Shown here: piece after piece, positions 1 through 64,000 of the stretch
Layout: each line of letters opens with the position of its first letter
Position numbering within the stretch: the first letter of the stretch is position 1
Virus record (IMG/VR): IMGVR_UViG_3300035698_013362
Location: 18,919-82,918 of that record
DNA from: a virus
Strand: one strand, 5' to 3'
Length of the DNA: 64,000 nucleotides
Position numbers and translations under genes: made by a program
The notes under the pieces: model-generated
Databases searched by the model: none
What the model saw: the letters and a program-made list of their open reading frames with translations, nothing else
What the model was told of the DNA's origin: nothing

Positions 1-50
1 TTTATTTTAAGAAACCAAGCAAATCCATTCATTAAACAAAAGGTATTAAC

Positions 51-279
51 ATGATTGAATCACTAACAATTTTAATGTGGGTCATCTGTGGCTCATCAGC
101 ACATGATTGTGTATCATATATTGTTACTGAAGAATATGGTGAAATGAATAAAACCTATTATAATATATCAGGAATCATTTTTTACAGTATTTGGATTTGT
201 TTCAATGTGTTACGCAATGTTAGTCTGGTTCCATTTTGTGTGGGACGGCTCAATTAAACTAAATAAAGGAACAGTATGA
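51..279 (+). pseudogene. Small two-helix membrane protein, frameshifted
   Basis: From ATG 51 (AAAGG upstream) the frame is open to 257 but loses its hydrophobic character after a run of six T at 178-183. Just past that run a different frame encodes a second hydrophobic helix (YAMLVWFHFVW) and a charged tail ending at TGA 277-279. Deleting one T joins them into a 75-residue protein with two predicted membrane segments. I do not recognise a family. Either the gene is decayed or the T run was miscalled; several other small genes in this window show the same kind of lesion. Confidence 0.5.
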
Positions 280-332
280 AATAATCTCCTGATTACTGAA
301 AATGCAACTATTAATTTAGTTACATTTTTCTA

Positions 333-361
333 TTTACAACTTTGCAGATATATCGTATACT
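333..361 (+). promoter_or_regulatory. Early-type sigma70 promoter for the ligase A gene
   Basis: TTTACA (333-338), a 17-base spacer and TATACT (356-361) match a host sigma70 promoter. The sequence after the -10 (CTACTCCTAATCAACAACA, then GGAGA before ATG 391) is shared with the other early promoters at 40.0, 40.8, 25.3 and 53.9 kb. Confidence 0.85.
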
Positions 362-390
362 CTACTCCTAATCAACAACACGGAGACACT

Positions 391-1458
391 ATGACTGATC
401 AAGCTCGCCAGATTGAAACACAACTCGTTTATTGGAACGACGAATACCGCAAAGGTACTCCAGTCGTAAGTGATCCTGTTTTCGATTCACTCCTCGAACA
501 ATTTGAATCATTCGTTACTGTTGAAGAATACACCCGTGTTCGTGAATCCCTTTTTAATACTAAAGGTGACGTGAAACACCAATACATCATTGGTTCGTTG
601 AAGAAAACGAAAGCTGAAGATGATTCAATCCTCAAATGGATTGGTAAAGATAACGTAACTGAAGCATACATCGTTGAAAAGCTTGATGGAATGTCTATCG
701 TGTTACATTACGTAGACAGCGTTCTCGTTAAAGCCGTGTCACGTGGTGATGGTGAATATGGTAAGGACTATACAGAAAACCTCAAGCATATCGCTCCACT
801 TCGCCTTGACCTCAAATTCACAGGTCAGGTTCGTGCTGAAGTTGTGCTTCCAATTAGTGAACTTAAAAACATTAATGATATAGGCTTCACCTATAAGAAC
901 CCACGTAATGCTACGACTGGTCTCATTACTTCCAAATCAACCGAGGCGGATCTCCTTAAGCGCTGTAAAGTTATTGCTTACCAGATAATGGGATCAACTG
1001 AAAAGAAACCTACACAATACAGTGCGTTATATGATCTCGGTTTTACTCTTCCTAAACGTGAAACCTTCGATACACGCATTGATAATGTTACACCTAATTC
1101 ACTTAAAGCTATTTACGAAATCTGGACAGCTCAATCTGATTACGAAATCGATGGACTTGTTATCCACAACCTGAATTATGGTGATGAAAACATTAAACTC
1201 CCGACCCACACAATCGCTTTTAAAGTAAATGATCTCGTTGCAACAACAACCGTTCTCGACATCGAATGGGAAATGAGTCGTGGTAAAGAATATCGCCCAG
1301 TGGTTGTATTTAAAGCAATCGAGCTTGGTGGAGCTACAATCCAACGTGCTACTGGAAACAATCTACAATGGCTTATTGATCATAAACTTGAAATTGGATG
1401 TAGTGTTATTATAGAAAAAGCGGGTGATATTATTCCTCGGATTGTACAAGTTGTTTAG
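391..1458 (+). CDS. ligA: NAD-dependent DNA ligase, subunit A (adenylation and OB domains)
   Basis: N-terminal half of a bacterial-type NAD+ ligase, which seals nicks in replicating and recombining phage DNA. Residues 10-40 resemble the NMN-binding Ia region (WNDEYRKG..VSDPVFDSL). The adenylation motif is EKLDGMS with the nucleotide-accepting Lys near residue 97, followed by YKNPRNATTGLI and an OB fold ending in EKAGDIIPRIVQVV. The protein stops after the OB domain at 355 residues, whereas a full LigA is about 670. The zinc finger, HhH and BRCT parts are encoded by the next gene. Splitting of the NAD ligase into two subunits is known from T5-type phages; T4 itself uses an unrelated ATP ligase. 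An early promoter lies directly upstream. Confidence 0.93.
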   Translation: MTDQARQIETQLVYWNDEYRKGTPVVSDPVFDSLLEQFESFVTVEEYTRVRESLFNTKGDVKHQYIIGSLKKTKAEDDSILKWIGKDNVTEAYIVEKLDGMSIVLHYVDSVLVKAVSRGDGEYGKDYTENLKHIAPLRLDLKFTGQVRAEVVLPISELKNINDIGFTYKNPRNATTGLITSKSTEADLLKRCKVIAYQIMGSTEKKPTQYSALYDLGFTLPKRETFDTRIDNVTPNSLKAIYEIWTAQSDYEIDGLVIHNLNYGDENIKLPTHTIAFKVNDLVATTTVLDIEWEMSRGKEYRPVVVFKAIELGGATIQRATGNNLQWLIDHKLEIGCSVIIEKAGDIIPRIVQVV

Positions 1459-1510
1459 TATAACAAAATGAATCATAATTACCTTTCTATAATTATATAA
1501 CATTTTTCTA

Positions 1511-1539
1511 TGTACAAATTATAACCCTTGGGATAATAT
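1511..1539 (+). promoter_or_regulatory. Sigma70-type promoter between the two ligase genes
   Basis: TGTACA (1511-1516), 17 bases, TAATAT (1534-1539), followed by AATAAGGA before ATG 1567. The -35 matches the early family but the -10 and leader are divergent. It gives the ligase B gene its own start, which argues that the split is established rather than a recent frameshift. Confidence 0.65.
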
Positions 1540-1566
1540 GTCTTACATAATTAATAAGGAATCTAT

Positions 1567-2388
1567 ATGTTTACTAAACTAAATTTAAATATCCCAATGT
1601 TTTGTTTTCATTGTAATCAACCAACTACAATGAAAGGTCCACACCTCGTATGTGCTAATGATGCTTGTACTGGAAACCAAATCAAGCAAATGAATACATT
1701 CCTTCGTGCTTGTGGAATTCAAGGTTTCTCTGAATCAACTTTGGAAAAATGGAAGCTTACTTCGATCGAAAAGGTAATGGCCTTCTACCCTAACACTCCT
1801 AATGAAAAGAAATTTCTTAATGAGCTATATGGTAATGTCTTCAACAAATCGAAACGTGATTTGATTATTGCTCTGCCATTCCATAACTTCGGTTCAACCC
1901 TTGTGACCCGTATGCTTGATACATATGGTAAGCAACGTATGGCTCATAACGATATCCTCGTAGATGGAATCAGTGCTGAACGTCAACGCAACTTCAAATC
2001 TCAGTTCGCTGAACTTGTGAAATGGGTTGAAGTTATTACTCATGACAATCGTTGGAAGCCCCAGGTCGCCGTTAGACAAAACACTTCACCTCTCAGCAAT
2101 AAACTATCAGGCCTCAGCTTTTGCTTTACAGGAAAGCTTACTACAATGACTCGTTCTGATGCTGAGAAATATGTTAAGTCTAATGGTGGTGAAGTCAAAT
2201 CGGTTTCAGCTAAGCTTACTTATCTTGTTACTAACAATCCTAACAGTGGTACCTCCAAGAACAAAAAAGCTCAGAACCTTGGTGTACAACTCATTACTGA
2301 AAAACAGTTTGGTGAATTACTCGGTAAGAAGATTGAAGATAAAAAGACTGAAGATAAATCAACACTTTTCGACATCAACGATCTATAA
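1567..2388 (+). CDS. ligB: NAD-dependent DNA ligase, subunit B (zinc finger, HhH, BRCT)
   Basis: C-terminal half of the NAD+ ligase, 273 residues. A four-cysteine zinc finger (Cys13, 16, 29, 34) is followed by a helix-hairpin-helix region (HNFGSTLVTRML resembles the LGI.HVG motif region) and a C-terminal BRCT domain from about residue 175 (LSGLSFCFTGKL, then KLTYLVTNNPNSGTSKNKKA). These modules bind DNA and complement the catalytic subunit upstream. The 108-base gap between the genes contains a promoter, and the BRCT domain is intact. The C-terminal tail is lysine and aspartate rich. The two proteins are presumably partners, as in T5. Confidence 0.9.
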   Translation: MFTKLNLNIPMFCFHCNQPTTMKGPHLVCANDACTGNQIKQMNTFLRACGIQGFSESTLEKWKLTSIEKVMAFYPNTPNEKKFLNELYGNVFNKSKRDLIIALPFHNFGSTLVTRMLDTYGKQRMAHNDILVDGISAERQRNFKSQFAELVKWVEVITHDNRWKPQVAVRQNTSPLSNKLSGLSFCFTGKLTTMTRSDAEKYVKSNGGEVKSVSAKLTYLVTNNPNSGTSKNKKAQNLGVQLITEKQFGELLGKKIEDKKTEDKSTLFDINDL

Positions 2389-2394
2389 TCAATT

Positions 2395-2561
2395 ATGAAC
2401 CGAATGAAACAACGTGAACGCATTCAAAAGGAAAAAATCCCTCTACCAATTTAATCTGGGATGAAGAATACCAAGAAAGATTGGATGCAAATAAAGTAAT
2501 AAAGAAAGAAAATAAATTCAAGAAGTTCTATAATAATTTACGAAACAAAATGCGCGGTTAG
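2395..2561 (+). pseudogene. Small charged protein, frameshifted
   Basis: ATG 2395 begins MNRMKQRERIQKEK, then meets a stop at 2452. The -1 frame continues from the A-run at 2432-2437 as NPSTNLIWDEEYQERL and reads to TAG 2559-2561, where its last codons lie in the tRNA-like sequence. Adding one A to the run of six restores a 55-residue lysine-rich protein. No family recognised and no clear ribosome site. Confidence 0.4.
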
Positions 2562-2589
2562 CTCAGTTGGCTAGAGCACTGCCCTAGCA
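2552..2589 (+). other. 5' half of a tRNA gene (tRNA-like fragment)
   Basis: A 7-base acceptor strand (GCGCGGT), TA, a D-arm (GCTC AGTTGGCTA GAGC) and the 5' strand of an anticodon stem (CTGCC) are laid out with canonical tRNA spacing. The 3' half (GGCAG, a TTCGA-type T arm, ACCGCGC) is not found in the following 250 bases. It is a truncated tRNA, possibly an old recombination junction. I cannot assign an amino acid. Confidence 0.55.
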
Positions 2590-2651
2590 TCCAGAAAGAT
2601 AAGTCAAATGAAGTGGATACGCGGATTGAAACTTATTAAGTAAGGTACTAG

Positions 2652-2792
2652 GTTGAAAGTGAAAGCTCGAGAGGTGAAAAGTTCTATTGGCATTCAATCT
2701 TTGGTCGTATATTTGGTATGTTCGTTTGTGGATTAATATTTGGATCAGCTGGGTTTATTTACGGTCTTGTTTTTTCATGGTTAGATCAATAA
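2652..2792 (+). pseudogene. Remnant of a small hydrophobic protein
   Basis: An open frame without an upstream ATG encodes FYWHSIFGRIFGMFVCGLI and a second hydrophobic stretch ending SWLDQ at TAA 2790-2792. Only the ATG at 2718 could start it (24 residues, no Shine-Dalgarno). The sequence reads like a membrane segment of a decayed gene. The 90 bases between the tRNA fragment and this frame hold nothing else I can support. Confidence 0.3.
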
Positions 2793-2836
2793 ATTCGTAT
2801 CTATATTATAGTTAATTCTAAATAAGGAAAGCTATT

Positions 2837-3766
2837 ATGAATACAGATATTCTAGATGATATCTTAGGTGAAAACCTTGACCAAGCCCAACAGTGTAAAA
2901 ATGTTCCAACATTAATTGTTGATACTTCTTACCTTGCATACCACTCCATGTTTTCTGCATGGAATACGTTCCGTGATCAATACAGTGATCTATGCCCAGT
3001 TGATAAAGACCCAGACTTTGATCCAGGTGATCATCCAGAGTTCTTGGCTATATTCAAACAACGTTTCTACTCAAGCGTCCTAACGGCGCCTATGAAGTAT
3101 CATCCGTTTATTGAAGAAAGAAATATCATCTTCGCAACTGATTGCCCTAAGAAGAATATCTGGCGTATTGAACACTATCCAGAATATAAACAGGAACGTC
3201 GTGATGCTAAGAAAGAAGATAAGCCCTTTGCCTTTAAACGTACATTTTCCTTTCTCTACAATACTATACTTCCTGAATGGGAAGACCTTGGTTCGATTGT
3301 AGTAGGTGCCCCTTGTTCAGAAGGTGATGATGTTATTGCCACGCTCGTAAAGAATAAAATTGCTAAGACGTTTATCGTAATGGCTTCTGACCGAGATATT
3401 CTTCAGTTGTCTTCTCCTACTTGTACAATGATTAATGTTAAAGGTGATCATATCACTTATTCCAACGAGCTCGATATTCCTGAAGAAGAATTGGAAGAAC
3501 GTAACTTTACTGGAAAGCATTACATCCTTATTAAAGCAATGATGGGTGACCGTTCAGATGGTATTACTCAGATTCATAAGCGCTGTGGTAAGAAGACTGC
3601 AATCAAATACTTCTTTGATCCTGATCTTTTAAATGCAAAACGTGCTTCAGATCCAGGAATTGATCCTATTATCAAGAACAACATTTTGATTATGGACTTC
3701 GATTATATTCCAGATGAAATTGATTCAGCTATCATGACTAAGTATAAGGAACAAATCAATTGCTAA
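2837..3766 (+). CDS. rnh: RNase H / 5'-3' exonuclease (FEN-1 family, T4 Rnh-like)
   Basis: A 309-residue FEN-1/PIN family nuclease, close to the 305 residues of T4 RNase H, which removes RNA primers from lagging-strand fragments. The acidic metal-binding motifs are in family order: LIVDTSYLAYHS near the N terminus, IIFATDCPKKNIWR, EGDDVIATLVKNK, VMASDRDILQLSS, and MMGDRSDGITQIHKRCGKKTA, where the last part is the helix-hairpin-helix region. The start has AAGGAAAGCTATT upstream. It overlaps the next gene by seven bases, and the two probably form one transcript with the resolvase, so primer removal and branch cleavage are co-expressed. Confidence 0.9.
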   Translation: MNTDILDDILGENLDQAQQCKNVPTLIVDTSYLAYHSMFSAWNTFRDQYSDLCPVDKDPDFDPGDHPEFLAIFKQRFYSSVLTAPMKYHPFIEERNIIFATDCPKKNIWRIEHYPEYKQERRDAKKEDKPFAFKRTFSFLYNTILPEWEDLGSIVVGAPCSEGDDVIATLVKNKIAKTFIVMASDRDILQLSSPTCTMINVKGDHITYSNELDIPEEELEERNFTGKHYILIKAMMGDRSDGITQIHKRCGKKTAIKYFFDPDLLNAKRASDPGIDPIIKNNILIMDFDYIPDEIDSAIMTKYKEQINC

Positions 3767-4287
3767 AACAGCTTAAAGGTAAAGATTTACCTGCTCTGAG
3801 AGAAGAGTGGTGGGAAGAGAATGGTAAGAAATGTCTTATCACAGGGCTCACTATTCCTCTCTCGGAGGCTGTTATGGATCACCAACATAAACTCAAATCT
3901 GATTTAGCAGATGAATCAGGTCCAGGTTGTTGTCGTGGGGTCCTATCTTTCCAAGGTAATGCGTGGGAAGGTAAAGTGACTAATTCATTTAGACGATTAG
4001 GTCTCAATAAGAAAACGGATATAGTTACTGCATTAAGAAACCTTGCTGCTTTTCTAGAATGTAATCACGTTCACACAGATGAAGTTGTATGGATTCATCC
4101 TTCTGAAGAGCCTAAAGCACTTAAGATAACAAAACGATGTTACAATAAGTTATTGACTGCTATTAAGAAAGATAAGAATGCTAAGGGCAAAGTGCCTAAA
4201 TATACAGGACGTTTCTCTAAGCCACTTGAAAAGCTTATGGATAAATACGAAATCGAAATTGAATATTATGAGAGTTTTAGCTGTTGA
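3760..4287 (+). CDS. 49: Recombination endonuclease VII-like resolvase (gp49 type)
   Basis: 175 residues with the endonuclease VII order: a KCLIT knuckle near residue 29, MDHQHK (the DHDH active-site region of T4 gp49), and CRGVLSFQGNAWEGKV matching the VRGLLC..CN.AEGQ segment. T4 gp49 cleaves Holliday junctions and branches during packaging. The C-terminal FSKPLEKLMDKY is compatible with the gp49 dimerisation region. Odd feature: the four zinc cysteines of T4 gp49 (two CxxC pairs) are not kept. The first pair is C-x-x-T and the second is replaced by S-x-x-G, so the structural zinc is probably absent. ATG 3760 overlaps the RNase H stop. Confidence 0.83.
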   Translation: MLKQLKGKDLPALREEWWEENGKKCLITGLTIPLSEAVMDHQHKLKSDLADESGPGCCRGVLSFQGNAWEGKVTNSFRRLGLNKKTDIVTALRNLAAFLECNHVHTDEVVWIHPSEEPKALKITKRCYNKLLTAIKKDKNAKGKVPKYTGRFSKPLEKLMDKYEIEIEYYESFSC

Positions 4288-4909
4288 TGCCGTAACACTA
4301 ATAAATCAAGCCGTATGTAATAACCTTGAACTATTTAAAGGATATATGGGTACTGGTGCATTTAAATCTCTATCTCTTGGTTGGAAGGATATTGAATCTG
4401 ATCTCAATCATACTATTACTGCTCTTTCAGCTTGGGCGTTCCGTAATGATGCCAAGATTCTTATTATCGATGGTGGAACCCCTTATCATCATTTGTATAT
4501 TACCTCAGGTGATTTAGAAGATATACCTAATATAGCATTTAAGTGTGTTCTTGATCCAATGATCCGAGAACATTATGCTATGTTCAATATTTCTCTTCCA
4601 ACTACGGCTCAACTTTGTGACATCTTTAGTGAATTAATGAAACCTAAATATGTAAACATTGTCCCAGTGTCTTTGAATCTGGATTATGATACTACATTAA
4701 TTAATCTTAATTATAATTCACTTGTTCATATTGAAGAACTTGATCTAGATGAAATAACCAAAAGGGGTACTGAAGATGGGATTGTAATCAGTCCTTATAC
4801 GTTCTATAATATGATAGCCGAATCACAACTGGTTGTTCGACATAATGATCGACTCGATTCTTTTATTAAAACTCAGGCTGAGCTCGCGTTGAGCACAGTA
4901 TTCAACTAA
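4268..4909 (+). CDS. Hypothetical protein
   Basis: 213 residues, not recognised. Start chosen at ATG 4268 (MRVLAVDAVTLINQ), which overlaps the gp49 stop and follows an AAATTGAATATTATG context; an upstream in-frame ATG at 4178 would overlap gp49 by 110 bases. The sequence alternates hydrophobic strands and helices (AKILIIDGG, PKYVNIVPVSLNLDYD) like a soluble globular protein. It sits in the replication operon between the resolvase and the Hint-like protein. Confidence 0.65.
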   Translation: MRVLAVDAVTLINQAVCNNLELFKGYMGTGAFKSLSLGWKDIESDLNHTITALSAWAFRNDAKILIIDGGTPYHHLYITSGDLEDIPNIAFKCVLDPMIREHYAMFNISLPTTAQLCDIFSELMKPKYVNIVPVSLNLDYDTTLINLNYNSLVHIEELDLDEITKRGTEDGIVISPYTFYNMIAESQLVVRHNDRLDSFIKTQAELALSTVFN

Positions 4910-4931
4910 ACCCGAACAAAAGGAAATAGCT

Positions 4932-5384
4932 ATGTTCGTAAAAAATACAGAAATACTCATTGCAGGGGACAATTATGTAGATGTTATTGGATATCCAATC
5001 CAGTTCGTTACACGTAAGAGTTCTATTGCTTCATATAACTTTGCACAGAAGATTATGTTCTTCTCGCATATCAACCGAACCATTACAGAAGTTAAGACGG
5101 CCGAATTCAATATGGTCAAATTGATTGCTCGTAATACTAAAGGTCGTGCATTTGAAGTTGTATGTGACGACAAAACCCTTATTGGCATTAGCCGTGGACG
5201 TTACATTGAATATGTTGAAGTTCGTTCATTGAAAGAAAACTCAAGCATCTTGATCGATGACGAAGGCCTTCTCTGTAAGATTCAAGTAATTGAGCCTTAC
5301 TACGAAAATGTAGATAAAGTGTATAACACTGGATCTAACAAAGGCAGCAACAAATTCGTTAATGGATTAATGTTCAAGGCGTAA
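4932..5384 (+). CDS. Stand-alone Hint/intein-fold-like protein without splicing residues
   Basis: 150 residues whose whole length follows the Hint (hedgehog/intein) pattern. MFVKNTEILIAGDNYVDV matches intein block A with Met in place of Cys1. RAFEVVCDDKTLIGIS matches block B with the Thr and His of TxxH changed. YIEYVEVRSLKENSSIL matches the segment before block F, and VDKVYNTGSNK..NKFVNGLMF matches blocks F and G without the terminal His-Asn. There are no exteins on either side: the upstream gene stops 23 bases earlier and AAAGGAAATAGCT provides a ribosome site. The fold assignment is inferred from pattern alone. If it is correct, the protein cannot splice and must use the fold for something else. 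Confidence 0.6.
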   Translation: MFVKNTEILIAGDNYVDVIGYPIQFVTRKSSIASYNFAQKIMFFSHINRTITEVKTAEFNMVKLIARNTKGRAFEVVCDDKTLIGISRGRYIEYVEVRSLKENSSILIDDEGLLCKIQVIEPYYENVDKVYNTGSNKGSNKFVNGLMFKA

Positions 5385-5387
5385 ACT

Positions 5388-5924
5388 ATGGCACATCAAC
5401 TGAAGAAATTTAAAGTAACTGATGGTGATTCTGGAGGTGAATCTTTCACTGAAGGATTCAATAAAGGCGAAGTGATGCAAGATCTTCAGCGCATGGGTTG
5501 TATGAGTTCTGGTACAACCGTTGAAGAGGTTGATCCTAGAACTAATTTACCTATTGATGGTACACAATTGCCACCAGTAAGAAGTAATGCGCCTATGCCA
5601 CCAGTAAGGGCTCCTCTTGGTGCCACTGAAGGTCGTATCTTTACTATCCCTGGAACTAATCAGAAGATTAAAGATATCAATGGAACTCTTTACGGGCTCC
5701 AGTGGGTTAGTATCTCTAAAGAAGATTTGATTAGTCGAATCGGATGTGATGATATTTCTCCTGAAGGTGATACTCGTGATTATGTGCCTATGAAGATCTT
5801 TGACTGGGTTCTCCTTGATCAAGAGAAGGAACCAGAAATTGAAATTGAAACTGGGCCAATGCAAGATCCAGCAATAATTGAAAAGGAAGAAGAAGATGAT
5901 AGCAAAACAAGTATTATGGTTTAA
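5388..5924 (+). CDS. Hypothetical protein, acidic C-terminus
   Basis: 178 residues with no recognised domain. It has a low-complexity N-terminal half with two PPVR motifs, a central predicted beta-alpha segment (IKDINGTLYGLQWVSI) and an acidic tail (EKEPEIEIETG, EKEEEDD). The start is three bases after the Hint-like gene, with no strong ribosome site, so translation is probably coupled. Confidence 0.6.
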   Translation: MAHQLKKFKVTDGDSGGESFTEGFNKGEVMQDLQRMGCMSSGTTVEEVDPRTNLPIDGTQLPPVRSNAPMPPVRAPLGATEGRIFTIPGTNQKIKDINGTLYGLQWVSISKEDLISRIGCDDISPEGDTRDYVPMKIFDWVLLDQEKEPEIEIETGPMQDPAIIEKEEEDDSKTSIMV

Positions 5925-6186
5925 TAGTCGTAAAGAGTTTTACGATTGGGTTGTTGGTTCTGAACTAGCAATATCAGAAGAAGAACTCGAAACGAATGAG
6001 AAGAAGAAGTTTATGCTTCTTCCACCACTCGATACAGTTGTTACCTACCTTGATCTTACTAACTACTTTGTTTGTGATAATATGCAAACAATTGTATGGA
6101 TGAAGAAAGAGGAAGAAGAAGGTAAGGAACCAACTATTCAAGCGGTGCCGATTATGATCAATTCAGATAAACTTGAAATTGATTAA
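5896..6186 (+). CDS. Hypothetical protein
   Basis: 96 residues starting at ATG 5896 (MIAKQVLWFNSRKEFYDW), preceded by AAAGGAAGAAGA inside the end of the upstream gene. The upstream in-frame ATG at 5878 lacks such a site. No family recognised. A charged segment (KKEEEEGKEP) separates two hydrophobic parts. It is the last gene of the operon before the terminator. Confidence 0.6.
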   Translation: MIAKQVLWFNSRKEFYDWVVGSELAISEEELETNEKKKFMLLPPLDTVVTYLDLTNYFVCDNMQTIVWMKKEEEEGKEPTIQAVPIMINSDKLEID

Positions 6187-6206
6187 GTTCAAAGTTCTTA
6201 AACTAG

Positions 6207-6235
6207 AAAAGCTATCCATTGGATAGCTTTTTTTG
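6207..6235. terminator. Intrinsic terminator between convergent operons
   Basis: Stem AAAAGCTATCC / GGATAGCTTTT with a three-base loop, flanked by A and T runs on both sides, so it can terminate both the + operon (last stop 6186) and the - operon (last stop 6253). Confidence 0.85.
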
Positions 6236-6252
6236 TATCAAGATGAAAGTGT

Positions 6253-6573
6253 TTAATCTTCGTCAGGATCTTTAGCATTCATTTCCATATCTTCAACATA
6301 TTTTGAAGACAGCATATTCTGCATAGTTGTCATGAAATGCTCTCGAATAGAATCAACAAATTTACCATGTTGAAGTAATCCACCAAGTCCCATAACAACT
6401 TCTTCCTGTGGAGTAAGTGTATGTTTACCTTTAAGAGTACAAATGGTTTCACATTTACCATTACCTCTTAATACGAGAGCGACATCATCACGAGCCAATT
6501 CAATTGTTTGCTTCACTTCTTTTGAAACGATATCGTCTTCTTTATTTTGTTTCTTCTTTAAAAAATTCTTCAT
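6253..6573 (-). CDS. Hypothetical protein
   Basis: 106 residues with a lysine-rich N terminus (MKNFLKKKQNKED), a central beta-rich segment (DVALVLRGNGKCETICTL) and an acidic tail (AKDPDED). Not recognised. ATG overlaps the glycosyltransferase stop by four bases (ATGA type), so the two are translationally coupled. Confidence 0.6.
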   Translation of the reverse strand: MKNFLKKKQNKEDDIVSKEVKQTIELARDDVALVLRGNGKCETICTLKGKHTLTPQEEVVMGLGGLLQHGKFVDSIREHFMTTMQNMLSSKYVEDMEMNAKDPDED

Positions 6574-7670
6574 TTAATCAACCTATCAAATACATCTGTA
6601 TGGTAATGGAGATTGTTTTCCAACCACCAGCCTTTATTTCGATCTTCAGTATTACCTGATTCCATTATAGCGTTATTTTTATTTATCTCAGCATTTAAGC
6701 TTTTGTCATCCTTAAATATTCTATCAATTTGATTCTGTAGAGCGTTAGCATCACTGAATACTGAATTGGTATGTTTATTGTAAGTGCAAATGTCCTGTCC
6801 AAGGAAAGGAATACGAGAAGCAGCTGCCTCTAATAATTTGATATTTGATTTAGCTTGATTGAACTTACTATCTTCAAGTGGAGCAATAACCAAATCTAAT
6901 TCTTTAGACTTAAGGCAATTCAAGTAGTTAAGGAATGGTGATCCAGAAGTAGTAGATATCTTACCTTGTTCAAGCAAATGCCATAGACGTTTAGGAACAT
7001 GAGCGAAGAACACCCACTCATATTTGTCACATGTCGCTTCAATAAAATCAATGATATGAGAGAAGTCATCCTGCGTTGTAGCATTTGCTGAATGATTGAA
7101 ATGTGAAAATGAGCATGGGAACCCGATGCGTAGGCGACGATTCTTTGGCACCTGCTTCGTCACAGGCGGAGTATAAGACCACCATTGTGGTATAAAGTTA
7201 GGTACAACTCTAAATTTCTTCAGGTCAATCCCTAGCTTAGTATGGTAATACATACCTAATTCTACCGTAGAAACAGTAACAGCATCAGCATGTTTAAACA
7301 TACATTGGATATTAGGTCCTGTCTTGGCGTGTTCTGGAGTGCTAGGGTTGTGAGGAGGCATATCTTCACCGATTAGAATATCATCTATATCGTATATGAC
7401 TTTCACTCCCTTGCGCGCCTGTAGCTCACTTAGGTAAGCTTGAAAGTATTTAGTGTGGTTTTCACTATGGAACCGCTGAGCCTTGAAGATACAATTCTCA
7501 TTTACACTTCCACTTAATGATGTAGATGGACCATCAAATCTTATAGATGAATAAAACATTTCCTTCTGAGCTCTTAAAGCCATATCAGGAAATGCCATTC
7601 GATAATAACCACAAGCAAAGTGGTCCATCTGCATATTAATTACAATAGCTGTCTTTTTAGGTTTGTTCAT
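6570..7670 (-). CDS. GT-B glycosyltransferase (GT4-like)
   Basis: 366 residues with the two-domain organisation of GT-B enzymes. The N-terminal half contains GVKVIYDIDDILIGE and HADAVTVSTVELG, as in phage and bacterial GT4-type proteins. The C-terminal half contains LRIGFPCSFSHFNHS, a donor-site segment DLVIAPLEDSKFNQAKSNIK and LLEAAASRIPFLGQD, where the Glu and small-residue loop bind the nucleotide sugar. Target unknown: it could glucosylate modified bases as T4 enzymes do, or act on host surface sugars. No dCMP hydroxymethylase is visible here, so the DNA target is open. It overlaps gp46 by 14 bases. Confidence 0.75.
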   Translation of the reverse strand: MNKPKKTAIVINMQMDHFACGYYRMAFPDMALRAQKEMFYSSIRFDGPSTSLSGSVNENCIFKAQRFHSENHTKYFQAYLSELQARKGVKVIYDIDDILIGEDMPPHNPSTPEHAKTGPNIQCMFKHADAVTVSTVELGMYYHTKLGIDLKKFRVVPNFIPQWWSYTPPVTKQVPKNRRLRIGFPCSFSHFNHSANATTQDDFSHIIDFIEATCDKYEWVFFAHVPKRLWHLLEQGKISTTSGSPFLNYLNCLKSKELDLVIAPLEDSKFNQAKSNIKLLEAAASRIPFLGQDICTYNKHTNSVFSDANALQNQIDRIFKDDKSLNAEINKNNAIMESGNTEDRNKGWWLENNLHYHTDVFDRLIK

Positions 7671-9954
7671 TAGATAAGGTTGAAGTGCCTTCTGATTTAG
7701 TGACCTTCATTACATGGTCAAATGTTTCGGTTAATTCTTCGAGTATCTCTGTTCTATGAGAGATAACAATACAACTTAAATTAGAATCTTTAGTCTTGTT
7801 CTTGAGGATGTTAATAACAGCGAATAAGGCATATCCATCAATTCCACTGTCAAGCACTTCATCAACAATCAAGAGGTTAGTAACGAATCCATTTGTACAA
7901 AGGATATCACGGAACGAAAGCATTACAGCCATATCTAATCGACGACGTTCACCACTAGAGAAATCGAAGTAATCACATTCACCTGTTATCGTGAAGAATT
8001 CGTATTCGAACTTGTCGTTGAAGATGACTGTGTAGTCAGTTCCCATTTCGGCAAGGTACTTTTTGATGAGGACGTTAAGTGAAGCCACGATATTAGACAC
8101 GATGTATCTCTTGACCCCGTTCTCGTCGTAGATGTTTGACAGTAGTTCATGTTTCCTTTGATCTTTAAATATTCCTTCAATGTTACCTAATGCATGATCA
8201 ACTTTCTTCTTTGCATCATTAACAAGATCCTTGAATGGATTTTCCTTTTCAAGAATTTTCTTTTGAACTTCTTCTAAATCAACCGCTTTATTGATAAGAT
8301 CGTATAGGTGATCATTATCGATATTAGCCTGATTGATCTGTGCAGTAAGCATATTCATTTCACCCATCATCTGGTTGATTTTAATAGCACGTTCCTGCTG
8401 AGCAGACATAACATCACTAATGGCTTCAAGATTCTCTTCACGAGCCTTAGTAATTAAACGAAGTTCAGTGTTTTTAATTTCTTGTTCGGCACTAGTTTCA
8501 GCACTAGTCACTTTAGCTTTTAAAACATCAAGGCCAGGTGAATCAATGAATCTAGTTAGCTTATTTTCTTTTTCAAGTAGATCAGCAATCTTAGGATCAA
8601 TTTCTCTTGCACGCTCACATAACGTGGAATATTCTTCAGTCAATAAACCTTCAGTTTGAAGCATTTCAGAATTAGCTTTGTTAAGCTTATCGTAAGCCTT
8701 TTGATCAAAGTCAAAATGTTTAGCAGTAGCTTTCTTGCACTCAGCACAAAGGATATCATATGTAACATCTAATTTCTTTTTGATAGCATCAAGAGCAATA
8801 ATCTGGCTACAAATATCAGAACGATGTTTAGAAACTTTCTTTAATTTGTCTTCATTTAAACTAGTAGCTTCAGATTGAATTCGTTCCTGATCTTCTTTAT
8901 GAGATTCAATTAAATCATTAATGATCGTAATAGCTTCTTCAGCTACTTTGACTTTAGCTTCAATTGCATCAATTTCAATTTGAACTTCAGCTTTAAGATC
9001 TTCTATTGCTGCATATTGTTCCTGTTGGAACTCAGCTAGATCATCAGTAATATCAGGTTCTTGAGCTTCAACTTCAGTTTGTTTTTCCTTTAGAACCTTA
9101 AGTTCAGCAGCAAATACATTAGTTTCAGCTTCAATTGTTTTTCTTTGAGTCTCTAATTTCTTAATATCTACTTTGTTCTTTTCGAGTTCCTTGATATCGG
9201 CTTTAATTGTTTTAATTTTTGCCAAATGGGAATCTGCTTCTGCTTTAATTTCGTCTGTGAACTGTTGTAATTTACTAGATAATCCCTTATGCGTTTCTCT
9301 GTGGTTCTCGAGGATCTCACGTTGTGCTCCTAGGTCCTTTTTTAAGGAACGAAGTTGTTTGCTAACTTCGGTATTGATTTCACCAAAGGCTTCGATCTTA
9401 AATAATGTATCTAAGTAAGATTCTTTAGTACCCTTTGGAAGTTGGAAAAAGTTCTGGATGTTATTAGTTGACAGAACAACTGAGTTACGGAATGTATCGA
9501 TATCAGTCTTAAGGATCTCGTCAGCAATATATTTAAGGGTATTAGCTTTAGTGCCAATAGTTTCATCGTTTTTAGGACAAACTTCACCTTTATAAAGTTC
9601 AGCAGCAATAGAGACATTGCCTGAACGAGCAGAACGGTTCAGGATGCAATGAACATTCCACTCTTGCATGTTAACTTCCATTTTGAGCTTAATCCATCCT
9701 ATGTTATCAGGGGACGCTCTATTGAAGATACGCTTATTATTAAATATATTAGAAGCTTTACCAAAGAGAACCATTAACAATGCATCAACAAATATAGCAG
9801 ATTTACCTACTCCATTCTTCAATTCAGGTATATCAAGGTTTTCACCTAATACATAAGTCATCCCAGCTAGATCCTCGAAGTTAACTACAACTTCTTCAGG
9901 CCCAATCGACTTATAGTTCTTCATCGCGATAGTTTTAAAATTAATCATGTTCAT
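7657..9954 (-). CDS. 46: Recombination endonuclease subunit gp46 (Rad50/SbcC-like ATPase)
   Basis: 765-residue SMC-like ATPase that with gp47 resects DNA ends for recombination-dependent replication. Walker A is NGVGKSAIF near residue 47. Two long coiled-coil arms flank a zinc-hook-type CAECKKA motif near residue 400. The C-terminal lobe has the signature FSSGERRRLD and Walker B NLLIVDEVLDSGID, then a His switch VISHR. T4 gp46 is 560 residues, so the arms are clearly longer here. ATG 9954 overlaps the gp47 stop (ATGA). Confidence 0.95.
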   Translation of the reverse strand: MNMINFKTIAMKNYKSIGPEEVVVNFEDLAGMTYVLGENLDIPELKNGVGKSAIFVDALLMVLFGKASNIFNNKRIFNRASPDNIGWIKLKMEVNMQEWNVHCILNRSARSGNVSIAAELYKGEVCPKNDETIGTKANTLKYIADEILKTDIDTFRNSVVLSTNNIQNFFQLPKGTKESYLDTLFKIEAFGEINTEVSKQLRSLKKDLGAQREILENHRETHKGLSSKLQQFTDEIKAEADSHLAKIKTIKADIKELEKNKVDIKKLETQRKTIEAETNVFAAELKVLKEKQTEVEAQEPDITDDLAEFQQEQYAAIEDLKAEVQIEIDAIEAKVKVAEEAITIINDLIESHKEDQERIQSEATSLNEDKLKKVSKHRSDICSQIIALDAIKKKLDVTYDILCAECKKATAKHFDFDQKAYDKLNKANSEMLQTEGLLTEEYSTLCERAREIDPKIADLLEKENKLTRFIDSPGLDVLKAKVTSAETSAEQEIKNTELRLITKAREENLEAISDVMSAQQERAIKINQMMGEMNMLTAQINQANIDNDHLYDLINKAVDLEEVQKKILEKENPFKDLVNDAKKKVDHALGNIEGIFKDQRKHELLSNIYDENGVKRYIVSNIVASLNVLIKKYLAEMGTDYTVIFNDKFEYEFFTITGECDYFDFSSGERRRLDMAVMLSFRDILCTNGFVTNLLIVDEVLDSGIDGYALFAVINILKNKTKDSNLSCIVISHRTEILEELTETFDHVMKVTKSEGTSTLSNEQT

Positions 9955-10976
9955 ACGTTAGATTTCTCTTTGAATATTGCTATGGCTATAGGACGAATCA
10001 TCTTACGTTCATCATCCTCAATATCCATGTCATCAATGTATTTGTTAATTGCTTCTTCGTGTGACATTACAGAAACATCACCAAGCGTTGCTTGAATATT
10101 AGATAATTCCTTCTGGTATTGGTAATCCAGCTCAATGCTCTTAGGGCCCTGTGTTCCAAAGGCTTGAACAACCTTTACTACGCTGTCATATTCGTAGTCC
10201 GCATCAATGATGATTTTAAGATAATTATTGGATATCTGCTTTGTATCAAAGGTCTTGATTGTTGACCATCTGACTGGGATGTGTTTTGGTGAGAAGTCAT
10301 TTTCGTAAAAGGTAAATGAGCTATCATCCGTGTCGAAAACATAAAACCCTTTTGGATTGCCGACATCTCCCCAGTTCTGCTCGTTCGGGCAGCCTCCTGT
10401 AATAATTGTTCCAGTTTTAGTAGCATAGTCTTTCCTTATGTGAAAGTGGCCAGAGAAGATCTTCGGGGCAACGTCTGTCAACTGTTCCATGGTGTAAGCA
10501 CCTTGATGAACAGCTCCCACTAATGCAGCGCCGGTAAAGTCGAAGTGCCCAAATGCAGCGCTAAGATGCTTCTCTTTTTTGGGGCTGTATCCCCATGGAC
10601 ACAGAGCTAAAGTTTTACCATCCTTTTCGATTTCAGCATATTCTTTATACACTGAAACATTTTCAATTAGGGCAAACTGCTCTACAGAGTTAACATCGTT
10701 GGAATGTTTGTAATGACAATCATGATTACCAATGATAAAGTGAGTGTGTTCGAATAGAGCAGCAAATTTCTCTAATGCCCATCGAGCTCGTTCTTGAGTT
10801 CCTACAGAAAGGAAGTCACGTGAGTGGTTCCAATCTCCACCAAAAATTACTTCACGACAACCAAGCTTCTTCATCTGCTTGCCGTACTTGTGCATTACTT
10901 CCTCACAAGCTTTTACTTTGTCGTTATTATTTTTGTTGACACCCCAATGGATATCAGTGAAACACCCTATACGCAT
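9951..10976 (-). CDS. 47: Recombination endonuclease subunit gp47 (Mre11/SbcD-like)
   Basis: 341 residues, equal in size to T4 gp47 (339). All five phosphodiesterase motifs are present in order: FTDIHWGVN, FGGDWNHSR, IIGNHDCHY, GAVHQGAY and FSGHFHIRK. They bind two metal ions in the nuclease site. It is partner to gp46, with which it overlaps by four bases. A TTCTATAAT element lies upstream near 11003-11011 on the minus strand and may be a middle-type -10. Confidence 0.95.
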   Translation of the reverse strand: MRIGCFTDIHWGVNKNNNDKVKACEEVMHKYGKQMKKLGCREVIFGGDWNHSRDFLSVGTQERARWALEKFAALFEHTHFIIGNHDCHYKHSNDVNSVEQFALIENVSVYKEYAEIEKDGKTLALCPWGYSPKKEKHLSAAFGHFDFTGAALVGAVHQGAYTMEQLTDVAPKIFSGHFHIRKDYATKTGTIITGGCPNEQNWGDVGNPKGFYVFDTDDSSFTFYENDFSPKHIPVRWSTIKTFDTKQISNNYLKIIIDADYEYDSVVKVVQAFGTQGPKSIELDYQYQKELSNIQATLGDVSVMSHEEAINKYIDDMDIEDDERKMIRPIAIAIFKEKSNV

Positions 10977-11026
10977 AATTATACTCCAATTAAAGGATAA
11001 ATAATTATAGAATTAAAGGAGATGTA

Positions 11027-11080
11027 ATGTATCATATAATCTATAGATCCCACTTTGATAATTGCAAGTTTAAATATTAA
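11027..11080 (+). pseudogene. Possible N-terminal scrap of a GIY-YIG endonuclease
   Basis: A 17-codon frame (MYHIIYRSHFDNCKFKY) has AAAGGAG seven bases upstream and a late-type GATAAATA at 10996-11003. The residues resemble the start of GIY-YIG enzymes (compare MKKHILYKTTNQINNKIYIG at 43.4 kb), but the frame stops where the catalytic motif should finish, at the 3' end of gp55. Too short to be certain. Confidence 0.25.
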
Positions 11081-11814
11081 TCACTTCCTACTTGTTCGGG
11101 GTCAAATCCCATATCCATATCACCTTCTGATGGACTACGGTTTGATATACATTCGGCAGATTCAAATTCAGAGTAACACTCTTCTCTATATTCATTAAGG
11201 CCGTTATCATTTTTGTTTTCTTTGATAGAACGACTTAGATATACTCGATGAGCAATCATTGTGAGATAAGAGAATGGATTAGTTTTCTTGAATTGGAATT
11301 GAGTGAGGTCTATGTTCTTAATTTCAGGTTTGTAATGTCGAACGATTTCTTTAATTTTAGCATCTGGATCGTTAGGGTCTTCTGCATCAACATATTCTTC
11401 ACGCTCAGTAAACATTTTGATGTTACATGTTTCAGATCCAAGATCATGTTTAGTGATAACACAATCTGCCCAATCAGTCACCTTTTCTTCAGGATTCTCG
11501 GCGTCATACATAACGCTGTATTTGATAACAGCATCCTTTTTATAATCACGATGACATAATGAGGTTAAATCTGAGGGATCAGTGGTATCAATAAGATAGA
11601 GGTTTTTATACATTCGTACAACAGCATCACCTGCCATATCATCACGATATGTACGTCTATCCCATTTAGAACCTGCCGCAAGACCGTAAGCGATTTGAAT
11701 CAACATTTCGCCTAATCTTTCTGATGCTTCTCCAGTCGTTTTATAGTCAAGGATCTCAACTCTCAAGTCTTCTGGTTGGATGTAATACTTCTTACGGGGT
11801 TTCTTTTTTTCCAT
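11077..11814 (-). CDS. 55: Late sigma factor (gp55-like)
   Basis: 245 residues compared with 185 in T4 gp55. gp55 replaces sigma70 on host RNA polymerase and recognises the late TATAAATA element. Evidence: LGEMLIQIAYGLAAGSKW and RDDMAGDAVVRMYKNL match region 2.1-2.2, and NPFSYLTMIAHRVYLSRSIKE matches region 2.3-2.4. An acidic insertion of about 70 residues (AENPEEKVTDW to DAEDPNDPDA) separates the halves. The C-terminal DMDMGFDPE is acidic and could be the clamp-binding tail, which in T4 ends in a hydrophobic-acidic peptide. The many NATAAATA motifs in this window are its expected targets. Confidence 0.85.
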   Translation of the reverse strand: MEKKKPRKKYYIQPEDLRVEILDYKTTGEASERLGEMLIQIAYGLAAGSKWDRRTYRDDMAGDAVVRMYKNLYLIDTTDPSDLTSLCHRDYKKDAVIKYSVMYDAENPEEKVTDWADCVITKHDLGSETCNIKMFTEREEYVDAEDPNDPDAKIKEIVRHYKPEIKNIDLTQFQFKKTNPFSYLTMIAHRVYLSRSIKENKNDNGLNEYREECYSEFESAECISNRSPSEGDMDMGFDPEQVGSD

Positions 11815-11830
11815 AAGAATATTATAGAAT

Positions 11831-12361
11831 TTACTTAGTCAATAATTTAGCACCAACAATCGTATAAGAAGCATATGAGTAGTTGCCTCCACCTGCTAAA
11901 GTAGCATTCAATTGTAGGTTAAGTTCTGCAACACCTACACCATACTGATTAGGCTTAACAGGTATAAAGCACATAGTATCAGAAATTTCGGACTGGCTGT
12001 CATTTTCTCCACCAAATCCAGAGACAATTTGATAAGCTCCTACATCCCAAGGATATGATGCACGTAGACCTACCGTTGCACCATTATCGTTTGTTGCAGC
12101 TCTTTGCTTAACCCAAATACCTCGGATATTAGAAGTACTACCTGAAGAAAGGGTAAAATTACTTAAATTATAAAGCCATTCAGATACTACACCAGTGCTA
12201 ACAGCTTGGCTTAAAGCTCCACCATTATCTGTTGTTGCTGTAATGGCTACATGTTCTTCATCTGGATTAACAAATGAAGTGTTACCAGCATTATCAATGT
12301 AGATATATTTACCGTAATCGGCTTCTTCTACTTTTATAGATTGTATAATTTTCTTAGTCAT
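11831..12361 (-). CDS. Virion protein, probable fibre tip or receptor-binding domain
   Basis: 176 residues. The C-terminal two thirds align by eye with the C terminus of the neighbouring 476-residue fibre protein (NIRGIWVKQR against QIRALYINVV; FGGENDSQSEISDTM against YAGGNGDAINDYTTTM; a Gly-rich TLAGGGNYSYAS against ILYGGGSSISF). Two tandem genes with the same distal domain are typical of exchangeable receptor-binding tips. Start overlaps the upstream stop by one base. Confidence 0.6.
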   Translation of the reverse strand: MTKKIIQSIKVEEADYGKYIYIDNAGNTSFVNPDEEHVAITATTDNGGALSQAVSTGVVSEWLYNLSNFTLSSGSTSNIRGIWVKQRAATNDNGATVGLRASYPWDVGAYQIVSGFGGENDSQSEISDTMCFIPVKPNQYGVGVAELNLQLNATLAGGGNYSYASYTIVGAKLLTK

Positions 12362-13791
12362 TATTCAAATACCCTCTGTACTGCTCCAAATATGTTAAAT
12401 GATATTGATGAACCACCACCATATAGTATGGTTAAATCAATAGAAGTTTGTCCTTTGTTAATAGGGACCATTGTTGTTGTGTAATCATTAATAGCATCTC
12501 CATTACCACCTGCATATGCGCCACCGATTTTATACATGTTGTTATCTGGATATTCAGCTTGAACATAACATACTTCGTTATTCGTTGAAGATACAACATT
12601 AATGTATAGAGCTCTAATTTGAGTAGTATCTAAACCAACTCCAACAAAATCAGCGATGTCATATGTCCAAGTATTGTTTGAGTTAGATTTAACTAAAGCT
12701 TCAGTACCAGCACTTAAGCTAACAAATTGTTGATCCATCGAATGAATCTGAGCAATATTTGCAGCTTTTTCAGTAGAAGGTGTAACACTATCTTTAAACT
12801 CGGCATTAGAGGCGAATGGGACAGCATAATTATCCATGTAGTACTTTAGCTGATAAGGATTTATACAAACATCAGTTGCGTCTCCTGCAAGAGCTTCAGG
12901 ATAAGTAGCTATACGGATTATGCCTTTAGTTATTTCAGAAGCATCAGGAACGTTATCAATAGTAACATCATATGGCTGAAGCATTAAATCATCAGTAGTA
13001 ACTTCACGAATTTCAATACCAGAACCTGGTACTAAACTAGTATCAATATGTTCCCAAGTACCATCACCTGAAACCGTTACCCATCCAATAGAAGAATCAG
13101 AAAGTAATACAGTACGAAGATGGATTGTTGCATTAATTTCATCAACGTAATTAGATTTTAATGAAGCTTCTTGACCATTGATCTTATCAGTTCCATTAGG
13201 AACGATATAAGCAGTAGTTGAAGTGTTGAATTTAGTTACTGAAACCTGTTGTCCTATTTGAGATGTATTAGGAAGAAGTACCTTACCTGTTGCTTCAAGG
13301 AATACGTTAGTAATATAACCAACAGAGAAATCACCTGGATAAGCATTAATCCACTTACTATATTCATCAAAATACATAAGCGATTGTAGGTTAATAGGGG
13401 CATTGATGTTAGTATCGTCAAGGTCTGTAAGAGATGATACAAAGTCCTTTGAGATAAATGCACTTGAAGCGGCATTCCAAACAAGACCCTGATTGTTTTC
13501 AATGGTGATTTCAGTAGCATCAACATCTGACAATCCAAAGATAGTATCGGAAAGGCCAAGAGTAGTTTTAACAGCATCAGAATCAGCCCAAGTATATTCA
13601 GTAGGGCTAATTGAAATAAGGATAGAGTTAGCAACAAGTGGCAAATCAACAGCATTAAGAGAATTCAAATCGGCAAGATAATTGTCGTTATAGAATAGTC
13701 TCAATATAGCACGGTTAATAGTATTAGCATTAACATACTCGTTGGCGAATAATTTTACGTCGTTTGCTTCATTGTATGGTAAAGTTGGCAT
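12361..13791 (-). CDS. Tail fibre protein
   Basis: 476 residues with the segment TKGIIRIATYPEALAGD followed by VCINPYQLKYYM, the short-fibre and long-fibre repeat seen in T4 gp34, gp36 and gp12 (GIVRIAT..EA..G....A.TP..L). The N terminus (NANTINRAILRLFYN) probably joins the baseplate, and the C-terminal domain is shared with the next gene. A late motif AATAAATA at 13814-13821 precedes ATG 13791 by 22 bases. Confidence 0.75.
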   Translation of the reverse strand: MPTLPYNEANDVKLFANEYVNANTINRAILRLFYNDNYLADLNSLNAVDLPLVANSILISISPTEYTWADSDAVKTTLGLSDTIFGLSDVDATEITIENNQGLVWNAASSAFISKDFVSSLTDLDDTNINAPINLQSLMYFDEYSKWINAYPGDFSVGYITNVFLEATGKVLLPNTSQIGQQVSVTKFNTSTTAYIVPNGTDKINGQEASLKSNYVDEINATIHLRTVLLSDSSIGWVTVSGDGTWEHIDTSLVPGSGIEIREVTTDDLMLQPYDVTIDNVPDASEITKGIIRIATYPEALAGDATDVCINPYQLKYYMDNYAVPFASNAEFKDSVTPSTEKAANIAQIHSMDQQFVSLSAGTEALVKSNSNNTWTYDIADFVGVGLDTTQIRALYINVVSSTNNEVCYVQAEYPDNNMYKIGGAYAGGNGDAINDYTTTMVPINKGQTSIDLTILYGGGSSISFNIFGAVQRVFE

Positions 13792-13813
13792 ATAGTTTAG
13801 TCTCGGTTTAAGT

Positions 13814-13821
13814 TATTTATT
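13814..13821 (-). promoter_or_regulatory. Late promoter for the tail fibre gene
   Basis: Minus-strand AATAAATA, with a predicted 5' leader of about 17 bases before ATG 13791. It overlaps the stop of the upstream gene. Confidence 0.6.
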
Positions 13822-14866
13822 GATCTACGTATTCAATCTTCCAAAGCTGAGTATGAGCAGGAGCAATTTTTGTCATTAAGTTAAATAATGACTTTTCGAA
13901 TATTGAACGAAGTTTGGTATAGATTTCACCTTCAAGATTAAGTCCAGAGTTATGAATACGAATGCTGTACACATTAGACTTATGTCCTTCGGCTTCACCT
14001 TTGTATTTACTTACTCCTTCGAAGTGTTCAACAGTTTCGTAATTACGAGTAAGATATTCATTAGGGCCTGTATCTGATTGATCAACTTTATAGCTTAACC
14101 ATAAGTTATCACCACTACGACCAACTTGCTGGTAACGTCTCCATGCAGTAAATTCACCAGAGTCATCAATGAAAACGTTGTAATCATTTTTAAGGTGGTT
14201 CTTTGTTTTGAATGGATTTACATTAACGAATCCAGCTTTACCTTTATTCTGTCCATATGTTAAATCTGACTCTAGGATATATGAATATGGAAGAGATGTA
14301 GGAGTTCTGGCAATTTCGATACCTGGAGCAATAGTAGTATATTCATCACCAATAAAGGTTTTATCTATACCATCCACGTTAGCACTACCGAATACCTTTT
14401 CAAGTTCAGCATAAATTTCACCATCAGTCATCGTAGGAGTAATGTTAATGGCAGCAAATTGAGAATCATCATAACGAATTACTGTATTGTTTACCTCTTG
14501 ATAGCGATCAAATAATTTAAATGGTTCTTCAAGGGATAAAGTACCAGAAGCTTCATTTGTTAGAGAGAAATCAAATCCATCGAACTGACAGAAATCACGT
14601 TGACGGACAATAGGCATTCTAAATGAGTTATCTTCTCCTGCACCTGAATAATAAAAATGATTTACGGAGTCTACGTCATATAAAGTATTGTTATTATACT
14701 TATGGAGGGTCCCTGTGTTTTCACCAGTAGTATCTTCATTCTTATTGGTTAACACTACGACATCTTCAAACCCAATTTCTGATCCACTAAGATCATCATT
14801 CTGAATTCTTACTTTGAACTTACGCTGTCCTGGGCCAGCTGATAATTTGTCAAGAAATAGTTTCAT
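13817..14866 (-). CDS. Virion structural protein, function unknown
   Basis: 349 residues from ATG 14866 (MKLFLDKLSAGPGQRKFKVR); a longer frame from 14968 would overlap the upstream gene by 100 bases and is unlikely. Beta-rich with aromatic clusters, as in baseplate or fibre-attachment proteins. No family recognised. It lies in a minus-strand run of late tail genes between the FG-GAP protein and the fibre. Confidence 0.55.
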   Translation of the reverse strand: MKLFLDKLSAGPGQRKFKVRIQNDDLSGSEIGFEDVVVLTNKNEDTTGENTGTLHKYNNNTLYDVDSVNHFYYSGAGEDNSFRMPIVRQRDFCQFDGFDFSLTNEASGTLSLEEPFKLFDRYQEVNNTVIRYDDSQFAAINITPTMTDGEIYAELEKVFGSANVDGIDKTFIGDEYTTIAPGIEIARTPTSLPYSYILESDLTYGQNKGKAGFVNVNPFKTKNHLKNDYNVFIDDSGEFTAWRRYQQVGRSGDNLWLSYKVDQSDTGPNEYLTRNYETVEHFEGVSKYKGEAEGHKSNVYSIRIHNSGLNLEGEIYTKLRSIFEKSLFNLMTKIAPAHTQLWKIEYVDQ

Positions 14867-14867
14867 A

Positions 14868-15827
14868 TTATAGTAATGTGTATTTTTGTCCAATATTAGT
14901 AAAGCGAAGTGCAATACCAAGTTTTCGATATCCATTAGGACATCCACTAATAAGATGTTCATCATCAAATTCGATTGATCGACCTACACCGAACGAGGAC
15001 GTAAGAGGATCGCTTATAGTGTATGTAAGCTCTGAAGTAGTCGTATCAACTTTATATATCTTAACAGTATCATTATACGGCGTTCCTACGGCCACTGAGC
15101 CATCATGTATTTTTATATCACACTGTGTTCCAACATGAGTATTCGAGATAAGCACTTCTTTCGTTATATTATCTCTATTTGTATTTATTTCAAAAAACTT
15201 AACATATCCACGTTTAGAAGATGATCCTGATGGAGCAGTACCAATAGCAACCTGATTGTTGTAAATATCGATATAGTTTCCAAATCTGGCTCCATTAACA
15301 TCAGAACTTGGAGCAAATGTATAAGTCAATTCGTATTCAGATCCATTATGCTTATAAACATATGCACGACCTGAATTTTTAGTTATAACCGACCCATTGT
15401 TAGTTGTGTATCCAGGGGCACCTACAATAAAGAAGTCATCTCCAGCTACAAGTTCGTATCCAAAGTTACTTTCTTTTGTTACATAGTTAGAGTTACCACT
15501 TACCGTAAATTCACCTGGGGTATTGTCTGGTGTAATTGTCTGGATAAGGGATCCATCATCAAGATCGAAGATATAAACTGATCCAAGATTTTTATTTTCC
15601 CACATAGGATCATCATCTTCAAGTGGTTCCATATAAGGACAACCAATAAAGAGGTGATTACCAATTATATCAAATGAAGCTCCGAAGTTTAGGTTATCCC
15701 CTATATTGATATTACCATCTTCAGTTAGATAATCAATAATAGAGTAAATAGATACGTAATCATATTCTTCAGTTACATCATTTTTCTTGTAGATCGCAAC
15801 AGATCCAATATTTTGAATGTTAGCCAT
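14868..15827 (-). CDS. FG-GAP beta-propeller virion protein
   Basis: 319 residues made almost entirely of integrin-like FG-GAP blades: FGASFDIIGNHLFIGCP, FGYELVAGDDFFIVGAPGY, FGNYIDIYNNQVAIGTAP, DIKIHDGSVAVGTPY and FGVGRSIEFDDEHLISGCP. Each blade follows FG..., a hydrophobic pair and GxP. Such propellers bind ligands in integrins and adhesins, so a role in host contact is plausible. The rest of each blade reads as intervening strands (GSVYIFDLDDG, GRAYVYKHNG, GYVKFFEIN). GGAATAATTT precedes the ATG. Confidence 0.75.
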   Translation of the reverse strand: MANIQNIGSVAIYKKNDVTEEYDYVSIYSIIDYLTEDGNINIGDNLNFGASFDIIGNHLFIGCPYMEPLEDDDPMWENKNLGSVYIFDLDDGSLIQTITPDNTPGEFTVSGNSNYVTKESNFGYELVAGDDFFIVGAPGYTTNNGSVITKNSGRAYVYKHNGSEYELTYTFAPSSDVNGARFGNYIDIYNNQVAIGTAPSGSSSKRGYVKFFEINTNRDNITKEVLISNTHVGTQCDIKIHDGSVAVGTPYNDTVKIYKVDTTTSELTYTISDPLTSSFGVGRSIEFDDEHLISGCPNGYRKLGIALRFTNIGQKYTLL

Positions 15828-15838
15828 AAATTATTCCA

Positions 15839-16054
15839 TTAAGGGTAAGGACTTCCGTCGCCACCATCGTTGCCACCTGGTAAGGTTGGATCTCCTGAGA
15901 TAATCGAGTTACCAGGGTTCCAGACCATCAGATAGTCACCTTTCAATTTAACTTTCTTGCCGAAGTTCTGTGTATAGTTGGTTCTGAAATACCAATAGCC
16001 ATCAGTATCCTGCTCAACTACATAAACAACTCCACCAATAGTAATATTAGTCAT
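15839..16054 (-). CDS. Small virion-associated protein, hypothetical
   Basis: 71 residues, beta-rich (NITIGGVVYVVEQDTDGYWYF) with a Gly/Pro/Asp-rich tail (PGGNDGGDGSPYP). Not recognised. It overlaps the upstream gene by eight bases and has GGAACAGATATT before the ATG. Confidence 0.5.
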   Translation of the reverse strand: MTNITIGGVVYVVEQDTDGYWYFRTNYTQNFGKKVKLKGDYLMVWNPGNSIISGDPTLPGGNDGGDGSPYP

Positions 16055-17216
16055 AATATCTGTTCCAAGATTTTCTTATTCTTAGACCTTTAAGCAAGTT
16101 GCTAGAAAAGTCTTGTGGGTTAGCAAATACTGCTCTCCAAAAAGCTTTAGTGTCATCTGTGTTACTAAGAAGTGCAATAGTATTCCAATCACTTGAAGCA
16201 AAATCATTAGGAGTAAACGTTGCAATGTAATCAGAGTAGAAATTACCAGCTGTATATGTTTGAGCTACTGATTTAGCTGAATATGGATCTCCAGTAATAT
16301 TAATATTGGTTTGATCGAGGGCTCCTGAGTATTCACCTAGGGCAACTTTAGCTGCATTTGTTGTAACACATTCCATAAATGTAGAATTGTCTGTAGGCGC
16401 TACTGTAAGTCCATTAGCATCGATAGATGACCAATAAGCTACTGTATTATAAGAAACAGAACCCATAAGGTTCATAATATCAAAGTCTTCAGTTATACCT
16501 GCAATAATAGGAGTAGTAATTGTTTCAGCTGTAAGATCGACCTTACGACTCATAGTTACTTCAACGATAGGTTGAGTTCCACCAGTAATTTCAATATCTA
16601 GTACTTTACGTCCAAAGATCTGGCTACCTGGAGCAGAAAGTGGTGTCCACCCAGCTCCTTTGTATGTAATATCAACTGGTTCAATTGGAAATGCTACAGT
16701 TCGTTTGTTAGTGATCGTAAGAACATCAGCTGCTACGTTCCATGTGTTTTCGTTTGCACCACCAAATGTTTCATATGTGTTTGATGCAACAGCAAATCCA
16801 TCCATTAGAGTTTCTTCAACATAATAGATTGTACAAGGTTGAGCAGATACTGTTTTATTGTCTAAAGCCGTTCCAGTAACTGAATCTGTATAATTAGTGA
16901 TTACTGCTTGTGATCCATCATCCCAAACAAGTAAACGAGTGTTTACAGCATCAGCTTCAAGGAAAAATGGATCAACACTAATAAGATCATTACCACTCTG
17001 AGAAATGTTAATAGTACCAGAGTAACGAGCATTAACACCACCACCAGTTTCAAGATACACATATTCAGTACATTGAGTTGCCCAGTAATCAGAAAGCATA
17101 TCCAATCCGTTATTATTGATTAGGTTATGATCCTTTTTAGACTTCCATTCGATATCCTGTGTTACAGGATCCTTCTGTCCATATCGTACTTCTATTTTAA
17201 AATTTGAGTTAGTCAT
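16047..17216 (-). CDS. Virion structural protein, beta-rich
   Basis: 389 residues, not recognised. It begins FKIEVRYGQKDPVTQDIEWKSKKDHNLI, the kind of start seen in phage proteins that carry fibre domains. The body contains Thr/Gly-rich strands and the segment TGGTQPIVEVTMSRKVDL. A late AATAAATA (17233-17240) is followed by GGAAACCAAT and the ATG, so it can be transcribed alone. Confidence 0.55.
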   Translation of the reverse strand: MTNSNFKIEVRYGQKDPVTQDIEWKSKKDHNLINNNGLDMLSDYWATQCTEYVYLETGGGVNARYSGTINISQSGNDLISVDPFFLEADAVNTRLLVWDDGSQAVITNYTDSVTGTALDNKTVSAQPCTIYYVEETLMDGFAVASNTYETFGGANENTWNVAADVLTITNKRTVAFPIEPVDITYKGAGWTPLSAPGSQIFGRKVLDIEITGGTQPIVEVTMSRKVDLTAETITTPIIAGITEDFDIMNLMGSVSYNTVAYWSSIDANGLTVAPTDNSTFMECVTTNAAKVALGEYSGALDQTNINITGDPYSAKSVAQTYTAGNFYSDYIATFTPNDFASSDWNTIALLSNTDDTKAFWRAVFANPQDFSSNLLKGLRIRKSWNRYYD

Positions 17217-17232
17217 ATTGGTTTCCTAAATA

Positions 17233-17240
17233 TATTTATT
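17233..17240 (-). promoter_or_regulatory. Late promoter
   Basis: Minus-strand AATAAATA with a 10-base predicted leader (GGAAACCAAT) to ATG 17216. The element overlaps the stop of the upstream gene. Confidence 0.6.
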
Positions 17241-19338
17241 AGTTGTGGACGTAGCTAATTGTTGGACTTGGGGCTGTTCCAGCAAATCCTGGGGTATAAC
17301 CATTCTGAGGAGCAATTTCACTACTATCAGTAACATAGAAGAAAGAACCAGAGGCTGGTATATCATGAAGAATTTCCCAATCAGTAGATCCATCATAAGC
17401 AATGTCATTGAATGGGGCTGAATCTTTAGTCCATTTAGGTCTAGAGTTCAATGTTCCATTAAGGTCATATGTTCCATCAGCATCAGGAGTGTTTGTTGCA
17501 CCAGCTACGATCAATTGATCAGGGATAGCAAGCTCATATGCGCCTGAAGCGATTGAACCAAATACTTGGAATGGATCTTCATAAAAGCTTTCGATGGTAC
17601 AATATACTCCACTTGGAATCGAACCTATAATATTAAACTCAGGTTCACCAGGGGCAGGATCTCCAGGGGCAACAGGTGGATGAAATGGCATATTGATTGT
17701 AATGTTCCAACCTTTAGCTATCAATGAGTTGACAGCTCCTACTGCTTCTGGATCAGTTACGCTTGGCATTCCATCTTCAGCATCAAGGGTTCCGTTAAGG
17801 TTACCAGCTTCATGAAGAACAATAGCACAAAGTTCAAGATCAGCTTGAGTCAAATCAGTGTTCTGAATATCAATATCAGTTAACGAAGTACCTGCATTAA
17901 ATGAACCAGAGGCAGGCATTCCATTGTATTTAATACCGAAGTCAGTATCAGGAACATCACTAAGTAAACCAGCAAAACCTGTTGTAGCATGAGCATCAAT
18001 CGTTACATTATCTTTGAATGAATCCATGATGAGATAAATTATACCAGGGGCAGCTAAAGTGATTACTGGATGAGAAGTGTATTCGAATGTTCCATCAGGT
18101 TTAGCCCATTTGATTCCAGTTCCACCAAACACTTCGAAGTCCATTGTTCCTGCATTCATACGAATAGGGAATATTGGTCTTTGTTCAAGTGTATAGTCTT
18201 TAGATATCTTAGTTCCATTAGTAGGAAGAGTAGGGAAGTCAGTGCTAAATATATCTGGAGTATCGGTCGTATTAAGATCGTAAATGTAAATTGCTTCTTC
18301 ACGATCGGAGCCAACAACTAGGTCATTTCCTTTAACTGAAATACTATTACCAAATGATCCTCTACCATCAGTTGATTCAGGAATAAAGGCTTGGCAAAGC
18401 GGGTTTTCAATAAGTTTAGAGACACCATCAATAGTATCAAACACATAAAGAGTAGGGGTTCCTGTTGTCGAATCAAGGAACACATCTTTATCCATTTCCA
18501 TGAGAACAATACCTTCAGTTACGCCTGTAATGCTAGAGCGAGATGAAGGAACTAAACATTCATATGCTAGGAATAAGCCATCATCACTATATTCGATAGA
18601 CCAGATACGTCCTATCTTTTCTTCAGGGATCCCATTAATAGTGATTATACGAGATTCAACTGGATGGTAAGATAATCCAGTCAAATCATTTACTGTAGAC
18701 GTTTCTTGTACAGCGCTAAAGTCCACTGAGTGTGTTGTAGGCGTAACGTTTGATTCATCTGCAATGTTAAATCGGTATGTATTGAAAACACCTTCAGCGT
18801 ACGTAATAGTGTAAAATACATTGTTGTAGATAATTGAATCCACAAAACTATAAAGTGAAGTAACTGTGTGCTTAGAAAGAACTCCGATATCAATGAATTC
18901 TTCATCATAAATGTTTAAGATGGTTCCTTTGATTTCAAAGAGAACAGAAATCCAATCCGAATCAGATAATCCAAATGCTACTCCATAGTTGTCATACACT
19001 TCTAGATGGTAACATTGGCCATTGAAAATCTTACGTAGATCTTCATCACTTACATTAGCCTGATATTGACGTCCGGTACTATCGATATCAGCACCTACAG
19101 CAGTAACCTTAAACCCGAATGGATCATTCTTTTTACGTAAAAGAATTTTACCAGGTTTATTCTTAGAAGTCTGTAATCTGAACTCATCAGTTCCTTCTTC
19201 AGTGTAAGGCTCTTTATATAGCATCCACTGATTTTCTAAGAAGTCAACAGAATAGGAATCTATTACGCATCCTTCAAGTGATTCGATCCATTCTCTGTTA
19301 TGTGTAAGTTTATATTTTTCGTGATTAGTCAGTGACAT
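17239..19338 (-). CDS. Large virion protein with FG-GAP blade and C-terminal adhesin-like domain
   Basis: 699 residues. The N-terminal part (NDPFGFKVTAVGADIDSTG) and a later FGNSISVKGNDLVVGSD are FG-GAP-like blades. A Pro/Asp-rich middle follows, then a C-terminal domain: VAGATNTPDADGTYDLNG, then RPKWTKD, IAYDGSTDWEIL and FFYVTDSS. This is the G.Y...G..N.RP.Y....W.I pattern found in extracellular binding domains and also present in the protein at 62.9 kb. It overlaps the upstream gene by 14 bases. Probable host-contact component. Confidence 0.6.
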   Translation of the reverse strand: MSLTNHEKYKLTHNREWIESLEGCVIDSYSVDFLENQWMLYKEPYTEEGTDEFRLQTSKNKPGKILLRKKNDPFGFKVTAVGADIDSTGRQYQANVSDEDLRKIFNGQCYHLEVYDNYGVAFGLSDSDWISVLFEIKGTILNIYDEEFIDIGVLSKHTVTSLYSFVDSIIYNNVFYTITYAEGVFNTYRFNIADESNVTPTTHSVDFSAVQETSTVNDLTGLSYHPVESRIITINGIPEEKIGRIWSIEYSDDGLFLAYECLVPSSRSSITGVTEGIVLMEMDKDVFLDSTTGTPTLYVFDTIDGVSKLIENPLCQAFIPESTDGRGSFGNSISVKGNDLVVGSDREEAIYIYDLNTTDTPDIFSTDFPTLPTNGTKISKDYTLEQRPIFPIRMNAGTMDFEVFGGTGIKWAKPDGTFEYTSHPVITLAAPGIIYLIMDSFKDNVTIDAHATTGFAGLLSDVPDTDFGIKYNGMPASGSFNAGTSLTDIDIQNTDLTQADLELCAIVLHEAGNLNGTLDAEDGMPSVTDPEAVGAVNSLIAKGWNITINMPFHPPVAPGDPAPGEPEFNIIGSIPSGVYCTIESFYEDPFQVFGSIASGAYELAIPDQLIVAGATNTPDADGTYDLNGTLNSRPKWTKDSAPFNDIAYDGSTDWEILHDIPASGSFFYVTDSSEIAPQNGYTPGFAGTAPSPTISYVHN

Positions 19339-21211
19339 ATTCGTAATATCCAGTTAAAGCATTAAAGGCACCATTAAGGGAACCGGTTGGAACAGTATTA
19401 TAGATGTTCAATAAGTCACCAAGGGCTAGCATATTGAATGATCCATCTATAGCAGCATTTTTGTTTTGTTCACCTCTTGAATCAAGGTTATCTTCTGCTT
19501 CATGGTAGCTTCCATAAGACATATATTCTTTAGCATAGTCTCTCCATGAATCAATGATCATTCCTTTTACAGAAGTATCATCTGGATTATATTTATATCC
19601 CTGATCGCCAGACACATCAACGATTCCATTATACTTTGTTCCTAATTCACGACTTGTTTCGAGAGTATATTGAATGAGACGTGGGAATGTACGATAAGTC
19701 TTTTCAATAAGGTTCCAAAGGAATGGAGTAGGTGCAATAGTTGGATAATCTTGAGATTTAGCATTTACCCATGGTGCTTGTGAGTATTCACCAGTTGTCC
19801 CCATGTATTTTTGTTGCATTTCAAGTAGTTCATCTGATGATACATAATCCGTAGCTGGGAAGTCTGTCCAGAAGGAAGGGCTATGAGTATCATAAATCTT
19901 GTCTAAGAACTGCATAAGGACATCAAGATTATCATCATCGTTAATAATACCTAAACGTCTGAACAATGCAAGAATATCTTCACTACCTTCTTCTGAGATA
20001 TTACCTTCCCAAAAGCGTTCGTTTCCTGGATTTCTTGCAGGTTCAGAAGTTGTTACAGTTTCATATCCGATAGTACGTAAAACAGGTGGAAGATATTCGA
20101 TTTGTCCTGAAGCATTAAGATAAGGCTCTGCATACATTTCAGTAATAGGAACTTCATTTGTCTTATATGGAATAGAGCTTGGGGCAATATTCATATACTC
20201 AGTGTTGTCATAATATTCAACAACTTCAACTTCAAGGAGGGATCCAAGATCTCCAATGTTCTTAAGGAATTTAGTCCATGATCTAAATGGGTCGTTATTG
20301 ATACCCATTGAAAGTATTTCAGACTCAGATTTAGTTGGAACAAAGAATCCAAACTCTTCAATATTAGAGTATTCACGAATAACGTATTCAGTGAGCATCT
20401 TTTCAATTATCTTCTGTGATCCAAGGATTGAGTTCTTCTGTGTAATAGATTTAAGTGTTTCTCGTAAGAAGAGAATCTTAATGCAATAGTTACGACAGAA
20501 TTTAGCAGCAACATCAAGCATATCACCAGTATTAAGGAGTTCATAATGAGCATGATCATCTAATCGATCAATCGTTCCATCTCGTACTCTGGCTACATAA
20601 GTGTAATCAGATCCTAAATATTCTTCAGGAACAACTAATTCAATAATGCCAATATGTTCAATACCTTCATCTGAGGTAGGATCAAAAAGCATATTGATCA
20701 ATACTTCTTTAAATGAAGTATCAACTAATTGGTCAAGATACCCTGCGTTGATTTCAGAATCAGTGGCATTATCACCGAATACTTCTTCTACATCTGTTAA
20801 AGAGTGTCGTCCATACAATACAAATTCTCTATTGACTGAATATGTATCAATAAGGGATTCGAGTTGGTCACTCCAAGGGATATCGAATAACGAAAGATTC
20901 TCAACATTAAGGAGAATCGCAATATTCTTTAGATCAGTTAACGTACACAGATCAATGTCTGCAACGTTCTCCATCATGTTAGCTACACCTTCATATATAA
21001 CTTTGATTATAGAAGTTTCACCATCTTCGGAGTTTGCTGCTGTATCAAAGAACTCCCAAAGGTTGTCTTGATCTTTAAAGTAATCATTTACAATAAGTTC
21101 TTTAAGATTATCGACAAATGCGAAGTCACCGTTCTTACGAGCAACTGAATTAATCTTAAGCTTTTGAATCTCATCATATTGATTTACTAAGGTATTGGAA
21201 ATCTTACTCAT
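19325..21211 (-). CDS. Baseplate wedge protein, probable gp7 counterpart
   Basis: 628 residues directly following gp6 with a one-base overlap, the place of gp7 in T4. The N-terminal 300 residues are mainly helical (LWEFFDTAANSEDGE, IIKVIYEGVANMMENV) and include a long helix pair near LKSITQKNSILGSQK. T4 gp7 is much larger (1032 residues), so either this is a reduced gp7 or a replacement; the assignment rests mainly on gene order. Confidence 0.5.
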   Translation of the reverse strand: MSKISNTLVNQYDEIQKLKINSVARKNGDFAFVDNLKELIVNDYFKDQDNLWEFFDTAANSEDGETSIIKVIYEGVANMMENVADIDLCTLTDLKNIAILLNVENLSLFDIPWSDQLESLIDTYSVNREFVLYGRHSLTDVEEVFGDNATDSEINAGYLDQLVDTSFKEVLINMLFDPTSDEGIEHIGIIELVVPEEYLGSDYTYVARVRDGTIDRLDDHAHYELLNTGDMLDVAAKFCRNYCIKILFLRETLKSITQKNSILGSQKIIEKMLTEYVIREYSNIEEFGFFVPTKSESEILSMGINNDPFRSWTKFLKNIGDLGSLLEVEVVEYYDNTEYMNIAPSSIPYKTNEVPITEMYAEPYLNASGQIEYLPPVLRTIGYETVTTSEPARNPGNERFWEGNISEEGSEDILALFRRLGIINDDDNLDVLMQFLDKIYDTHSPSFWTDFPATDYVSSDELLEMQQKYMGTTGEYSQAPWVNAKSQDYPTIAPTPFLWNLIEKTYRTFPRLIQYTLETSRELGTKYNGIVDVSGDQGYKYNPDDTSVKGMIIDSWRDYAKEYMSYGSYHEAEDNLDSRGEQNKNAAIDGSFNMLALGDLLNIYNTVPTGSLNGAFNALTGYYEYVTD

Positions 21212-23073
21212 TAATATTCAACTCCGCCGGAACTGTAATTAGAATCTACGATTTCCAGTTTATCTATAATACTATCAATATTATAGAATACTGGGAACTG
21301 GAATGACTGTAGTTTTGAAGCACCTGTAAACGTTACAAAGTCGCTTCCATTAACAATTAGGTTTGTCCATCTTGCTAGTGATACACTATCTACTTTTACG
21401 TTGCCCTTGACGGTTTGAACTTTGGTTACTCCATTAAGAGCAAGCAATGAATTATATAGAGCAGAAGCGTCAACAACTTGTCCTAAGTTGTTGTTCTGAT
21501 AATTAAAATAGTCAGTGAATATATTTAATGCTTTAGAACGAATGTTTTCAATTGTAATTAAGGCATTAGGATCGCGTTCAATACGAATTACTGTATCATC
21601 TACATCAGGCCATGAGGCGTTGATATCAATATCGACTGGGGTATCACCTACATAAGGCCAGATTTGAGTTTTAATAGAATCAAGAAATACAACTTCAGAC
21701 GTAAGGCATTTAATAGGCTTCATGTTGTCATCCATACGATTCTTAACGAATTTAGAAACGTTGTTTGAACTTGAGTTAGCCTGTAACCAAAGGTATACGT
21801 TATTGAAGTCACATGAATCAGCAAATTTGTATCCAAATGATGCAATCTGTGGAACTAGTACATTATTGTCATATAACCACTTATGGAAGCTAGCCATATA
21901 GTCCCAGTTGTTCATTACATTGACATCATGAACGGAATCTGAGAAATACTGCACAATATAGTTACTAAAATCGTTAGCACTAAGCAAACGACCACCGCTA
22001 CGGAAATACGCAGGAGCATTTTCTTTAATTTCATCTACTGTCTCCATTACTATGTATGAAGTACTTGCTTGATCGATAGTTGCAATAATACTTCCACCTT
22101 CTGTATTATCAGAATCAAACGCATCTTCATTTACAATATAAGATTGATCATTAACATCAATACCAAGGATGTCTTTTACAGCGTCTGGGGTACCCATACC
22201 TTCAACAAAGAAGCTAAGGTTGGATTTCTGTGGAATGTTGATAAGTTCTTTACCAATAACCCCATCTGATCCATTAGACTTTAGGTAAATGAATTTAAGA
22301 GAAACATTAGCTGGAAGAATAGCGCCTGATACACCATCTCCAAATCTAATGCTGAGTTCTTTATCTTCATTTACTCGAACTTCAAATACCTTATCAGTAG
22401 GACCATAATCAAATAAGTTACGGACTGCTTTGAATTCATACCACGATCCACCGTATTTGTAATAAGCAAATAGTTTAAGGTCAGAAACAGGATTATCTTC
22501 CTGGTTGATAGTCATTTCGAATGTTTCGTTTGAAGTACCTGAAGTATTGAACTCACTGTCATACTTAGTCCAAACACCGTTATAGAATAGCATTGAGTCT
22601 TCATATGTAAAGGTAAGATCATTTGCGTTATATAGAAGAGTGTAATCTTCTGCTAAAGCATAATAGATGTTATTACCATTAGAATCGATTGATTTACCAG
22701 TAGGTGGTTGGAATCTAATGAATTTAGAAAATATCTTAGTTGAGTTAGATGCACCAGTAATAGGATCAGCACCTTCTCCAATATCAAATGTAGTTGTTGA
22801 AGTTACTGCTGAAATAGGTCCACGTGGATTATATGCAAGTTTCTTAACGAGCTTATTAATAGCTTCATAGATTGTAGTGTCACCAAATGAGGCTTGGGTC
22901 GCTTCATTGTTAGTGATATATGTCATGTTCTCGAACATCAATGAAAGAGTTTCAAGGATGATGCTCAAGTTAGAACCTTCAAACAATTGGTCAGAATACT
23001 TTTCTGAGTTCTGAATGTTAAGTTTAAGAGTTGTTAAGATCGATTCTGCATCGAATTTTAAATAGTTAGCCAT
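21211..23073 (-). CDS. 6: Baseplate wedge protein gp6 (baseplate J-like)
   Basis: 620 residues (T4 gp6: 660). The N terminus (FDAESILTTLKLNIQNSE, LETLSLMFENMTYITN) and the loop LAYNPRGPISAV match the gp6/J family, which forms the iris ring of the baseplate. IRFGDGVSGAILPANVSLKF and the later APAYFRSGGRLLSANDFSNY are further J-family hallmarks. It is preceded by gp25, as expected for the wedge cluster. Confidence 0.87.
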   Translation of the reverse strand: MANYLKFDAESILTTLKLNIQNSEKYSDQLFEGSNLSIILETLSLMFENMTYITNNEATQASFGDTTIYEAINKLVKKLAYNPRGPISAVTSTTTFDIGEGADPITGASNSTKIFSKFIRFQPPTGKSIDSNGNNIYYALAEDYTLLYNANDLTFTYEDSMLFYNGVWTKYDSEFNTSGTSNETFEMTINQEDNPVSDLKLFAYYKYGGSWYEFKAVRNLFDYGPTDKVFEVRVNEDKELSIRFGDGVSGAILPANVSLKFIYLKSNGSDGVIGKELINIPQKSNLSFFVEGMGTPDAVKDILGIDVNDQSYIVNEDAFDSDNTEGGSIIATIDQASTSYIVMETVDEIKENAPAYFRSGGRLLSANDFSNYIVQYFSDSVHDVNVMNNWDYMASFHKWLYDNNVLVPQIASFGYKFADSCDFNNVYLWLQANSSSNNVSKFVKNRMDDNMKPIKCLTSEVVFLDSIKTQIWPYVGDTPVDIDINASWPDVDDTVIRIERDPNALITIENIRSKALNIFTDYFNYQNNNLGQVVDASALYNSLLALNGVTKVQTVKGNVKVDSVSLARWTNLIVNGSDFVTFTGASKLQSFQFPVFYNIDSIIDKLEIVDSNYSSGGVEY

Positions 23074-23074
23074 A

Positions 23075-23512
23075 TTATCCGTTTCCGTTTCCGTTTAAAG
23101 CATATTGCATTTCATATTCATCTGTACCTAGAAGAGGAATGCTGTATCGTACAATTATGTCGTACTGGTTCTTAGAATGTCTTGGGGTGATATCAACTGT
23201 AATTAAGGCAATACGTGGTTCCCACTTCTCAATTCCTTCTCTTATTCTATCACCAATGGACATTGCTGTCGCTGTATTGATTGGCTCATAGATGAACGTT
23301 TCAATATCAAGACCGTAGTCCATATTATATTGACGTTCACCCTTTTTGAATCTAATAAGATTTACAAGGGAATTGTTTACTGCAGCAATATCATAATAAG
23401 AAGAGATATCACGTTTAACTGGATCAAGTTCCAAATTCTCGTTGATGTCCCTATAGATCCAGCGACGTGCTGAATCATCTGATATTGCAATATCTATGGA
23501 AATATTGGCCAT
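23075..23512 (-). CDS. 25: Baseplate wedge protein gp25
   Basis: 145 residues of the GPW/gp25 family (T4 gp25: 132). Family signatures: AVNNSLVNLIRFKKGERQYNM, then DIETFIYEPIN, IGDRIREGIEKWEPRI and DIIVRYSIPL. gp25 binds the gp6 dimer and starts the sheath. ATAAAGGTATAA lies before the ATG, fed by a late promoter at 23529-23536. Confidence 0.92.
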   Translation of the reverse strand: MANISIDIAISDDSARRWIYRDINENLELDPVKRDISSYYDIAAVNNSLVNLIRFKKGERQYNMDYGLDIETFIYEPINTATAMSIGDRIREGIEKWEPRIALITVDITPRHSKNQYDIIVRYSIPLLGTDEYEMQYALNGNGNG

Positions 23513-23528
23513 TTATACCTTTATAAGT

Positions 23529-23536
23529 TATTTATA
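23529..23536 (-). promoter_or_regulatory. Late promoter for gp25
   Basis: Minus-strand TATAAATA overlapping the PAAR gene stop; predicted leader about 11 bases containing AAAGG before ATG 23512. Confidence 0.7.
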
Positions 23537-23804
23537 CAGAAAAGGTTTTGATTGATGCAGTTGAGACAGTATCTCCACAAGAAAGTGAGTCTCCTAAGAG
23601 AACCCATCCTTTTGCATCACAAAACGTTTTAGTTGACGCTTTAATTGCCGTCAATGGATATGGGTGAGGGACATGTGGCGCCCAGGAGTCTCCCAGGCGA
23701 TTAGCACCAAGACCATCTGCAAATGTCTTCACTGACCCCTGTATAGCTATGCTAGGCAATACCGTAGGGGTTGATAGGTCTGTAACACGAGCAACACCTT
23801 TCAT
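23532..23804 (-). CDS. PAAR-domain spike tip protein (gp5.4-like)
   Basis: 90 residues of the PAAR family that sharpens the membrane-piercing spike. The pattern of short repeated units with H and C residues is visible: ARVTDLSTPTV, SWAPHVPHPYP and GDSLSCGDTV, with the repeated SxKTFxDxxGxxxLGDS unit occurring twice. Its partner is the gp5-type spike at 27.1 kb. ATG overlaps the upstream stop. Confidence 0.88.
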   Translation of the reverse strand: MKGVARVTDLSTPTVLPSIAIQGSVKTFADGLGANRLGDSWAPHVPHPYPLTAIKASTKTFCDAKGWVLLGDSLSCGDTVSTASIKTFSV

Positions 23805-25249
23805 TAGATGATTTCCTCGAGTGCTTTATTTGTTTCGTTTATATCTAATTCGATATACTTAAAATTGTCTGATAACCATTTAGATCCTGGATTCTCTAAT
23901 ACAGTGTCTAGTGAATCAACTCGATCGAACACGGCCGAAGCATATTGAGAGCATACGTCAAGTGAATTACATTCAGGCACATTAACCCAATTATAATATC
24001 CTACTCCTACTTCGAAGTTAGTGATTCCGACCTCAATTAACTTTTCATTGATTTCCGCCAAATCAGTGTCTATAGTTATTATACCTTCAATTCCTAAATT
24101 ATTGATTGCAATTGATGCTGATTGATAGAAGGTTTCTTCACCTAGATATTTCTTACCAACTATAATAGGATCAAAGGACTTATTAGCTTTAATAGCTGTA
24201 ATAACGTTCTCTATTACTTCTTCTTTCCGGATATACTCCCCATTAGGTAAAGCATCAATGGTTTCATCCCAAATAGTATTCAGCTGAGATTCTAAGTCAA
24301 TTATGTACATATCAGTTTCGATTGGTTCTGCATCAGAACTGAAGTCATTAATTTTATTTAGAATATTAGGTGATTGAGTTTTAGTAAACTCTGACCACTG
24401 AAACTTTGGCATAGAAATATAGCCATTAAGACTTGAATTTGTTCCATTAGAGTCTACGATTTCTCCACCAACAAATTTATTAAGGCTTGATGTAGTTGTG
24501 AAGTTAAACCCAAAGTCAATTGTTCCTGCTGAACCGTTATCTAATGTGTATGCATCATTAGGGGCCGAAGATACATTCAATGACCAAGTTGATCCTACTC
24601 TTGAATAACGAGTTGTTGGGTTTCCTATAATTGGTTCACTATAAGTAGCGGTAGCTACTATTTTGTCATAGTAATTTGCTCCGCGATCATCTATCTCATC
24701 TAGCGGGCCACGATATAAATCAGTATATGTAATAATAAACTCGGCGTGATCAGCATCATATCTTCCATTAGCAGCCCAGTTGAACCAAATAGTTAAATCA
24801 ACTTGAACACTTCTAAAAGGCCAAGCTCGTAATTGGTCATCATTCTCTGTAATCTGAGAAAGCCTAATAATAATAGTATTTCCACCATCATCTGTTTCAA
24901 TTACAGAATCACCGTATGTCATTACATCATCTAACATATGATCAGTATGGGTATATGGAAATGATAATCCATTTACCATATATTCAGAAGGATCTTCTGG
25001 TTGCATTACAAAAGCGTCTTCAGCATTCTTCTCAGTAGCAAGAGGAAGCGATCCTACTTCAGATTTATTAACGGCAGAAAGCTTACCATTAATAGCAGCA
25101 AGCTTAGTTTCTAGATCAGCAACACAAGCAGATTTAAATGATTCTAAGGCTTCTTGATTTTCAAGAGGATAGTTAGATGGGTCAAAATTGTTATATAGGT
25201 CAATCTTTTCAGCTATTTCAGAAGCCGATTCTGGGAGCAAATTAGTCAT
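23804..25249 (-). CDS. Virion structural protein, baseplate region
   Basis: 481 residues from ATG 25249 (MTNLLPESASEIAEK). I chose this start because a perfect minus-strand TATAAATA ends five bases upstream; an ATG at 25267 and a TTG at 25291 lie upstream of the predicted transcript start. Helical N terminus, beta-rich middle (DDGGNTIIIRLS, VDLTIWFNWAANG) and helical C terminus. No family recognised. First gene of the PAAR-gp25-gp6 run. Confidence 0.65.
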   Translation of the reverse strand: MTNLLPESASEIAEKIDLYNNFDPSNYPLENQEALESFKSACVADLETKLAAINGKLSAVNKSEVGSLPLATEKNAEDAFVMQPEDPSEYMVNGLSFPYTHTDHMLDDVMTYGDSVIETDDGGNTIIIRLSQITENDDQLRAWPFRSVQVDLTIWFNWAANGRYDADHAEFIITYTDLYRGPLDEIDDRGANYYDKIVATATYSEPIIGNPTTRYSRVGSTWSLNVSSAPNDAYTLDNGSAGTIDFGFNFTTTSSLNKFVGGEIVDSNGTNSSLNGYISMPKFQWSEFTKTQSPNILNKINDFSSDAEPIETDMYIIDLESQLNTIWDETIDALPNGEYIRKEEVIENVITAIKANKSFDPIIVGKKYLGEETFYQSASIAINNLGIEGIITIDTDLAEINEKLIEVGITNFEVGVGYYNWVNVPECNSLDVCSQYASAVFDRVDSLDTVLENPGSKWLSDNFKYIELDINETNKALEEII

Positions 25250-25254
25250 ATAGG

Positions 25255-25262
25255 TATTTATA
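25255..25262 (-). promoter_or_regulatory. Late promoter, leaderless class
   Basis: Perfect minus-strand TATAAATA with gap CCTAT to ATG 25249. By T4 spacing transcription would begin at or beside the A of the ATG. No Shine-Dalgarno is present. Confidence 0.8.
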
Positions 25263-25281
25263 TTCATTTTTATGAAAGTTT

Positions 25282-25335
25282 CTATGTACAAATGATATCA
25301 CGTTGAGTATACTCTTCTCATACTTAACAACAACT
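25282..25335 (+). repeat. 54-bp direct repeat containing an early promoter (copy 1)
   Basis: Identical over 54 bases to 40806-40859. It includes TGTACA, the 17-base spacer, TATACT and about 22 bases of 5' leader (ends ACTTAACAACAACT), so promoter and leader move or are conserved as one unit. Confidence 0.95.
25285..25313 (+). promoter_or_regulatory. Early-type sigma70 promoter
   Basis: TGTACA (25285-25290), 17 bases, TATACT (25308-25313). Drives the small-gene operon 25345-27144. GGAGATACA precedes ATG 25345. Confidence 0.87.
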
Positions 25336-25344
25336 GGAGATACA

Positions 25345-25508
25345 ATGAAAACATTCACAATGCATATTAAAGAAACGGAACCCTCTCGATCTGCGATGCT
25401 AAATCTCCTTCTAAGAAAGCTTTAAATAAATATGCGGTCGATCAAGGTTGGGAAGTTCTGTTGATCGAAGAAAAAGGTAAAGAATTCAATTGCGCAGTGG
25501 CGGTATAA
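25345..25508 (+). pseudogene. Small early protein, frameshifted
   Basis: ATG 25345 with GGAGATACA upstream begins MKTFTMHIKE, then the frame needs one extra base at the A-rich stretch near 25372-25375 to continue as NGTLSICDAKSPSKKALN and on to TAA 25506-25508, giving 54 residues. Without the shift it ends after 26 codons. First gene behind a strong early promoter; family unknown. Confidence 0.55.
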
Positions 25509-25509
25509 A

Positions 25510-25731
25510 ATGGTTGAAGTAACAGATAACGCAATCGCAGTAAATCAACAAATCTTCGACGAATTGGTCGGACATCATGATGCACCTAAAGCAATGTGGA
25601 CTATGAACATTAATCGTCCATCTGAAATAATCAATCATATGGCTTATGATAAGTATAACGCTCAGATTGATGTAATGATCCGTGTATGTCGTAACCTCGG
25701 TATCGAACTTAAAATTAAGGAAATCAAATAA
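25510..25731 (+). CDS. Small early protein, hypothetical
   Basis: 73 residues, helical (FDELVGHHDAPKAMWTMN, YNAQIDVMIRVCRNLGIEL). The start is one base after the previous stop without its own strong ribosome site. Not recognised. Overlaps the next ATG by one base. Confidence 0.65.
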   Translation: MVEVTDNAIAVNQQIFDELVGHHDAPKAMWTMNINRPSEIINHMAYDKYNAQIDVMIRVCRNLGIELKIKEIK

Positions 25732-26174
25732 TGCAGACTTTAATCGGAGCAATTGAGAAGTACAACCTGGAAGAAATCTCTTCATGTGCATCAATGGAAA
25801 TAGATGCTGTAGATTTCCTATTGCCTACAGATCTTAATATCTGGGCAGGTCGTGAAGTTCTTACAGCCAATGATTTCGCTGACTGGGTTGATCTTCATCA
25901 GGTTCACAGTGATGTCATGGAAGATATCAACGGAACACGTCCTAATTACATCCCTGAGACGCTCAGCGAGCTTCGTGAAGATGATGAATATATGACTAAT
26001 TATTTGTTAAATGAACTCAGAGAAAGTGAAGCATATGAACGCGAACAACGTCGAGAGGCAGCTGTTCATCGTAAAGAGAAAGAGAAAGCTATCCGTAAGC
26101 GCCGCTCTGATAACTTTGGTTCAATGATGTTCGGTGATAATCTACTGGAGGCCCTCGTTGCCAAAGCACGCTAA
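25731..26174 (+). CDS. Early protein, hypothetical, charged helical C-terminus
   Basis: 147 residues. Acidic N-terminal half and a strongly charged helix from about residue 95 (AYEREQRREAAVHRKEKEKA). Not recognised. Coupled to the gene before it by a one-base overlap and overlapped by the next gene. Confidence 0.65.
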   Translation: MQTLIGAIEKYNLEEISSCASMEIDAVDFLLPTDLNIWAGREVLTANDFADWVDLHQVHSDVMEDINGTRPNYIPETLSELREDDEYMTNYLLNELRESEAYEREQRREAAVHRKEKEKAIRKRRSDNFGSMMFGDNLLEALVAKAR

Positions 26175-26358
26175 AAGAAAAGGTGCTAAGCGGCGCAAAC
26201 AAGCTGCTTTCGCTGCCGAGCAACATTGTCATAGCTGTGAACAAAAAGATTCTACAGTTAAATTAAGAGTTAACCCATATGCCGCAGAAATTTGCGGTGA
26301 TAGTACTGAACACTATATCTGTGATGATTGTTATTACAGAATGGCCGAGGAAATATAA
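26158..26358 (+). CDS. Small zinc-finger-like protein, TTG start
   Basis: 66 residues. Start taken as TTG 26158 because GGAGG lies at 26147-26151, six bases upstream; the other candidate, GTG 26134, has no such site. A basic N terminus (KRKGAKRRKQ) is followed by CHSCEQK and CGDSTEHYICDDC, a probable Cys4 zinc site. Could be a nucleic-acid or RNA polymerase binding factor. Overlaps the previous gene by 17 bases. Confidence 0.6.
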   Translation: MPKHAKRKGAKRRKQAAFAAEQHCHSCEQKDSTVKLRVNPYAAEICGDSTEHYICDDCYYRMAEEI

Positions 26359-26611
26359 TGAACAAAGGTTGTGAAAATTGTAGAAATTTGAAGATTGTAG
26401 AAGATCTTCAGCAACATGGTCCTGTCATGGAAACAGTGCCTAGGAGCCTAAAGAAGAACCCTCTCAGACGGACCTTGCTGAAGATAGTGTAACTATGTTT
26501 TACATTATTCGTAACGTCTATAACGATCTTCCGGCTAATAAAGATTGGCTCGATCCTAACCTTGAACAAATGATGCAAGATCTATTGAATAAACATTATG
26601 GCGTTCTATAA
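26358..26611 (+). pseudogene. Small early protein with CxxC motif, frameshifted
   Basis: ATG 26358 overlaps the previous stop and encodes MNKGCENCRNLKIVEDLQQH. The frame then runs out at 26492, while the -1 frame from about 26452 reads EPKEEPSQTDLAEDSVTMF and continues to TAA 26609-26611, meeting the next ATG exactly. One added base near the AGGAG at 26452-26456 restores an 84-residue protein. A separate start at ATG 26495 is possible but has no ribosome site. Confidence 0.5.
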
Positions 26612-26781
26612 TGAAATCTGATACACATGGATTAGGTATTTATGTAGATGCCATTGACACTCATGGAAATGAGGTCTTTGGTGAATTAACTGGAACCGGA
26701 GCTGGTAAATACACTGGCTTACTTCTTAAATCAGGCCACACTGTGGCAGTAATTAAATCAACAGTAGTTTACGGAGATTAA
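26611..26781 (+). CDS. Small early protein, hypothetical
   Basis: 56 residues (MKSDTHGLGIYVDAIDTHG to TVVYGD), beta-rich with Gly turns, like a small SH3-type or barrel fold. ATG overlaps the previous TAA and the TAA abuts the next ATG, a packed operon position that supports it as a real gene. Not recognised. Confidence 0.6.
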   Translation: MKSDTHGLGIYVDAIDTHGNEVFGELTGTGAGKYTGLLLKSGHTVAVIKSTVVYGD

Positions 26782-27144
26782 ATGAAAAATTATAAATGGA
26801 TTAAAATGCCAGTGTACGAAGTACAATTTCGATTCAAAACAGGTGAACCAGTAAGGTATTGGTTCAAATCCTTTACAGTAAATGCAGATGGATCGCTTGA
26901 GTGGTCTCTTTGTCTTGACCCTAAATCAGCTATGGCGGCTAAAAGACTAGCTAATCCAGAAACAAATGAAGCTAACCTTAAAAGATACGAAGAGTATGTT
27001 AAGACTCATACTAAATCCATTGTTAAATTGGTTCCAGATGAAATCACTATGATTAGTCAGGAATACACTCAATATCTAGAAGTTTATATATCCCTAAAGG
27101 CTATTAAGGACAATAAGTTATCACAATTTATTTGTGATCGTTAA
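26782..27144 (+). CDS. Early protein, hypothetical
   Basis: 120 residues, beta-rich start (VYEVQFRFKTGEPVRYWF) and helical middle. Not recognised. Last gene of the early operon; its 3' end overlaps the convergent spike gene by 17 bases, and I see no terminator between them. Confidence 0.65.
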   Translation: MKNYKWIKMPVYEVQFRFKTGEPVRYWFKSFTVNADGSLEWSLCLDPKSAMAAKRLANPETNEANLKRYEEYVKTHTKSIVKLVPDEITMISQEYTQYLEVYISLKAIKDNKLSQFICDR

Positions 27145-27943
27145 TTCCACCAGCTGTTTGTGTATTAGAGCCACCCGTTGTTAAGTTGTTATTCCCACCT
27201 ACGAATGTAGTGTGTTCCTGGCTCACTTGAAGGTCATCGTTCTTAAGGACGGTGACCTTTCTGTTTTTCTTAATCTTTTCAGTAGAACTACCATCACGAG
27301 TAGAGTCCTTGTCACCTTTATGTATTTCTGATGTATTACCATCTACATTAAGATAGTCATCACCCTGTACGTAAGTATGGCGATCACCAGTAATCTTCTG
27401 ATAAAGATCACCATCAATAGTAAGATTTACATGTCCTTTGATAACTACATCAAGGGCCATTTGATCAGCTTCAATTTCTATACGTGCACGTGTACCCTGA
27501 TTATTCAACTTAGTTCCTTGAGGGTTCTCAGTAGAAGTCTGCATAGATGATTCACTATTGTCCGGATTTTCGTCTATAGTGATTCTGAAGTTCTCACTAG
27601 ATAAAACATGCTGCATTTCGTGCTCGGACATCCAGGCGTCTCCTGCCTGTGCACTTGCAAAATATTTAGGATAGTTCTGATCATTACCTTCAAAGAATAC
27701 CCAAACATATGTTCCATTACCTGGAACTGAAGTCCACCCGGTCGAACTAAACTTTACACCAGAGTTTTCAGATATTCCTGCTCCACCAAATATTGGCATT
27801 ACTGGCTCTGCCCAAGGAAGTCTATCAGGCAAAGTTATAAACTCGCCATCATATACTCCTGGAATGTGAATCTTGCATCGTCCTGCATTTTCAGTGTCAA
27901 CGTTGCTAATTACAATCCCTCTATAGAATCCATTATTTACCAT
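27128..27943 (-). CDS. 5: Baseplate central spike protein (gp5/VgrG type, no lysozyme domain)
   Basis: 271 residues. The N-terminal OB-fold region has GFYRGIVISNVDTENAGRCK and VPGNGTYVWVFFEGND, as in gp5 and VgrG. The C-terminal part is a triple-stranded beta-helix built of short V/L-x-G-D/N repeats (VNLTIDGDLYQKITGDRHT, DDYLNVDGN, NNNLTTGG). T4 gp5 (575 residues) carries a lysozyme domain between these; it is absent here. Overlaps the gp27 stop by one base, matching the gp27-gp5 hub pair, and would carry the PAAR tip. Confidence 0.85.
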   Translation of the reverse strand: MVNNGFYRGIVISNVDTENAGRCKIHIPGVYDGEFITLPDRLPWAEPVMPIFGGAGISENSGVKFSSTGWTSVPGNGTYVWVFFEGNDQNYPKYFASAQAGDAWMSEHEMQHVLSSENFRITIDENPDNSESSMQTSTENPQGTKLNNQGTRARIEIEADQMALDVVIKGHVNLTIDGDLYQKITGDRHTYVQGDDYLNVDGNTSEIHKGDKDSTRDGSSTEKIKKNRKVTVLKNDDLQVSQEHTTFVGGNNNLTTGGSNTQTAGGINDHK

Positions 27944-29124
27944 TATTTTGTAAGCTTCCCAATACGACTCATGATGATCGTTTGATCGTATTTATTTGTT
28001 CCAAAACTATATTCATCCGTAGTACGCATGTTCATCCATAAACCAGAGAAAGTTGCCTTCAAGGATGGCGAAGAGCGCATTACTATTATGTCGCCGATGT
28101 TTCTTTCAGCTGCACCTCTAATCTTAACCATGACGCCATTATACGTTCTAACAGCGTTACGTATGTTGGCAAACCAATTATGTCCTTGACCAAACTGAAC
28201 GTAATTGATATCTTCTTCAGTATTAGACGTATTATCTATAATGCTATCAAATCCTGTAACTGAAGTACCATTTGTGATGTCTGTATAAAGCATTCGTCTT
28301 GTATCGAAAACACCTTTAAGATGATCAAACTTATATTCCTTGATTCCTTTAGACAAACGATCTATTTTAGTTGCTGTAACATCATTTGTGTATTCAATTG
28401 AAGTAGGGGTATAATAATCCTCTGAACCGAATCCTTCAGATGGAACTGAAAAGATATTATACGGTTGTAGAGTTGAGTTATTGATAATGTTCGTTAATGA
28501 ATCAATCTCTAACTTATTCTCAATCTGATTGTACCAAGGGAAATAAAACCCAGACCCATTAATAGACGCTAAGTCAAGTAATCTATTGATATGTTCTTTT
28601 ACCGATGAGTTTATGTCTGTAATAAAACTAGAGGTATATGATGAGTCTTTAATAGGACGAGTAAATGGGATCTTAGCTCTTGCTAGAATATTACAAGCAG
28701 TTTCGGTCACTGAAATATTCTTTGCATTCCCTGTACTGAATTTGATAGGGTTCATCCAAGCTTTATAGTGCTCAGATACTCCTTCAATCTTATACGTATT
28801 TGATTGTCCTGAGAAGTTTATTGGGATTACACGGTTAATGTTGAAAGCATGTATCTTATTAATTGTTCTTACATCAGCGCCATATTTCTCTTGAGCAATA
28901 ATCTTAATTCCGATAGCTGAGTTATTATCTGCAGCATAAAGAGGGATTACGGTAGAGCTAGGGTCCTTGATGATAATCTCAACCCTAGGAAATGGTTCCA
29001 TCGAGTCGTTAATAACCGATAGTTTTAAGACATGATCAAGAGGGATTTCTTGAGCTATGCCACCGCGACGTATTAAAGTAATTCCAACTTGGAACTCACT
29101 ATTATTGAGAGTGCATATATCCAT
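27943..29124 (-). CDS. 27: Baseplate hub protein gp27
   Basis: 393 residues (T4 gp27: 391). Starts FQVGITLIRRGGIAQEI and contains KLSVINDSMEPFPRVEIIIKD, the gp27 tube-domain pattern, and later FLYFPWY-type and HNWFANIRNAVRTYNG segments. Forms the trimeric torus between tail tube and spike. Immediately upstream of the gp5-type gene and downstream of gp53. Confidence 0.85.
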   Translation of the reverse strand: MDICTLNNSEFQVGITLIRRGGIAQEIPLDHVLKLSVINDSMEPFPRVEIIIKDPSSTVIPLYAADNNSAIGIKIIAQEKYGADVRTINKIHAFNINRVIPINFSGQSNTYKIEGVSEHYKAWMNPIKFSTGNAKNISVTETACNILARAKIPFTRPIKDSSYTSSFITDINSSVKEHINRLLDLASINGSGFYFPWYNQIENKLEIDSLTNIINNSTLQPYNIFSVPSEGFGSEDYYTPTSIEYTNDVTATKIDRLSKGIKEYKFDHLKGVFDTRRMLYTDITNGTSVTGFDSIIDNTSNTEEDINYVQFGQGHNWFANIRNAVRTYNGVMVKIRGAAERNIGDIIVMRSSPSLKATFSGLWMNMRTTDEYSFGTNKYDQTIIMSRIGKLTK

Positions 29125-29474
29125 TATTCAACAATCCTATCAAGAACAACCTGAACGATGTTCTGCTTAGGAATATTTATAACTGATTCTTCTTCAGGAA
29201 TATTAAACGGGTTAGTTATTTCGTTAGCTTTAGCAATAATCCACCAAAGCTTTGAATTACCATAATAAGCATATGCAAGCTTATACCAGCTATCTCCATC
29301 ACGCCAGAGGTGTTTAGTTACGAATTTTTCGTTTAGTTGATCAATATTACCAAATTCAATTGTTCGACCTGAGTAGAAATAGTCGTCTCCTTCATCAGTC
29401 TTATATGCATTGAACATATTGGCCATATCGGAGAACTTTAGTCCAATATTAGATTTTTTAATGTCTTGTACCAT
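29124..29474 (-). CDS. 53: Baseplate wedge protein gp53 (LysM-like)
   Basis: 116 residues (T4 gp53: 196). The LysM-like core is WRDGDSWYKLAYAYYGN followed by SKLWWIIAKANEITNPF, with the C-terminal INIP strand. gp53 clamps adjacent wedges. AAAGGAAATT precedes ATG 29474. Shorter than T4 at the N terminus. Confidence 0.85.
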   Translation of the reverse strand: MVQDIKKSNIGLKFSDMANMFNAYKTDEGDDYFYSGRTIEFGNIDQLNEKFVTKHLWRDGDSWYKLAYAYYGNSKLWWIIAKANEITNPFNIPEEESVINIPKQNIVQVVLDRIVE

Positions 29475-29482
29475 AATTTCCT

Positions 29483-30637
29483 TTAATTCGATTCACTAGT
29501 AATTCTAACCTTTTGATTACCCATTAAGTAATTAGCGTAAACGTTGAAACATGGAGGAGTAAGGTCACGTGCACTAATCGAAACTTTATAAGCATCAGGA
29601 TAAAGAGTATTTTCGTTTACCATTGGAACATCAGTGATTTTAGTGTACAATGGCATCTTACGAACATTACCTACGAACTCAATAGTCATATCAATAGCGA
29701 CGAATAACTGTATGAAGCGTCCTGGGCACTCAACTCTGAATACGTTTGGTGATTTAGTATATGCAAGAGAAAGGTTGCCTATAGAGGCTCCATCTGCTTT
29801 AGATTCAACATATTCTCCTACAGCATTTACAGCGTCTTCAATGTTTTCAGAGGCAGGTGAAGATCCTGTCATATGGACCCACTGTGTACTTGGGTATAAT
29901 GCATTAATAAAGGTAAAGTTCTTCTGTAAAGCTTCAAGGTCGTCATTAAGTAAAAAGAATTCAGTATCCCAACCTGGACCTTCAGAGTTATTGTTTGACC
30001 ATTGTGGTGATTTCATAATATTCATATTGAAACCATCATTCATCAATTCACCGAAACGTCCCGCTGAATCAATTGCATTACCCATTGTCCAACCATCTTT
30101 AGAGTTAGAGCTTAAGTAAGTGTTATTGTAAAAAGGGATTTCGTAAGTATTAACTACTTCACCTTCGATCAAGCCGTCAATAGCACTTATATCAAGAAGC
30201 TTATTTGATTCAGCAACAGAGGATGAATATTTGTCAGCAAGGTTATTCAAGTAAACTGATCCAGCAATCTGACTTCCTGTCTGGGCTACGGAAGTTGTTG
30301 CTCTTATAAATTTCTCTACTAGAGGTAGTTCACCTAAGGCGGTCATATCAGATAAGATTTTAGACCAATCTACTTTCTTCTTAGGTTGCTTTTCAACCAT
30401 GATTAGTTTAGGGATAGAATCATAATCAACTAATGAATCAGTTCCATTAATCTCATAGTTATCAGACCACTTATAATCTTTAAGGGTGAACGATCTTCTA
30501 TAAAGTGATCCGTTATAGGTAGTAGTTGTAATCCTTTTACCGTTTACTTTAATTGCCCCAACACTAGATACTTTAGCACCCCTAAAATTGATTGCTGCTC
30601 TTAAATCTTTCTTTGGTCCTAATTCATTATTTGCCAT
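29483..30637 (-). CDS. 48: Baseplate tail-tube cap protein (gp48-like)
   Basis: 384 residues from ATG 30637 (MANNELGPKKDLR), chosen because GGTGGGGAC lies just upstream; a GTG-type start at 30652 is less likely. T4 gp48 is 364 residues. The C-terminal half (FRVECPGRFIQLFVAIDMTI to YKVSISARDLTPPC) resembles the tube-like domain of gp48, which starts tail tube growth. Follows the tape measure with a short overlap, as in T4 (29-48-54). Confidence 0.65.
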   Translation of the reverse strand: MANNELGPKKDLRAAINFRGAKVSSVGAIKVNGKRITTTTYNGSLYRRSFTLKDYKWSDNYEINGTDSLVDYDSIPKLIMVEKQPKKKVDWSKILSDMTALGELPLVEKFIRATTSVAQTGSQIAGSVYLNNLADKYSSSVAESNKLLDISAIDGLIEGEVVNTYEIPFYNNTYLSSNSKDGWTMGNAIDSAGRFGELMNDGFNMNIMKSPQWSNNNSEGPGWDTEFFLLNDDLEALQKNFTFINALYPSTQWVHMTGSSPASENIEDAVNAVGEYVESKADGASIGNLSLAYTKSPNVFRVECPGRFIQLFVAIDMTIEFVGNVRKMPLYTKITDVPMVNENTLYPDAYKVSISARDLTPPCFNVYANYLMGNQKVRITSESN

Positions 30638-32435
30638 AGTTGTCCCCACCATCTAATCCACTATAATTAAAGGACTCATTATTTCTTGGAGTCATTATAA
30701 ATGTATTTAAGTCTTTTGGTTTGTTATCTTTTGTTGCAACAAGTATCTCTTGCAAGAATGGAACTAAAGCGTTATAACTATCTGTGCCGCCACCACTCAT
30801 TAATCTTTCACCTCTTGCTAACATTGCGTCAGTAGCTGCAGTTTCGAATATGTTAGGTAAAACAGAGGCATGTCGTTTCTTAACAGCCATTCTTCTTGCT
30901 GCAACTTCCTCCGCTTTTCTTTTAGCAGCTTCTCTTGAAGCTCGGGTATTCTGGATGTATTCCAGTTGATCAGCAAGCTTCTTATCCCAATACATATCTT
31001 GAATCTTGCCAATTCCATTAGCAATTTTATCAGAGATGTCAAATTTACTATCTAGATATTGTCCAATCTTATATCCGGCTACACCTGCACCTGCAATAAG
31101 GGTACCTTTAGCTAATACTTTAAGAATACCTGGGGCCGCTGTAGATACAGCATTAGCAATTCCTGTACCTACACCTGATCCCATTGCAGTACTTGCAAAA
31201 TTACTTCCCTTTCCAGATTTTACATTAGATCCCTTAGCGTGGAATAGAGAACCATCTGCTCCTCTCATTCCTCCTTCATTAAACATTTTCATAAGGATTT
31301 CATTACGATCCATGTCTAACTGGAACTGCTTATCTAATCTATTTTGTTGTTTATGCTGACTGAATTCATTACCTTTAGAATCACGTTTGATCGCATTAGC
31401 TTTCTGTTTTCCTGAACGAGCAATAGACTTAGCAATAGCTTTAGCGATTACTCCACCTGCTTCACCATCCTTGAATAAATTCTCAGGCATGATACGTTCT
31501 AATAGGTCTTCACCTTTAGAATCAAATGTAAGGCTTTTAATACCCTTATTGATCTTACCAAGCATTCGATGCTTAGCCATAGCAAATCGTAACATATAGA
31601 TTGGATCATTACCAACTGGGAATATGAATGAGTCAATAGGAACTTCAACTTTAGTTTGAAGAGGCTTCCATTTAGTAAGCTTAAATGACTTGTGAACAGG
31701 TCCAGGAGAAGGAGCTACAAAGGTGATGTTCTTAATACCTTTATTTACTTTAGTCAACATTCTGTGCTTGGCAAGATTATAACGTAAAGAGAAGAATTTA
31801 CTGTTCGTTGTTGGAAGAACAAATGAGTCAATAGGAACTTCAGCTTTAGTTTTTTCGATCTTAGTAAGTTTAAATGATTTGTGAGTTGGTGGAGTAACAA
31901 AGGTGATATTACTAATGCCCTTATTAACCTTAGACAAAAGTTTATGTTTTAGTAATCCATAACGAGCTGTATAAAATTTGCTGTTTGAAGTAGGGAACAA
32001 CATCGTTGATAATGGAAGTTCATGCATATCGGTGAACTTCATTAAACCTACACCTTGCTCAAGACGACCTAAGGCCATCTGCTTCACTTTGTTGTAACGC
32101 TTCATAAATTTAGCATTACGTGAAGTATCATCATCGAACATATCAAATAATGACACACGGTTACGACTTGCTACCATTAAGCCAACAAGTTTATTAACAC
32201 TTTCAAGGATTCGCAACTTACTTTTAGTGAATTTACGAGCAATCTTTTTATCTTCCTGTTCGGAAGTAGAAGGCATTAAAAGTTTATCTATGTCTAATTG
32301 GTACTCTACGACAGCTTTACGTGTAAGCTTTGCAACTTCACGATAAACCTTCTCGTACATTTTGCCCATTTTTTCATCGAACTCTTGCGTTGCAGGAGAA
32401 CGTGCTATTTGTCTGTTTTGAGAATCTAGAGCCAT
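30627..32435 (-). CDS. 29: Tape measure protein (gp29-like position) with three internal repeats
   Basis: 602 residues (T4 gp29: 590). Helical and basic. It contains three tandem repeats of roughly 62 residues, residues about 140-320: LPLSTMLFPTSNSKFYTARY, VPIDSFVLPTTNSKFFSLRY and VPIDSFIFPVGNDPIYMLRF, each followed by LxKHxMLxKxNKGIxxxTF. A Gly/Ala-rich membrane-like segment (LAKGTLIAGAGVAGYKIG) lies near residue 455, a usual feature of tape measures. Late AATAAATA at 32441-32448 is followed by five bases and the ATG. The upstream gene has a probable -1 frameshift, as is typical ahead of tape measures. Confidence 0.8.
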   Translation of the reverse strand: MALDSQNRQIARSPATQEFDEKMGKMYEKVYREVAKLTRKAVVEYQLDIDKLLMPSTSEQEDKKIARKFTKSKLRILESVNKLVGLMVASRNRVSLFDMFDDDTSRNAKFMKRYNKVKQMALGRLEQGVGLMKFTDMHELPLSTMLFPTSNSKFYTARYGLLKHKLLSKVNKGISNITFVTPPTHKSFKLTKIEKTKAEVPIDSFVLPTTNSKFFSLRYNLAKHRMLTKVNKGIKNITFVAPSPGPVHKSFKLTKWKPLQTKVEVPIDSFIFPVGNDPIYMLRFAMAKHRMLGKINKGIKSLTFDSKGEDLLERIMPENLFKDGEAGGVIAKAIAKSIARSGKQKANAIKRDSKGNEFSQHKQQNRLDKQFQLDMDRNEILMKMFNEGGMRGADGSLFHAKGSNVKSGKGSNFASTAMGSGVGTGIANAVSTAAPGILKVLAKGTLIAGAGVAGYKIGQYLDSKFDISDKIANGIGKIQDMYWDKKLADQLEYIQNTRASREAAKRKAEEVAARRMAVKKRHASVLPNIFETAATDAMLARGERLMSGGGTDSYNALVPFLQEILVATKDNKPKDLNTFIMTPRNNESFNYSGLDGGDNYGK

Positions 32436-32440
32436 ATGTT

Positions 32441-32448
32441 TATTTATT
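32441..32448 (-). promoter_or_regulatory. Late promoter, leaderless class (tape measure)
   Basis: Minus-strand AATAAATA, gap AACAT, then ATG 32435. No Shine-Dalgarno. Overlaps the intergenic region after the 49-residue gene. Confidence 0.75.
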
Positions 32449-32463
32449 CAAATACTGTATGAA

Positions 32464-32613
32464 TTAATCATACCATAGGCGTCTATATAGTTTCTTGACC
32501 CACCAACGGTATCTAGTAACTACCTGATTGGTTCTATCCTGCTTAACAACAAATGGATCCTCAAATCGAAGATCTAGATCACGTTTGAAGTCTTTAATGA
32601 TATTTTTATTCAT
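32464..32613 (-). CDS. Small basic protein between chaperone and tape measure
   Basis: 49 residues (MNKNIIKDFKRDLDLRFEDP to KKLYRRLWYD). ATG 32613 overlaps the stop of the frameshift extension (GATGAATAA), so its translation is probably coupled to ribosomes that shifted frame. Rich in Arg, Lys and aromatic residues. Position suggests a small tail assembly factor. Not recognised. Confidence 0.6.
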   Translation of the reverse strand: MNKNIIKDFKRDLDLRFEDPFVVKQDRTNQVVTRYRWWVKKLYRRLWYD

Positions 32614-32788
32614 CTGCAGCCTGGGCCTTTGCCTGTTTATTGATTATTGAACATTGAAGCTCAAAATCTAGGATGGATACATTACCTATATCAAATGGAT
32701 TGAATTTCATTTGCAGAGAAAAAGAGGCGATCATCTCAAGTATGTAGAAAAGTCGCCCTCGGTCTTCTTCTCTTATAACATAAAAAAA
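32606..32788 (-). CDS. -1 frameshift extension of the gp26-like chaperone
   Basis: The last codons of the upstream gene read GAT TTT TTT ATG TTA TAA. A -1 slip on the seven T (32782-32788) leaves the stop and opens 58 further codons: YVIREEDRGRLFYILEMIAS, then FSLQMKFNPFDIG to AKAQAADE, ending TAA 32606-32608. There is no start codon at the head of this frame, so frameshifting is the simplest route to it; an internal ATG (MIASFSL) exists without a ribosome site. The fusion would be 323 residues. Upstream-of-tape-measure position and short alpha-helical content match known G/GT or E/E' type extensions. Confidence 0.7.
   Translation of the reverse strand, partial: FFYVIREEDRGRLFYILEMIASFSLQMKFNPFDIGNVSILDFELQCSIINKQAKAQAADE
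32724..32788 (-). promoter_or_regulatory. Frameshift signal: slippery heptamer and H-type pseudoknot
   Basis: Heptamer T TTT TTT (32782-32788), spacer ATGTTATA (8 bases), stem 1 AGAGAAG (32767-32773) with CTTTTCT (32746-32752, one G-U pair), loop 1 AAGACC, stem 2 GAGGGCGA (32753-32760) with TCGCCTC (32724-32730, one bulged G), loop 3 of 15 bases. The two stems abut, so they could stack coaxially. Pairings were found by eye. Confidence 0.65.
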
Positions 32789-33576
32789 TCAGAGGTATCC
32801 ATGAATGTATTGATAGGCTCACCACAGTTAGGGCATGGAATATCGTAGAAGAATCTAGAGGTGATGAGGCCAATATCTTCAAAGAATGAAGCAAGTGATT
32901 CAATATTAGCAGAAATATTCTGAATGAACTCGATCTTTTCCATGAAGGCTTTATCAGCAAAGTCATCTACAAGTTCCCATTCGCCTTCTTCATTTTTGAA
33001 GGACATATCCTGGATACAGCAAATAACGTAGTCAATATATTTTTCGGCTGGAGTAACATCACGGGTCTGAGCAACACGTGAGTAATACATTTCAAGCATG
33101 ATCAAATCAAGTTGTCTTGGTAAGCCAAGTTTAACTTGCGCTGTGCCTGCTGTAGTTTCAAGCTCTTCTAATTTGAAGGTCTTATCAAATTCAGTAGCAG
33201 ATTCAATAAGTCGATCGAAGTCGACCTTCTCCTGGAATGCTTCGGTACACTTAGGACATTGGTAATTTACAATGAACTCATTGATGTAGTTCTCTTTACG
33301 TAGAGCACAACACAAAATGAAGAAATCACGAACATCGATTGATTCGAGTTCAACTGGAGAAAGAGAATTTGTTTCTACCAAGGCTATCTTGGCAAGGTCT
33401 GCTTCAGACGCAAAAACCATACGGTTATCATCAATAGCTAGCTTAGAAATAATCTTCTGATCATTTACACTAAGATGTTTGATACGTAGTTCTTTATCTA
33501 GAGAAGGTAGGTTAACAACGAAGTAGCCGGCGCCCTCTTTATTAGGGATGTTTTTTAGGATTTCAGATGTATTCAT
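32773..33576 (-). CDS. 26: Baseplate hub/tail assembly chaperone (gp26-like)
   Basis: 267 residues of the T4_baseplate (gp26) type: FVVNLPSLDKELRIKHLSVN, then FFILCCALRKENYINEFIV and two CxxC knuckles (CPKC near residue 109, CPNC near 252) that probably bind zinc. In the middle are PRQLDLIMLEMYY and YIDYVICCIQDM. It lies directly upstream of the tape measure, the slot of tail assembly chaperones. Its last codons form a slippery run, see the extension. T4 gp26 is shorter (208). Confidence 0.78.
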   Translation of the reverse strand: MNTSEILKNIPNKEGAGYFVVNLPSLDKELRIKHLSVNDQKIISKLAIDDNRMVFASEADLAKIALVETNSLSPVELESIDVRDFFILCCALRKENYINEFIVNYQCPKCTEAFQEKVDFDRLIESATEFDKTFKLEELETTAGTAQVKLGLPRQLDLIMLEMYYSRVAQTRDVTPAEKYIDYVICCIQDMSFKNEEGEWELVDDFADKAFMEKIEFIQNISANIESLASFFEDIGLITSRFFYDIPCPNCGEPINTFMDTSDFFML

Positions 33577-33581
33577 ATTGT

Positions 33582-34040
33582 TTACTTGACAGGGATGGCT
33601 TTATCAATATCTAATTTAGAAAGCCCAGCTCTTTTCGCAATACGACCGATTGCTGATCCTAAAATTTTCGCAAATTTTATTGAAGTGGACTTTGTTCCCT
33701 TTGCAAGTTTCTTTGATAGTATCTTAGAACTACTTGGACCGAATTCATCTTCGATGTCCTTAGCGTCTCTAAGATTCTCATATGCATACTTTCTGATTTC
33801 TAGAGGGTTTAAAGAGCCTTGATGCTCGGCTGAACCCCATGTAAAAATAGCTGTTAAATAATGAATAAGTTTAGGCTTGTTGCCCATGATAACGTCGGCA
33901 GCACGTAATACCATTCCACTGATTACTAGAGTAGCAATAGCTGTCCCTATAATCTCGTCGAGCTGTTCAATTTCTTTTAGAATCTGTTCTTCTTTTTCAC
34001 TGATTAGGCATTCATTATATGATTCGAAAATTGCGTCCAT
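33582..34040 (-). CDS. Putative capsid-targeted protein, MDAIFESY N-terminus
   Basis: 152 residues. Begins MDAIFESYNECL, one of the recurring M-D-x-I-[YF]-E-S-Y starts in this window. Hydrophobic segment IIGTAIATLVISGMVLRAA near residue 31 and a basic C-terminal region (KSTSIKFAKILGSAIGRIAK) that could bind DNA or membrane. AAGGATAATACA precedes the ATG. No family recognised. Confidence 0.6.
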   Translation of the reverse strand: MDAIFESYNECLISEKEEQILKEIEQLDEIIGTAIATLVISGMVLRAADVIMGNKPKLIHYLTAIFTWGSAEHQGSLNPLEIRKYAYENLRDAKDIEDEFGPSSSKILSKKLAKGTKSTSIKFAKILGSAIGRIAKRAGLSKLDIDKAIPVK

Positions 34041-34050
34041 TGTATTATCC

Positions 34051-34890
34051 TTAAATTATGCTTTTAACTTTGTCACCGATTTGGCGTATTGGGGTAAGGT
34101 ATTTAGTATCCATTAAGCTCTTAGCACCTGAAACGAGAGGGTTCCCAAATACTTCCATTTTATTAAATTTGAAGCCAACTGATCTATTGTCCATTGCTAC
34201 TTCATGAGAAAGGTTTGGGGTATCACAGAAAACTGGATAAACCCCACTTAGTTTATATGTGTACTTAACATTGGCTTCATCTAAGAGTGCTCCTAGACCA
34301 AATAAGCCATCACTATTACTGTTCTCGTTATATACATGGATGAAGACGTTTGCACGCCTAAAAGGTACGTTCTGTCTGGAGTGTGTACTCATTACTTCTT
34401 CCATCCAAGGATGAAAATATCCTTCGATTGGAGATTCAACAGTACTAAGTAAATCTAAAGAGAATGAATCAGATTCAGGTTCGATAGTTCCCATACCTGG
34501 ACAATTCCATGTACTGAAGCTATTTGATTCAGAGCTAATTGATACACTATTACCATCTGATGTTTTTAAATTCGGAAGATTAATCCCTTTTACAAGGAAT
34601 GGAATATCCTGTACTGGGTAACGAGAGATATAGTTTTTTTCAAGACCGATTTCTTTACTTATCAAAGAGAGTCCTGTTGTAAGAGCCGATCCAGCAGTTC
34701 CTAAACCAAATAGATCGGCTTTATCAAGAGCAGCATTACCATCCTTACCAGCCTTACCAAAAAGACTATCCCCACCTAAGCTATTATTTGGGAATGAAAA
34801 TGTAATAGAGAAAAACCGACCAGTTGATAAAGTAAACTTATCATCACCTGATCCGAATTTTTGATAGAATTGTGCTAGTTTATTGCTCAT
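34051..34890 (-). CDS. 54: Tail-tube-like baseplate protein (gp54-like)
   Basis: 279 residues (T4 gp54: 320). C-terminal half has the tube-like pattern RRANVFIHVYN, then KYTYKLSGVYPVFCDTPNL and VAMDNRSVGFKFNKMEVFG, matching the strand order of the tail tube gene at 43.8 kb (LSGVYPSNVGDINL). gp54 with gp48 primes tube polymerisation. A late GATAAATA lies six bases before ATG 34890. Confidence 0.6.
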   Translation of the reverse strand: MSNKLAQFYQKFGSGDDKFTLSTGRFFSITFSFPNNSLGGDSLFGKAGKDGNAALDKADLFGLGTAGSALTTGLSLISKEIGLEKNYISRYPVQDIPFLVKGINLPNLKTSDGNSVSISSESNSFSTWNCPGMGTIEPESDSFSLDLLSTVESPIEGYFHPWMEEVMSTHSRQNVPFRRANVFIHVYNENSNSDGLFGLGALLDEANVKYTYKLSGVYPVFCDTPNLSHEVAMDNRSVGFKFNKMEVFGNPLVSGAKSLMDTKYLTPIRQIGDKVKSII

Positions 34891-34896
34891 TTATGT

Positions 34897-34904
34897 TATT
34901 TATC
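34897..34904 (-). promoter_or_regulatory. Late promoter, near-leaderless
   Basis: Minus-strand GATAAATA, six-base gap to ATG 34890, overlapping the upstream stop codon. Predicted leader one base. Confidence 0.6.
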
Positions 34905-36030
34905 GCAATAACATCTCTATCTTACGCATTAACTCATAGTCTTTGATATTTGAAATTGTGTTGATTATATTTTCACGGAGCTCAGCATACTGCTCGTCCA
35001 TCATAAGAGGGATTTTAATAACTTCATCACCTTCAGTAAATGATGTCAACTTGGAATATGAAGCACAGAATTTAGATCGAGCCCTTCCTTGTTCTCTTTC
35101 AATAATTCTGAAACAGTGTTCAAGGACAAGTGATTCTTTAATAGCATTAGTTTTGTGTATACAAAGTTCGTTTTTCTTATTTATGTATGACACAACAAAT
35201 TGAACTGAATTATCAAGGTTTGTAGTGAACTCAAGCAACTCATCTTTATAAGCAAGAAGGTCTTTAATATCTTTGAAACTACAACGCTCTTTATATGTGT
35301 CACGGTCCATTCGATATAAAGTTGATAAGATCAATGCAGAGGTCTTAATCGAATTAGAGTTCCTGTACGCTTCTGAGACGGTATGCCTTGATGATGATGA
35401 TTTAACTGAGATAAGGTCATCACCGCTACCTAGGTCATATCCTGGGTATTCCATTGAATCAGAGTTTAAATTACCAGCTTCATATAGATATTCAGCTATT
35501 CTTTCAATGAATCCAGCAAACTTCTGTTTATCTGAAATAGCTTCTTTGATTTGAGCATCAAGGAACAATTTAGCTTCTGAATTGTTTGTGCCATCTTTGA
35601 CTGCTTGAATTGATTCCTTTAGTTGGTCTTGGGATATAGCCGTTTCTATCATAGTGATTGCAATGTCACTGCCTTCATTATGAAGAGCGGTAAATACACC
35701 GAGCTCTTCCTTATCAAATTGAGAAATCTTAGCGAAGGCTTCGTTTACTGATTTCTTAAACCTACGCTTCTGTTGGTGGTATGTATTAAATGGCACAGTT
35801 CCAGGCTTCACGTCTGAATAACTGATACCACCCGATGGATTTTCTTCGGTCTTGATTGAAAGCATTCTTTTCAAAACTCCTGTTAATAATTTATAGAATT
35901 CTTCAGAGCCATCTTGTACATCAGGATAATCGTCTGTGACTAATGATTTAGCCTTATTCCAAAGCCCTTCTACTTCAGCTTCGGTACGATTGGTGCGTTT
36001 AGCAAATGACTTGACTATGTTGTTTGGCAT
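34900..36030 (-). CDS. Hypothetical virion-region protein
   Basis: 376 residues. Starts FAKRTNRTEAEVEGLWNKAK, a short helical module seen at the N terminus of several T4-like phage proteins of unknown role. The rest is helical and charged. Overlaps the next upstream gene by one base. Possible head or packaging role is only a guess from neighbours. Confidence 0.6.
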   Translation of the reverse strand: MPNNIVKSFAKRTNRTEAEVEGLWNKAKSLVTDDYPDVQDGSEEFYKLLTGVLKRMLSIKTEENPSGGISYSDVKPGTVPFNTYHQQKRRFKKSVNEAFAKISQFDKEELGVFTALHNEGSDIAITMIETAISQDQLKESIQAVKDGTNNSEAKLFLDAQIKEAISDKQKFAGFIERIAEYLYEAGNLNSDSMEYPGYDLGSGDDLISVKSSSSRHTVSEAYRNSNSIKTSALILSTLYRMDRDTYKERCSFKDIKDLLAYKDELLEFTTNLDNSVQFVVSYINKKNELCIHKTNAIKESLVLEHCFRIIEREQGRARSKFCASYSKLTSFTEGDEVIKIPLMMDEQYAELRENIINTISNIKDYELMRKIEMLLR

Positions 36031-36341
36031 TATTTGATTAGAATATCGTTAGCGTCGGCTACTGTGTAGATCGAGTTGATTAAATCATCGACCTTTAGTG
36101 GATCTTCTTCTTGTTTGATCTTACCTAAAATCGTAGTTAGGGAATCAATCGTTGAGTCCTTCAAATCTTCCTTCTTTATGAAGGAATTTATGCGGGAGGA
36201 GATTTGTGCTTTAGCATGGTTAAACTCAATCTTATGATCTTGATAATTTGAGAATATATCGGTTAATCTAAGAGTGAATTTTGGACCTGCTTTTTCTCTA
36301 ATTTCTTTTGTAACTTGTTCAGAAAGGTTAAATAGTCTCAT
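36030..36341 (-). CDS. Small late protein, hypothetical
   Basis: 103 residues, mainly helical (QVTKEIREKAGPKFTLRL, LTTILGKIKQEEDPLK). Not recognised. AATAAATA then GTTGC then ATG makes it one of the leaderless late genes. No Shine-Dalgarno. Confidence 0.6.
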   Translation of the reverse strand: MRLFNLSEQVTKEIREKAGPKFTLRLTDIFSNYQDHKIEFNHAKAQISSRINSFIKKEDLKDSTIDSLTTILGKIKQEEDPLKVDDLINSIYTVADANDILIK

Positions 36342-36346
36342 GCAAC

Positions 36347-36354
36347 TATTTATT
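36347..36354 (-). promoter_or_regulatory. Late promoter, leaderless class
   Basis: Minus-strand AATAAATA, gap GTTGC, ATG 36341. The element overlaps the stop of the gene at 36350. Confidence 0.7.
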
Positions 36355-36667
36355 GCATGCCCATTGTGATATAGTTTTCAGGGCGTGAATCGCCGTATGA
36401 ATCTTTATATCCATTCAAGTATACAACAGCAACTTCGGATTTCTTCAATTTAGATTTGAACATCCATACACCTTCGATGTTAGGATCCATAGTAGGCTTT
36501 TGACCTTTGAATTCTTTATCATATATTGCTGGATCAAGCTCATCATGCATCATGGCAAGATCATGAAAGGCTTTGGCAGCGCCTTTGGCATTATCTTTAT
36601 ATTACTTTTTGGTTACATTAGCTGATTCAACTAAACATTGCTGATATGATTCGAAAATTGGGTCCAT
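36350..36667 (-). pseudogene. MDPIFESY protein interrupted by an in-frame TAA
   Basis: ATG 36667 with AAAGGATAAT upstream encodes MDPIFESYQQCLVESANVTK-K and then TAA at 36602-36604 (codon 22). The same frame continues without further stops as YKDNAKGAAKAFHDLAMMHD and on to 36350, for 105 codons in all. The N terminus is the recurring putative capsid-targeting motif. Restart at the ATGATG near 36553 has no ribosome site. Probably a nonsense mutation; readthrough cannot be excluded. Confidence 0.6.
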
Positions 36668-36668
36668 A

Positions 36669-36962
36669 TTATCCTTTATTAATTATGTTAATTATATCAT
36701 TTTTAATTTTTATAAGTTCGTCGAATCCTTTCTTGGCATTCAGCAAGATTTTTATTGACTGTTTAAGCACAGTGTTATAGTCGTCTGCTACTTCCTCTGG
36801 AGTTTTAGGGCCAGAGCGAGATCCGATGCTGCGCTTACGGTGTTCAATAGTAGCTTCTAAGTTAAATATAACGCTTTCAAGATCTGCTAATGGATCTGTC
36901 CGTTTTTCATCTAATTTCTTAGGCTCATTTGATTTCTGGTATGATTCGTAAATTGTGTCCAT
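36669..36962 (-). CDS. Putative capsid-targeted small protein, MDTIYESY N-terminus
   Basis: 97 residues. MDTIYESYQKS is followed by a basic/acidic helical body (LESVIFNLEATIEHRKRSIG, LLNAKKGFDELIKIKNDI). GTAGGAGTATA precedes ATG 36962. Two adjacent genes (this and 36350) share the motif, as if duplicated. No family recognised. Confidence 0.6.
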   Translation of the reverse strand: MDTIYESYQKSNEPKKLDEKRTDPLADLESVIFNLEATIEHRKRSIGSRSGPKTPEEVADDYNTVLKQSIKILLNAKKGFDELIKIKNDIINIINKG

Positions 36963-36963
36963 A

Positions 36964-37707
36964 TTATACTCCTACTATGAATGCCGGTGGCATCATATTT
37001 TGAATTTCTTCCATTACTGCTAATTCCTCTTCTTCACCTTTTTCACCAATACCTTCGTTGATATTAGCTCCAGCGAATAAAGGAACATTTTGGAACGTGC
37101 CACGCACAGCTCCTAAGATTTGTTTAACATAAGCAAGAGCAAGCTTCTTAACGAGGCGTTCTCCATAAATTTGATCTTCTGGACGAACAACATAAACCCC
37201 AGTCACAACCCAGTTACTTTTTTCACCATCAGTTACAGGTTCAGGTAGAAGTTTAAGCATTTTGGTACGTTCATTGAAGTTCCAGCGATATCCTCCACCA
37301 AGCATAGTACGAGTCATTTTAAGACTCTGCTGAGCAATTTCATAATCAACCCACTGTCCACCTTGACTGCGAGTCATTGGGAACGAACGGTTGTTCATCA
37401 TTTGGTTAGGAACAGTAAATAGAGTGTTGACACTTCCTGCTACACCTTCATCAGATAAGCTAAAGATACCACTAACAGTATCGTCAAGTTTAACTCCAGT
37501 TCCAACCACATAATCGGTAAGCTCAACTCCTAGGTAATCCTCGTCGTAAGTAACGAATTCTGTAAATACCTCAAGAGCGTCGTCGATGCACTGCTTGATC
37601 ATATCATCATCGACTTCTACTTGAATAAGAGGGTAAGCCAAACGACGTTTGATCCAAGAGACTAGATCGGCGTAATTTTGAATTTGAAATTTTGCATAAG
37701 TTGCCAT
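36964..37707 (-). CDS. 13: Neck/head-completion protein (gp13-like)
   Basis: 247 residues. YADLVSWIKRRLAYPLIQVE followed by DDDMIKQCIDDALEVFTEF is the N-terminal pattern of gp13-type neck proteins of T4-like cyanophages. The C-terminal half (LVKKLALAYVKQILGAVRG, ANINEGIGEKGEEEELAV) also fits. T4 gp13 is 309 residues. Leaderless late arrangement CATAAATA, ATGAT, ATG. Confidence 0.65.
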   Translation of the reverse strand: MATYAKFQIQNYADLVSWIKRRLAYPLIQVEVDDDMIKQCIDDALEVFTEFVTYDEDYLGVELTDYVVGTGVKLDDTVSGIFSLSDEGVAGSVNTLFTVPNQMMNNRSFPMTRSQGGQWVDYEIAQQSLKMTRTMLGGGYRWNFNERTKMLKLLPEPVTDGEKSNWVVTGVYVVRPEDQIYGERLVKKLALAYVKQILGAVRGTFQNVPLFAGANINEGIGEKGEEEELAVMEEIQNMMPPAFIVGV

Positions 37708-37712
37708 ATCAT

Positions 37713-37720
37713 TATTTATG
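37713..37720 (-). promoter_or_regulatory. Late promoter, leaderless class (gp13-like)
   Basis: Minus-strand CATAAATA, gap ATGAT, ATG 37707. First gene of the whole minus-strand block to 27.1 kb, so it must act without an upstream gene. Confidence 0.75.
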
Positions 37721-37775
37721 TCGGAGACCCTTTGAAACTTTTTGCCATGGTGTCATAAATTTTAAAAGAAAAGGT

Positions 37776-37783
37776 TCTATAAT
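37776..37783 (+). promoter_or_regulatory. Possible middle-type promoter -10 ahead of uvsY
   Basis: TCTATAAT (in AAGGTTCTATAATAATT). The same TTCTATAAT string occurs before gp47, gp55, dUTPase and the tRNA fragment. The divergent intergenic region 37708-37908 holds this element, a TATACT directly before ATG 37909, and nothing else I can support. Confidence 0.4.
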
Positions 37784-37908
37784 AATTAAAAACAAAAATT
37801 CCTGTTTTAATTGAATGGGCTAAGCTAAAGTATATAAAGATTACCTGCCCTAATTTCCCAGATATTACACCTAACTATAAACCACTTTCAATTATTCTAT
37901 TATACTAT

Positions 37909-38319
37909 ATGAACAGAGATGATCTATTACCTGAAAGAATGAAGCTTCTTAATAACGAAGCTCTTGAAGATTTCCGTATTGAAGACTTTAATCTTAAAGA
38001 GAAAACGTTTGAGGCTCCTAACGTTAAGATCAAATGGATTCGTATTCTTGCTGAAGAGCAACGTCTCTTAGCAGTCCTTGATGAGAAGACTGAAGAAGTT
38101 AAAGCAGCTATCATGAAAGAACGATTCAGCATGCAATCAGTTAATCAATTCAAAAAAGAACTTGAACTTGATAAAGCTCCTGAAATGGTTAAGATGAAGA
38201 AAGCTATTTCATCTCAGAGAGATATTATTCGTTTTGTTGAAGGCATCGTTAAAGTAGCTCATGGATATGGGTTCGATATTAAGAATTGTGTAGACATTGT
38301 AAAATTAGAGAACTCATAA
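37909..38319 (+). CDS. uvsY: Recombination mediator UvsY
   Basis: 136 residues (T4 UvsY: 137). The pattern KIKWIRILAEEQRLLAVLDE and AISSQRDIIRFVEGIVKVAH followed by GYGFDIKNCVDIVKLE matches T4 UvsY (YSKWLNKHSS..., YWGILLDFCSGALDAIKSRGFAIKHIQDM). UvsY loads UvsX recombinase on gp32-coated ssDNA. Located next to uvsW, as in T4. The start is uncertain: ATG 37909 has no ribosome site, and ATG 37939 (MKLLNNEALED) is an alternative. Confidence 0.82.
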   Translation: MNRDDLLPERMKLLNNEALEDFRIEDFNLKEKTFEAPNVKIKWIRILAEEQRLLAVLDEKTEEVKAAIMKERFSMQSVNQFKKELELDKAPEMVKMKKAISSQRDIIRFVEGIVKVAHGYGFDIKNCVDIVKLENS

Positions 38320-38549
38320 TGGATTTTTGGATAGATGGTGTATGTGAATGTGGGTATAAAGTAATAGAAGGCCCTAGTAAAGTCAAAGACTATGTGAATT
38401 TCTGTAGTAACGAATCATGTGAGCATCATGTTCTCCACGATATATTTGATATGGAAGAACTTGAATACTATAAACATGAATATCCATATTCAGCTCTTCG
38501 TAAAGAAAATGAAAAGTTTAATGAAATATTTGACAAGTTATCACTGTGA
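38319..38549 (+). CDS. Small Cys-rich protein between uvsY and uvsW
   Basis: 76 residues from ATG 38319, overlapping the uvsY stop. CECG near residue 8 and CSNESCEHH near residue 30 form a probable zinc knuckle. The remainder is helical and acidic. Not recognised; the operon position suggests a recombination accessory role. Confidence 0.6.
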   Translation: MDFWIDGVCECGYKVIEGPSKVKDYVNFCSNESCEHHVLHDIFDMEELEYYKHEYPYSALRKENEKFNEIFDKLSL

Positions 38550-39973
38550 TCAAAATAGTCTATAACAACAAAATCCGTGGCCAGATTAAACATGACAACC
38601 AAGCTCAATTCGATGAGCTTTATGGTAAGTTATGCTATCAACACACTAAATTTGGAGCTAATCGAACTCATGAAGTAGAAACAGTGTGTCCTATTTCACC
38701 AGTAGGGTCTTTTTCTGCTGGCATTGCATTAGATTTGAAACGTCTTGAGCCCGATATAGAAATAGATAAGAAATTTACAGACTTTCATTTTCCTTACATC
38801 TTTTTTAATCGACTTGATGGAAATTTAAAGCAACCGCTCAATAAACCGTGGAAGTATCGTTCTTATCAGGAAGATGCCATCAGGGAGGCTTCCTTGTTTG
38901 GCAGAGGCATAATCGACTCCCCGACGGGCAGTGGTAAATCCATCATAATGTATGGAATCATCACGAACTTAGTCCAAATGAGCGAAGGTCGTGTTCTTAT
39001 TTTAGTTCCGAGTCCATCTCTTGTAACTCAGCTTGCTGGTGATTTCACTAAATATGGATTAGAAGACTTCGGCACATATACTTCAAGTACTCAAGCTTTC
39101 CCGGATGCCCAGGTCGTTATTACATCTAGGACTGTAATGAATAAGAAGGGGTTAGCTGCTTTACCTAAGATTTCACATCTCATGATCGATGAAGTCCATA
39201 AGCTTATTCCTAAGAGTGCATATGAACGAGTTGTAAAAACTTGTGCTACCCCATCTATTTTTGGATTTACTGCTACAATGCCTGATGACCCTAAAGAAAT
39301 GTGGTACATCAAAGGGATGGTAGGTCCAGTAATATTCAAAGAGCACACTTATGTTCTCCAGGAACAGAACTATCTTGCCAAAGTGAATATCGTATCATTC
39401 AAGTTCATCCATAAGAATAAACCTCTTTATATTGTAGAGCCAACCTATGATATGGGTGAACATCCAACTAAAATGTATTCAGATGAATATCATTACTTGG
39501 AAGGTCGGCTTGATACAATTGAAACGATTGCTAATGTTGTTGCTCAGCTCAAAGGCAACACAATGATCTTATTTGATCACACGTCGCACGGGCAGGCGTT
39601 ATATAAAGCTATTAAAGGGAATAAGGTATTTGTTGATGGTAAGATATCAATGGATGAACGTGAAGATGTTAAAGCTGCTCTAGAGAAATCAAATGATCTG
39701 ACTTTAGTTGCTCAGAGTACATGTTTTGGTACAGGTATTTCGATTAACAACATCCAGAACTTAATCATTTGTTCTCATAGTAAGCGTATGTCTAAGATCA
39801 TTCAGCAAGTAGGTCGTTCACTTCGTAAAATGGTTGATGGTGATGAATATGTAATGTTCTTTGATTTCCATCATAACTTTAAATATAGTGAACGACACTT
39901 CTATGAGCGTGTAAAGCTTTACAAGAAGTTCTATAATAAGTCATATGACAAACGTGTAGTAATAGAGATTTAA
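38546..39973 (+). CDS. uvsW: RNA-DNA and branched-DNA helicase UvsW
   Basis: 475 residues (T4 UvsW about 500). SF2 helicase motifs: Q-like YRSYQEDAI, Walker A DSPTGSGKSIIM, motif Ia VLILVPSPSLVTQLA, Walker B LMIDEVHKL, motif III FGFTATMPD, motif V FGTGISINNIQNLI and motif VI QQVGRSLRK. UvsW unwinds origin R-loops and branches to switch to recombination-dependent replication. Start is GTG 38546, overlapping the previous TGA. The N-terminal domain is short. Followed by a terminator. Confidence 0.93.
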   Translation: MIKIVYNNKIRGQIKHDNQAQFDELYGKLCYQHTKFGANRTHEVETVCPISPVGSFSAGIALDLKRLEPDIEIDKKFTDFHFPYIFFNRLDGNLKQPLNKPWKYRSYQEDAIREASLFGRGIIDSPTGSGKSIIMYGIITNLVQMSEGRVLILVPSPSLVTQLAGDFTKYGLEDFGTYTSSTQAFPDAQVVITSRTVMNKKGLAALPKISHLMIDEVHKLIPKSAYERVVKTCATPSIFGFTATMPDDPKEMWYIKGMVGPVIFKEHTYVLQEQNYLAKVNIVSFKFIHKNKPLYIVEPTYDMGEHPTKMYSDEYHYLEGRLDTIETIANVVAQLKGNTMILFDHTSHGQALYKAIKGNKVFVDGKISMDEREDVKAALEKSNDLTLVAQSTCFGTGISINNIQNLIICSHSKRMSKIIQQVGRSLRKMVDGDEYVMFFDFHHNFKYSERHFYERVKLYKKFYNKSYDKRVVIEI

Positions 39974-39991
39974 ACTCCTCCTCCTGATAAG

Positions 39992-40026
39992 AAAAAATGC
40001 AATCATTAATTTGATTGCATTTTTTT
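39992..40026 (+). terminator. Intrinsic terminator after uvsW
   Basis: AAAAAATGCAATC / GATTGCATTTTTT with an eight-base loop and a T tract. Confidence 0.88.
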
Positions 40027-40036
40027 CACTTTCCAT

Positions 40037-40065
40037 TATACAAACGAAATATCGTTGTGTATACT
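40037..40065 (+). promoter_or_regulatory. Early-type sigma70 promoter
   Basis: TATACA (40037-40042), 17 bases, TATACT (40060-40065), then leader CTACTCCTAATCAGCAACA and GGAGATACACA before ATG 40097. The leader is nearly identical to that of ligA. Confidence 0.87.
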
Positions 40066-40096
40066 CTACTCCTAATCAGCAACAAGGAGATACACA

Positions 40097-40793
40097 ATGC
40101 AGCTTGAATTTAAAACAATCGAAGAGATTAAATCAGCTTTCCTTGATTTCGATGTAGCAGAACAACCTACTTTTAAGAAATATGATGACAACGGTACATA
40201 TACTATATACCGCATGTGGTACAAGGAAGATACATATAACTGGCGCCGTGATTCATATAAAGTGAAAGATATGGTGTACTGGTTGCTTGTTTCAAACAAA
40301 ACTAATGCCGTCTTCACTCATAAAGATTCATTAAAACGAGCACGGATCTGGCTCGGTGTCCCTACTAAAAAGACCGTAGTAAAGCGCGAGATACGTTGTA
40401 AAGATACTAAAGTATGGGATAATCAGATTTGTGTTGATGGAAGCGCCAGCGGCGACAAGGCATGGTGTGGCATACGTTCTGTAGCAAACATTACACATGT
40501 TACTTACGCTGAAGCTCGCGACCTCTGTAAAGCATATGGTTGGACCAAACGAGGAATGTTCAATCATCAGATTAAGAAACTCTTTAAAGAAGAGGGATAC
40601 ACCGTAGAAGAAAAAAACCGAATCAGTCAGAGAACATGCTAAAACAATTAAAATGTTCGAACGACATGGTTTTGAAGGTAAATGGTTGATCCATGTGAAC
40701 GGTCATTTCGTAAGCTCTGTAAACGGTGTTGTGACGGATTGGTCTGCTGAAAGAAACCTTCGAATCATCAACGCCTGGCAGATTTCGAAATAA
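40097..40793 (+). pseudogene. Early protein, frameshifted at an A run
   Basis: The first frame runs from ATG 40097 to TAA 40640-40642 (181 residues). At the seven A (40611-40617) removing one base joins it to a frame that reads TESVREHAKTIKMFERHGFE, then WLIHVNGHFVSSVNGVV and stops at 40791-40793, for 231 residues. The 3' part is clearly protein-like and would otherwise be unexplained. The N-terminal part contains KDMVYWLLVSNKTNAVF and AWCGIRSVANITHVTYAEA, the latter resembling a cysteine-peptidase-type Cys motif, but I do not assign a function. Confidence 0.6.
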
Positions 40794-40805
40794 AAGTGAA
40801 ATTAA

Positions 40806-40859
40806 CTATGTACAAATGATATCACGTTGAGTATACTCTTCTCATACTTAACAACAACT
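40806..40859 (+). repeat. 54-bp direct repeat containing an early promoter (copy 2)
   Basis: Identical to 25282-25335 over 54 bases, while flanking sequence differs on both sides. Confidence 0.95.
40809..40837 (+). promoter_or_regulatory. Early-type sigma70 promoter for the DUF932-like gene
   Basis: TGTACA (40809-40814), 17 bases, TATACT (40832-40837). A 45-base leader leads to GGAGAAACACA and ATG 40887. Confidence 0.88.
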
Positions 40860-40886
40860 ACACTAATTAACTAACGGAGAAACACA

Positions 40887-41642
40887 ATGAATGCATCAGT
40901 ACTGAACGACAAGAACTGGATCAAAACCACTAACATGGATCAGCTTCGCGGAGTTGCTGCAAATTCAGAAGGTCCTCGCCATTGCCCAGTAAACCACGGT
41001 GAAATGCTTCATCGCTTTAAAGAACGTGGTGAAGCCAAAGGAATCGTTGTTTCAGCCGAGCAGGGATTGCTCAGCCCGAACGGAAAACGTTTCATGTATG
41101 TAGCTGATGTTGAAGATCCTAACCTCGATTCAGATTACAAATTCACCGTCGGCTTCATTAACTTCAACGATCGCTCACGTTCCTTCACTGGAATTGCCGG
41201 TCAGCGTGTTATGATCTGTTCTAACCTTTGTGTAACAGGTATGCTTGAAGATGCGAGAACACGTCACAGCACATTCGTTGATAGTCGTCTCGATGGTAAG
41301 ATGGATACAATCTTCGATCGCTTTAAAGTGATCAGTGACGCTCAGAAGGTCAATGTCGAACGAATGAAAGCAACAACTCTTAATGATGATTTGCTCGGTC
41401 GATTCCTCCTTGACTGCACTCGTACTGACTTCATGGGAGCGGCCAACACTCGTCGAATCATTACAGAGATCGATAAGCCCACTCTGAATAATGTCGGTGA
41501 TGATAGCCTATGGCGCTTGCACAATGCCGCTACCTACGTTCTTCGTGAAAACATTAAGAACCCAATTCTTGTTGCTGATTGTTCTAAGCTCATCAACGAA
41601 AAAGTCCTGAAGCTTGCTACAGGTATTTCTGAACTGATCTAA
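40887..41642 (+). CDS. DUF932-like early protein
   Basis: 251 residues. The segment GFINFNDRSRSFTGIAGQRV followed by MICSNLCVTG is the DUF932 hallmark (phage/plasmid proteins with a conserved CxN motif and a helical C-terminal half). The biochemical role of the family is not established. A strong early promoter, a good ribosome site (GGAGAAACACA) and a private terminator make it a high-expression single-gene unit, suggesting a takeover or genome-protection role. Confidence 0.7.
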   Translation: MNASVLNDKNWIKTTNMDQLRGVAANSEGPRHCPVNHGEMLHRFKERGEAKGIVVSAEQGLLSPNGKRFMYVADVEDPNLDSDYKFTVGFINFNDRSRSFTGIAGQRVMICSNLCVTGMLEDARTRHSTFVDSRLDGKMDTIFDRFKVISDAQKVNVERMKATTLNDDLLGRFLLDCTRTDFMGAANTRRIITEIDKPTLNNVGDDSLWRLHNAATYVLRENIKNPILVADCSKLINEKVLKLATGISELI

Positions 41643-41660
41643 CTTAACCATTAACCGATA

Positions 41661-41688
41661 AAGCCTAGGAGCGATCCTAGGCTTTTTT
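41661..41688 (+). terminator. Intrinsic terminator
   Basis: AAGCCTAGG / CCTAGGCTT stem with a six-base loop and TTTTTT. It isolates the early DUF932 gene from the late gene starting 17 bases beyond. Confidence 0.9.
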
Positions 41689-41691
41689 GCG

Positions 41692-41699
41692 TATAAATA
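41692..41699 (+). promoter_or_regulatory. Late promoter, leaderless class (2H phosphoesterase)
   Basis: Perfect TATAAATA, gap GAAGT, ATG 41705. No Shine-Dalgarno. A terminator ends 4 bases upstream, so no read-through is needed to explain expression. Confidence 0.85.
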
Positions 41700-41704
41700 G
41701 AAGT

Positions 41705-42289
41705 ATGAACCCTATTTATGAAGCATATATCGGATGTACTGTTGAAAAGAAAGTCTCTGATGACTATTCAATCTATATTACATGCACCCTATCCTCAGAG
41801 CTTCAGGATCGATGGAAGCTTTTAGTCCATAATCTTGACGAAGCAGAAACTGTTGAAACCGAGCCACATTGTACTTTCCTCTGGGCTAAGCTAGATGAAG
41901 AATTCAAAGAAGAAGAAATCTTCGACTTCCTTCAACCAATGCTTGAAGATATGGAATTCTACCTCATGCCACTTGGCTTCAAGATCTTTGAAGGTGTAAG
42001 TGATGGTGAACAGAACTGTTTAGTAGTTGGCCTCGATGCGCCTGGTGAAATAACCCAGCATCAGTTAGAGGTTAAGCGCAGATTAAAAGAAGAAGGCATG
42101 GAGTTGATGCAGGAGTTCCCTGAGTGGAAACCTCATATGACCATAGCTTATTATCCAGTGGAAACAGAGATACGTTATGAGCAACCAAACAATGGAATGC
42201 TTAATACCCCAATCAAAACTAAAATTGACTTCATGAAGCTCAATAACGGCAAAGAACTTAAGTTCAATAAAGAGACTAAAGAAAAGTAA
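41705..42289 (+). CDS. 2H phosphoesterase with putative capsid-targeting N-terminus
   Basis: 194 residues with the two HxT motifs of the 2H (LigT-like) superfamily: EPHCTFLWAKL near residue 57 and KPHMTIAYYP near residue 147. These hydrolyse 2',3' or cyclic phosphodiester bonds. T4 Acb1, an anti-CBASS enzyme, belongs to this superfamily. The N terminus MNPIYEAYIGC matches the recurring motif proposed as a capsid-targeting tag. Start is ATG 41705, five bases after a perfect late element; the in-frame start at 41687 lies upstream of the predicted transcript. Coupled to gp14 by a one-base overlap. Substrate not readable from sequence. Confidence 0.75.
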   Translation: MNPIYEAYIGCTVEKKVSDDYSIYITCTLSSELQDRWKLLVHNLDEAETVETEPHCTFLWAKLDEEFKEEEIFDFLQPMLEDMEFYLMPLGFKIFEGVSDGEQNCLVVGLDAPGEITQHQLEVKRRLKEEGMELMQEFPEWKPHMTIAYYPVETEIRYEQPNNGMLNTPIKTKIDFMKLNNGKELKFNKETKEK

Positions 42290-43335
42290 TGAGTACAAAA
42301 CAAAATTACATACATTTTATGAATCCTGCAACTTTGGCCGCTCAACAGAAATTGATGGCTGGGTATTATCAACAAATGATCCAAATGTATGGAATATCTA
42401 TTCAATATTTTAGAAAGAAATATGAATTTTTTGATCCGGATGGGTTACTTAATGCTGATGGTGATGTTAATTGGACATATGGGTATGATAATGCTTATGA
42501 GTTTGGTAATGTTGTCGATATGATTGGTTATTGCGAATTTGGTAATGATGCATTCATTTTCTCTATGATCGGCGCTGATTCTGAACAAGATGGAAAGATT
42601 TATTTTACCAAGAAGCAATTTGAACTAGACTTTATTAGTGCTGTCGGACGTATGACGACTGAAACCTTCGAAACAACCTTCACAGTTGATGTTGAAGGAT
42701 TCAATGGAACATATCTACATACTGAAAATTACGATCCATTTAGTATAACGTTTACCGATGATGTCACGTTTGCTTCATCTGGTGTTATAAATGAACCTAT
42801 TACTCTAACGGTTGAAGATATTGAGTCTCATATTCGAAACGATATCTGTGGTAATAAAGCTTACATCTATAACTGGTTAGTTCAAGGTGATATGGCTGGA
42901 ACTATTAGTGGTGTTCTTGATGAAGATGGAAATGGAACTCTTACAATTTCTGCTTCAGGTGATTTGACTTACAACCGTCCTGCTAATGATGAAGAATCTA
43001 ACGGATGGGGAATTGCTCCTCAGAATGGTGACTTCATTCGTATTACTTATGGTGATGCTACAACAGAAGACTTTGCAATTACGTCTATTACAGACCGAGA
43101 TTTGAATAACGATGGTATTTCCCCTTTCATGGGTAAGCTTGTTTGGAAGTGTAACTTTACACGTAGAACATACAGCCATGAGTCAGTTCCATCTGGTGAA
43201 ATTGCTAAAGAACAAATTGAAAATGATTACCTTAATCAGGTGATCGAAATTAACGATACTATTTCAGATGAAATTTATGATTATGACAATGATGATGATG
43301 GGGAAAACTCTAGCGATATATATGGTGGTTTTTAG
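42289..43335 (+). CDS. 14: Neck protein (gp14-like)
   Basis: 348 residues (T4 gp14: 256). MYGISIQYFRKKYEFFDPDG and the run AYEFGNVVDMIGYCEFGNDA, then SMIGADSEQDGKIYFTKKQF, follow the gp14 plan (MRGVECYYVPREYV..., [20 protein letters not shown]). Beta-rich insertion after residue 110 accounts for the extra length. The C-terminal tail is acidic (YDNDDDGENSSD). Together with the gp13-like protein it would close the head. Confidence 0.7.
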   Translation: MSTKQNYIHFMNPATLAAQQKLMAGYYQQMIQMYGISIQYFRKKYEFFDPDGLLNADGDVNWTYGYDNAYEFGNVVDMIGYCEFGNDAFIFSMIGADSEQDGKIYFTKKQFELDFISAVGRMTTETFETTFTVDVEGFNGTYLHTENYDPFSITFTDDVTFASSGVINEPITLTVEDIESHIRNDICGNKAYIYNWLVQGDMAGTISGVLDEDGNGTLTISASGDLTYNRPANDEESNGWGIAPQNGDFIRITYGDATTEDFAITSITDRDLNNDGISPFMGKLVWKCNFTRRTYSHESVPSGEIAKEQIENDYLNQVIEINDTISDEIYDYDNDDDGENSSDIYGGF

Positions 43336-43345
43336 TAATTAATTT

Positions 43346-43353
43346 TATAAATA
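43346..43353 (+). promoter_or_regulatory. Late promoter, leaderless class (GIY-YIG pseudogene)
   Basis: Perfect TATAAATA, gap AGTAT, ATG 43359. Confidence 0.8.
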
Positions 43354-43358
43354 AGTAT

Positions 43359-43733
43359 ATGAAAAAACATATACTATATAAAACTACAAATCAAATTAAT
43401 AATAAAATATATATTGGTATTCATTCAACTGAAAATCTTGATGATGGATATTTAGGTTCAGGTAAAGTTCTCTAATTTGCATTAACAAAATATGGTAAAG
43501 AAAACTTCACTAGAGAAATATTAGAGGAATTTAATACACGAGAAGAAGCATCTAATGCAGAAGAAAAAATAGTTAATGGTACCTTTATAAGACATAGAGA
43601 CAATTATAACACTAATACAGGTGGTGGACATAATTGGTATGGAATGGTTTCTGTTATTTACGAAAAACCTATAACAAAAAAGAACATAATAGGGTATTAT
43701 GACCCTGAAGATGAAGAAATAGAGTTCCTTTAA
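43359..43733 (+). pseudogene. GIY-YIG homing endonuclease, nonsense mutant
   Basis: MKKHILYKTTNQINNKIYIG continues IHSTENLDDGYLGSG, a textbook GIY-YIG start, then TAA at 43473-43475 (codon 39). The frame then continues ALTKYGKENFTREILEEF with the conserved Arg/Glu region to TAA 43731-43733, 124 codons in all. One substitution would repair it. Related by eye to the intact enzyme at 56.2-57.2 kb. Sits between gp14 and the tail tube gene, a typical homing site between conserved late genes. Confidence 0.85.
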
Positions 43734-43735
43734 AC

Positions 43736-43743
43736 GATAAATA
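43736..43743 (+). promoter_or_regulatory. Late promoter for the tail tube gene
   Basis: GATAAATA, then a leader of about 23 bases with AGGAGAACTAT before ATG 43772. Confidence 0.75.
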
Positions 43744-43771
43744 AAATAAAGGAATATCTCAGGAGAACTAT

Positions 43772-44326
43772 ATGTCAGACCTTAATAAATTCAAAGATTT
43801 TTTAGTAAACACTGAAGAATTGTATGAATATCAATTCCAGATTAACGTGTTCACAAATGGTGGGGATTTTGATCCTAACCTTACTGAACTTAAAAACATA
43901 GCTTTCTATGTGAATACAACTACGTTGCCAGGTAAAAGCCTTGAACGTGCTGATGTATTCCACTTTGGTATGAACTTCAAAAAGCCTTCTCGTATGATCT
44001 ATACTGATACAATTTCAGTTGATATGCGTGTTGATGCCAATATGAATCTTCATAAAGCTATATCTAATTGGATGGATACTTTCTACAATATCGGTGAAGG
44101 TGGAGCAGGCGATCGTGCCCTTCCACAATATAATATCAAGATGTACATCTTGGATAAAAACCTTAACCCAGTTGAAGGATCTAAAACCATTATTCTATCA
44201 GGTGTATATCCATCAAACGTAGGTGATATCAACCTTACTCATGAAGGCTCTGCTATTGCAATTTGCCCTATTGAATTCACTTACCAATATTGGTATTATG
44301 AAGAAGATGGTGATCCTTTAGGATAA
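43772..44326 (+). CDS. 19: Tail tube protein gp19
   Basis: 184 residues (T4 gp19: 163). The C terminus SKTIILSGVYPSNVGDINL followed by AICPIEFTYQYWYYEE matches T4 gp19 (TKEIEIKGLWPTNVGELQL..EVTLALDYWE). N-terminal YEYQFQINVFTNGG and TTLPGKSLERADV also fit. Major tube subunit: own late promoter and the best ribosome site of the region. Confidence 0.88.
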   Translation: MSDLNKFKDFLVNTEELYEYQFQINVFTNGGDFDPNLTELKNIAFYVNTTTLPGKSLERADVFHFGMNFKKPSRMIYTDTISVDMRVDANMNLHKAISNWMDTFYNIGEGGAGDRALPQYNIKMYILDKNLNPVEGSKTIILSGVYPSNVGDINLTHEGSAIAICPIEFTYQYWYYEEDGDPLG

Positions 44327-44607
44327 TGATTTTCTTTGCTCTATCCGAAACCATGGCTGCTACTTATTCTGTAAAGGATGAGATTCGCAATCAAGGTAAA
44401 GCTTTAAAGATGTTAGCTCAAGGCAATAAAAAACTTGAGCTAGTATTGATAGATTTGTATGGAGCAGAATTCAGAAAGATCATTAATCAGTTTAAAAAGA
44501 ATTATAAATCGCTACCTACTCCTGATGATTTAATTTGGGTAGCTGGTGTACACACAGGGAAAGACCCTAAGAAAGTAGCTAAAGAATTGGCTAAAGGAAC
44601 AAAGTAA
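44326..44607 (+). CDS. Hypothetical small protein
   Basis: 93 residues, helical and basic toward the C terminus (DPKKVAKELAKGTK). ATG overlaps the gp19 stop; an alternative start is ATG 44353 (MAATYSVKDEIRN). Not recognised. Overlaps the next gene by one base. Confidence 0.55.
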   Translation: MIFFALSETMAATYSVKDEIRNQGKALKMLAQGNKKLELVLIDLYGAEFRKIINQFKKNYKSLPTPDDLIWVAGVHTGKDPKKVAKELAKGTK

Positions 44608-44909
44608 TGAAACCAACTATTGCAGAAGCATATCTAATGGCTGCTCAACCTATTGTTGAACAGAAAACTGAATCACTTGATGAATCCAAAGGTGGCATTA
44701 TGCCTAACCTTAAGAAATGGGAATCAGCTGGCCGAAATTTAGCACCAAGTGAAAAAGCCGGATTGAAAGCTATTAAAGAAGCATTATATGACTTTCATAG
44801 TGAAATTGAAGATTTAGCTGATACCCTTGGTGATGCTTTATCGCCAGGTCTTAAATATACTATTAAGAAAGACCTAAAGGCTTACGCCGAAACTTTAGCA
44901 CGAGGATAA
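44607..44909 (+). CDS. Putative capsid-targeted small protein, MKPTIAEAY N-terminus
   Basis: 100 residues. MKPTIAEAYLMAAQPIVEQ resembles the recurring tag (variant M-K-P-x-I-A-E-[AS]-Y). Helical body with KKWESAGRNLAPSEKAGLKA. No family. Next gene has the same start, suggesting duplication of the tag. Confidence 0.55.
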   Translation: MKPTIAEAYLMAAQPIVEQKTESLDESKGGIMPNLKKWESAGRNLAPSEKAGLKAIKEALYDFHSEIEDLADTLGDALSPGLKYTIKKDLKAYAETLARG

Positions 44910-44911
44910 TT

Positions 44912-45469
44912 ATGAAACCTAATATTGCCGAATCTTATATGCGCTCAGCACATGTAATTAATGAATCTGCTGGCTCGGCAGGAACCCAACGTGGGTATGT
45001 AAAAACTACTCTTATGCGTTATGCTAAGAAAGTTGGGATTAGTCTTAACTTTGATTCTAAACTAGGGTATGATGTTTATACTCTTCCACAAGGAACTTCG
45101 ATTGTTTCTGATGGAGTTGGTCTTAAGGTACTAAATACTAAAGGTAAAGAATACGTTTATTATAGTACACCTAAAATGGACTATAAGAAAGCCCTTGAAT
45201 CAGCTTTGTCTTTGAAAGAAGAAGTTGAAAATCTAGATGAAGCTAAATCTAATGTCTTATCGTCATTAAAAAAAGATCTTAAATATGCTAAAGCTGATCG
45301 TAAAGAATACGATGGGATTGAAACCGATAATTATGGTAAGAAGAAATTAGCATATCAATGGCAAGTCACTTTAGGTGATAAAAAGATTAAAGCGCTTGAA
45401 GCAGCTATTAAAGCATATGAAGAATATGAAGCTGCTAATAAAGAATGGTCTGATAAAGGATCAGTATAA
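44912..45469 (+). CDS. Putative capsid-targeted protein, MKPNIAESY N-terminus
   Basis: 185 residues. MKPNIAESYMRSAHVINES, then a small beta-rich domain (YDVYTLPQGTSIVSDGVGLK) and a charged helical C terminus (LKYAKADRKEYDG, LEAAIKAYEEYEAANKE). Not recognised. GAGGATAATT precedes the ATG. Confidence 0.55.
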   Translation: MKPNIAESYMRSAHVINESAGSAGTQRGYVKTTLMRYAKKVGISLNFDSKLGYDVYTLPQGTSIVSDGVGLKVLNTKGKEYVYYSTPKMDYKKALESALSLKEEVENLDEAKSNVLSSLKKDLKYAKADRKEYDGIETDNYGKKKLAYQWQVTLGDKKIKALEAAIKAYEEYEAANKEWSDKGSV

Positions 45470-45472
45470 GTT

Positions 45473-45877
45473 TTATTTGAGTTTAATCTCGTTTAATAGC
45501 TCAACCCAGATGTCATATAAACCATCTGGGTTTTCGAGTATAAATTCCTTTGTATTCATAATCACATAACCTACTGAGAATAAGTCCTGGCGCTCTGTAG
45601 CAATAAAAACATTAAGACCGTGGATGTTATTGGTACAGAACACTCGATCGTTCCCTATGAATGCCTTTTCGAACTGTTCCATAGATCCAATTTTACCATC
45701 TCTACGTGGAAGCATACCATCTTCAAAAGTAAATGGTATGATAATTCGGTCGGTGTATTCTTCACCCTCTTCAGTAGCCTCATGAATTGATTCTCCTTCA
45801 AGGAGCTTTTCCATGTCGTTTACTTCGCCGATACCTTCATCAAGTCCAGTATTAAATGCTTTACTTAGATTTCTCAT
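45473..45877 (-). CDS. Hypothetical protein
   Basis: 134 residues with an acidic N-terminal third (IHEATEEGEEYTD) and a beta-rich remainder (GLNVFIATERQDLFSVGYVI). Not recognised. Convergent with the previous gene with a three-base gap and no visible terminator. Overlaps its upstream neighbour by 17 bases. Confidence 0.55.
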   Translation of the reverse strand: MRNLSKAFNTGLDEGIGEVNDMEKLLEGESIHEATEEGEEYTDRIIIPFTFEDGMLPRRDGKIGSMEQFEKAFIGNDRVFCTNNIHGLNVFIATERQDLFSVGYVIMNTKEFILENPDGLYDIWVELLNEIKLK

Positions 45878-46415
45878 AAAATTTTACCATCTTACCAACG
45901 ATGTTGATAAACTTTTCTTTGAGGATTTCATTATCAGTTAACTGCTTTAACCACACCTTTCTAGAGCCTGATGGATTACTGATCTTTGATGCCCACTGCT
46001 TAGACCAATTATAGGATTCCTGTACATCGAATCCTCTATAATTATCATCTACCCACATCCATTTGTGATGCCAGATCTGGTTAATCACTTTAGCAGGAAA
46101 TACCTTCTCAACATCATCCCCATCCATTTCAACTTTAACAGATTTCATAGGAGCAGGTTCGCTCTCTACGTCAAACCTTGGTGCCTCGTTGAACATATAT
46201 ATTTCATTGACTGGATCATACGAAACTGTCTTAAACTTACCACCAGCGGCGTCCAGGGCTATCCTAGCTTGTTCTGGAGAAGGTAATGTGTCAATATAGT
46301 CTAAATGCATATAGACTTTACCACCTATTACTTTACCAATAGGGAATTTATCTCCACGGATCATACCTCCACGTTTGATAGTAGATCCTTTAGCATTTTT
46401 GAATGGACCAGTCAT
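45861..46415 (-). CDS. Hypothetical protein
   Basis: 184 residues, beta-rich N terminus (IRGDKFPIGKVIGGKVYMHL) and Trp-rich middle (VINQIWHHKWMWVDDNYRG). Not recognised. Coupled to the gene upstream by a one-base overlap. Confidence 0.55.
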   Translation of the reverse strand: MTGPFKNAKGSTIKRGGMIRGDKFPIGKVIGGKVYMHLDYIDTLPSPEQARIALDAAGGKFKTVSYDPVNEIYMFNEAPRFDVESEPAPMKSVKVEMDGDDVEKVFPAKVINQIWHHKWMWVDDNYRGFDVQESYNWSKQWASKISNPSGSRKVWLKQLTDNEILKEKFINIVGKMVKFYEKSK

Positions 46416-46753
46416 TATGAGATAACTACAGCTTCTTTACCTTGCTTATCGTATATGAACAATTTAGCTGCACCTGATGGTTCTTCCATATAAGTGTATG
46501 GTTTACCGTAAGCAGCCAAGTAACCAATTACCTGTTTAATCATAGTTCGTTTGTTTTTAGGAGCATCGGCAGCTGTATTAAGAATATCGTTCAAAACACC
46601 GATTTCCCAATCTTCTGCTTTAGTCTTCTTTAATTCAAAGTTAACGCCGTTCTTTTTAAGTTTACCTAAATATTCAGGGATGCTGATATCTTTTATCGTG
46701 ATTGATTTAGCTTCATTGAGTGCTTGCTTATAACTTTCGTAAATTGGGTCCAT
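46415..46753 (-). CDS. Putative capsid-targeted protein, MDPIYESY N-terminus
   Basis: 112 residues. MDPIYESYKQALNEAKS carries the recurring tag. The body has TIKDISIPEYLGKLKKNGVN and IKQVIGYLAAYGKPYTYM. Late TATAAATA at 46775-46782 and AAAGGAAAAAACT before the ATG. Not recognised. Confidence 0.6.
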   Translation of the reverse strand: MDPIYESYKQALNEAKSITIKDISIPEYLGKLKKNGVNFELKKTKAEDWEIGVLNDILNTAADAPKNKRTMIKQVIGYLAAYGKPYTYMEEPSGAAKLFIYDKQGKEAVVIS

Positions 46754-46774
46754 AGTTTTTTCCTTTGTTATTCT

Positions 46775-46782
46775 TATTTATA
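46775..46782 (-). promoter_or_regulatory. Late promoter
   Basis: Perfect minus-strand TATAAATA with a 16-base leader containing AAAGGA before ATG 46753. It lies directly after the sheath terminator. Confidence 0.8.
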
Positions 46783-46783
46783 G

Positions 46784-46813
46784 AAAAGAAAAAGGAGATG
46801 GCGTACCATCTCC
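46784..46813 (-). terminator. Intrinsic terminator after the tail sheath gene
   Basis: Minus-strand GGAGATGG / CCATCTCC with a four-base loop, followed by TTTTTCTTTT. Confidence 0.85.
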
Positions 46814-46843
46814 CCTATAGTGTTGCGTTATTGCCTTGGCAAA

Positions 46844-48961
46844 TTAGGAATACTTAACGTATTCTTCGATATCTGCTCCAAGCGGCACAGCGGCGAATGT
46901 AATGATGATGAACTCTGCAGTATATGTAGGCTGAATTCCAACGAAAGCTCGCATTTCATTCTGAGCAATTGTTTCATTAGTATTATTAGTGCTATCACAT
47001 ACAACTAAGAAGTCCGTAACACCTTCAACATTTTTCAAACGTTTAAGTGGTGCTTCAAGGATATCTTTGAACTGAGTTCTTGTGAACTGATTGTTAGGCT
47101 GATAAACGAACTTCTGAGAAGAATCGTAAGCGTAACGTTCAAGAACTACAAACAAGTAACGAACGTTAGCTCGTCCAAGTGCGCTTTCAACCGATGTCCA
47201 CATCTTTTGACCTTCCACGGTGTATCCACCATTTGGGCGACGCTTAGCATAGTTGAATGATTTAGTGTAAAGCTGTGAAGCATCCTTTTCCGAAGGGTTG
47301 AATGCAATATCAACTGTATTCTGCATTACTCCACGGCTAAGACCAGCTGGGGCATCAAAGATGTCAGCAGTTTGGTGAGTATAAGCATGAGCTCCAACAG
47401 CATCAACCGATTCAGGACACCAGAAGGTAGTTCCAGAAACAGAGTCAACTTTCTTGGACCAGCATGAGTAAGCCATACCATAAGTAGAGTTAACTCCACC
47501 GAGATATTTAAGCTTGTTTGCTACAGTCGTTGCAAATGTGGCAGTAGGATTAGTCTTACGAAGAATCTTAAGATCACCACTAATAGCAAGGTCACGAGGA
47601 ACGTCACAAAGTGCAATAGCAAATTTGTAAGTACGTTCACAGAATGTAACTAAGGTGTTAACAATATTTTTCCATTGTTCAACCGAAGCAATTCCAGTGA
47701 TTTCTTTAAAGCTAAGGGCAGGATCGAAACCATGTGAACCAGGAGTAACAATAGCATCATCAACATGCATCGCAATAGTAGAAAGACCTGCATCAACGAT
47801 ATACGTGTAGATGTATTCGTTAAAGTTAGCCAACTTATTAAGGATTGTATCTAAGTTAGAAGTAATTGTGCTTACAACGATGTCTTTTACAGCTTCAGTT
47901 CCTGTGTAAGAAACGGTTGAAGCAACATCAAGAGCTACATCTTTAACATAAGCACTTGTATCACCTGGAAGAGGTACAACATATCCAGCGTTAGTGTTAC
48001 GAATCATAGCAATGTAAGAAGAACCAGCATTAACATTATTAACGATGTAATCGCTCTGTCCTGTTACTTCATTGATTGAATCTTTATTAAGGGATCCAGT
48101 GAATGCTTCAAGGATTGCTACACCAATTTTACCTTCGTTATCAGAATCAACATAAGTTTTTGCAACAACAACTGAAAGGTAATCACGATAGTTAGCAGTA
48201 GCCAAACCATCAACATCAGTACCAATAGATGGGAACTGAGTCATAAGATCTTCTGAAACCGAAGTTTTAGACAATACAGCAGAAGCAGATTTAATCAAAT
48301 CACTATCAGTGAAGTTGAAGTCTGAACCTTCAAAGGTAATGCCGTTAAGGATAGGATCGTCTGCAAGATAGTTCTGTACAGAAAGACCTTCATGGAAGTC
48401 AGTGATAGTTACGAAGATACCTTCTTTATCGTTGATGTCCATTACATCTTTTGAATCTCCTACAATAAGGAAGTCTTCATCAGCCCACTTAGTGTTTTCA
48501 GATCCGAATACGGTACTGAATTCTTCACCAGCAAGAATCTGGTCATATTGATCTTGAGAAATTTCACCATCATCGATAGTTACTGGAATAGAGCTTTCAA
48601 GACCTATATTCCATTCAAGAGATCCAGATGCATAAGTTTTGATTCCAGATGCAGAAACACCTACAGTCTTATATGTTCCAGCCATATCATTCTCGTAAGG
48701 AATCTTAGAGATGATTACTGCAGTTCCATTTGTCAATGCTTCAGTAGCTGCCGCATATGAATAACGTTCAGCTTCGTTAGATGGCTTACCGAAAATGGCG
48801 TCAAGTTCCGATACGCTTGTAATAGTTGTTGGGTCAAGGTCTGGACCTTTTGCAAAGAAACCATTAATTGCAAAGGTATCACCTTGTAATGTAGCACCAG
48901 TCTGTGTGAAATTACGTTCTTTAATTTCTACATCTGGGCTATTGATTGTTCTTAATGACAT
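46844..48961 (-). CDS. 18: Tail sheath protein gp18
   Basis: 705 residues (T4 gp18: 659). Starts SLRTINSPDVEIKERNFTQ, the conserved sheath N terminus, and ends with FAAVPLGADIEEYVKYS. In between are the sheath core elements AVIISKIPYEND and GGYTVEGQKMWTS, then RANVRYLFVVLERYAYD. Contracts to drive the tube. CAGGAGATTAAT precedes ATG 48961; a late GATAAATA is 60 bases upstream. Unlike T4, it is on the opposite strand to the tail tube and terminase genes. Confidence 0.93.
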   Translation of the reverse strand: MSLRTINSPDVEIKERNFTQTGATLQGDTFAINGFFAKGPDLDPTTITSVSELDAIFGKPSNEAERYSYAAATEALTNGTAVIISKIPYENDMAGTYKTVGVSASGIKTYASGSLEWNIGLESSIPVTIDDGEISQDQYDQILAGEEFSTVFGSENTKWADEDFLIVGDSKDVMDINDKEGIFVTITDFHEGLSVQNYLADDPILNGITFEGSDFNFTDSDLIKSASAVLSKTSVSEDLMTQFPSIGTDVDGLATANYRDYLSVVVAKTYVDSDNEGKIGVAILEAFTGSLNKDSINEVTGQSDYIVNNVNAGSSYIAMIRNTNAGYVVPLPGDTSAYVKDVALDVASTVSYTGTEAVKDIVVSTITSNLDTILNKLANFNEYIYTYIVDAGLSTIAMHVDDAIVTPGSHGFDPALSFKEITGIASVEQWKNIVNTLVTFCERTYKFAIALCDVPRDLAISGDLKILRKTNPTATFATTVANKLKYLGGVNSTYGMAYSCWSKKVDSVSGTTFWCPESVDAVGAHAYTHQTADIFDAPAGLSRGVMQNTVDIAFNPSEKDASQLYTKSFNYAKRRPNGGYTVEGQKMWTSVESALGRANVRYLFVVLERYAYDSSQKFVYQPNNQFTRTQFKDILEAPLKRLKNVEGVTDFLVVCDSTNNTNETIAQNEMRAFVGIQPTYTAEFIIITFAAVPLGADIEEYVKYS

Positions 48962-49022
48962 ATTAATCTCCTGTTAAAATCTATAAGTCCCTGGCTTTAG
49001 GGAATTGTGATTATTCTAAAGA

Positions 49023-49030
49023 TATTTATC
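49023..49030 (-). promoter_or_regulatory. Late promoter for the tail sheath gene
   Basis: Minus-strand GATAAATA with a leader of about 55 bases to ATG 48961. Divergent from the + strand late element at 49040-49047. Confidence 0.65.
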
Positions 49031-49039
49031 ATTATTTTC

Positions 49040-49047
49040 GATAAATA
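49040..49047 (+). promoter_or_regulatory. Late promoter for the gene at 49083
   Basis: GATAAATA, leader of about 30 bases with AAAAGGAAT before ATG 49083. Forms a divergent pair with 49023-49030. Confidence 0.65.
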
Positions 49048-49082
49048 AGTCTAATGAGTTAATCTCAAAAAGGAATTAAAAA

Positions 49083-50045
49083 ATGGACTTAATTTACGAA
49101 TCATATAAACAGTCATATATTATGGAGGCCTTTAAATCAAAAACGCTTTCACAATTGTTTAAAACAGTTAAGAGTAAAAGAACTAAACCTAATTATTGGG
49201 ACAGATCTGCCAAAGTAGGCGAAGATGGCATGATGCCAGATAAAGATTATCAACTTAGAGTTAAAGAAACTCTTGGTTATTTGATGAGTCAAATAGATGC
49301 ATCAAATATTCCAGAATCTTCTATTGAAGTACTTCCAGTAGACACCTTTCGTAAAAAGAAAAATAAGATGTTTTATCGTCATGCTATTTTTGTTAAAGAC
49401 GGACTTCCTTTGTTCCATGCTATTTTCTATGATGATGGAACTATATCGAACGTATCTGAAGTTGGTAGTCGTTCTCATATGAGAGGATATGTTTCACCTA
49501 AATTAAAAGATGCCCTTGAAGAGTCTGACGTAGTTATTGCAATAGGTAATATCGAAAAATATTTTAAAATTGGCCTTGAAAAGAATCGAGCTAGATGGGC
49601 ATCTAAAGCTGATGCATTAGCTCTTGTAAATCATGCAACATATCTTTCTAACCAAGTTTATAGATATAAGAAACAACTTGCTCAGAATAAAGCTAATGAT
49701 AATGATGTAGAAGGTAAAACTGCTGCAATGGTTAAATTATTCCAGGAATTCCTTGGTTATATGTCAAAAACACCAATGACTATAGCAGACTTTAATAAAT
49801 ATGGTCAATCTGAATCAATGAAGATTTCTAAAGGAATGGAAGGAATTATTCAGCGAGCACAAGAAGTAATGAAAGACGTAAAGAATGGTTTTCCATGGGG
49901 TGGTTCTAAAACTCATATAGAAAGCCTCGTTAATAATATGGCAGTATATGCTTCAATTACTAGAGGCTTTATGGATACTGGAACACTTAGTGATTCACAG
50001 AAGAAAGCTATGCAAACCATTCGTTCAAAAAATCCTAAATCCTAA
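49083..50045 (+). CDS. Putative capsid-targeted protein, MDLIYESY N-terminus
   Basis: 320 residues. MDLIYESYKQSYIMEAFKSK carries the tag, with an I-x-E type site (IMEA) close behind that could be cut by the prohead protease. The body contains SSIEVLPVDTFRKKKNKMFY and IGLEKNRARWASKADALALV. Basic and helical in the C-terminal half. Monocistronic, between its own late promoter and terminator, which suits an abundant packaged protein. No family recognised. Confidence 0.6.
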   Translation: MDLIYESYKQSYIMEAFKSKTLSQLFKTVKSKRTKPNYWDRSAKVGEDGMMPDKDYQLRVKETLGYLMSQIDASNIPESSIEVLPVDTFRKKKNKMFYRHAIFVKDGLPLFHAIFYDDGTISNVSEVGSRSHMRGYVSPKLKDALEESDVVIAIGNIEKYFKIGLEKNRARWASKADALALVNHATYLSNQVYRYKKQLAQNKANDNDVEGKTAAMVKLFQEFLGYMSKTPMTIADFNKYGQSESMKISKGMEGIIQRAQEVMKDVKNGFPWGGSKTHIESLVNNMAVYASITRGFMDTGTLSDSQKKAMQTIRSKNPKS

Positions 50046-50074
50046 ATAATAGGATAATTCATACTATCGAGAAG

Positions 50075-50098
50075 AGGTACATTTTTGTACCTTTTTTT
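50075..50098 (+). terminator. Intrinsic terminator
   Basis: AGGTAC / GTACCT stem followed by a T tract. Confidence 0.75.
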
Positions 50099-50099
50099 G

Positions 50100-50107
50100 T
50101 GTAAATA
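50100..50107 (+). promoter_or_regulatory. Late promoter for the terminase gene, near-leaderless
   Basis: TGTAAATA, then GATATACA (8 bases) and ATG 50116; predicted leader about three bases and no Shine-Dalgarno. It begins two bases after the terminator T tract. Confidence 0.6.
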
Positions 50108-50115
50108 GATATACA

Positions 50116-51924
50116 ATGAAAATTAGCGTACAAGATGATCAGTTTAATGGCTTGCGTGGCAACAAGAACATTAAGGAATCAAATTCTTCTGTCTACACGA
50201 ATAGAGATGAATATAAATTCATGGTGGAAGAATTAGTAAAGTGTAGTAACGATATCGTATACTTCGCTGAGAAATACTTCACAATTATTGCTGCAACAGG
50301 TAAAACTATTATTAAGCTTTACCCTAAACAGCGTGAGCTTCTAGCCTCTATTGCTGAAAACCAAAACACTATCGTATTAGCAGCTCGTCAGGCAGGTAAG
50401 TCTACTGTTTACACAATTTTTGCTCTATGGTACGCTATGTTCAATAAGGACAAAGGTGTTCTTATATGTGCCAACAAATTTGCTACTGCTAAAGAACTTA
50501 TGGAACGTATTGCTCTTGCATACGAACTTCTTCCTTCATGGTTGAAGCTTGGGTGTAAGGAATACAACAAAGGTCGTATCGTATTTGAAAATGACTCTAA
50601 GATTGAAATCTCAGCTACCTCAGCCTCTAGTGCTCGTGGTAAATCTGGTGAAATCTTAATTATTGACGAAGCGGCCTTTGTACCTAATAACATCATGGAT
50701 GAATTCATTCAGTCCGTATTACCTATTGTATCTTCTCGTCCAGAATCTAAGATCATTGTCGTATCAACCCCTAATGGTACGGGTAACTGGTATGCTGAAA
50801 CATATCATAAAGCCCTTTACAACTTGAGTGAAGATGCTGGTTGGAGTTCGTTCAGAATCGACTGGTGGGATGTACCAGGCCGTGATGAAGATTGGAAGCG
50901 TAAGAAGATTGCCGAATTCAATGGTGACCTTCGTAAATTTGCTCAGGAATATGGTAACAACTTCCTTGGATCGTCTCAGACACTTGTTAGCCCTAAAGCT
51001 ATTACTCACTATAAGACAGAATCTGAACATTGGACTGAAGGTGACATATTCCATATTAAGGATTGGGAAGTTAGAGTATGGCATACTCCTATTAAAGGAA
51101 GAACATATATTTGTGGATGTGATATTGCAGAAGGAGTTGGTGGTGACAATTCAACTGTAATCATTATAGATGCTACAGATACATCTAAGATGAAAGTCTG
51201 TGCAACATTCGCTAATAACATGATATCACCTACCGACTTCGCCTATGTGACTGCTAAGCTATCTAAGCGCTATAATAACGCGTTTATTGCTGGAGAACGT
51301 AATGGTATTGGTAAAAGTACCATGGATACAATGTGGAATGTCTATGAAATGGACAATATCCTTTGCTGGAAATCTAAGAATGATGTTCAACAGATGCCAG
51401 GTATCTTCTCTCATAACTCTATTAAGGTAGAAGCTTGTTTATGGCTCAAATATGTTCTTGATGGATACGAACTATTCAATATTGAATTAAATGATAAGAA
51501 TATCCTATATGAGATTGAGTATTTCGAGAAGAAATCTAATACAACTCGTTCAGTATATCAGGCAGTTGAAGGTAAGCATGATGACTATATCATGTCATTA
51601 GTATGGGCTTTGTTCCTTATAGAACCTACCGTTTGTGACTTCAACTTCATTATTGAAAGCACAACTATGACTCGTACTGGAGTTCACGTTCCTCGTATCA
51701 TTCGAACTGAACAATTCTTGGATGAAGATGATGAAGATATATTTGGACCAGAACGAGCAGATAACTATGATCTTGATGCTATTTACGATAAGATGTCTGG
51801 ATCAAGTCAAGTATCAGAAGCTGAACCAGAATATGATGAAGAGTTTACTCTAGATGATGAAGATGAATTCTTTAAAGACAGTATGTTTGAAGAAACCTCC
51901 GGCTCTAATTGGCAAACAATGTAA
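50116..51924 (+). CDS. 17: Terminase large subunit gp17
   Basis: 602 residues (T4 gp17: 610). ATPase: KLYPKQRELLASIAENQN adenine motif, Walker A LAARQAGKST, Walker B EILIIDEAAFV, coupling motif VVSTPNGTGNWY. RNase H-like nuclease: GCDIAEGVGGDNSTV, then FIAGERNGIGKST and KHDDYIMSLVWALFL with the catalytic acidic residues. It pumps DNA into the prohead and cuts concatemers. The C-terminal tail is acidic. Confidence 0.96.
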   Translation: MKISVQDDQFNGLRGNKNIKESNSSVYTNRDEYKFMVEELVKCSNDIVYFAEKYFTIIAATGKTIIKLYPKQRELLASIAENQNTIVLAARQAGKSTVYTIFALWYAMFNKDKGVLICANKFATAKELMERIALAYELLPSWLKLGCKEYNKGRIVFENDSKIEISATSASSARGKSGEILIIDEAAFVPNNIMDEFIQSVLPIVSSRPESKIIVVSTPNGTGNWYAETYHKALYNLSEDAGWSSFRIDWWDVPGRDEDWKRKKIAEFNGDLRKFAQEYGNNFLGSSQTLVSPKAITHYKTESEHWTEGDIFHIKDWEVRVWHTPIKGRTYICGCDIAEGVGGDNSTVIIIDATDTSKMKVCATFANNMISPTDFAYVTAKLSKRYNNAFIAGERNGIGKSTMDTMWNVYEMDNILCWKSKNDVQQMPGIFSHNSIKVEACLWLKYVLDGYELFNIELNDKNILYEIEYFEKKSNTTRSVYQAVEGKHDDYIMSLVWALFLIEPTVCDFNFIIESTTMTRTGVHVPRIIRTEQFLDEDDEDIFGPERADNYDLDAIYDKMSGSSQVSEAEPEYDEEFTLDDEDEFFKDSMFEETSGSNWQTM

Positions 51925-51930
51925 TAAATA
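51923..51930 (+). promoter_or_regulatory. Late promoter, leaderless class
   Basis: AATAAATA, gap CTAAT, ATG 51936. It overlaps the terminase stop codon. Confidence 0.75.
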
Positions 51931-51935
51931 CTAAT

Positions 51936-52619
51936 ATGGATACTATTTTCGAATCATACATAGGAGCAATTGATGGGAGTAACATGCTTACTCTTATCGA
52001 AGCGGAGCCTATTCAAGAACTAACTGATTGGTTTAACAACGAATCTATAAACGAACAGTTGATGATGAATATGCCAGCCGCAAATGCAACAATGGCTAAA
52101 GCTGTAGGAGCTAAATCAGTAAAAGATATGCTGTCAATTCATTCTTTACTTAATGTTCCTACTGCTACTGCCCTTAAAACTTATTTAACCCTTTGCCTGA
52201 AATTTATTAAAATGGCTGCTATCTCTGCATTAAGTGGAGCAGCAGTTGCACAATTAATTGGTTGGATGTTCATTGGAATGGCAAAACTTATTAATAAGAA
52301 CGCTTCTAAGAATTTAGAAGCACGTCAAGCACTTATCAATAGTAAGATAATGAAAAATGTTAAAGATGAAAACTTATCTGATACTGTATTCCTTAAAAGA
52401 TATAAGGAACTTAAGAAAGAATTAACACGCAAGCTTAATAAAGAGATACATCTTAAAACTGGTGAAACATGGGCTATTATTTTAGACAAAGTAGGAAAAA
52501 TCAAAGGTAAATATGGTATGATCATATTTGCTATTGCAGGCATGTTCCTTTATGGTAATATTGCTTCTATCCCAATCTTTCCAGCAGGAACTCCTATTCC
52601 AATAGTACAGGTGGCATAA
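51936..52619 (+). CDS. Putative capsid-targeted membrane protein, MDTIFESY N-terminus
   Basis: 227 residues. MDTIFESYIGAIDGSNMLTL is followed by IEAEPIQEL, a possible prohead-protease site. Two hydrophobic regions (FIKMAAISALSGAAVAQLIG with WMFIGMA; GMIIFAIAGMFLYGNIASI) flank a basic coiled region (RYKELKKELTRKLNKEI). A membrane-active protein carried in the head could act during DNA entry; this is inference. ATG 51936 chosen for the exact late-promoter spacing. Confidence 0.6.
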   Translation: MDTIFESYIGAIDGSNMLTLIEAEPIQELTDWFNNESINEQLMMNMPAANATMAKAVGAKSVKDMLSIHSLLNVPTATALKTYLTLCLKFIKMAAISALSGAAVAQLIGWMFIGMAKLINKNASKNLEARQALINSKIMKNVKDENLSDTVFLKRYKELKKELTRKLNKEIHLKTGETWAIILDKVGKIKGKYGMIIFAIAGMFLYGNIASIPIFPAGTPIPIVQVA

Positions 52620-52620
52620 T

Positions 52621-53151
52621 ATGGAAGCACAAAATTTAAACACAATCACATCGAACGCCTGGGTAACTATTATACCTTATAATATTATTGACCCAGATTC
52701 AGATGCAGAAGTACAATTTAACTTATCACAATTTAACTTTACTGGTCTTATTATGGCTGGATCAGAGGTTGGACACTTTGGTGAAATGTTTCCAATGCCT
52801 TCAGGTGTAGTTGAAACTGATAAGATTGTTACTTTCAGATATAAGCCTGATTCAGATTGGTCTCAGTATGAATTCTTATTCAGATGGTTCGATAGAACTC
52901 AGAACAATAAGCACAATACTTACACTGACTATAATGATTATATAAGAAGTGATATGCCAGATATTACTGTGTTTCTCTTAAATGAATACAAGAAACCAAA
53001 ACTCAAGTGGACTTTCAAGAATTGCTGGCTTAAAGAATTCGGAGAGCTTGATATGGTGTATGATTCTGCTGGTGGAACTGGTATCGATCACGGTTTTAGT
53101 TTACAGTACATGGATTACGAATTTAAAAGAGTGGAGTCAATTGATGGATAA
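52621..53151 (+). CDS. Tail-tube-like protein (possible tail completion)
   Basis: 176 residues with the tube-like order ITVFLLNEYKKPKLKWTFKN followed by CWLKEFGELDMVYD and SLQYMDYEFKRVE, as in gp19 and gp54. Possibly a tail-end (gp3-type) or tube-related protein. Translation coupled to the previous gene, one base apart. Confidence 0.5.
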   Translation: MEAQNLNTITSNAWVTIIPYNIIDPDSDAEVQFNLSQFNFTGLIMAGSEVGHFGEMFPMPSGVVETDKIVTFRYKPDSDWSQYEFLFRWFDRTQNNKHNTYTDYNDYIRSDMPDITVFLLNEYKKPKLKWTFKNCWLKEFGELDMVYDSAGGTGIDHGFSLQYMDYEFKRVESIDG

Positions 53152-53398
53152 ATTACAAGAAAGATTTCTAGAATTATATGAAGAACTATCAAATGTGCTT
53201 CAGGAACAGGTTATTTGTGAAGCAGATATCTCTATATTCAATTTGAGAAAGTTGTTTAATACAATTCTAGTTAACTCCAAATCTCCAGAAACAAAGACAA
53301 CTTTAAAGGATATGCTGAAAGTATTAACAAAAATGGAATTAGGCAGTCTACCTGTACCTAACATTAGAAAGCTTTCAGATAAAACCGTAAATTTATAA
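53144..53398 (+). CDS. Hypothetical small protein
   Basis: 84 residues from ATG 53144 (MDKLQERFLELYEELSN), with GTGGAG seven bases upstream. An earlier in-frame ATG at 52982 would overlap the previous gene by 170 bases. Helical. Not recognised; lies just before the small terminase gene and overlaps it by one base. Confidence 0.55.
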   Translation: MDKLQERFLELYEELSNVLQEQVICEADISIFNLRKLFNTILVNSKSPETKTTLKDMLKVLTKMELGSLPVPNIRKLSDKTVNL

Positions 53399-53916
53399 TG
53401 AGTAAAGATGTAAATATAAATGCCGAAGCGTTAGACGAGTTTTTAAAGGGTGACCTTGGAGATTTTTTATCTGACACTAAGGCAGTTACTCAACAGGTAG
53501 AGTCATTAGAAGTTTCATCCTTTACAGGTGATACCCCATTGGCTATTACTAAAACAGTTGAATCATTCTTAGAACGTGGTGCATCCGTTCTAGAGACAAT
53601 GGAAATCTATTGCAATAATATGCCTGATTCTGAATCAGTGTCTGCTTTTGCTTCATTGATTTCATCATTGTCTTCAGCTATTAATAATATAGCTAGTGTG
53701 CACAATAAAATACAAGACCATCAGAACAGAATAGAATTAGAAGAACGCAAGCACGAACTAAAAATGAAAGAGATCGAATTCAGAGAACGCATTAAAGCTA
53801 CAGTTAAAGCTGAAGCTGGCCCAGGTGAAGTAATTCCAGGTGAAAGTGCTGAAGAACTTGTTGAATATAATACGCATGATATAATTAATCAGATCGTAGA
53901 AATTAATAAAAAATAA
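53398..53916 (+). CDS. 16: Terminase small subunit (gp16-like)
   Basis: 172 residues (T4 gp16: 164). The central helices (FLERGASVLETMEIYCNNMP with DSESVSAFASLISSLSSAIN, then NIASVHNKIQDHQNRI) match the gp16 coiled-coil core ([37 protein letters not shown]). It recognises DNA for packaging and stimulates gp17. In T4, 16 precedes 17; here it follows, with three other genes between. Charged C-terminal coil and acidic tail. Confidence 0.72.
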   Translation: MSKDVNINAEALDEFLKGDLGDFLSDTKAVTQQVESLEVSSFTGDTPLAITKTVESFLERGASVLETMEIYCNNMPDSESVSAFASLISSLSSAINNIASVHNKIQDHQNRIELEERKHELKMKEIEFRERIKATVKAEAGPGEVIPGESAEELVEYNTHDIINQIVEINKK

Positions 53917-53919
53917 TAA

Positions 53920-53948
53920 TGTACAAATGAACAACTGTTGTGTATACT
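53920..53948 (+). promoter_or_regulatory. Early-type sigma70 promoter for the second sigma factor
   Basis: TGTACA (53920-53925), 17 bases, TATACT (53943-53948), leader CTACTCATCAGTGAACAATAG, AAAGGAACACAA before ATG 53998. It starts 4 bases after the gp16 stop. Confidence 0.87.
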
Positions 53949-53997
53949 CTACTCATCAGTGAACAATAGAGCATCAAATAACTACAAAGGAACACAA

Positions 53998-54816
53998 ATG
54001 AATAACAAATTAGTATTCAAACTCATGGACGAATATGAGCCTCTTTCTGAAGAAGCACTCAAGACAGCTACAACCGAAGAAATCGTCCTCCACAATCTCC
54101 GATTCTCTTATACCCAAGCCAAAAAAGAAGCAGCCCATTATCCAGGTCTTTCTGATGATGAAGTAATTGAAGCGATGTTCTATGCTTCAACAATTGCTGC
54201 TAACAAGTGGGATCCTGAGAAATCCAAAATCACTTCCTACATCTCTCAATACATCCGTGTTGTTATTAAAGAGGTAGCGAACGAAAACCGGCATGCCATC
54301 CAGCGTAACACAATGTACATCTGGAAATCTCATGTGATTAATAAATACGTTCAGGCATTCAAAGAAGAATTCGGTCGTGAACCAACAACCAAAGAAATCT
54401 CTGAAGGTTGTGTTACTGAAAGTGGTAAGAAATTCTCTGAAAAGACTGTTTATAACATCTACAACCTCGGTATCAAATCTGTATCCAGCTTCAATATCCC
54501 ATCATCTGAAGAAAATTCAGATCATGATTTGAACGAAATCATTTTTGATGATAAAGCGGATACACCTTTTGATGAAGCATCTGCCTCAGATCTATCTAAT
54601 ATTATGTCTAGGCTCATTGCAGGTCTTACAGTACAAGAGCAGGAAGTTATCACTCGTAAATGGTATAAGAACCACAAATACAAAGAGATCGCAAAAGCTC
54701 TTGAAATTCCTTACCCACGGGTTAAGAAGATCGAGATCGATGCAATGGCCAAAATCAAATATGAGTTGAATGCCATTGAAAAAGCCAAGCCGCAAGAAGT
54801 ATGGACCGTCGCCTAA
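53998..54816 (+). CDS. Sigma70-family RNA polymerase sigma factor (second, early)
   Basis: 272 residues from ATG 53998. Region 2: EEIVLHNLRFSYTQAKKEA, then NKWDPEKSKITSYISQYIRV and VVIKEVANENRHAIQRNTM, matching the bacterial KFDP..G..FSTYA..WIR..I...L pattern through region 2.4. Region 3: FKEEFGREPTTKEISEG. Region 4: LTVQEQEVITRKWYKNHKYK then EIAKALEIPYPRVKKIEIDA, a helix-turn-helix for the -35. An acidic linker (EENSDHDLNEIIFDDKADTP) lies between regions 3 and 4. It is a complete group 3-like sigma, distinct from gp55, and is driven by an early promoter. Likely role is middle transcription. Confidence 0.9.
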   Translation: MNNKLVFKLMDEYEPLSEEALKTATTEEIVLHNLRFSYTQAKKEAAHYPGLSDDEVIEAMFYASTIAANKWDPEKSKITSYISQYIRVVIKEVANENRHAIQRNTMYIWKSHVINKYVQAFKEEFGREPTTKEISEGCVTESGKKFSEKTVYNIYNLGIKSVSSFNIPSSEENSDHDLNEIIFDDKADTPFDEASASDLSNIMSRLIAGLTVQEQEVITRKWYKNHKYKEIAKALEIPYPRVKKIEIDAMAKIKYELNAIEKAKPQEVWTVA

Positions 54817-55246
54817 GCCGTTCGTTGCCCAGAATATGGATAAGTATTCTGGGAAAACTCCAATCATTTGTAGATCGTCTCTAGAAAAGAAAGCGTTCTT
54901 CACAATGGACCAGAACCCTGCTGTTATTAAGTGGGGTTCTGAGTCGGTAGTTATTAAATACCATGACCCAGTTAAGAAACGTACCAGGCGGTACTTTATG
55001 GACCTTGACTTCGTCATTATGGACTCCAACAACGTTGCTACTAAATACTTAGTAGAGATTAAACCAGAACAACAGACACATACACCTCAAAGAGGTCGTA
55101 AAGCTGAAAAGACCTTCATTAACGAAGCTTGCACATGGGCTACTAATTTAGCTAAATGGCGTGCAACTAAAGCTTTTTGTGATGCTAAAGGTTGGCGCTT
55201 TGCTTTATGGACTGAAAGAGGTTTAAGAATATGGAAAGAAGATTAA
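54770..55246 (+). CDS. 4: Head completion protein gp4 (TnsA-like nuclease)
   Basis: 158 residues (T4 gp4: 150). The pattern KYGPSPKPFVAQNMDKYSGK with CRSSLEKKAFFTMDQN, then RRYFMDLDFVI and YLVEIKPEQQTHTP, is the gp4/TnsA-type fold with D and ExK catalytic residues. It completes heads before tail joining. It overlaps the sigma gene by 47 bases, so a late gene product is coupled to an early or middle transcript unless an internal late start exists. Confidence 0.85.
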   Translation: MPLKKPSRKKYGPSPKPFVAQNMDKYSGKTPIICRSSLEKKAFFTMDQNPAVIKWGSESVVIKYHDPVKKRTRRYFMDLDFVIMDSNNVATKYLVEIKPEQQTHTPQRGRKAEKTFINEACTWATNLAKWRATKAFCDAKGWRFALWTERGLRIWKED

Positions 55247-55284
55247 TACTTTTCTAAGATTGAAATCTAACTAAAGGAATTTAT

Positions 55285-56214
55285 ATGAGTGAAGAACTAT
55301 GGGTTGATAAGTATCGACCAAAAACTGTAGAAAATATGTGCCTTAAGCCTGCTCTCCTTGAAAAATTTAAAGAGTGGCAAGAAAACCCTGAAAGGATGCC
55401 ACATATGACTTTGGCTGGTGTTCAAGGTACAGGCAAAACTACATTGGCCAGGATTCTAGCTGAAGCTGCATCTGAAGATATCCTTTATGTTCATTGTGGT
55501 AAAGAAGGTGGCGTAGATGATATTCGCACTAAGGTTGTTGAGTTCTGTAAAGCAATGTCTTTTGATGGACGCAATAAAACAGTAATCTTTGATGAAGCTG
55601 ATGGTCTATCTAAAAATGCTGGTAATGGTTCAAGCGCCCAGGATGCACTGCGAGGAATCATCGAGGAATCACAACACGACACTCGATTCATTCTTACATG
55701 TAACTACATCAATAAGCTTATTCCGGCCCTAGTATCGTCACGTTGTCGCCCTATCGATATCCGTTTCTCTGAATCTGATGTACTTAAGAAGTGTGTTGCT
55801 ATTCTTGATGCTGAAGAAATCAAATACACTAAAGAAACTATCATGGTATTCTATGAGCGTGTAATCCGTAAGAACTTCCCTGATATTCGAGGAATTATCA
55901 ACGTGTTATACCTTTGGGTTACTAATGGTGAATTGATAGAGCTTGATATTACTTCTGATTCTGAAGTAGGTGATTTCATTGATAAACTGATTGGTATTGT
56001 TAAGGCAGGAAACCTGAATAAGGCGCGCCAACTATGGCTAGATAATGAAGCATTATTCTGTTCATATGAAGAACTTTCAGGTGCCATGTTCAATAGTCTT
56101 GAAGATATCAAGCAACGTATGATCATTGGAAAATTTTTAAGAGAATTCCCTCATGTATTAGATAAAGAAATCCAATTTACTTGTTTAATAATGGAATTAT
56201 TTTTTAATAAGTAA
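55285..56214 (+). CDS. 44: Sliding clamp loader large subunit gp44
   Basis: 309 residues (T4 gp44: 319). Clamp-loader AAA+ motifs: LWVDKYRPKTVENM, Walker A GVQGTGKTTLAR, Walker B VIFDEADGL, the SRC motif VSSRCRPIDIRF, and FILTCNYINKL for sensor 1. Loads the gp45 clamp on primed DNA. AAAGGAATTTAT precedes the ATG. gp62 is not next to it; a homing endonuclease follows on the other strand. Confidence 0.95.
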   Translation: MSEELWVDKYRPKTVENMCLKPALLEKFKEWQENPERMPHMTLAGVQGTGKTTLARILAEAASEDILYVHCGKEGGVDDIRTKVVEFCKAMSFDGRNKTVIFDEADGLSKNAGNGSSAQDALRGIIEESQHDTRFILTCNYINKLIPALVSSRCRPIDIRFSESDVLKKCVAILDAEEIKYTKETIMVFYERVIRKNFPDIRGIINVLYLWVTNGELIELDITSDSEVGDFIDKLIGIVKAGNLNKARQLWLDNEALFCSYEELSGAMFNSLEDIKQRMIIGKFLREFPHVLDKEIQFTCLIMELFFNK

Positions 56215-57186
56215 TTTACAATTATTAAAATGCCATCTAGTCATATTACCACCTTTACCCTCTTTACCACAATGAGGGCAGGTGAGTAATTTTAATGTTC
56301 TAGGTTTAGATTCTTTTTTTCTATATATAAAAATCCTATTAGGATTTTTATCACAATACTCAAAATGATATACATACATTTTTACGCCCGCTCCTTTAGT
56401 ATTACACCATGGACATATACATTCTTTTTGATTAAATTTACGTCTTTCTTTTATTTTTAATAAAGATGCATTAGGATTATTAGGACAATAATTAAAGTGG
56501 TAACGATGCATCATAGAAGAAGTTCCTTTAGTATCACACCATGGACATATAATAATTTTATCTTCTCTTGGTTTTTTACCCTTTTTATTTGGGTTAAATT
56601 TACAATAATCAAAGTGAGCTATACTTCCATTAGGAACAAATTCATTACAATATGGGCATTTTACTAATTTATGTTTTTTACCTTTTTTGATATGCTGAAT
56701 CTCTCCAGTATTCCATCTTAGGTCATTAACTGAAACTTGAAAAATATTTCCATCTTTATCTATAGCAACAGATTTACCTTTGTTAATATGAATTAAATCA
56801 CCATTTAAATATCTTGGATCATTAATTGAAACTTGAAAAGTATTACCATTTTTATCATTTACAACAACTTTTCCAGTTGCCAAAGGTATTCCGGCTTTTT
56901 GCCAACCACCATATCCACCTAAATTTAAATTATATGTATTCTTTTGATTTATAAATTCTTGATTTACAATTATTTCTTCACAAAAATACATTGAATCAGA
57001 ATTTTTAAACCTATAAAGAATTTCTCTTGAAAAATTTTCTTTACCATATTTTCTTATTGCATCTTTAATGGCTTGACCTGATCCCATATATTCATCATTT
57101 AAATCATTAGTTTGATGAACACCAATATAAATCTTACCATTAATATTGTTTATACTTTTATACAAAAAATAGTAATATGTTTCCAT
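56197..57186 (-). CDS. GIY-YIG homing endonuclease with four zinc-finger-like repeats
   Basis: 329 residues from ATG 57186. Catalytic domain: YYYFLYKSINNINGKIYIG, the GSG turn (YMGSGQAIKDAIRKYGKENF), SREILYRF and the Glu-containing EEIIVNQEFI. Two NUMOD-like segments (GNTFQVSINDPRYLNG and GNIFQVSVNDLRWNTG) lie in the linker. Four CPxC...H...C units (CPYC, CPWC, CPWC, CPHC) at the C terminus probably contact the homing site. Late element GATAAATA is five bases before the ATG. Its 3' end overlaps gp44 by 18 bases, showing insertion beside a conserved replication gene. Confidence 0.93.
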   Translation of the reverse strand: METYYYFLYKSINNINGKIYIGVHQTNDLNDEYMGSGQAIKDAIRKYGKENFSREILYRFKNSDSMYFCEEIIVNQEFINQKNTYNLNLGGYGGWQKAGIPLATGKVVVNDKNGNTFQVSINDPRYLNGDLIHINKGKSVAIDKDGNIFQVSVNDLRWNTGEIQHIKKGKKHKLVKCPYCNEFVPNGSIAHFDYCKFNPNKKGKKPREDKIIICPWCDTKGTSSMMHRYHFNYCPNNPNASLLKIKERRKFNQKECICPWCNTKGAGVKMYVYHFEYCDKNPNRIFIYRKKESKPRTLKLLTCPHCGKEGKGGNMTRWHFNNCKLLIKK

Positions 57187-57191
57187 ATTAC

Positions 57192-57199
57192 TATTTATC
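57192..57199 (-). promoter_or_regulatory. Late promoter, leaderless class (homing endonuclease)
   Basis: Minus-strand GATAAATA, gap GTAAT, ATG 57186. Confidence 0.75.
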
Positions 57200-57236
57200 A
57201 AAATTTTGATTAGTTTTTGTAGTATGAATTACGACA

Positions 57237-57668
57237 TTATCTTTTCCTTCTCTTCATTGAACTAGTACGCTTACGCATGCTGCGCTTACGCTTACGGTTC
57301 ATTGCAGCTTTCTTGCCGCGCTTCTTTTTAACTGCTTTACGCTGGCCTTTCTTACGCTTACGAGTTTCCTGTGGTTTCATACGAACTTCACGAGGACGTC
57401 CATTAACGAGCTGAACACGATAACCCGGTTTAGTTGATTTGAATTTAACCATACGTTTGCCATTACGAACAACTCGGGTACGCTTGATGGCTTCATCAAT
57501 AATGTCTTCATCGATATCTTCGTCCATATCAACTTCTTCTTCTGGAGCGAATCCTGACCATTCATCATCCCAATCGTCATCTCCACCTAATTCGGCTTCG
57601 AGTTCACTAAGCGACATATAAATATCATCGATTATCTCTTGTGCTACTTCTTCTACAAATAATTCCAT
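57237..57668 (-). CDS. 68: Prohead core protein (gp68-like), acidic N-terminus and basic C-terminus
   Basis: 143 residues (T4 gp68: 141). N-terminal 60 residues are strongly acidic; residues 65-143 are Arg/Lys rich. RVVRNGKRMVKFKSTKPGYR, then KKGQRKAVKKKRGKKAAMN and RKRSMRKR fit the basic prohead core pattern. It would bind DNA or neutralise charge in the scaffold core. GAGGTAATAAA precedes the ATG and a late TATAAATA is 16 bases upstream. Confidence 0.7.
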   Translation of the reverse strand: MELFVEEVAQEIIDDIYMSLSELEAELGGDDDWDDEWSGFAPEEEVDMDEDIDEDIIDEAIKRTRVVRNGKRMVKFKSTKPGYRVQLVNGRPREVRMKPQETRKRKKGQRKAVKKKRGKKAAMNRKRKRSMRKRTSSMKRRKR

Positions 57669-57684
57669 TTTATTACCTCAAAGG

Positions 57685-57692
57685 TATTTATA
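57685..57692 (-). promoter_or_regulatory. Late promoter for the prohead core gene
   Basis: Perfect minus-strand TATAAATA with an 11-base leader beginning GAGGT before ATG 57668. Confidence 0.8.
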
Positions 57693-57747
57693 CTAAAAAA
57701 GCGACCAGATATACTGATCGCTTTTTTAAATTTAACGAAGACAAAGC

Positions 57748-58146
57748 TTACTTCTTACACTTTTCATCTTTAGTTTCTTCTTCGTCATCTTTCTTGTCAT
57801 CGTCTTTCTTATCAGAATCTTCGGAATCATCTTTCTTGTCATCATCTTTCTTATCAGAATCTTCAGAATCATCTTCCTTGTCTTCTTTGTCGTCGTCTTT
57901 CTTATCATCTTTCTTAGCAAAAGGATTTTCTTTAGCTTCGATTACATGATCTTCTGATTCAACAAGATCTTTAAGAGACATAACGATGTCGTCCTGGCCT
58001 TCGCATTTAAGAGTTACCTTAGCATCAAGCGTATCAGTATCAAATGATTCAACGGTGTAAGTATTTTCTTCAAATGTGATAGAAGATTCTTTGGAAATAA
58101 CGTTTAGGTTTTCCATGATTTCAACGAATTTTTCTGCAGTTTTCAT
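57748..58146 (-). CDS. 67: Acidic prohead core protein (gp67-like) with 14-residue repeats
   Basis: 132 residues. An ordinary N-terminal domain (TAEKFVEIMENLNVISKESS to SLKDLVESEDHVIEAKENPF) is followed by an Asp/Lys/Glu low-complexity tail. Two 42-bp tandem copies encode the tail unit KKDDDKKDDSEDSD. HVIEAKENPF resembles a prohead-protease site. T4 gp67 is a small acidic core protein cut to peptides; this is larger. Assignment rests on composition and on the basic neighbour. Confidence 0.55.
   Translation of the reverse strand: MKTAEKFVEIMENLNVISKESSITFEENTYTVESFDTDTLDAKVTLKCEGQDDIVMSLKDLVESEDHVIEAKENPFAKKDDKKDDDKEDKEDDSEDSDKKDDDKKDDSEDSDKKDDDKKDDEEETKDEKCKK
57790..57873. repeat. 42-bp tandem repeat, two copies
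   Basis: 57790-57831 and 57832-57873 differ at two positions. It encodes a 14-residue acidic/basic unit in the gp67-like tail and could expand or contract by slippage. Confidence 0.85.
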
Positions 58147-58208
58147 AATATGTATTCTCCGGTAAGTTATTAGGCTTCTTTGCCTTGTATATTTTGTGTC
58201 AACGTTAT

Positions 58209-58216
58209 TATTTATC
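58209..58216 (-). promoter_or_regulatory. Late promoter for the gp67-like gene
   Basis: Minus-strand GATAAATA with a leader of about 57 bases to ATG 58146. The same intergenic space has a + strand TTCTATAAT (58225-58232 region) that may start dUTPase. Confidence 0.5.
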
Positions 58217-58258
58217 AGTTTTTTTCTATAATAATCTAACGAAAAATAGAGAGTTTAT

Positions 58259-58783
58259 ATGCAATTTACAAAAACACGAGAAGTAAAATCACCTTGTAGA
58301 GCTAATGCTACTGATGCTGGAATGGATTTCTTCGTTCCTACTGATTTAAATATTAGTGATGTTTGTGATAAGAATAAGAATAGTGAGGTTGAAGCAGTAA
58401 TTGACTTCAGAGGTGATAATCAAAACATCGGTAGCTTTATATTGCCTCCTCAAGAGCGAGTTTTGATCCCCTGTGGCATCCATGTTAAGGTTCCAGAAGG
58501 TCATGCACTTATCCTTTTTAATAAGTCAGGAGTCGCTACTAAGCTTGGTCTTGACATTGGTGCCTGCGTAGTTGATGAGCCATACACGGGTGAGGTTCAT
58601 ATCAACTTGATTAATACAACATCGAAACCTGTCACAATAGAAGCCGGACAGAAGATTGTTCAAGGCTTGATTATTCCTATCAACTATTCAATGCCAGACG
58701 AAGTTAAAGATCTTGATACCTTGTATAAAGATTTTGAATCGACTCGTGGTGCTGGTGGTTTTGGATCAACAGGAGTTAAGTAA
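58259..58783 (+). CDS. dut: dUTPase
   Basis: 174 residues, trimeric dUTPase motifs in order: motif 1 NATDAGMDFFVP, motif 2 NKSGVATK (usual RSG region), motif 3 GLDIGACVVDEPYTGEV, motif 4 AGQKIVQGLIIP, motif 5 STRGAGGFGSTG. Lowers dUTP and supplies dUMP. A loop insertion near residues 35-55 (NKNSEVEAVIDFRGDN) is longer than in the bacterial enzyme. Next gene starts on its stop codon. Confidence 0.94.
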   Translation: MQFTKTREVKSPCRANATDAGMDFFVPTDLNISDVCDKNKNSEVEAVIDFRGDNQNIGSFILPPQERVLIPCGIHVKVPEGHALILFNKSGVATKLGLDIGACVVDEPYTGEVHINLINTTSKPVTIEAGQKIVQGLIIPINYSMPDEVKDLDTLYKDFESTRGAGGFGSTGVK

Positions 58784-59256
58784 TGATTTGCCCTAACTGT
58801 AAAAATCAACTCCCTAATCGATGGGATGACCATTGTCCACATTGTATAAAGATCCAGAAGATGGATCGTTTCTATATGGATATTGCAGTTAGGGCTTCTG
58901 AACTTTCTCATGGAAAGCGATTACAGGTTGGAGCTGTTCTAGTCAAAGACAATAATATTTTGTCCTTTGGCTGGAACGGTACGCCTCCTGGTTTTGATAA
59001 CTGTTGTGAAACAGATGATAATGCTACTAAGCCTGAAGTAATTCATGCTGAAGTTAATACCCTCGCTAAAGTAGCAAGAACAACTGGGAATGCTTTAAAT
59101 TCAACATTATACCTAACTGATTCACCTTGCTATGATTGTTGTAAGCTTGTAATTCAATCAGGAGTCAAACGGGTAGTATATCTATGTGAATATCGTATTA
59201 CAGACCCAATTGACTTCATGCGGCGAGCAGGGATTATTGTCGTACAACTGGTTTAG
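58783..59256 (+). CDS. cd: dCMP deaminase with N-terminal zinc ribbon
   Basis: 157 residues. Deaminase core: HAEVNTLAK (zinc His and catalytic Glu) and SPCYDCCKLVI (zinc Cys pair). The N-terminal CPNCKNQL with CPHC adds a small zinc ribbon not present in T4 Cd. GKRLQVGAVLV and SFGWNGTPPGFDN are family segments. It makes dUMP from dCMP and is coupled to dUTPase by one shared base; both feed dTMP synthesis. Confidence 0.92.
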   Translation: MICPNCKNQLPNRWDDHCPHCIKIQKMDRFYMDIAVRASELSHGKRLQVGAVLVKDNNILSFGWNGTPPGFDNCCETDDNATKPEVIHAEVNTLAKVARTTGNALNSTLYLTDSPCYDCCKLVIQSGVKRVVYLCEYRITDPIDFMRRAGIIVVQLV

Positions 59257-59617
59257 TTACATCAATAGTGTATTTACCCCAGTCATAATTTTCCGATACT
59301 ACATCTAGAATATTGTCAACTAGAAGTATAGCATCTATTTCGCCTTCGGTACGAGGGGTTACATCTGGGATCCTAATACTATATTCAGATTCACGTACAA
59401 AATCAAATTCTGCTCCAATGTACATCGCGTCAAGAATAACTTCGTTATTGAACATACCAGATGGTCCAGATAGATAAACTGATCCAGAGGCTGGAATGTT
59501 TAGTCCATTTAAGAAAACGTCATATGTTCCACTGACTACCATCTTAGGCGGTCTTAATCCTAATGCTTTAGGTTTAACACTGAATATTACTCTATCTTTG
59601 TCGTGTTGATATGACAT
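59234..59617 (-). CDS. Small late beta-rich protein, hypothetical
   Basis: 127 residues, beta-rich (KMVVSGTYDVFLNGLNIP, GSVYLSGPSG). Not recognised; looks like a virion decoration or fibre accessory. Leaderless arrangement AATAAATA, AGTAT, ATG. The 3' end overlaps the dCMP deaminase by 23 bases. Confidence 0.55.
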   Translation of the reverse strand: MSYQHDKDRVIFSVKPKALGLRPPKMVVSGTYDVFLNGLNIPASGSVYLSGPSGMFNNEVILDAMYIGAEFDFVRESEYSIRIPDVTPRTEGEIDAILLVDNILDVVSENYDWGKYTIDVTKPVVRQ

Positions 59618-59621
59618 ATAC

Positions 59622-60437
59622 TTATTTATTTAATGTTGTTCTGGTTTCTAACGGTGTAGATATTTTTATGTTATGCATCATTGCGATAGCATGAGACCTA
59701 TTTATTAGGCTTCTATTTGTTGCATATTCTCCCTTCTTCATATACAGATTATCTTCTAAACCTAATCTAATATTTCCACCCATGATCATTGCAGCGCTTG
59801 TCATAGGCAATTGATGTTTACCAACTGCTCCGCACGCCCACGGACCTGCAGGTAAGGAGTCAACTAAAGCAGAAAGATTTCGGATAGTTGGAGCAGTAGA
59901 GAACTTGGTTCCAAGTATTACATTTGTATAATATTTACCTATTAAATCGTTATCCACTAGATGGTGTAACATAGCAGACATATTCAAGTCGAATATCTCA
60001 ACTTCAGGCATAATTCCCTTTTCCTTCATCATAGCAGCTAGGTCCATTATCATTTTAGGATCATTAACTGAAGCTTGGGTAGGGAAGTTGATAGATCCAA
60101 GAGTTAAACTAGCTAAATCTGGTTTAGCTAATCCCCGTAACTCAAGAACCTGAGATCTTTGTTTGAATTCCTTGAAGGTTCTACCTGACGTAGATGCACA
60201 GATGAGCACAGAGGGATCATATGATCTAATACCTAATATAATATCTTCGTAGACAGACTTATCGTATGAGGCGCAACCCTGCTTATCCCTTGCGTGTACG
60301 TGGATAATTGATGCGCCGGCCTCTATGCAATTGACTGAACTCTGTATAATTTCAGCAACAGACATTGGAATGTATGGATTATCTTCCTTAGAAGATACCA
60401 TTCCTGTTACTGCTGCACATATTATTAACTTATCCAT
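59622..60437 (-). CDS. Beta-keto acid cleavage enzyme family protein (BKACE, Kce-like)
   Basis: 271 residues that follow the BKACE (DUF849) family over the whole length: AAVTGMVSSKEDNPYIPMS, then EAGASIIHVHARD with metal ligands His46 and His48, CASTSGR, PDLASLTLGSINFP, MPEVEIFD, WACGAVGKHQLP and GGNIRLGLEDN (Arg, and the Glu-Asp pair). Known members condense a beta-keto acid with acetyl-CoA to give acetoacetate and a new CoA ester. Glu14 of the 3-keto-5-aminohexanoate enzyme, which binds the substrate amine, is Val here, so the substrate probably differs. Overlaps the GNAT gene by eight bases within a late virion block. Not known to me in T4-like phages. Confidence 0.88.
   Translation of the reverse strand: MDKLIICAAVTGMVSSKEDNPYIPMSVAEIIQSSVNCIEAGASIIHVHARDKQGCASYDKSVYEDIILGIRSYDPSVLICASTSGRTFKEFKQRSQVLELRGLAKPDLASLTLGSINFPTQASVNDPKMIMDLAAMMKEKGIMPEVEIFDLNMSAMLHHLVDNDLIGKYYTNVILGTKFSTAPTIRNLSALVDSLPAGPWACGAVGKHQLPMTSAAMIMGGNIRLGLEDNLYMKKGEYATNRSLINRSHAIAMMHNIKISTPLETRTTLNK
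59623..59630 (-). promoter_or_regulatory. Late promoter, leaderless class
   Basis: Minus-strand AATAAATA, gap AGTAT, ATG 59617; lies at the end of the BKACE gene. Confidence 0.75.
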
Positions 60438-60849
60438 TCTTCCATTTCAAAAGATCACAGGTTAGAACTGTAGCAGTTCTAAATTTTCTTACAACTGAAT
60501 AACCAAAATGCTTAATATACCATTCTGCAGCGCTATTACTTATAGTTCCTGTGTGTATATGGGTATGACTATCTTCAATAGCCATATTCATTCTCATAGT
60601 TTGGAGTTCTTTACCTATTCCATGTTCCCTGTAATCATCAGATACGAACAAATAAGTGGTAGATGGAGACGATTTAATAATATCATATCCTGCAGCACCT
60701 ATAATTTTTTCATTATCTTTAGCAACGCAATAGTATCCACTATCGAGGATATCAATGGTTGTACCATCAACTAAAAGACCTGAAGATTCATAGAATGCAA
60801 ATACTGCTTCCTTATCTTCTACATTTAATTTTTCATATTTAATATTCAT
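60430..60849 (-). CDS. GNAT-family N-acetyltransferase
   Basis: 139 residues. The acetyl-CoA motif is DDYREHGIGKELQ (R/Q-x-x-G-x-G/A), preceded by the strand TTYLFVS and followed by NSAAEWYIKHFGY (motif B, AxxFYxKxGF). N-terminal KYEKLNVEDKEAVFAFYE is also typical. AAGGAAAATT precedes ATG 60849. Eight-base overlap with the BKACE gene indicates a two-gene metabolic unit with acetyl-CoA as shared co-substrate. Substrate unknown. Confidence 0.88.
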   Translation of the reverse strand: MNIKYEKLNVEDKEAVFAFYESSGLLVDGTTIDILDSGYYCVAKDNEKIIGAAGYDIIKSSPSTTYLFVSDDYREHGIGKELQTMRMNMAIEDSHTHIHTGTISNSAAEWYIKHFGYSVVRKFRTATVLTCDLLKWKNG

Positions 60850-60857
60850 AATTTTCC

Positions 60858-62126
60858 TTAGAATAATGTTATTGCAAATGTCTTTAATACGCCACCAACG
60901 TTAGCACTGATAACTAAGTCATCACCAACCACATTAAATGCGAATTTACCTGCTTCGTCAAGGTCTGTTAAATCAGGATTAGCTGCAACTGGGTGAGTAA
61001 GAACACCATCAGCTTTAAGAGCAACTTTATTTGTTGCAGTAGTACCAATTTCTAAAGTGTTTGCTACTCCGTTTGTTACTCCATTACCAATTGCGATTCC
61101 GCCATCTTCATTGGCAAAACATCCGTATCCTATTGATATTGAATTTATACCACCGGCTCTACATCCATTACCGACTGCAACCGCACCGTCTGCGCTAGTA
61201 GCACATGTGATACCTATTGCACAAGAAAGACCATATGCTTTAACATAAGAATCTACCTGATTGAAGTATCCAATAGCTACACTTGAAATGTCATTAACTA
61301 AGTTACCTACTCCTATGGATACTGCATTATCTCCAGACGCCACATTCGTATTACCAACTGCAACTGCCGCTAATCCAAACGCTGAGTTACGAACATTAAC
61401 CTTTAATCCGTCTGTATAACCTGCACCGATGGCTACAGCTCCTTCACCACTAGTTTCATTGTGATAACCTATAGCAACTGAAGATAATCCTTCTGTTCTA
61501 TTTGCATTACCGACCGCAGTAGAATCATCAGCACCTGCTAGATTTCTTACACCAAATGCAACGGAGCTATCCCCACTTGCAACTTGTGTAATAAACTCTC
61601 GTTCCGATTGTATATCTAAGGCATCTTGTCCTCTGGCATCACCTGTTTTGTCACCACCAACCATACCGACACCAATGGTTTCAAGCATTTCAGGAGATCC
61701 ACCTTCTACTATAGCCCATGCAGCATCAATACGAGCATATTGCTTACTATCTTCAGGAGCTTCTTCGACTCCCGCAGGAGCATCTTCTAAAGTTGTAATG
61801 CGAGTTTCATGGTTTCCAATAGATGTAGTATTGTTTCCGATATCAGTTTCATTCTGTTCAACACGTGGTTCAAGATCTGTACCTTGATCTACTATGGCCC
61901 AATCACCATCAATACGAGCATATTGTTCGTTATCCTGAGGGGCTTCTTCAATACCTCCACCTCCACCTGGATTTTCTTCTAAAGTAGTGATACGAATTTC
62001 ATGATTATTGATGTCGTTAGAGTTCTGAACGATACCAGTATTATTAGCAGCGATATTGCCTTCCATAGTAGAAGATCTATCTAAAATTTCCTGAATCTCA
62101 GGAGTAGTTTGTCTTACTTTTCCCAT
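60858..62126 (-). CDS. Tail fibre with YadA-like head repeats
   Basis: 422 residues. N-terminal coiled-coil segments (NSNDINNHEIRITTLEE; NTTSIGNHETRITTLED) alternate with two copies of EAPxDxxQYARIDxxWAIV, a common fibre module. Residues 180-360 are YadA/Hia-head beta-roll repeats (SSVAIGYHNETSGEGAVAIG, AVAVGNTNVASGDNAVSIG, SISIGYGCFANEDGGIAIG). A short C-terminal beta domain closes the fibre. Trimeric adhesin architecture, probably a host-recognition fibre. AAGGAATAAACA precedes the ATG. Confidence 0.85.
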   Translation of the reverse strand: MGKVRQTTPEIQEILDRSSTMEGNIAANNTGIVQNSNDINNHEIRITTLEENPGGGGGIEEAPQDNEQYARIDGDWAIVDQGTDLEPRVEQNETDIGNNTTSIGNHETRITTLEDAPAGVEEAPEDSKQYARIDAAWAIVEGGSPEMLETIGVGMVGGDKTGDARGQDALDIQSEREFITQVASGDSSVAFGVRNLAGADDSTAVGNANRTEGLSSVAIGYHNETSGEGAVAIGAGYTDGLKVNVRNSAFGLAAVAVGNTNVASGDNAVSIGVGNLVNDISSVAIGYFNQVDSYVKAYGLSCAIGITCATSADGAVAVGNGCRAGGINSISIGYGCFANEDGGIAIGNGVTNGVANTLEIGTTATNKVALKADGVLTHPVAANPDLTDLDEAGKFAFNVVGDDLVISANVGGVLKTFAITLF

Positions 62127-62187
62127 TGTTTATTCCTTAAGCGTCTTCGCCTGTTATAATATGAATATCGTCGGCTGGAACAACTAG

Positions 62188-62913
62188 TTAGTCTTCGCCA
62201 TCAATTAAATAATTTCCATTATCACCATATATTGATTCAAATAACGCCGTAGGATCACCCGTAGCGTAATAATCAGTTATTATTGTCTGTATCTCATCTG
62301 TTCTATCCTTACGGCCATCTCCGTCCGTCAGGGCTGACCCTGGGAATAACCAAGACTTAAATATAAATGAAGTAGTTGAGGTAATTCGTTGTTTTGATTC
62401 ACCGTCGTATTCTATTGAATCATATTCAGTTGTTATCTGTCCATCCCAAATAACTTGACTCTTCAAAGTCTCTTCAGTATATGGATGTTTCCATGCAATA
62501 TAAAAGTTAGGCATTGAGAATGGAATGAAGTTCTGCATAATTTGTTCATCATCTGATGGATATATTGAGAAGATTGACAACTCGAATTGAATATCAATAG
62601 GAATAGGCTGATTGAGTGTATGATCAATAATATGATCTTGTTCAACTAACTTATTGTTATTGAAGTTGAATAAACGCTCGTTATCAACAGCAAACCCTGT
62701 TCTAGCAAAGGCCATAACAGGAAATGCTACATTCTTCTTTCTATCAGTTATCTCTTTCAATGCAATAGACTTAGCTGCATATTTAATTGGTACCTTAATA
62801 GTATTTGTAATTTCAGTTGCCCCATTAAAACGATGTATCTCAATATTATTCAACACATCTTTGAACTGTGCCGTCGCTATTAGTAGTTCTTTGTTGTATG
62901 AATAAGTTTTCAT
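62188..62913 (-). CDS. 15: Tail terminator / sheath stabiliser gp15
   Basis: 241 residues (T4 gp15: 272). IKVPIKYAAKSIALKEITD, FELSIFSIYPSDDEQIMQNF, FSMPNFYIAWKHPY and TSFIFKSWLFPG match T4 gp15 (RVPITYASKEH, YELSIFTRYEDDMFQIVEQIL, FEVNGWMYPP). It caps tube and sheath and connects to the neck. Its place among fibre genes differs from T4. Confidence 0.83.
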   Translation of the reverse strand: MKTYSYNKELLIATAQFKDVLNNIEIHRFNGATEITNTIKVPIKYAAKSIALKEITDRKKNVAFPVMAFARTGFAVDNERLFNFNNNKLVEQDHIIDHTLNQPIPIDIQFELSIFSIYPSDDEQIMQNFIPFSMPNFYIAWKHPYTEETLKSQVIWDGQITTEYDSIEYDGESKQRITSTTSFIFKSWLFPGSALTDGDGRKDRTDEIQTIITDYYATGDPTALFESIYGDNGNYLIDGED

Positions 62914-62914
62914 T

Positions 62915-64000
62915 TTATTTAATAAACTTCATTTTATCGATCACTGTAACGTTTGTGTCGGTGACATGTCTGTCAACAATAATGTTATCGTCTGTGCGGT
63001 TTAATGCAAGCAAATCGTTAAATGACATATCTAAACCTCTACCATAATCGTCAATTATTCCAGGTTTCTTATATGATAATATATTAGGGACGGACGGAAA
63101 ACTTGTATTAGATGAGCTGCCCCAATATGCATTACTACATGGATAATCAGTATATTGAAGCCTGTGCGCTAATCCACCATCATCACCGCTACCTAATCCC
63201 GCCATAATTCTCCAACGTGATTCAGGAGCATAGTAAAAACAATACCCTGGGCGAGGATCAAGTGGATCTGCAGGATCATGATAATAATATGGACGGTTGT
63301 TGTATATTCCGGCATATGTGTAAATACCGGCAGGGGTGTTATCTAGTCCTACATCCAATTCCATTTCCGTGAGAATTACGGATGTTATTTTCATTTTGAA
63401 ATCTAAATCAGCGCTATTATGCAATATTCCGTCTTTACACGGAGGATATTTCAATGGTTTATGCGATACAGCGTCTACGAATATTCCAGAAGGATCTTCT
63501 ATTCTGTCCCAACATGTTGTTATGTCAGGGGTGACGATCTGCCAATCATTTCCCGCAAGTAAATCAGGCAATATGAAACTGTTTCCTACAACGTTTTCCA
63601 TATCTAATTGAACAAGCGGTGCCTTTTTTGATTCGAATGAGAAAATACGGCATTTACAACTTTGGTTAAAAATACCAATATTTGTAACTTCAGGATCTTC
63701 CATGCCAAAAGTGGCCCTATCTGCGTTGAATGAATCAAATGAAGTGAATACATAATGGTCAGCATCATCAATATCAAAATGCCACGCACCGGCATTAGGG
63801 GTATACATTTTTATGTTGTAAGTAGTATTTGGCTTAATTCCGTTTACTGTTGCGCTTGCCACTTTAAGGTCTCCAGTATTAACTCTGCATATGATCGAGC
63901 CTGTTGATTTTTTATAATGGATAGAATAATGATTTGAATCCTCTTGATACGGTCTGCCTGCTGAAAATATCACAGTATCGTCAAAGTCTTGATCTGACTG
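62915..64000 (-). CDS. Virion adhesin-like protein, N-terminus beyond the window
   Basis: At least 361 residues; the frame is open to the right edge, so the start is outside. N-terminal part (YSIHYKKSTGSIICRVNTGD, TTYNIKMYTPNAGAW) looks like a lectin/laminin G-type beta sandwich. The middle has AGIYTYAGIYNNRPYYYHD followed by YYAPESRWRIM, the same binding-domain pattern as the C terminus of the 699-residue protein at 17.2 kb. The end (IIVDRHVTDTNVTVIDKM) is short beta. Probably part of the tail fibre apparatus. Confidence 0.6.
   Translation of the reverse strand, partial: QSDQDFDDTVIFSAGRPYQEDSNHYSIHYKKSTGSIICRVNTGDLKVASATVNGIKPNTTYNIKMYTPNAGAWHFDIDDADHYVFTSFDSFNADRATFGMEDPEVTNIGIFNQSCKCRIFSFESKKAPLVQLDMENVVGNSFILPDLLAGNDWQIVTPDITTCWDRIEDPSGIFVDAVSHKPLKYPPCKDGILHNSADLDFKMKITSVILTEMELDVGLDNTPAGIYTYAGIYNNRPYYYHDPADPLDPRPGYCFYYAPESRWRIMAGLGSGDDGGLAHRLQYTDYPCSNAYWGSSSNTSFPSVPNILSYKKPGIIDDYGRGLDMSFNDLLALNRTDDNIIVDRHVTDTNVTVIDKMKFIK

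What the first reader, a model, noticed from the sequence alone, without database searches (positions are those of the whole stretch)
32606..33576. Programmed -1 frameshift with an H-type pseudoknot in the gp26-like gene just upstream of the tape measure
Seen: the gene ends GAT TTT TTT ATG TTA TAA; seven T permit a -1 slip (T TTT TTT). The -1 frame is open for 58 codons, has no start codon at its head, reads like protein, and its stop overlaps the ATG of the next gene. Eight bases after the heptamer, two abutting stems fit an H-type pseudoknot (AGAGAAG with CTTTTCT; GAGGGCGA with TCGCCTC). Established: many long-tailed phages make a tail assembly chaperone and a frameshifted longer form (lambda G/GT, P2 E/E') from the gene before the tape measure; I know of no such case described for T4-type gp26. 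Inference: this gp26 relative is the counterpart of G/GT, which would unify T4-type and lambda/P2-type tail assembly.
Basis: partly seen in the sequence, partly recalled or inferred. Interest (0 to 1): 0.9.

Follow-up and report, generated by a model that had tools for sequence, protein, structure and literature searches.

The report
Frameshifted tail-assembly chaperone gene (gp26)
A T4-type phage gene next to the presumed tail-length gene carries a slippery run of seven T's that should let some ribosomes slip back one base and make a longer tail-assembly chaperone; this is real and conserved in principle across the gene family, but it is a new example of a kind already reported for T4-like phages rather than a new unifying principle.

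Summary
The gp26-like gene (minus strand, 33576-32773; PF12322 E=2e-6) ends GAT TTT TTT ATG TTA TAA. A canonical T_TTT_TTT heptamer (32788-32782) lies in the only short overlap between its frame and a -1 frame that stays open for 58 codons (to 32606). That frame has coding-like codon usage. It is the only one of 36 in-frame heptamers in the window with an open frame of that length behind it.

Relatives support it. All 80 cyanophage-type gp26 loci carry T_TTT_TTC before the stop (one breaks off just after the T run), with a conserved -1 frame behind it. In 51 distinct relatives of another group the extension lies in the +1 frame, behind invariant TTY-YTT-TGG-CCT. T4 has lost the slippery site; its gp51 is a gp26 paralogue already fused to the extension.

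Two parts of the interpretation change. The favoured RNA is a nested stem-loop 8 nt downstream, not an H-type pseudoknot. The link between gp26 and G/GT is not new: later papers credit Vladimirov et al. 2022 with T4-like tail assembly chaperones, including poly-T frameshift signals.

The short/long chaperone pair is a strong inference; no product was measured. Possibly new: one family uses both -1 and +1 shifts at one Phe-Phe motif.

The parts
32773..33576 (-). gp26-like tail assembly chaperone, short form (267 aa), with two Cys-x-x-Cys motifs
   Evidence: PF12322 E=2e-6, over the curated cut-off; phrog_150 'baseplate hub' E=5.9e-8; the only PF12322 match in the 82.9-kb record
32782..32788 (-). 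slippery heptamer T_TTT_TTT (codons GAT TTT TTT ATG)
   Evidence: sequence; only in-frame heptamer of 36 with a long open -1 frame behind it
32606..32782 (-). -1 frame extension, 58 codons plus stop (YVIREEDRGRLFYILEMIASFSLQMKFNPFDIGNVSILDFELQCSIINKQAKAQAADE); together with the first 265 residues gives a 323-residue long form
   Evidence: weak match to the family's extension profile (4.5 bits; 14 of 2000 shuffles and 3 of 482 window pieces score as high)
32773..32775 (-). zero-frame stop TAA of the short form, 6 nt after the heptamer
   Evidence: sequence
32715..32773 (-). predicted stimulatory stem-loop, 8 nt after the heptamer: outer 11-bp stem 32773-32763 with 32725-32715, with inner pairing
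   Evidence: MFE -22.6 kcal/mol, z -3.16, 0 of 200 shuffles as stable; synonymous-recoding p=0.027
32464..32613 (-). small 49-aa ORF whose ATG overlaps the stop of the extension; status unknown
   Evidence: ORF list
30627..32435 (-). 602-aa ORF in the position of the tape measure protein; identity inferred from position and size only
   Evidence: no Pfam hit at a meaningful E-value and one weak PHROG hit; homologous gp26 loci are followed by the tape measure gene

Best explanation
[quoted passage not shown] Most ribosomes stop at TAA 32773 and make the 267-aa gp26. A minority slip back one base on T_TTT_TTT: tRNA-Phe in the P and A sites re-pair with TTT TTT, helped by a stem-loop 8 nt downstream. 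These read 58 more codons into a 323-aa long form whose C-terminal piece would contact the tape measure protein, as lambda GT does. The short and long forms would coat or solubilise the tape measure protein while the tail tube polymerises, and are not expected in the virion. Shown here: family membership, heptamer, open coding-like frame, RNA fold prediction, and the conserved frameshift architecture in relatives. Inferred: that slippage occurs, its rate, and the chaperone role.
For: Family: PF12322 and phrog_150. Site and frame. RNA stem-loop. Relatives, -1 type: 80 of 80 IMG/VR cyanophage-type loci have T_TTT_TTC at the end of gp26 (one breaks off right after the T run); in the other 79 the -1 frame is open, about 60 codons where the contig is long enough. 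The base before TTT TTC is always T although the codon is AGT, TCT, GCT, GAT or AAT, and in the -1 frame the third codon position varies most (0.36/0.27/0.52). S-RIM50, S-H34, Atu_ph07, XacN1 and PA5oct are alike. Relatives, +1 type: 51 of 51 distinct loci have an open +1 frame (56-78 codons) behind TTY-YTT-TGG-CCT; three contain no ATG, GTG or TTG in the extension. T4: gp51 matches PF12322 (3.9e-52) and its C-terminus matches phrog_634 (1.2e-23), the family hit by the cyanophage -1 extensions (7e-30); gp26 and gp51 are paralogues (E=2e-6); T4 gp26 ends GAG TTC TTT GAG, with no slippery run.
Against: No product or slippage was measured. No close relative of this phage was found, so the heptamer and stem-loop could not be tested for conservation in its own lineage. 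The extension matches the family's extensions only weakly. TTT TTT also encodes the family's conserved Phe-Phe, which explains six of the seven T's without any slippage. The cyanophage set shows no conserved downstream structure. The 602-aa neighbour is a tape measure protein by position only. No PDB structure matches the gp26 fold significantly; HK97 gp13 appears only at E about 2.
Confidence: 0.9

Rival explanations
1. The small frame is an independent gene started at its own ATG (32734, 42 aa) or by re-initiation after the gp26 stop, and no fusion is made.
For: An in-frame ATG exists at codon 17 of the extension. Databases annotate the cyanophage counterpart as a separate 'gp51' gene.
Against: The residues before any possible start are conserved as protein in relatives. 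One of 56 cyanophage loci lacks the annotated Met, and 3 of 51 loci of the +1 group have no ATG/GTG/TTG at all in the extension. The slippery run is invariant. T4 carries the two parts fused as gp51. I saw no good ribosome-binding site before 32734.
Confidence: 0.05
2. A one-base homopolymer error in the T7 run of this metagenomic assembly splits what is really one continuous 323-aa gene, like T4 gp51.
For: Homopolymers are error-prone, and another ORF of this window looks broken at an A7 run near 40610-40616.
Against: The split falls at the same Phe-Phe motif where relatives, including cultured phages, are split by frame. The zero frame ends 6 nt later, close to where the cyanophage one does. 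No second PF12322 gene is present in the record to supply a short form.
Confidence: 0.03
3. Chance: the T run only encodes Phe-Phe and the open -1 frame means nothing.
For: Phe-Phe is a conserved end motif of the family. Stop-free off-frame stretches of 58 codons occur at 1.5%.
Against: The extension has coding-like codon usage, the overlap of the two frames is only 13 nt and holds a canonical heptamer, and homologues show the same layout with selection on the extension.
Confidence: 0.02

Closest known systems
T4-like tail assembly chaperones: T4 gp26/gp51 and cyanophage gp26 plus 'gp51' (Vladimirov, Gautam & Davidson 2022, known here only through PMC10274946 and PMC12846349)
   Same: Same protein family (PF12322/phrog_150), same short plus long layout; the cyanophages have a T-run -1 site directly before the stop.
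   Different: T4 itself makes the two forms from two genes and has lost the slippery run. The window's protein is only about 15-22% identical to these, its heptamer is T_TTT_TTT rather than T_TTT_TTC, and it has a predicted stem-loop that the cyanophage set lacks.
Vandenendeviridae/Andersonviridae tail assembly chaperones (Pseudomonas phage Adele, PMC12846349)
   Different: Motif GTTTTT; relation to PF12322 not tested here.
Lambda G/GT
   Same: Short form plus frameshifted long form made upstream of the tape measure gene (own knowledge; Xu et al. 2004).
   Different: No sequence relation found; the lambda slip site is GGGAAAG (own knowledge).
P2 E/E'
   Same: -1 frameshift chaperone pair in a contractile-tailed phage, at a T-run site (own knowledge), close in kind to the site here.
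   Different: Different protein family by sequence; no Pfam GpE match to the extension.

Membership tests
T4 gp26 family (PF12322) | Profile match over the curated cut-off and over most of the profile | tested here: met
   28.1 bits against a cut-off of 24.5, profile positions 5-218 of 219
T4 gp26 family (PF12322) | Ends with the Phe-Phe motif at the C-terminus | tested here: met
   ...TSDFFML; F264 and F265 invariant in a 24-row alignment
Programmed -1 frameshift | Canonical X_XXY_YYZ heptamer in the zero frame, within the overlap of the two frames | tested here: met
   T_TTT_TTT at 32788-32782 in a 13-nt overlap
Programmed -1 frameshift | Downstream stimulatory RNA structure at 5-9 nt | tested here: met
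   stem-loop at 8 nt, z -3.2, p 0.027 against synonymous recoding; prediction only
   stems S1 and S2 sum to about -10.5 kcal/mol before pseudoknot penalties, against -22.6 for the nested fold
Programmed -1 frameshift | Trans-frame product made at a set rate | not testable with these tools
   needs mass spectrometry, ribosome profiling or a reporter
Tail assembly chaperone (G/GT type) | Two proteins sharing an N-terminus, the long one through a frame change, conserved in relatives | tested here: met
   80/80 and 51/51 loci plus cultured phages; sequence evidence only
Tail assembly chaperone (G/GT type) | Gene lies directly upstream of the tape measure gene | tested here: inconclusive
   602-aa ORF in the right place but without a family match; relatives SP-15 and LIS04 have a putative tail protein / annotated tape measure protein there
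Tail assembly chaperone (G/GT type) | Chaperone fold (HK97 gp13, PDB 2OB9) | tested here: inconclusive
   good family model (pLDDT 85.6); no PDB hit at E<=0.001, but 2OB9_A, 2OB9_B and 3FGX_A are among 72 weak hits; the model of the window's own protein is poor
Tail assembly chaperone (G/GT type) | Needed for tail assembly and absent from the virion | not testable with these tools
   needs a knock-out and virion proteomics

The most novel reading that the evidence does not exclude
The gp26-type chaperone family solves one problem three ways at one Phe-Phe codon pair: -1 slippage at T_TTT_TTY (this window, cyanophages, several jumbo phages); +1 slippage at an invariant TTY-YTT-TGG-CCT site (a large group of mostly environmental T4-type phages, including cultured Microcystis phage Mel-JY01) or at other +1 sites (Bacillus, Listeria, Streptococcus and Streptomyces phages); and gene duplication plus fusion in T4. 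The direction of a programmed frameshift would have switched within one gene family while the product stayed the same, and TTY-YTT-TGG-CCT would be an undescribed +1 recoding signal.
Probability: 0.5. Interest if true: 0.6.

Novelty: new member of a known kind. Interest (0 to 1): 0.42.

Why it matters
It corrects an annotation error that recurs in these genomes (the small ORF called 'gp51' or 'hypothetical protein' is the C-terminal part of a chaperone) and adds a very divergent lineage to the frameshifted T4-type tail assembly chaperones. The comparison around it gives a natural experiment: one protein family that makes its short and long forms by -1 slippage, by +1 slippage, or by a duplicated fused gene. 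That makes it testable whether the short-to-long ratio, rather than the mechanism, is what selection holds constant.

Tried and rejected
- Close relatives of this phage: single-protein scans of IMG/VR with gp26, the gp27-like and the neck protein found none. A 15-sequence gp26 alignment was too diverse to scan with. tblastn in the phage collection gave only weak hits to SP-15 and one uncultured phage.
- Pairwise BLASTP of the window extension with the SP-15 extension: nothing; with GXN1: E 0.002 for a single comparison, register unclear.
- Structure of the window's own gp26 with 23 cyanophage relatives: pLDDT 60, no usable PDB match.
- Conserved RNA structure downstream of the cyanophage site: none predicted.
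- Pseudoknot: both stems exist but lose to the nested fold.
- Literature: the key 2022 Virology paper is not held; what it says is taken from papers that cite it.

Full report
What is there. The finding is on the minus strand. The ORF 33576-32773 encodes 267 residues and ends GAT TTT TTT ATG TTA TAA. It matches the T4 gp26 family PF12322 (E=2e-6, over the cut-off, nearly the whole profile) and phrog_150 (5.9e-8), and it is the only PF12322 match in the 82.9-kb virus record that holds the window. In the -1 frame a TGA immediately precedes the T run; from there the frame is open for 58 codons after the heptamer, to the stop at 32606. The two frames overlap for only 13 nt, and that overlap contains the slip site of the canonical heptamer T_TTT_TTT (32788-32782). 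A tandem slip would give a 323-residue protein. The stop of the extension overlaps the ATG of a 49-aa ORF, followed by a 602-aa ORF in the place of the tape measure gene; that identity is by position only, since it has no useful family match.

Is it more than chance? In 70 ORFs of the window there are 36 in-frame X_XXY_YYZ heptamers. This is the only one whose -1 frame runs more than 15 codons past the stop (it runs 55). Only 1.5% of 58-codon off-frame stretches inside genes are stop-free. The codon log-likelihood of the extension is +5.9; 0.1% of off-frame pieces reach this and 5.9% of true gene pieces are as low. So the extension looks coding, in the lower range of real genes.

RNA. The 82 nt after the heptamer fold into a nested stem-loop whose outer 11-bp stem begins 8 nt after the heptamer (-22.6 kcal/mol, z -3.2, none of 200 shuffles as stable; p 0.027 against synonymous recoding of the extension). 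The cyanophage relatives show no conserved structure at all, so the structure may be specific to this lineage or not needed.

Relatives. No close relative of the phage was found, so the argument rests on the family. gp26 homologues of thirteen phages found with the window's or the SP-15 protein, together with the T4 region, were read. In twelve of the thirteen the gene is followed by an alternative frame that opens inside gp26 and runs 60-90 codons past its stop; most are then followed by a large tail gene. The thirteenth, LR756511, has a longer zero-frame ORF; its off-frame was not interpreted and it was left out of the alignments. The frame is -1 in S-RIM50, S-H34, Atu_ph07, XacN1 and PA5oct, and +1 in SP-15, LIS04, GXN1, Mel-JY01, LR756508, BRock and LuckySocke.

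The -1 group in depth. Eighty IMG/VR loci related to S-RIM50 gp26 all carry the T run at the same spot (T_TTT_TTC; one contig breaks off right after the T run), and the other 79 have an open -1 frame behind it, about 60 codons where the contig is long enough. In 56 distinct loci the heptamer starts exactly 10 nt before the stop, the preceding codon is AGT, TCT, GCT, GAT or AAT, always ending in T, and in the stretch before the annotated start codon the third position of the -1 frame is the most variable (0.36/0.27/0.52). One locus lacks the annotated start Met. This is what a translated trans-frame protein predicts and what a separate gene does not.

The +1 group. A scan with the window's small gp53-like protein brought in 80 loci, of which 64 contained a gp26 homologue (51 distinct). 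In all 51 the +1 frame is open for 56-78 codons past the stop, and the zero frame reads TTT TTT TGG CCT (32), TTT CTT TGG CCT (18) or TTC TTT TGG CCT (1). Three of the 51 contain no ATG, GTG or TTG in the extension and six no ATG; third positions again vary most (0.37/0.23/0.51). A P-site YTT codon can re-pair +1 with TTT while the single-codon Trp TGG waits in the A site; the resemblance to the CTT-TGA site of release factor 2 is from own knowledge. On a gp26 tree the two directions need one or two changes, the window is a very long branch, and T4 gp26 and gp51 group together beside the cyanophages.

T4. T4 gp51 matches PF12322 (3.9e-52) and phrog_150 to its end, and its C-terminal 100 residues match phrog_634, the family hit by the cyanophage -1 extensions. 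gp26 and gp51 are paralogues (E=2e-6). T4 gp26 keeps Phe-Phe but writes it TTC TTT after GAG, so the slippery run is gone. T4 therefore supplies the short and long forms from two genes.

What is known. The PRFect paper (PMC10274946) says that some T4-like phages carry a short and a fused longer chaperone gene instead of frameshifting, citing Vladimirov, Gautam & Davidson 2022 (Virology 566:9-15, not held). A December 2025 paper on phage Adele (PMC12846349) describes a -1 frameshift in the chaperone genes of Vandenendeviridae and Andersonviridae and cites the same 2022 paper for poly-T -1 signals in TAC-N genes of T4-like phages. So identifying gp26 with tail assembly chaperones, and the T-run frameshift, are prior art. 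I found no description of the +1 group in the papers held, but could not read the key paper, so I do not claim it as new.

Fold. The window's own gp26 modelled poorly (pLDDT 60). The S-RIM50-type protein with a 63-sequence alignment modelled well (pLDDT 85.6, pTM 0.78). No PDB entry matches at E<=0.001, though three chains of known chaperones (HK97 gp13, 2OB9 A and B; 3FGX, named a tail assembly chaperone in PMC9603447) appear among 72 weak hits out of 350,542 chains. This is suggestive only.

Weak points. The window extension matches the profile of the family's extensions only weakly (hhalign P 0.037; better than 99.3% of its own shuffles and of other window pieces). Phe-Phe is a conserved protein motif, so six of the seven T's have another reason to be there. 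Nothing here measures slippage. An assembly error in the T run is unlikely but not excluded.

Verdict. The frameshift is very probably real; the pseudoknot is not supported; the claimed unification had already been made. The finding is a new, very divergent member of a known kind, with an interesting wider pattern of direction switching around it.

Noticed in passing
L096-L175 (51 distinct gp26 loci) and L007 3150-3431: gp26-type genes of a large group of T4-type phages end with invariant zero-frame TTY-YTT-TGG-CCT and a +1 extension of 56-78 codons: a probable +1 programmed frameshift in a family whose other members use -1.
   Followed up: partly
L015 3803-5229 (T4 genes 26 and 51): T4 gp51 is a paralogue of gp26 that already contains the C-terminal extension; T4 gp26 has lost the slippery T run.
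   Followed up: yes
window 40097-40793: A 181-aa ORF is interrupted at an A7 run (near 40610-40616); the reading frame continues as ...KTESVREHAKTIKMFERHGFEGKWLIHVNGHFVSSVNGVVTDW... in another frame. Either a homopolymer error or a second recoding site; no Pfam match to the 181-aa and 46-aa ORFs as listed.
   Followed up: partly
window 59622-60437 (-): A phage-borne BKACE family enzyme (beta-keto acid cleavage enzyme, PF05853, E=4.9e-76): an unusual possible auxiliary metabolic gene.
   Followed up: partly
window 391-1458 and 1567-2388 (+): NAD-dependent DNA ligase appears split into two ORFs: adenylation plus OB domains in the first, a BRCT domain in the second.
   Followed up: partly
window 56197-57201 (-): SegE-like GIY-YIG homing endonuclease (PF19835, E=3e-6) with several zinc-ribbon repeats, overlapping the end of the clamp-loader-like gene.
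   Followed up: no
window 31600-32100 (-), inside the 602-aa ORF: The presumed tape measure protein contains about three copies of a roughly 70-residue repeat (LP...FPTSNSKFYTARYGLLKHKLLSKVNKGISNITFV...).
   Followed up: no
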